Assembly: GCA_027021085.1 (NCBI GenBank)
Contig: JALUVB010000025.1
Span: 1-17,335, forward strand
Length of the DNA stretch: 17,335 nt
Direction: 5' to 3'
Source of the DNA: a bacterium
GTDB lineage: Bacteria; CAIJMQ01; JAADFP01
The notes beneath the pieces are model-generated. The model made no database searches, was not told the origin of the DNA, and saw only the letters and a list, made by a program, of their open reading frames with translations. Positions 1 through 17,335 of the stretch are shown piece by piece. Numbering within the stretch: position 1 is the first letter of the stretch; the number at the start of each line of letters is the position of its first letter. The position numbers were made by a program, and so were the translations under genes.

Positions 1-1
1 T

Positions 2-67
2 GCCCCTTCTATACAGACAGAAGGCAAGCTATTTCAGGCAGTGCAGCGAGTGGGGATGATGAAGTGA
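2..67 (+). CDS. possible C-terminal tail of an upstream gene (partial)
   Basis: A reading frame open from the window edge ends at TGA 65-67 and encodes about 21 residues (APSIQTEGKLFQAVQRVGMMK). Its composition looks protein-like and its codons resemble those of the neighbours, but I do not recognise the family. Frame 1 is also open, to position 123, so the choice of frame is a judgement. It could equally be non-coding spacer. Confidence 0.3.
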   Translation, partial: APSIQTEGKLFQAVQRVGMMK

Positions 68-230
68 AAAGTTTTACAGGGCAGGAAGGACTTCTGCTGT
101 ATCCCCCCTTTTTATCGATTTGAAAAGGGCATCTAAAGTGAGGGCATTTCCCAGGGTATCCGCTGAAACAAAAAATGAGGAGAGCTTACTATTCCCCCGA
201 TTTACATCAGGAGGCAAGAATCCATTCTCC

Positions 231-345
231 GAACCAAGAAACCAGGATTACCAGGGGACTAACTATCTCTTCACTACTCACTATAGTTCACTGTTCACTA
301 TCCTTACCCTGCGCTACCTGCTGCTCACTGCTGCCTGCTGTTCAT
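231..345. repeat. short-repeat tract in the spacer before asd
   Basis: The non-coding spacer 68-427 contains an ACCAGGATTACCA unit (241-253) followed by a run of CACT/TTCACT units; CACTGTTCACTAT lies at 289-301. Both 13-mers recur exactly in the spacer near 7.9 kb, and the second recurs inverted at 16801-16813. Beyond this only short, low-complexity open frames are present, which I regard as non-genic. Positions 68-230 show nothing I can identify. Confidence 0.6.
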
Positions 346-354
346 CCTTTCCCC

Positions 355-383
355 TTGAAAAATCTTTATAATTTAAGGATAAT
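355..383 (+). promoter_or_regulatory. sigma-70-type promoter of the asd operon
   Basis: A -35 box TTGAAA (355-360) is separated by exactly 17 bases from a -10 box GATAAT (378-383). Each matches the consensus at five of six positions. The spacer is AT-rich and transcription would start near 390, giving a leader of about 38 bases to the asd start codon. This is the best promoter in the left half of the window. Confidence 0.65.
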
Positions 384-427
384 CTGGTGGGAGAGTTAAC
401 TATTAAATTGATAACAGGAGAATAGAG

Positions 428-1486
428 ATGAGAGTAGCGGTAGTTGGTGCTACTGGAATGGTGGGCAGGGAGATGATACGTGTGCTGGAAGAGAGGGATT
501 TCCCTGTCGATGAATTAGTCCCCCTTGCCTCGGAGAGGTCGCGGGGAGAAAATGTTACATTTAAAAATAAAAGTATTCCCGTAGAAGTCCTTTCTGCTGA
601 TTCCTTTGCAGGTGTTCAGGTTGCTTTGTTTTCCGCTGGCGGCTCAGTAAGCCTTAAGTTTGCTCCTCAGGCTGTGAAGAAGGGATGCGTGGTGGTGGAT
701 AATTCAAGTGCCTGGAGGATGGAGGAAGGAGTACCCCTGGTAGTGCCTGAAGTTAACCCGGAGGATGTAGAGAGACACAGGGGAATTATTGCGAATCCCA
801 ACTGCTCTACTATCCAGATGGTGGTGGCCCTAAAACCTCTCCAGGATAGATACGGAATTAAACGAGTAGTGGTATCCACCTATCAGTCAGTTTCCGGCTG
901 GGGTAAGGAAGCAGTGGAGCAGTTGTGGAATGAAACTATGGAAATAGCAAAAAAGGCAAAACAAGAGGGAGTGGACCACTGGCGAAAGCTTCATGCAGAC
1001 GTTTACCGGGTAGATGTGGGAAACAGGGTTCTTCCCTATCAGATTGCCTTTAATGTTCTTCCCCATATTGATGTGTTTAAGGAAAATTATTACAGCAAGG
1101 AAGAGATGAAGATGGTGCAGGAAACAAGAAAAATCATGGGCCTACCCGATTTACCTCTCACAGCAACAACTGTACGGGTTCCTGTGTTTCGTGGTCATGC
1201 AGAAGCAGTAAATATCGAACTTAGAAAAGATTTTTGCCTAGAAGAAGTAAAGACACTGCTGCAAAACTTCCCCGGGATAAAGATAATGGATGAAGTTTCC
1301 AGGAATATTTATCCTTTCCCACTTATGGCAGATGGGAGGAATGAGGTATTTGTAGGAAGAATCAGGAGGGACGAATCACTTCCTTGCTCCCTCAACTTGT
1401 GGATTGTTTCTGATAACCTGAGAAAAGGTGCAGCGTTGAATGCTGTTCAGATTGCTGAACTTTTACTCGCTAAAAAACTGCTATGA
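428..1486 (+). CDS. asd: aspartate-semialdehyde dehydrogenase
   Basis: Catalyses NADPH-dependent reduction of aspartyl-4-phosphate to aspartate-4-semialdehyde in the cytoplasm, the branch-point step to lysine/diaminopimelate, threonine and methionine. The 352-residue protein shows the nucleotide-binding GATGMVG loop (residues 7-13), the catalytic-cysteine motif NPNCST with Cys126, the STYQSVSGWG segment (150-159), and an FRGHAEA motif with the conserved Arg255/His257. Length is slightly above the usual 330-345. The start is supported by an AGGAG site at 416-420. The stop overlaps the next gene's start (ATGA), so the two are probably translationally coupled. Confidence 0.95.
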   Translation: MRVAVVGATGMVGREMIRVLEERDFPVDELVPLASERSRGENVTFKNKSIPVEVLSADSFAGVQVALFSAGGSVSLKFAPQAVKKGCVVVDNSSAWRMEEGVPLVVPEVNPEDVERHRGIIANPNCSTIQMVVALKPLQDRYGIKRVVVSTYQSVSGWGKEAVEQLWNETMEIAKKAKQEGVDHWRKLHADVYRVDVGNRVLPYQIAFNVLPHIDVFKENYYSKEEMKMVQETRKIMGLPDLPLTATTVRVPVFRGHAEAVNIELRKDFCLEEVKTLLQNFPGIKIMDEVSRNIYPFPLMADGRNEVFVGRIRRDESLPCSLNLWIVSDNLRKGAALNAVQIAELLLAKKLL

Positions 1487-2307
1487 ACCTTAAAGAGTTT
1501 ACTTCTGTTTATCTTCCTCTCCTGGAGCAAAAGCTCCGGGATAAAGTTAAGGGAGAAAGCCCTCTTTTTTCTGCTTTGCAGTATTCCCTCTTCCCGGGTG
1601 GAAAGAGATTCCGGCCTCTCCTGGTTATGGCTACTACCCATACCTTGGGCAGGGAAGTGGAAAAATCACTGGATGTAGCAGCAGCCATTGAGCTGATTCA
1701 TAGCTTTAGCCTTATTCACGATGACCTTCCCGGAATGGATGACGATGATTTCCGTAGGGACAAGCCTACCCTGCACCGCGCGTTTGGAGTAGGGGTGGCA
1801 ATTCTTGCCGGAGACGCACTCTTTAATCTTTCTTTCTCTACCATCGTGGAGTCTTCCCTTTCTCCTTATCAGAAAGTAGAGATTCTTAAAATTGTAACCA
1901 GGGCACTGGGAGTGGAAGGTGTTATAGGAGGACAGGTGGAAGATATAGCCATAGAAAAGGAAGAGAAAGACCTGGCAAAGCTTAAAAAAGTTTATGCTCT
2001 CAAAACCGCAGCCTTAATTCGTGCCTCGGTAGAGTGCGGGGGGATAATCGGAGAGGCAAGTGAGGAGGAAAAGGTAAATTTGCGTAATTTTGGCGAGAAT
2101 CTGGGTATGGCTTTTCAGATAATGGATGATGTAAAAGAAGCAGAGGAAGGAAAGACTCCTCGTTATCCTGATTTTCCTGCTATCCTGGGAATAAAAGAAG
2201 CCAGGGAAAAGGGGAGGGTATTTGGCAGAAAAGCCGTAAAGTATCTTGAAATTTTTGGAGATAGGGGTAAATTACTAAAAGAGTTTGTGGATATAATAAT
2301 TTCCTGA
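1483..2307 (+). CDS. short-chain polyprenyl diphosphate synthase (farnesyl/geranylgeranyl type)
   Basis: Predicted to condense isopentenyl diphosphate with allylic diphosphates to make C15-C20 prenyl chains in the cytosol. The 274-residue protein has GGKRFRP (39-45), the first Asp-rich motif DDLPGMD (80-86) followed by DDDFRRDKPTLH, GGQVEDI (149-155) and an LKTAALI segment (173-179). The second Asp-rich motif, normally DDxxD, reads DDVKE (215-219), and the loop after it is shorter than in typical FPP/GGPP synthases. This may affect Mg2+/IPP binding. The gene overlaps asd by 4 bp. No other isoprenoid gene lies in the window, so exact product length cannot be assigned. Confidence 0.88.
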   Translation: MNLKEFTSVYLPLLEQKLRDKVKGESPLFSALQYSLFPGGKRFRPLLVMATTHTLGREVEKSLDVAAAIELIHSFSLIHDDLPGMDDDDFRRDKPTLHRAFGVGVAILAGDALFNLSFSTIVESSLSPYQKVEILKIVTRALGVEGVIGGQVEDIAIEKEEKDLAKLKKVYALKTAALIRASVECGGIIGEASEEEKVNLRNFGENLGMAFQIMDDVKEAEEGKTPRYPDFPAILGIKEAREKGRVFGRKAVKYLEIFGDRGKLLKEFVDIIIS

Positions 2308-2329
2308 AAAATAAAAAAGGAGGTCATTC

Positions 2330-3406
2330 ATGGCTGTATGGGCGAAGTATGCGGACGGCGTGGAAGTTTCTGACAGTGTATTTAAGGTGCTGGCAAAATT
2401 TGCTCCTTCGGGAACACTTGATGTTTTTGCCTCGGACCAACACAATTCCTACCTGAAACTTATGAATTCCTTCTACAAGCATATTGGCGTGGACAAGGAG
2501 GCTACCAATGATGATGTTAGAGAAGTCTGCCGGGTATTTGCCCGGGCATTAAACGGAGCAAGCACGGCAGTTCTCTTTAATCACCTGGCTTTCAAGAGTG
2601 CGGGATTTCGTGATTTATTGGGCAAAGATGTTCTCCTTATAGGCAGGCTCGAGGATACTAATGCGGTCAAGATTGACGGTGGCAGAGGCCATTTGGCCCG
2701 GCTGGCTGTACAACCAGAAGAGGTGGCGGATGATGTGGATGGTTTTAAAACGCTGGTTAAGCTTGACCCGGAGCATAAGGAGAGCTGGGAAGAAAACCTT
2801 AACTGGTTGAAAGATGTTTACGAAAGGTGCCGCAAACTGGGAAAGCCTTTATTCAACGAGACTTTAATCTTCCAGCGTCCCGGCGAATCCAAGGTGGAAA
2901 TGGCGGAAAGATTGCCTGATGGGTTGATAGAAATGGCAAAAGCTTTCAGCCCCTATGGGGACTTCTATAAAACCCAGGTGCCTTTTCTCTGGGTGGATGA
3001 TGGGGGGAGAGTGGTTCCGGCCAGTAAACCCCTGGAAATCCGCAGATGCGCTGAAGAGATGGCCAGAGTATCAGCCAGGCCTATGCTTCTTTTGAGTGCC
3101 GCAGTGGATTTTTCCCAGTATTCAGCCCAGTATGCACTCGTATGTGATATCTTTGCCGGTCCCATGTGTGGCAGAGCCTACTTCAAAGAAGCTTTCACTG
3201 ACCCGGCTACAAAAGACCTGGAGACACTGGCGGGAAGTTTCAAACGTATCGCATTGCCCCGTATCAAGCAGATAAAAGACCTTGCCGAAGTAGTTAGTCC
3301 CCCCTGGTGGCATAAGTACGAGTGGGTCTCCGAAGAGGCAAAACCCATGATTTCCGGGGCAGGGGCTGAGCTAAAGCCCGGCGTAAAGGCTGATTTCGGC
3401 TACTGA
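2330..3406 (+). CDS. LacD-type class I aldolase (tagatose/fructose-bisphosphate aldolase-like)
   Basis: A 358-residue TIM-barrel aldolase of the LacD family (tagatose-1,6-bisphosphate aldolase and relatives, including sulfosugar-phosphate aldolases). Recognisable blocks are FASDQHNS (33-40), matching the LacD 'DQRGS' strand; TLVKLDPEHKE (141-151); the strand YGDFYKTQVPF (209-219), whose Lys214 is the likely Schiff-base lysine; and LLLSAAVDF followed by CGRAYFKEAF, the C-terminal phosphate-binding region. A strong AAGGAGG site lies 6 bases before ATG. Phosphofructokinase downstream and phosphoglycerate kinase at the right edge suggest it may act as the glycolytic/gluconeogenic aldolase. That role, and the true substrate, are inference. 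Confidence 0.75.
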   Translation: MAVWAKYADGVEVSDSVFKVLAKFAPSGTLDVFASDQHNSYLKLMNSFYKHIGVDKEATNDDVREVCRVFARALNGASTAVLFNHLAFKSAGFRDLLGKDVLLIGRLEDTNAVKIDGGRGHLARLAVQPEEVADDVDGFKTLVKLDPEHKESWEENLNWLKDVYERCRKLGKPLFNETLIFQRPGESKVEMAERLPDGLIEMAKAFSPYGDFYKTQVPFLWVDDGGRVVPASKPLEIRRCAEEMARVSARPMLLLSAAVDFSQYSAQYALVCDIFAGPMCGRAYFKEAFTDPATKDLETLAGSFKRIALPRIKQIKDLAEVVSPPWWHKYEWVSEEAKPMISGAGAELKPGVKADFGY

Positions 3407-3440
3407 TTGCAGTTTGCTTCAGGGGGATGATTAGGTGGAG

Positions 3441-3448
3441 AAAGGAGG
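3441..3448 (+). promoter_or_regulatory. ribosome binding site that decides the start of the next gene
   Basis: AAAGGAGG lies 4 bases before ATG 3453. An in-frame GTG at 3435 would put this sequence inside the coding region, so the ATG at 3453 is preferred. Confidence 0.7.
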
Positions 3449-3452
3449 TTGT

Positions 3453-3869
3453 ATGGAAAAGAGAGGTATTGGTTTCGTTTTCTTGCTGGTTTTTCTCTTG
3501 GCATCTTTATCCCTCTCTGCGGATGTGATTGGAAAGACAGACACAGAAGTAAGCAAAGTGGCAGAGCCTATTCTGGATAATATTCTGGAAGCTTTCAGGA
3601 CAGGAGACTATGAGCAATACTGCCGGGATTTTGATAATACGCTGAAAGAATCAGTTTCCGAGAAAAAATTCCGCCAGGTCAGAGAATGGCTCCAGACTAC
3701 TTTAGGCAAGTATCAGTACAAGAAATATTTGGGGTTTTTGAAAAAGGGCAGGATGAGCGTGGTTCTCTGGAAAGCCAAATTTGATAAATCAGAGGACGAT
3801 GTCTTGATCAAGTTAGTAGTATCCAAAAGGGGGGATAAGTATTTAGTAACCGGCTTGTGGTTCCAGTAA
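3453..3869 (+). CDS. small secreted protein with signal peptide (DUF3887-like fold possible)
   Basis: 138 residues beginning with a clear Sec signal: a short basic start (MEKR), a hydrophobic core (residues 5-21) and a likely signal peptidase I site after SLSLSA (Ala23). There is no lipobox cysteine. The mature part includes 'ILDNILEAFRTGDYEQYCRDFDNTLKES' broken as ILDNILEAFRTG (41-52), DYEQYCRDFD and NTLKES, then a tail rich in beta-strand. This arrangement resembles the DUF3887/NTF2-like extracytoplasmic domains I know, but the match is by eye only. No catalytic motif is seen. It sits between the aldolase and radC without obvious functional linkage. Confidence 0.7.
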   Translation: MEKRGIGFVFLLVFLLASLSLSADVIGKTDTEVSKVAEPILDNILEAFRTGDYEQYCRDFDNTLKESVSEKKFRQVREWLQTTLGKYQYKKYLGFLKKGRMSVVLWKAKFDKSEDDVLIKLVVSKRGDKYLVTGLWFQ

Positions 3870-3895
3870 TAGAGGCGGTTATTTAATCCTCGGTT

Positions 3896-4582
3896 ATGCC
3901 TAAAAAATGTTATCGGGTCAGGGATTTTCCTCAGCACAGGAAGCCCAGGGAGAAGCTGCTGGAAAAAGGGGAGGAATCTCTCTCGGACGAGGAGTTGCTG
4001 GCCATAATACTCAGGGCAGGCTACAAGGGTAAAAATGTGCTGGAGCTTTCCCGCCATCTGCTTTCCCGCTTTGGGTTAAAGGAGCTGGGGGAGATTTCTC
4101 TGGAGGAACTCATGAAGGTAAAGGGAATGGGTACGGCAAAGGCTACTGCAGTTAAAGCAATATTTGAATTAGCCAAAAGAATAAATGCCACTGATTCAGG
4201 TCCTCCTGTCGTAGATTCTCCCCGGAAAGTGGCGGATATCCTCTGGGAGTTTACAGGCAAAAAGAAAGAGTACTTTCTGGTACTTTATCTTAATGCCCGG
4301 AACCAGTTGATTGGCAAGGAAGAGATAAGCGTGGGAACTCTGGAACAGAGCCTGGTGCATCCGCGCGAAGTCTTCAAGCCTGTTTTCACTCTTCCTGCTT
4401 CCTCGCTTATCCTGGCTCACAACCATCCTTCGGGGAATCCGGAGCCCAGCCAGGAAGATATACTGATTACCAGACGGCTTGAAAAAGTAGCAGAAGTTAT
4501 AGGAGTGGAGATTCTCGACCACGTTATTCTGTCCAGTAATGGACACTTAAGCATGAAAGAAAGGAAGTTGATGAAATCATGA
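3896..4582 (+). CDS. radC: RadC family JAB/MPN-domain protein
   Basis: 228 residues with the family's two parts. The N-terminal helix-hairpin-helix-like region contains PREKLLEKG, SLSDEELLAIILRAG (29-42) and VKGMGTAKA (75-83). The C-terminal JAB domain carries the metal-binding signature HNHPSGN...S..D with His175, His177 and Asp188. RadC was historically linked to DNA repair, but its biochemical role remains unsettled; the JAMM signature implies a zinc-dependent hydrolase. The gene ends within the start of pfkA (ATGA overlap at 4579-4582), indicating co-translation. No strong Shine-Dalgarno precedes ATG 3896. Confidence 0.93.
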   Translation: MPKKCYRVRDFPQHRKPREKLLEKGEESLSDEELLAIILRAGYKGKNVLELSRHLLSRFGLKELGEISLEELMKVKGMGTAKATAVKAIFELAKRINATDSGPPVVDSPRKVADILWEFTGKKKEYFLVLYLNARNQLIGKEEISVGTLEQSLVHPREVFKPVFTLPASSLILAHNHPSGNPEPSQEDILITRRLEKVAEVIGVEILDHVILSSNGHLSMKERKLMKS

Positions 4583-5547
4583 AAAGGATTGGTCTTTTAA
4601 CTTCAGGCGGCGATTCTCCCGGTATGAACTCGGCTATCAGGGCGGTGGTAAGAAAAGCCATGTACGAGAGAGCGGAGATTATTGGGGTAAGAAGAGGGTT
4701 TAAGGGGCTGGTGGAAGGAGATTTTTTGCCCATGGATTCCCGCTCAGTCTCTGGAATTATAAACCGGGGTGGGACATTGCTTCTTTCCTCCCGCTGTGAG
4801 GAGTTTAAAACCAGGAGGGGCCAGAGAAAAGCGGTGGAAAACATAAAAAAATGGGAGATAGATGGCCTCGTAGTCATAGGAGGTGACGGCTCCTATCATG
4901 GCGCTTATGCACTTTACAAGACCTGGGGTATTCCTACGGTGGGGATTCCCGGCACCATAGATAATGATCTCTGGGGAACAGACATAACCATAGGTTTTGA
5001 TACTGCTGTAAACATCGCGGTAGAGGCAATAGATAGAATAAGAGATACTGCTACTTCCCATGAAAGGCTCTTTATTATTGAGGTAATGGGAAAAACCTCC
5101 GGCTTTATTGCGCTTTATTCCGGCGTGGCGGGCGGAGTGGAGGACCTGCTTATTCCAGAGATGCCTACGGAACTGGAGAATATTATCGAAAGATTGGAAA
5201 TAGGCAGGAAGATGGGAAAAGTTTCCAGCATTCTCGTGGTGGCAGAGGGAGACGAGGAAGGCGGAGCAATGGAGATTGCCCGAAAAATAGAGGATAAAGT
5301 GGATTATGAAACACGGGTTTTGATACTTGGGCATTTGCAAAGGGGAGGACCACCTACTGCTCTGGACAGGATTCTTGCTACCCGGTTGGGTGCAATGGCT
5401 GTGGAAATACTACTGGAAGGTGGGGGAGGCGTGGCAGTAGGTTGGGTAAACGGAGCATACAAGATTATTCCCCTGCCGGAAGCCTGGCGGAAAAAGAAGA
5501 AAATAGACCCTGACCTTTATCTTTTAAATCTTTCCATGGCTACCTGA
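4579..5547 (+). CDS. pfkA: ATP-dependent 6-phosphofructokinase
   Basis: Phosphorylates fructose 6-phosphate to fructose 1,6-bisphosphate, the committed glycolytic step in the cytosol. The 322-residue protein (family norm about 320) shows LLTSGGDSPGMN (6-17), the GGDGS nucleotide loop (101-105), the catalytic PGTIDND segment with Asp128, EVMGKTSG, and LGHLQRGGPPTALDR near the C-terminus. Gly at the GGDGS position and PGTIDND, rather than PKTIDND, point to ATP instead of pyrophosphate as donor. It is coupled to radC by a 4-bp overlap. With the LacD-type aldolase upstream it could provide consecutive glycolytic steps. Confidence 0.94.
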   Translation: MKRIGLLTSGGDSPGMNSAIRAVVRKAMYERAEIIGVRRGFKGLVEGDFLPMDSRSVSGIINRGGTLLLSSRCEEFKTRRGQRKAVENIKKWEIDGLVVIGGDGSYHGAYALYKTWGIPTVGIPGTIDNDLWGTDITIGFDTAVNIAVEAIDRIRDTATSHERLFIIEVMGKTSGFIALYSGVAGGVEDLLIPEMPTELENIIERLEIGRKMGKVSSILVVAEGDEEGGAMEIARKIEDKVDYETRVLILGHLQRGGPPTALDRILATRLGAMAVEILLEGGGGVAVGWVNGAYKIIPLPEAWRKKKKIDPDLYLLNLSMAT

Positions 5548-5637
5548 AATTTGGCTTTCGGTCCCGATGGTGCAGCGGCTCCCTGGGAGAAATCCGGGGT
5601 TCTCTGGAATTTTCGGGGAGAGATTAATAGTTAGCTT

Positions 5638-7491
5638 ATGACTACTTCGCTGAAAAAAGAGCTGGGTTTTCTGGGGGTTTTCTCCATTGCTTCCGGGGCT
5701 ATGATAAGCTCAGGACTCTTTGTCCTGCCTTCCCTTGCCTATGCTAAAGCTGGGGCCGGGGTAGTCTTTGCTTATATCCTGGCCGGAATATTTGTCCTCC
5801 CTGCCATGTTAAGCAAGGCAGAGCTTTCCACTGCCATGCCCAAGGCAGGAGGCACCTATTTCTTTATAGACAGAAGTTTAGGTCCTCCCATGGGGACCCT
5901 GGGAGGTCTCTCCAACTGGTTTTCCCTGAGCCTAAAGAGTGCCTTTGCGCTTATCGGGCTGGGGGTGTTCTTTGAATTATTGATGCCCGGTATATCCTAT
6001 TCCCAGGTAAAAATAATAGCTTCTGTATTTTTATTTTTCTTCATCTTTTTGAATATTGTAGGAGTAAAGGAAACCGGAAGAGCCCAGGTCTGGATGGTCT
6101 TAATTTTATTAGGATTGCTTATCTTTTACTGTATAGGAGGGTTAGCAAAAATAAAGGTAGAGAGATACTCTCCGTTGCTACCGGAGAATATAGGGGTGCT
6201 ATTTTCCACCGCGGGATTTGTCTTTATCTCCTATGGAGGGCTTACTCAGATAGCCAGCGTGGCAGAAGAGGTGAAAAATCCGGGAAAAACTCTTCCCCTG
6301 GCCATGATTACCTCCTGGCTTGTGGTAGGGTTACTTTACGCAGGAGTTGTATTTGTTACGGTAGGTTTACTGGAGCCGAAGGTTTTCCTCTCTTCCCATA
6401 CGCCCATTTCCTCAGGGGCAAAGGTGTTTGCCGGTATGCCGGGATTAGTGCTTCTTTCCCTGGGGGGTATTCTTGCCTTCATATCCACCGCAAATGCAGG
6501 GATTCTCTCTGCCTCTCGCAGCCCCATGGCCATGGCCAGGGATAATCTTGTTCCCCCCTTTTTTAGTCGGATAAATCCAAAATTTGGCACACCTCATTAC
6601 TCCATAATTTTTACCGGCTTGTTCATTCTTATGGTAATTGTATTCTTAGACCTGGAACACCTGGTGGAAGTTGCCTCAGCTCTTATGATTCTTCTCTTTG
6701 TTCTGGAAAATGTTGCGGTGATTGTAATGCGGGAAAGTAAAATACCCAACTATCGTCCCCTCTTTAAATCACCTTTTTATCCCTGGATACAAATCCTGGG
6801 GATTATCGGGCCACTTTTTTTACTTTTTAAATTTGGTTTCTTGCCCCTTCTGATAACTACGATTTTCCTGCTGGGAGGATTGGCCTGGTATGGTATTTAT
6901 GCCCGTCCCCGGGTAAGCAGGGAATCCGGGTTGACGTATATTGTGCAGAGACTCCTTTCCCGGCATCTTTCCCGGGGTATTTTGAGAAAAGAGCTGAGGG
7001 AAATAATCAGGGAAAGAGATGCAACTATTGAGGATAGATTTGATAAATTATCACACGAATGTCCCATACTTGATCTTGAGAAAAGTATTTCGCTTGACGA
7101 TTTTTTCAGAAAAGTTTCTGAGATTCTAAGTAAAAGAATAAACCTGGATAAAGATGTAATTTACAAGCTGCTCTGGGAAAGAGAACGGGAATCTTCCACA
7201 GTGATTATTCCTGGATTGGCTATTCCCCATATTGTAGTCCCGGGAGAGAAAAAATTTGAGATGGTTCTGGCGCGTTGCAGAGAAGGCATTAGATTTGAAG
7301 GGGAAGTTACTCCTGTCTATACAGTATTTGTTTTAGCCGGGACACGTGATGAACGAAACTTCCACCTCAAGGCACTGGCAGCAATAGCCCAGATTGCCCA
7401 GGATAAGGAATTTGAGAAAAAATGGAATGAAGCAAAAAACGTTGATGAGTTAAGAGATGCGGTACTTCTGGCCGAAAGAAGAAGAGAGTGA
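5638..7491 (+). CDS. APC-family amino-acid permease fused to a C-terminal PTS EIIA (PtsN-like) domain
   Basis: 617 residues. Residues about 8-420 form a polytopic membrane domain of roughly 12 segments with APC superfamily landmarks: FSIASGAMISSGLF near the N-terminus, PKAGGTYFF (68-76), and VAEEVKNPGKTLP (208-220). After a basic linker (about 425-470), residues 475-617 match PTS EIIA type 2: GLAIPHI with the phosphorylatable-type His531, and NFHLKALAAIAQ with His576. The architecture suggests transport tuned by a phosphorylated EIIA domain, but no EI/HPr genes are here. Substrate is unknown; an amino acid or polyamine is likely. No good Shine-Dalgarno precedes ATG 5638, but the N-terminus fits the family start. 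Confidence 0.87.
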   Translation: MTTSLKKELGFLGVFSIASGAMISSGLFVLPSLAYAKAGAGVVFAYILAGIFVLPAMLSKAELSTAMPKAGGTYFFIDRSLGPPMGTLGGLSNWFSLSLKSAFALIGLGVFFELLMPGISYSQVKIIASVFLFFFIFLNIVGVKETGRAQVWMVLILLGLLIFYCIGGLAKIKVERYSPLLPENIGVLFSTAGFVFISYGGLTQIASVAEEVKNPGKTLPLAMITSWLVVGLLYAGVVFVTVGLLEPKVFLSSHTPISSGAKVFAGMPGLVLLSLGGILAFISTANAGILSASRSPMAMARDNLVPPFFSRINPKFGTPHYSIIFTGLFILMVIVFLDLEHLVEVASALMILLFVLENVAVIVMRESKIPNYRPLFKSPFYPWIQILGIIGPLFLLFKFGFLPLLITTIFLLGGLAWYGIYARPRVSRESGLTYIVQRLLSRHLSRGILRKELREIIRERDATIEDRFDKLSHECPILDLEKSISLDDFFRKVSEILSKRINLDKDVIYKLLWERERESSTVIIPGLAIPHIVVPGEKKFEMVLARCREGIRFEGEVTPVYTVFVLAGTRDERNFHLKALAAIAQIAQDKEFEKKWNEAKNVDELRDAVLLAERRRE

Positions 7492-7614
7492 TTTATCAGG
7501 ACTTTGGGATGTAGAGCCTGGACATTTATCTTGGGAGAGTTGTTGGTTGCGAGTTATTAGTTGCCAGTTCCGCCTGTGCCTCCGCCTATATACGGGGAGA
7601 GTTGTGAGTCCCTC

Positions 7615-7658
7615 CCGATGTCCATCGGTCCCGGCGCATGCCGGGGCACCTATGCCCC
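7615..7658. repeat. cluster of three small perfect hairpins
   Basis: Hairpin 1 is CCGATG(7615-7620)/CATCGG(7623-7628) with a 2-base loop. Hairpin 2 is CCCGGC(7630-7635)/GCCGGG(7640-7645) with loop GCAT. Hairpin 3 is GGGGCA(7643-7648)/TGCCCC(7653-7658) with loop CCTA. Hairpins 2 and 3 share three bases and cannot both fully form. No U-run follows, so this is not a standard terminator. Confidence 0.65.
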
Positions 7659-7663
7659 CATGT

Positions 7664-7696
7664 TAGACTATAGACCGTAGACTTTAGACATTAGAC
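7664..7696 (+). repeat. TAGAC short tandem tract, copy A
   Basis: Five TAGAC units spaced 7 or 8 bases apart (TAGACTATAGACC..., then TAGACTTTAGAC...). It matches the tract at 16762-16794 at 30 of 33 positions in direct orientation. Confidence 0.75.
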
Positions 7697-7783
7697 GGGA
7701 AAGACACATGATACGCGGGACCAACTCACTATTTACTATCTTCCCTCACTACTATCTACCCGTTACTCACTACTTTTCTGGAT

Positions 7784-7970
7784 TCATGCTTCCGCAGGCA
7801 TGACAGGTGAACTGGTTACTTATCATTCTTGCAAATCCTAACATCCCTCAAAAGTTAATCCCAGGATACCAGGATTACCAAGATACCAGGGTACCAACCA
7901 TCTGTTCACTATTCACTGCTCACTGTTCACTATTTACTGCTTACTATCCCCCCAGTCTACAGTCTAAATC
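7784..7970. repeat. modular intergenic repeat, copy 1
   Basis: The modules in order are a palindrome TCATGC/GCATGA running into GGCATGACAGGT (7797-7808), CCAGGATACCAGGATTACCA (7861-7880), a GTTCACT tract with CACTGTTCACTAT (7921-7933), a C-run, and an inverted TAGAC tract (7949-7968). Read on the minus strand, the same modules occur in the same order at 16781-16868, including an exact 20-base match between 7949-7968 and 16781-16800. Confidence 0.7.
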
Positions 7971-8052
7971 TTTCCCGGGCGGGTGAATTGAAGAATGCTG
8001 CTGCATTATGTTAAACTGCTCAAAGGACACTCAAGAATGCAGTCCTGTCATT

Positions 8053-8985
8053 ATGGATGAAAATACAATAATCTCCCGGATAGAAACAATTTTACCGGAT
8101 AAAAAGAACCCGGATGTGGTTGTGGGTATCGGGGATGATGCTGCAGTGGTAAGATGGAAAGATGGGTTACTTTTGTTTACCTGTGATGCTCTGGTAGAAG
8201 GCACTCATTTTCGCAGGGAGTATTTCCCGCTGTATAACTTAGGGTGGAAAGTTATGGCAGCCAGCGCAAGTGATATCTATTCCATGGGAGGAGTGCCTAA
8301 GTTTGCTTTGCTTTCCCTGGGTATTCCCGGAGGCAGGGAAAAGGAGATAGACGAGATTTATCGGGGAGTTAAAGATTTCTCTTCCCGTTTCCAGGTGATG
8401 GTGGTAGGAGGCAATCTTACCTTTTCCTCTTTCCTCTGGATTGAATCCACAGTTATAGGAGTGGCAGAGGAGCCAATTCTCCGGCGAGGAGCACAGGAAG
8501 GGGATTTAATCGTGGTGAGTGGATACCCGGGAGAAGCCCGGGCGGGGAGAGAATTACTGGAAAAAGGTATAAAGGGATACACGCATTTAAAGGAAAAGTT
8601 TCTTAAACCCTCCCCCAGAAAGGAAATACTCAAGATTGTAAAAGAAATGCAGGTAAGGGCTATGATAGATATAAGTGATGGAGTGGGAAAGGACCTTAAG
8701 AGGATATTGAAAGAGAGTAGAAAGGGTGCATTTCTAAAAAAGGATAAGTTTCCCATTTCTCCCGCTCTTAAGGATTTCAGCCCTGAGAAAGCTTTTCATT
8801 ATTTCTGGGGGGGAGGGGAGGACTACGAGATACTTTTTACTGTTCCTGAAGGGAGCCATCTCCCTCCCTCCATAGAAGGTGTTAATCTGACAGTTATTGG
8901 AAGGATAACAGGCAATGAGGGGGAAATCATCACTCCAGAGGGAAAATTAGAAGCGGAGGGGTTTGATCATTTTGCCCGGGTTTAA
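8053..8985 (+). CDS. thiL: thiamine-monophosphate kinase
   Basis: Phosphorylates thiamine monophosphate to the cofactor thiamine diphosphate with ATP. The PurM-like fold is visible in GIGDDAAVV (25-33), CDALVEGTHF (44-53), ASASDIYSMGG (70-80), VVGGNLT (117-123), MIDISDGVGKDL (204-215) and WGGGEDYEILF (252-262). The Asn in GGN replaces the Asp common in E. coli-type enzymes. Starting at ATG 8053 gives 310 residues with the usual family N-terminus. An in-frame ATG at 8008 would add 15 unconserved residues (MLNCSKDTQECSPVI). Neither has a strong Shine-Dalgarno. A weak promoter-like pair (TTGAAG 7988, TTAAAC 8011) favours the later start. tsaE follows after 3 bases, a neighbour pairing familiar from other bacteria. 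Confidence 0.93.
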   Translation: MDENTIISRIETILPDKKNPDVVVGIGDDAAVVRWKDGLLLFTCDALVEGTHFRREYFPLYNLGWKVMAASASDIYSMGGVPKFALLSLGIPGGREKEIDEIYRGVKDFSSRFQVMVVGGNLTFSSFLWIESTVIGVAEEPILRRGAQEGDLIVVSGYPGEARAGRELLEKGIKGYTHLKEKFLKPSPRKEILKIVKEMQVRAMIDISDGVGKDLKRILKESRKGAFLKKDKFPISPALKDFSPEKAFHYFWGGGEDYEILFTVPEGSHLPPSIEGVNLTVIGRITGNEGEIITPEGKLEAEGFDHFARV

Positions 8986-8988
8986 AAG

Positions 8989-9462
8989 ATGGAATCATTA
9001 GGCCGAAGTTGTATAACCCATTCCCCACAGGAGACTATTTCCCTGGGGGAAAAGTTGGGGAAGTGCCTGGAGGGAGGAGAATTCATTCTTCTCCGGGGAC
9101 CTCTGGGGGTAGGAAAGACAATCTTTGTAAAAGGGATTGCCAGGGGGTTGAAGGTGCCCTCTTCTGTGTATGTAAGGAGCCCTTCTTTTACTCTCCTCCA
9201 TATTTACCAGGGAAGGCTGCCTCTTTACCATTTTGATTTATTCAGAATGAAAAATGCAGGAGACCTGACAAGTATAGGGTGGGATGAATATTTAAGCGGG
9301 GAAGGGGTGGTGGTAGTAGAGTGGGGGGATAGATTCCCCGACTATCTGCCTTCCTACCTCAGCATAAAGCTCGATTTTGTAGAAAAAGATGACGAACGGA
9401 AAATTTTAGTGCAAAGCAGCGACAAGAGGTATGCATTGCTGATAGAAAGAATGTTTCCTTGA
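8989..9462 (+). CDS. tsaE: tRNA N6-threonylcarbamoyladenosine synthesis ATPase TsaE
   Basis: The P-loop ATPase that works with TsaB and TsaD to add threonylcarbamoyl to A37 of ANN-decoding tRNAs. The 157-residue protein has Walker A GPLGVGKT (37-44), SPSFTLLHIY (64-73, the family's SPTFT...Y block), LYHFDLFR (79-86) and VVVEWGDR (108-115, the IEW motif). It starts 3 bases after thiL with no clear ribosome site of its own, so coupling to thiL is likely. tsaB and tsaD, often next to it elsewhere, are absent here. Its stop codon TGA forms part of the next promoter's -35 box. Confidence 0.92.
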   Translation: MESLGRSCITHSPQETISLGEKLGKCLEGGEFILLRGPLGVGKTIFVKGIARGLKVPSSVYVRSPSFTLLHIYQGRLPLYHFDLFRMKNAGDLTSIGWDEYLSGEGVVVVEWGDRFPDYLPSYLSIKLDFVEKDDERKILVQSSDKRYALLIERMFP

Positions 9463-9487
9463 CAAAGAGGCATAATTTGTTAATAAT
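9459..9487 (+). promoter_or_regulatory. sigma-70-type promoter of the pilus ATPase gene
   Basis: A consensus -35 TTGACA (9459-9464) overlaps the tsaE stop. A 17-base spacer leads to -10 AATAAT (9482-9487, five of six). The pilus gene starts at 9514 behind AAGGAGA at 9502-9508. Confidence 0.7.
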
Positions 9488-9513
9488 TTAAAAAGTTTAA
9501 TAAGGAGATAGGA

Positions 9514-11199
9514 ATGGCCAAGAAAAGATTAGGGGAGATTTTGCTTGAAAGTGGGGTAATTGATGAGAAGCAGCTGCAAGAAGCTCTCAAAATTCAGAAG
9601 GAAAGAGGAGGATTACTGGGAGATGTCCTGGTTGCTCTCGGGTATGTGAGTGAGGATAGCCTGGCTAAATCTCTCAGTGAACATCTGGGGCTTAAGTTGG
9701 TGGACCCTCTTTCATACGATATTAATCCCGAAGTTCTTGCCATCGTTCCTGAGCAGGTAGCGAGGAAGTACAATCTTATTCCTCTGGACAAGGAAGGTAA
9801 CACTCTTTACGTAGCCATGTCAGACCCTTTAAATATTTACGCCATAGAGGAATTAAAGTCTCTTACGGGTTTGATAATTCGTCCCTACGTGAGTCCCCGC
9901 TATGCCATAAACCGTGCCATTGAGCAGTTATACGGCATCACGCAGAGCATGGAAGATGTATTGAAAACAGTGGACGAGGAAACACTCGGGTATGCAGTGG
10001 AACAGAGTGATACGGTGGACTTATTGCAGGAGATGGCGCAGGAGGCCCCGGTAATAAAAGCAGTCAATCTGCTTATTTCTCAGGGGATAAGAGAGAGAGC
10101 CAGCGATGTTCATATAGAACCGGAAGAAAGGGAAATAAGGGTAAGGTATCGAATCGATGGCATCCTTTACAAGGTGCAGTCATTGCCCAAGAAGTTGCAG
10201 CTGGGAATAATTTCCCGGATTAAGGTACTGGCTCATCTTAATATTGCAGAAAAAAGGTTACCTCAGGACGGAAGGGTAATCATGAAAATGGGCGATAGGG
10301 AAGTGGACTTGAGGATTTCCACTTTTCCCACTATTTACGGGGAAAACGTGGTAATTAGGATCCTGGAAAAAGAGGGCATTTTCAAGTCTATCGAGGAATT
10401 GGGGTTTTCAAAGGATACCCTGACTGCTTTCCAGTCACTTCTTCGTAAACCTTACGGGATGATACTGGTAACTGGCCCCACGGGAAGTGGTAAAACTACT
10501 ACTTTGTACTCAGCTCTTTCATTTATTAATGCCGTGGAGAAAAACATAATAACCATAGAGGACCCCGTGGAATACCAGATACGGGGTATAAGACAGACCC
10601 AGATTAATCCAAGAGTAGGCCTGAATTTTGCCAATGCTTTGAAGAATATTCTCAGGCAGGACCCGGATATTATCATGGTAGGAGAGATAAGGGACCTGGA
10701 TACGGCCAAGATTGCCGTGGAAGCAGCACTTACCGGGCACCTGGTATTTTCTACTCTTCATACCAACGATGCGCCCAGCAGTATCCCGCGCCTGGTGGAT
10801 ATGGGGGTGGAGCCTTATCTCCTCTCTTCCTGTCTTCTGGGTACCCTGGCACAAAGATTAGCCCGGGTAATCTGTCCTTACTGCAAGGAGGAACATTCCC
10901 CGCAGGATGATATGTTGCAGTTGATGGGAATAGAAAAAGGGACAAAATTATATCGGGGTAAGGGTTGTAAATTTTGCCGGAATACCGGATACATGGGCAG
11001 AATAGGGATTTTTGAGCTAATGGTAATGAATGATAAGCTGAGAGAGATTGCCTTGCGGAGAGTACCTGCCAGCGAGGTGAGAAAAGTATGTGTAAAGATG
11101 GGAATGAAAACCCTGCGTGAGGCCGGATTGGAAAAAGCTGTAGGAGGAGTAACTACCCTGGAAGAAATTCTTAGAGTCACCGAGGATGTAGAAGGTTAA
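9514..11199 (+). CDS. pilB: PilB/GspE-family pilus or secretion assembly ATPase with MshEN domain
   Basis: A hexameric cytoplasmic motor that drives pilin polymerisation. Residues 5-28 match the MshEN c-di-GMP-binding motif (RLG at 5-7, LL 10-11, G14, VI 15-16, L21, L25, Q28). After a five-residue spacer a second copy occupies 34-57, with Leu and His at its first and last positions in place of Arg and Gln. The ATPase core has Walker A GPTGSGKTT (321-329), Asp box TIEDPVEYQ (347-355), Walker B-type DIIMVGEIRD (385-394), and HLVFSTLHTND with its His box. A zinc tetracysteine CPYC (454-457) and CKFC (485-488) follows. At 561 residues it is full length. No retraction ATPase PilT accompanies it, so a PilB versus GspE name is partly convention. 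Confidence 0.94.
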   Translation: MAKKRLGEILLESGVIDEKQLQEALKIQKERGGLLGDVLVALGYVSEDSLAKSLSEHLGLKLVDPLSYDINPEVLAIVPEQVARKYNLIPLDKEGNTLYVAMSDPLNIYAIEELKSLTGLIIRPYVSPRYAINRAIEQLYGITQSMEDVLKTVDEETLGYAVEQSDTVDLLQEMAQEAPVIKAVNLLISQGIRERASDVHIEPEEREIRVRYRIDGILYKVQSLPKKLQLGIISRIKVLAHLNIAEKRLPQDGRVIMKMGDREVDLRISTFPTIYGENVVIRILEKEGIFKSIEELGFSKDTLTAFQSLLRKPYGMILVTGPTGSGKTTTLYSALSFINAVEKNIITIEDPVEYQIRGIRQTQINPRVGLNFANALKNILRQDPDIIMVGEIRDLDTAKIAVEAALTGHLVFSTLHTNDAPSSIPRLVDMGVEPYLLSSCLLGTLAQRLARVICPYCKEEHSPQDDMLQLMGIEKGTKLYRGKGCKFCRNTGYMGRIGIFELMVMNDKLREIALRRVPASEVRKVCVKMGMKTLREAGLEKAVGGVTTLEEILRVTEDVEG

Positions 11200-11201
11200 A
11201 A

Positions 11202-12425
11202 ATGCCCCAGTATAGATACAGAGCAAGGGATGTACGTGGCACCTCCATATCAGGGGTGATGGATGTCTCTGATATAAGAGAGCTGGAAAAAAGACTTAGC
11301 CAAAGAAAAATATATTTAATAGAGGCGAAAGAGGAAAAGGGAGGGGGGTTGCTCTCCAGGCAAATTACTCTCCCTTTCCTGAATAAAGTCAGAACTACGC
11401 ACCTGATATTATTCACCAGGCAGCTTACGGCAATGCTCAGAGCTGGTGTCCCCATAACCCAGGCCCTCAATACCCTGGCAGAACAGACAGAAAGCCAGGC
11501 ATTAAAAACGGCTATAAGAAAGATAAAGGAAGATATTGAACAGGGCTCTAACTTTGCAGATGCACTGGCAAGGCATCCAGATATCTTCTCCGAGTTGTAC
11601 ATCTCCACGGTTCGGGTAGGTGAAGAGACAGGAAGCATGGAAGAGATACTTGACCGTATAGCCACCTTCCTGGAAAGGGAGATGGACATAAGAAGCAAGG
11701 TAAAGGGTGCCTTAATTTACCCCGTGGTTTTGCTGGTAGTGGCTTCTGCCCTGATAATTTTCCTGGTAAGTTATGTTTTGCCAAAATTCAGGAAAGTTTT
11801 TTATACAGCAAGAGTTCCTCTGCCTCTGCCTACCCAGATTATGTTCAAGATAAGCGAGCTGTTTCAGCAGTACTGGTATATTTTTCTCCTGGTTGTTATA
11901 TTCCTGGCTGTAGGAATGCGCATGGTTTATCGCAGTAAGAGAGGTAGGTACATGATTGACCGCTGGAAGTTGAGAATGATTCTTATCGGCCCTCTATTAC
12001 GTAAGGTGGGAATTGCAAGGTTTGCCCGCTCTCTGGAAACGCTGGTGAGAAGCGGGGTGGATATGGCAAAGAGTTTCCTGGTGATAAAAGGTACACTGGG
12101 AAACGTGGTATTGGGAGAGGTAATGGACAAAGTAAGGGAAAACGTTATGCTGGGAGGGAGTATAAATGAGCCGTTGAGAAGGAGTAAGGAGTTTCCTCCC
12201 ATGGTGGCACATATGATATCCATAGGAGAAGAGACAGGAAATATGGATGACATGCTAAGGGAGATAGCGGAAAGTTACGACAAGGAAGTGGATTTTACCA
12301 TTAAAATACTTACCAGTATCCTGGAACCGCTCCTATTGGTGGTTATGGGGGGAATAGTGCTTTTCATTGCCCTATCTCTCTATTTACCCCTGTTCAGAAT
12401 GGCTAAAATTATACAGTACTATTGA
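11202..12425 (+). CDS. pilC: PilC/GspF-family inner-membrane platform protein
   Basis: The integral membrane partner of the assembly ATPase that orients pilins for polymerisation. Its 407 residues contain an N-terminal cytoplasmic domain (YRYRARD at 4-10), then two tandem T2SSF domains (about 67-190 and 270-393). The internal repeat shows as VGEETGSMEEIL (139-150) and IGEETGNMDDML (341-352). Membrane segments are near 170-192, 225-242 and 375-396. It begins 2 bases after pilB, so the two form one transcription unit. The last codon's TGA is embedded in the -35 of the pilin promoter. Confidence 0.94.
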   Translation: MPQYRYRARDVRGTSISGVMDVSDIRELEKRLSQRKIYLIEAKEEKGGGLLSRQITLPFLNKVRTTHLILFTRQLTAMLRAGVPITQALNTLAEQTESQALKTAIRKIKEDIEQGSNFADALARHPDIFSELYISTVRVGEETGSMEEILDRIATFLEREMDIRSKVKGALIYPVVLLVVASALIIFLVSYVLPKFRKVFYTARVPLPLPTQIMFKISELFQQYWYIFLLVVIFLAVGMRMVYRSKRGRYMIDRWKLRMILIGPLLRKVGIARFARSLETLVRSGVDMAKSFLVIKGTLGNVVLGEVMDKVRENVMLGGSINEPLRRSKEFPPMVAHMISIGEETGNMDDMLREIAESYDKEVDFTIKILTSILEPLLLVVMGGIVLFIALSLYLPLFRMAKIIQYY

Positions 12426-12450
12426 AATTTTCCTAAAACTATGGTATCTT
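12422..12450 (+). promoter_or_regulatory. extended -10 promoter upstream of the first pilin
   Basis: A -35 TTGAAA (12422-12427) overlaps the pilC stop. A 17-base spacer leads to TATCTT (12445-12450), preceded by TGG, an extended -10 (TGn) element that compensates for the weaker hexamer. It would give the major pilin its own transcript with a leader of about 145 bases. Confidence 0.55.
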
Positions 12451-12600
12451 TTGTTAGTTAGGCTCGAAAGGAGGTGATGCTTTAAGCGGTAAGTTTTTGG
12501 GACGAGGCTTTGGTAGCTGTGGAGAAGGTTAAGTGAAGTATATAGATGGGGAGTTGGAACGATGATCTTGTTTTTGGGTATGAATAAGGAGGATTGAGAG
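12451..12600 (+). promoter_or_regulatory. long pilin leader with a strong SD-like site and possible mini-ORFs
   Basis: The stretch GAAAGGAGGTGAT (12466-12478) is fully complementary to the 3' end of typical bacterial 16S rRNA, yet the only nearby starts give a two-codon frame (ATG CTT TAA, 12477-12485). A second small frame, ATG 12562 to TGA 12597 (11 codons), has GGGGAG 8 bases upstream and ends 3 bases before the pilin start. It also overlaps the pilin's AAGGAGGA site. No known riboswitch consensus is apparent. Function is unproven; leader regulation or a ribosome standby site are possibilities. Confidence 0.4.
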
Positions 12601-13095
12601 ATGAAGAAGATGATACACTTCTGGAGAAACATGAAAAAAGGGTTTACCCTAATGGAGTTAATGATTGTGGTAGCAGTGTTAGCTATCCTTGCTGCCATAC
12701 TCATTCCCAACTTTCGTGGTATAACTGCGGATGCCAAGAATTCCACTGCCAAGGCTGACCTGAGAAACCTTAAGATGGCAGTGATTTTGTATCAAAACCA
12801 GTTCAACGTCCTTCCGGATGATTCCAGTTCTGCCAAGTTCGAAGAATCTTTGCAGAATTATTCACCCCGGGTAGTGGATAGGGTTCCGGTAGACCCCTGG
12901 TCCCCTTCCGGAGCAAAGTACCAGTATGACGTAGCGCCTGATGGTACTACCTTTGGTATCTGGAGTGTAGGACAGGATGGAACCAGTGAGACCACTATTA
13001 CTGACGATACCTGTACCTTTGCTGCTAATGCTGATGATATAGTAGCTACCAATGCTAAAACTATTAGTGGGTCTACATCTGGCGGCGTAATATAA
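12601..13095 (+). CDS. GspG-like type IV (pseudo)pilin, first of four; probable major pilin
   Basis: 164 residues with a 14-residue prepilin leader ending MKKG, cleaved before Phe15 (FTLMELMIVV). Glu5 and Pro22 of the mature N-terminal helix are both present. The C-terminal half has the GspG-type loop: VPVDPW (95-100), SVGQDG (122-127) and NADDIV (143-148), a region that binds calcium in known GspG proteins. It has one cysteine (Cys138), so no internal disulfide. AAGGAGGA, 7 bases upstream, supports ATG 12601; an alternative ATG at 12631 would leave a shorter leader. A dedicated promoter upstream and a terminator directly downstream suggest it is the abundant subunit. Confidence 0.92.
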   Translation: MKKMIHFWRNMKKGFTLMELMIVVAVLAILAAILIPNFRGITADAKNSTAKADLRNLKMAVILYQNQFNVLPDDSSSAKFEESLQNYSPRVVDRVPVDPWSPSGAKYQYDVAPDGTTFGIWSVGQDGTSETTITDDTCTFAANADDIVATNAKTISGSTSGGVI

Positions 13096-13102
13096 TTTTG
13101 CA

Positions 13103-13127
13103 GGGGGGCCTAGCCCCCCTTTCTTTT
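13103..13127 (+). terminator. intrinsic terminator between pilins 1 and 2
   Basis: A perfect 7-bp stem GGGGGGC (13103-13109)/GCCCCCC (13113-13119) with loop CTA is followed by TTTCTTTT (13120-13127). It lies 8 bases after the first pilin's stop. Read-through would be needed to express the six downstream genes, unless they have promoters I cannot see. It may act as a partial terminator setting the major:minor pilin ratio. Confidence 0.75.
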
Positions 13128-13147
13128 ACTTTTGGGAGGTTAAATAG

Positions 13148-13615
13148 ATGAAGAAGCATGGATTTACCCTGATGGAGTTGATGATTGTGGTAAGTGTGCT
13201 GGGAATTCTTGCCGCTATTCTCATACCCAATTTCAGGGGAGTGACGGAAGAAGCAAAAAATGCTGCTGCCAAGGCAGATTTGAGAAACCTTAAAATGGCA
13301 ATTATCCTGTATCAATCGCGCTATAATGTTCTTCCGGATGATTCCAGTTCTGCCAAGTTCGAAGAATCTTTGCAGAGTTATTCACCCCGTATAGTAGATA
13401 GGGTTCCGGTAGACCCCTGGTCTCCTACCGGAGCAAAGTACCAGTTTGAGGTGGCGCCTGATAATTCTACGTACGCCGTATGGAGTGTAGGAAAAAATGG
13501 AAGCAAAAATTTCACTCTGGGTAGTGATACCCTGACTTTTTCTGCCAATGCTGACGATATAGTAGGAACAAATGCCAAAGATATAGTAGGTTCCACCTCC
13601 GGTGGGATAATTTAA
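13148..13615 (+). CDS. GspG-like pilin, second copy
   Basis: 155 residues, a close paralogue of the first pilin. A five-residue leader MKKHG precedes FTLMELMIVV; Glu5 and Pro22 are kept. It shares FEESLQ(S)YSPR, VDRVPVDPWSP (83-93), GAKYQ, ANADDIV and the end GSTSGGII with the first copy. Differences concentrate in the variable stretch around residues 103-132, and it has no cysteine. The DNA of its middle is almost identical to the first gene's while the flanks differ. A GGGAGG site 8 bases before ATG is good. It lies just after the terminator. Confidence 0.9.
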   Translation: MKKHGFTLMELMIVVSVLGILAAILIPNFRGVTEEAKNAAAKADLRNLKMAIILYQSRYNVLPDDSSSAKFEESLQSYSPRIVDRVPVDPWSPTGAKYQFEVAPDNSTYAVWSVGKNGSKNFTLGSDTLTFSANADDIVGTNAKDIVGSTSGGII

Positions 13616-13628
13616 GCCAGGTCGAGAT

Positions 13629-14060
13629 ATGCGTGGATTTACTCTTTTGGAGTTAATGATTGTCGTGGCTGTGCTGGGCATACTGGCGGCAGTATTGATA
13701 CTGAATTTACAGGGAATCAGCGGCGATGCCAAGACCTCGGTGGCAAAATCCGACTTGAGGACGCTGAAGACGGCTGTTGTACTTTACGAAAGTCATTTTA
13801 ATGCACTTCCTCCCCAAAGTTACTGGGAGAAGGCATTGCAGGAAGATGAGCCGCGGATTATAGACAGGGTGCCGGCAGACCCTTACAACCAGCAGGGAGG
13901 GAAGTATATCTACAAGTTGAATACTGATGCCCCGGCAGGAAAAACCTATGTGGTTTTGAGTGTGGGGAAGAATGGTAAAGATGACACCCAGGTTTTTTAC
14001 GATAGGGTAATTAAGGGAAGTGATGATTACCTTGTTACCAATGCCAGGAGAATAGAGTGA
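13629..14060 (+). CDS. GspG-like pilin, third copy (divergent)
   Basis: 143 residues with an extremely short leader, MRG, before FTLLELMIVV. An in-frame stop at 13608 and no other start codon exclude a longer one. Glu5 is present but mature position 22 is Leu, not Pro. The loop region is altered: VPADPYNQQG (81-90) replaces VPVDPWSP. SVGKNG (111-116) and a DDYLVTNAR end keep the GspG plan. No close Shine-Dalgarno is visible and it sits 13 bases after the second pilin. A minor or specialised subunit is likely. Confidence 0.88.
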   Translation: MRGFTLLELMIVVAVLGILAAVLILNLQGISGDAKTSVAKSDLRTLKTAVVLYESHFNALPPQSYWEKALQEDEPRIIDRVPADPYNQQGGKYIYKLNTDAPAGKTYVVLSVGKNGKDDTQVFYDRVIKGSDDYLVTNARRIE

Positions 14061-14491
14061 ATAAAAAGGGATTTACTATCCTGGAACTCCTTATCGTTAT
14101 TGGCGTAGTAGGTATATTAGCCGCAGTAAGCATTATAAACCTCACAGGGGTGAAGCCCGAAGCTATAAGGGCAAAAGTAATGGCAGATTTGCGAAGCATC
14201 GAAGCTGCCGTATTAACCTACGAAGCCAGGCACTACGTTTTTCCCCCGGTAAATGGCTTTGAGAGTTACCTCCAGAATGATACTCCTCGTTTGCTGGATA
14301 GGGTTCCGGTAGACCCCTGGTCTCCTACTAAGGCCAAGTACCAGTATGACCTGGATACTACCACCACTCCTGGTACTTACCTGATTTTGAGTGTAGGACC
14401 TGATGGCTCCCGTACTGCTACAGTGGGGAACGATGTGGTAAACAATGTGGGGGATGATGTGGTAGTTACTAATGCCCGTCAGATTCAGTAA
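14057..14491 (+). CDS. GspG-like pilin, fourth copy
   Basis: 144 residues starting at a GTG codon that overlaps the third pilin's stop (GTGA), with AGGAG 6 bases before it. The leader MNKKG precedes FTILELLIVI; Glu5 is kept and mature position 22 is Ile instead of Pro. VDPWSPT (85-91), KYQYD (94-98) and SVGPDG (112-117) follow the first two copies closely, and its DNA shares a 32-base block with the second. A hypervariable run of threonines lies at 101-104. Translational coupling to copy 3 suggests equal amounts of the two proteins. Confidence 0.9.
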   Translation: MNKKGFTILELLIVIGVVGILAAVSIINLTGVKPEAIRAKVMADLRSIEAAVLTYEARHYVFPPVNGFESYLQNDTPRLLDRVPVDPWSPTKAKYQYDLDTTTTPGTYLILSVGPDGSRTATVGNDVVNNVGDDVVVTNARQIQ

Positions 14492-14550
14492 GAACCCTTC
14501 TATCAACAGGGCGGGGATAATGCCCAAGTTATACCGGGGAAGATTTGTTA

Positions 14551-14955
14551 ATGCGGATGCTGAATAATCAAAAAGGTTTTGGGTTGGTAGAATGTATTCT
14601 TTCTATTTTCATCATTTCCATTGCTTTTGTAGCCATGGTGGATATGTTCAATGTTGCGGCAAGCTTTAATAAACGTGCTAAAAGCTGGGCGATTGCCCAG
14701 AGTCTGCTCCAGGAGGGGATGGAGGGAGTAAAGAACAGGGGATATGGCTGGTTAACCGAGGATTGGAGTGATACTGATTTAACTTTGACAGTGCCTGACG
14801 GTTTTCCTCTCAAAGAAAGTAAAGTACACTGGAACTGGGTATCTGATGGGGGAAATCCGCAGGCTTACAAAGAAGTAGAAGTAAGCATTAAGTGGTACGG
14901 AGAAAATGTAACCAGGGAGTTAAAGGCAGTGACCTATCTGAGTGAACATGAATGA
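14551..14955 (+). CDS. PilV/GspI-like minor pilin
   Basis: 134 residues with prepilin leader MRMLNNQKG and mature start FGLVECILSI, carrying Glu5. The hydrophobic helix continues IFIISIAFVAMVDMF, as in PilV/GspI proteins, and the remainder is a short beta-rich domain ending KAVTYLSEHE. ATG 14551 is chosen because GGGGAAG lies 8 bases upstream; an in-frame TTG at 14545 would add two residues. It belongs to the priming minor-pilin set with the next two genes. Conservation outside the N-terminus is too low for a firm name. Confidence 0.82.
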   Translation: MRMLNNQKGFGLVECILSIFIISIAFVAMVDMFNVAASFNKRAKSWAIAQSLLQEGMEGVKNRGYGWLTEDWSDTDLTLTVPDGFPLKESKVHWNWVSDGGNPQAYKEVEVSIKWYGENVTRELKAVTYLSEHE

Positions 14956-14975
14956 GGTATAACGGATAAGTAACA

Positions 14976-15539
14976 ATGCGTAATAAATTGCGGGGCTTTG
15001 CTTGCCCGGATTCCCGGGGAATAACTCTCCTGGAACTGATTATAACCATCACTATTTCCGTAGTACTATTGGGAGCCATGTTTCTTTCCTTTGTGATTGG
15101 ATTGAGACGATGGGAAGAAGCCAGTGTTAGCTCTTTACTTACCAGGAATGCTCTCTTTTCCCTGGATAAAATGACAAGGGAAATAAGGCAGGCAACTAAT
15201 TTGTATGAGGCAGAGCAGAATAAATTGACCATTGATGTTGATATTAATCCCCTGGATTCCCATACTTCACCGGAAAGAGTCAGTTATTACCTGGATGATC
15301 TGGATAATACCCTTCTTATGCGTAAAGTGTGGGGTGGGGGAGGAAGCCCGGATAAAATCCGGGTATTAACGGGTAACGTGTATAGCTTGGAATTTATCTA
15401 TAAGGATGGCAGTAATAGCACGCTTTCCTTTCCCGTGACTCTTTCTGAAGTAAGACTGGTAGAAATAAAATTGGTTTTGAGGGAGGATGGGAGAGAGTTT
15501 TCGCTTAGCAATTCAGCCTATTTAAGGAATATCCAATGA
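14976..15539 (+). CDS. PilW/GspJ-like minor pilin
   Basis: 187 residues. A 15-residue leader ends SRG, followed by ITLLELIITITISVVLLG with Glu5. The sequence LFSLDKMTREIRQATNLY (residues 66-83) resembles the GspJ/PilW block that follows the N-terminal helix. The C-terminal part is beta-rich (VRLVEIKLVLRED). It is preceded by PilV-like and followed, with a 4-bp overlap (ATGA), by a PilX-like gene: the usual V-W-X minor-pilin order. Confidence 0.83.
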   Translation: MRNKLRGFACPDSRGITLLELIITITISVVLLGAMFLSFVIGLRRWEEASVSSLLTRNALFSLDKMTREIRQATNLYEAEQNKLTIDVDINPLDSHTSPERVSYYLDDLDNTLLMRKVWGGGGSPDKIRVLTGNVYSLEFIYKDGSNSTLSFPVTLSEVRLVEIKLVLREDGREFSLSNSAYLRNIQ

Positions 15540-16759
15540 ACAAAAAAGGAATTATAGGCATCCTGGCTCTTTTTCTTATGCTGGTTCTGGTTCTGTTTGG
15601 CGCTGCTATTGCCCTGATTACCCGTGCGCATTACAAGAACATGGTGGATAAAGCCGATGGGGTTAAATCTTTATACCTTGCCGAGGCGGGGGTGGAAAGG
15701 GCTATATGGAAATTGAATAATGATGCAAGTTCCCAGGATACGGGTATATTGTATTCAGATGAACCGCTGGGAGATGGATATTATACAGTACAGACATTCC
15801 TGGACGGAGTGGATACGGATACCAGGATAACCATAATTTCTACTGGTTTCCTTAAGGGGGGCAGAGGCAGGAAAAGGGTTAAAGAGAAGGTTCTTATTCG
15901 CACTCTGGGGGCTATGAGTACCTTTAGCAAGTATGTCCTTTTCTGGGGAAATACTGATGGTGTAGGAAGTGTGGGTATTAATAACAGCGTGGATATAACC
16001 CGGGTAGGCAGTGCATCGGGAGATGTCTTTGCCAACGGGGATATCTCTATAAATCATGCTTCCCGCGTGGCACCGGGGCTGGTTTACTCTACGGGCAGCG
16101 TGAGTGGAGGGGGGATTTATACTCCGGGAGGAGTTCCCAATCCTGTTCCCCAATTCCCAAACTTGGATACTTCCTACTATGATAATAAACTAAGTATAGC
16201 GGGAACTCAGCCTCCGGGAAACTGGAGTCTAAAGGGAGCCACTTACAATTTAAATGGTTCTACTTTGTACGTAAATGGCAATGTTACCATCTGGACTATG
16301 GCTGAATTGATAGGGCCGGGAAGTATTGTGGCTACGGGAGATATAACGATTAGGAATATGTCTGATATCAGTAACGTTGAGCTGATAGCAGGTGGCAGCT
16401 TGAGAGTTGATAACGCAGTAAACATAGCAGGGGGAGATGTTCTCTATTCTTCCACAAACATTATTATCAGGAATTCAGCTTCAATAACAGGGAATCTCCT
16501 TTCCCCCGGGGACATTACCATTGAAAACAGTGCAGAAGTGAGAGGAATTGTTTACAGCGGGGGAAGTACCCAGCTGAGAAATTCTGCCCGTATTCAGGGA
16601 AGCATTATCTCGGATGAATTCTATGGTGGTACTATAATCAATGCAGTACATATCATCCATGATAATGCATATATCCCTTCTTCTCCCCCTCCCGGTCTGG
16701 GGGGAGGCAGTACTACTGAGGTCACTTCCCTTTCCTTCGAAGAACTCCCACTGGATTAG
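15536..16759 (+). CDS. PilX/GspK-like pilus protein with a bactofilin-like beta-solenoid domain
   Basis: 407 residues. The N-terminus has leader MNKKG then IIGILALFLMLVLVLFGAA, with no Glu at mature position 5, as in GspK-type proteins. The PilX_N-type element LYLAEAGVERAIWKL is at residues 46-60. From about 145 to 372 short beta repeats recur, each centred on a [N/D]-I-x-I-x-N-S-A type turn (GDITIRNMSDI 268-278, NIIIRNSASI 308-317, GDITIENSAEV 325-335, STQLRNSARI 344-353), followed by small-residue turns. This resembles bactofilin/polymer-forming solenoids and is much longer than a normal PilX. The tail is Gly/Pro/Ser-rich. It probably caps the minor-pilin tip complex. Confidence 0.82.
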   Translation: MNKKGIIGILALFLMLVLVLFGAAIALITRAHYKNMVDKADGVKSLYLAEAGVERAIWKLNNDASSQDTGILYSDEPLGDGYYTVQTFLDGVDTDTRITIISTGFLKGGRGRKRVKEKVLIRTLGAMSTFSKYVLFWGNTDGVGSVGINNSVDITRVGSASGDVFANGDISINHASRVAPGLVYSTGSVSGGGIYTPGGVPNPVPQFPNLDTSYYDNKLSIAGTQPPGNWSLKGATYNLNGSTLYVNGNVTIWTMAELIGPGSIVATGDITIRNMSDISNVELIAGGSLRVDNAVNIAGGDVLYSSTNIIIRNSASITGNLLSPGDITIENSAEVRGIVYSGGSTQLRNSARIQGSIISDEFYGGTIINAVHIIHDNAYIPSSPPPGLGGGSTTEVTSLSFEELPLD

Positions 16760-16761
16760 GC

Positions 16762-16794
16762 TAGACTATAGACCATAGACTTTAGACTGTAGAC
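16762..16794 (+). repeat. TAGAC short tandem tract, copy B
   Basis: Matches 7664-7696 at 30 of 33 positions in the same orientation. Its 3' part (16781-16800) is the exact reverse complement of 7949-7968. Confidence 0.75.
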
Positions 16795-16868
16795 TGGGGG
16801 ATAGTGAACAGTGAACAGTGAATTTCCCGCTATCTTAGTATCCTGGTTTTTTACCCACCTGTCATGCC
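16781..16868 (-). repeat. modular intergenic repeat, copy 2 (inverted)
   Basis: Contains the TAGAC end, a G-run, ATAGTGAACAGTG (16801-16813) with a further ACAGTGAA unit, a TTAGTATCCTGG segment matching the CCAGGATACC cluster, and ACCTGTCATGCC (16857-16868), the reverse complement of 7797-7808. Module order equals that of 7797-7968 read backwards. Confidence 0.7.
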
Positions 16869-16919
16869 TGGCGGGCTCCCGACCCCGATTTATTTCGGGG
16901 GAGCAGGAGGCGCCCAGGC
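16866..16919. terminator. large imperfect palindrome between convergent genes
   Basis: The inner stem is CCCCGA (16883-16888)/TCGGGG (16895-16900) with a 6-base loop. It extends through GCTC (16875-16878)/GAGC (16901-16904) after a 4-base bulge, with outer arms GCCTGG (16866-16871)/CCAGGC (16914-16919). It may serve as a bidirectional terminator for the pilus operon and pgk, although no U-run follows on the plus strand. It may alternatively be a mobile-type palindrome appended to the repeat. Confidence 0.5.
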
Positions 16920-16961
16920 TAAAAGGGAATATATTCACCCAGAATCAGGAATCAAGTTACT

Positions 16962-17335
16962 TTAACTGCAAGAAAGAGCTTCTATCACGGCGAGTTTTTC
17001 CCCGGAGATGAATCTTACCAGCCCGCCTCCTGCCGTGGAGATGTAGGAAAAATCTTTCTCCAGGCCAAATTTCTTAGCTGCAGAGATGGTGTCTCCTCCC
17101 CCTATTACTGAAAAGGCTTTGCTTTTTGCAATTTTTTCCCATATTCTCCGGGTGCCTTCCCGGGCAATCTCTTCTTCGTATATCCCTGCCGGTCCGTTAA
17201 GGAAAACGGTGCCTGCTTCCTGGATTATTTTTTCGTAAGTCTTTATGGTTTCTTCCCCGATATCCACGATAAGTCCGTCCACCGGGAGTGAGGATACAGG
17301 ATGTTCTTTCCTCCTTTCTTTCTCCTCTATAGCGA
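16962..17335 (-). CDS. pgk: phosphoglycerate kinase, C-terminal part (runs off the window)
   Basis: Interconverts 1,3-bisphosphoglycerate and 3-phosphoglycerate with ADP/ATP in glycolysis and gluconeogenesis. The frame stays open from the right edge. Visible blocks are LIVDIGEETI (the DIG.xTI motif), VFLNGPAGIYE (NGPxG..E), AFSVIGGGDT (nucleotide-binding GGGD) and a GG-rich ISTAGGGLVRF segment before SGEKLAVIEAL. The AFSVIGGG and VIEAL wording and the lack of the bacterial 'LPGIEAL' end resemble archaeal phosphoglycerate kinases. The conserved STGGGA motif reads STAGGG. Only about 124 residues lie in the window; the N-terminal substrate domain is outside. Confidence 0.9.
   Translation of the reverse strand, partial: AIEEKERRKEHPVSSLPVDGLIVDIGEETIKTYEKIIQEAGTVFLNGPAGIYEEEIAREGTRRIWEKIAKSKAFSVIGGGDTISAAKKFGLEKDFSYISTAGGGLVRFISGEKLAVIEALSCS

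Follow-up and report, generated by a model that had tools for sequence, protein, structure and literature searches.

An ordered intergenic mosaic of REP-type hairpins and degenerate heptamer arrays, with oriented arrays at gene ends, in one sparsely sampled bacterial genus

The intergenic spacers of the genome examined here carry a dispersed repeat in which REP-type hairpins and several degenerate heptamer arrays are joined in a preferred order. It has a countable grammar, occurs across the genus, has recently been copied in blocks, turns over between orthologous spacers, lies in one orientation near stop codons, and contains the ends of some genes. This is probably a multi-family intergenic mosaic repeat that is block-copied and recombined between spacers, with an orientation filter acting at gene ends.

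The 17,335-nt window is contig C25 of a draft genome (G000) of 1.93 Mb in 307 contigs. The closest relative compared was a congener (G001; 84-87% identity to the window, genome 86% complete), followed by one genome of the same family and four of the same class. The genomes beyond these share only the domain, and the host lineage is therefore deep and poorly sampled. The sequence read comprised 0.69 Mb of the own genome (about 36%) and 0.45 Mb of G001 (about 30%), and module densities are inflated because some contigs had been picked for matches, with module P at 22 per Mb in unselected contigs vs 162 per Mb across all sequence read. A binning artefact was rejected, as module-rich and module-poor contigs overlap in composition.

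On the canonical strand, module P is CCCA(GTCTANN)2-5, modules B, C and D are arrays of TTYACTR, CTACYCR and NAGTTGY, respectively, E is of the CCAGGATACC type, and F/G is a hairpin. The degenerate heptamer families of the mosaic are TAGACYN, YAGTRAA, YGRGTAG and NAGTTGY. The first of the two spacers follows a gene (5638-7491) whose product is an amino acid permease with a PTS EIIA-2 domain fused at its C terminus. It carries module D (7534-7571, + strand) and two adjoining small palindromes, CCGATGTCCATCGG and CCCGGCGCATGCCGGG (7615-7645, no strand), both also found together with module D in further clusters. A five-unit P array lies on the - strand at 7664-7696, reading as TAGAC on the + strand, in the sense direction of the permease gene. 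Next come short heptamers of B and of a CTACYCR-like kind (C) (7725-7775, +). A 144-bp stretch, 7628-7771, has 96.5% identity to part of another contig (C35, L072). A degenerate CGTC/TGTC-tagged REP hairpin (TGTCATGCCTGC-GGAA-...; 7780-7804, -) is followed by what remains of a second hairpin head facing the opposite way (TATCATTCTTGCAAATCC; 7821-7838, +), module E with CCAGGATACC (7861-7897, +), six TTYACTR units of module B (7905-7946, +) and a short P (CCCAGTCTACAGTCTAAA; 7950-7968, +). The second spacer holds a five-unit P array (16762-16794, -) that begins 2 nt past the stop codon at 16757-16759, module B with the sense reading YAGTRAA (16801-16823, -), a short reverse-strand remnant of E (AGTATCCTGG; 16837-16846, -) and one half of a REP hairpin with a TGTC tag (ACCTGTCATGCCTGG; 16857-16871, +).

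All of the features named for these spacers in the initial annotation, which described them as a modular repeat in two inverted copies, were found. Reverse-complementing 7949-7968 gives 16781-16800 without a mismatch (repeat pair I10, 20 nt), 22 of 23 positions match between 7911-7933 and 16801-16823, and GGCATGACAGGT at 7797-7808 has its complement, ACCTGTCATGCC, at 16858-16869. The TAGAC tracts at 7664-7696 and 16762-16794 are 89% identical in direct orientation, the former falling outside the start (7784) given in that annotation. The partial copy reported before asd also stands and consists of partial modules E (233-253, +) and B (262-303, +), in which 234-253 shares 90% identity with 7861-7880 and the 18-mer at 286-303 is exactly complementary to 16799-16816. 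Elsewhere in the window, positions 2330-3406 encode a 358-aa protein in a central-metabolism neighbourhood with a weak, below-cutoff match to DeoC/LacD aldolases. Four type IV pilin-like genes stand in tandem at 12601-14491, the first two having in common a 300-bp block of 80% identity, 520 bp apart, and this suggests an array of pilin paralogues.

The order of the modules, one ground on which a dispersed repeat had been proposed, is conserved, and such a repeat is supported. Adjacent modules share a strand in 216 cases and differ in 55, E precedes B in 30:0 and B precedes P in 53:1. At least 68 module clusters were found in the 0.69 Mb read of the own genome. The two spacers are thus two of many mosaics whose modules combine in many ways, not two inverted copies of one element. 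No single bounded element can be drawn, because clusters mix modules, the borders of shared blocks lie inside arrays or hairpins, and orthologous spacers differ.

The genome-wide pattern TAGACNNTAGACNNTAGAC, which represents TAGAC heptamer triplets, gave 165+163 overlapping matches in the 1.93 Mb of the own genome, with none for the reversed control, and 85+68 matches in G001. The 7-nt period was confined to spacers, where recurrence of 5-mers at distance 7 was 196 per 10^4 positions vs 17.2 in coding sequence; at distances 7, 14, 21 and 28 the spacers exceeded the coding rate 11, 9, 4 and 2.7 times. Chance is ruled out genome-wide by the TAGACNNTAGACNNTAGAC counts and this periodicity. Ordinary microsatellites produced by replication slippage would also consist of head-to-tail heptamers, and arrays of TAGAC heptamers do occur in many phyla. 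However, adjacent GTCTANN units in the own genome were identical in 0/159 cases against 26.4 expected, the opposite of what slippage predicts, though this absence stems partly from the position-specific linkers of the five-unit form. Only nine of the sixteen possible linker dinucleotides were used in the own genome, and neighbours never shared one (0/159). Adjacent B units were identical in 17/266 cases vs 37 expected. Array length argues against slippage as well, since P arrays have a preferred unit number, peaking at five units (34 arrays) besides the two-unit pieces (45). Slippage was rejected on the 0/159 identical neighbours and is the least credible of the origins considered.

Inside the arrays a 4-nt core is constant in interior units (AGAC 98-100%; GTAG 43/43, on the other strand) and the linkers are variable; T is the least kept base of the P core (89%, vs 98-100% for AGAC). 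Invariant cores and the preference of P for five units are what an array bound at the DNA level would show, with a nucleoid or other protein reading a 4-nt core every 7 bp. Yet 7 bp is out of helical phase, the four cores are unrelated, and orientation follows the neighbouring gene and not the chromosome, neighbouring clusters agreeing in 12/26 and 14/28 cases. Such a binding array, which the initial annotation had raised in its nucleoid form, is very improbable. Replication strand and GC skew were also considered and showed a weak link or none.

Recent block copying is evident from blocks of 100-250 bp, 90-96% identical, that are shared between unrelated spacers. Their ends vary with no constant boundary and fall in heptamer arrays or hairpins, where alignments tend to stop anyway. 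Turnover was apparent on comparison with G001. Its spacer orthologous to that before thiL has arrays and a hairpin but a different set of modules, its spacer before asd has no modules, neither B nor E, and in its spacer after the pilin-cluster gene the P array again comes first but the offset differs. Among 20 comparable spacers, modules were present in both species in 11, only in G001 in three, only in the own genome in two and in neither in four, while genes beside differing spacers stay about 85% identical between the two genomes. No copying event was seen between near-identical strains. Under the mosaic reading, the mosaics would be built by joining, in a preferred order, REP hairpins of the CGTC type, short linkers and a number of degenerate heptamer arrays, and would spread and turn over as blocks are copied and recombined from spacer to spacer, breaking within shared arrays. 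Recombination, not a transposase, would then be the mover of the blocks.

In a search demanding near-complementarity, 36 and 39 hairpins with an AT-first 8-bp stem and a 4-nt loop were found, with loops of the GNAA type in 36/36 and 37/39, and in a search without that requirement the stems were seen to keep pairing via compensatory changes. Stem sequences are mainly ATGCCTGC, ATTCCTGC and ATACCTGC, with ATTCCCGC in a minority. Like CGTC-tagged REP family 1 (PMC3733652), these hairpins have a CGTC/TGTC head, an 8-bp stem starting with AT, a 4-nt loop and a CCA-like tail and have no linked or dedicated transposase, but here they sit within heptamer mosaics. Opposing F/G pairs are seen too and may correspond to the head-to-head dimers that make up most of that family.

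The initial annotation had raised a non-autonomous mobile element as one possibility. A MITE or REP-type element that a Y1/IS200-family transposase mobilizes in trans by recognizing the hairpin would accord with the two PF01797 matches in the own genome, with the agreement of the hairpin with the CGTC-REP description and with the opposing hairpins that flank some clusters. However, G001 has the mosaic but gave no PF01797 match in its 86% complete genome, neither of the two transposase genes has hairpins on both sides, and CGTC REPs have been reported without a dedicated transposase (PMC3733652). Nor do the ends fit. Terminal inverted repeats with a target-site duplication were not found, and the spacers in which presence and absence differ between the congeners (few of them informative, at about 85% identity) showed sequence replaced without clean or constant ends and no target-site duplications. 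Transposase-driven movement is thus doubtful, if the strongest of the alternatives. Beyond the 3' end of one 226-aa Y1-transposase-like ORF in the own genome (G000 C45:626-1306; L122, L345), at a distance of about 370-460 bp, lie a REP hairpin and a B array; the other flank examined has neither.

The arrays are also oriented at gene ends. Of the tandem spacers, 73 have the canonical strand antisense to their genes and 20 have it sense; the bias is concentrated where a module sits no more than 15 nt from the stop (42:3) and is gone (23:15) once the distance exceeds 60 nt. For this reason, Rho polarity is unlikely as the sole cause. Over all genes, arrays from -25 to +30 nt of the stop were in the stop-rich-strand orientation in 75:5, a bias that is partly circular for arrays overlapping gene ends because a stop-less array would be read through in ORF calling; the circularity does not touch arrays beginning 0-15 nt past the stop, where the ratio was 31:2. 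Judged from their sequence, the five wrong-way cases look like spurious ORFs reading through the repeat.

A strong sense bias with stops close by could indicate a 3'-UTR RNA element, the arrays and hairpin acting in the transcript past the stop through decay, termination or a bound protein, and the GNAA tetraloops, the compensatory stem changes and the constancy of the AGAC and GTAG cores beside variable linkers are consistent with this. The structured RNA suggested in the initial annotation is supported for the small REP-type hairpin and weakly for whole copies, whose folding exceeds that of shuffled sequences by a modest margin (z -2.5 and -1.6). Against a 3'-UTR role are this modest folding, the lack of strand bias of the hairpin (6:6 and 6:9), the lack of an Rfam match in the window and the differing module content of orthologous genes, and the role is considered unlikely.

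The arrays themselves are rich in stop codons on the mRNA strand. The stop density of B and C is 0.21-0.23 in sense and 0.000-0.027 in antisense, against a background of 0.05. All three frames are closed on the mRNA strand by 78/79 B, 19/19 C and 68/87 P arrays of at least 19 nt, and on the opposite strand by 0/79, 0/19 and 30/87, respectively. As 7 = 1 mod 3, three units shut all three frames, and an array can therefore terminate a gene in any frame. Some genes do stop inside an array, at the first, second or third unit, and the last residues of genes ending in arrays are often unlike those of the orthologue, giving species-specific C-terminal tails.

It is improbable, though conceivable, that the arrays are kept as all-frame translation stop cassettes, the mosaic buffering genes against recombination at their 3' ends; if so, three units would close every frame however a gene end is cut or joined. 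Stronger conservation of TAG near stops was rejected (0.870 near vs 0.880 far), and the weaker keeping of T in the P core (89%) likewise counts against a stop filter. The heptamers of Xanthomonas and Nostoc (GGGAATC, GGGGAYT) occupy the coding strand, no more than 50 nt from stops (PMC4692102), and the published GGGAATC unit, by our reading, contains no stop codon. As GGGAATC shows a similar coding-strand preference, such a bias does not in general require a stop filter, and with TAG kept equally near and far the arrays are not called a stop device. The sense strand is G-rich and C-poor (G 0.264, C 0.130), and an effect of this on transcription is as possible a cause of the bias. Under the mosaic reading, insertions or joins beside gene ends would survive almost only when nearly every heptamer has a stop codon on the mRNA strand, and the orientation rule would be a selective filter, acting through translation or through transcription of the G-rich, C-poor strand, rather than a dedicated function.

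As far as sampled, the ordered mosaic is limited to one genus. A joint B-P composite was found in 2/193 genomes searched, the own genome and its congener, and was absent outside the genus. The period of seven reaches further in other sequences, as same-class genomes (G003/G006; L302, L286, L289, L278, L298) carry different degenerate heptamer arrays, e.g. TCTGANN and ACAGANN. At 80 loci in other phyla from a TAGAC scan, arrays near stops were sense vs antisense in 26:18, which is not significant, and other heptamers there contained stop codons in 20 vs 17 +/- 2 expected, also not significant.

Among known systems, the NIME of Neisseria, in which dRS3, ATTCCC(N8)GGGAAT, alternates with RS repeats of 30-160 bp (PMC3898611), is similarly an intergenic mosaic of a small palindrome and several short repeat families whose spacer content varies among relatives. 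The partners of the palindrome here are instead degenerate heptamer arrays, the lineage is unrelated, and no alternation of dRS3 with RS repeats was found. The mosaic works like a NIME array but is not filed as one because most hairpins fail the dRS3 definition, the full pattern being matched only by the minority with the ATTCCCGC stem. The Xanthomonas and Nostoc heptamers are likewise intergenic, with a preferred unit number and a coding-strand position near stop codons; here there are several families per genome, degenerate, with a stop in most units and not of G-quadruplex type. The intergenic TAACTGA heptamers of Beggiatoaceae, whose stop codons were noted as restricting overlap with coding ends (PMC4679880), are one sequence mostly just upstream of starts, whereas here several ordered sequences lie mostly after stops. 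The four-unit heptanucleotide elements of Geobacter metallireducens are also multicopy with few heptamers, but the portion of the source consulted (PMC2700814) gives one sequence, GGGACCG, and reports no mosaic.

The repeat thus belongs to a known, poorly understood kind of bacterial repeat. What is new is the union of REP hairpins and intergenic heptamers, two classes described separately, in one ordered mosaic, together with the 75:5 orientation of arrays around stops and the genes that end inside arrays. The rules of orientation at stop codons and of no identical neighbours are sharp and countable, and both make the question of why a period of seven is so frequent in bacterial spacers testable with strain-level genomes.
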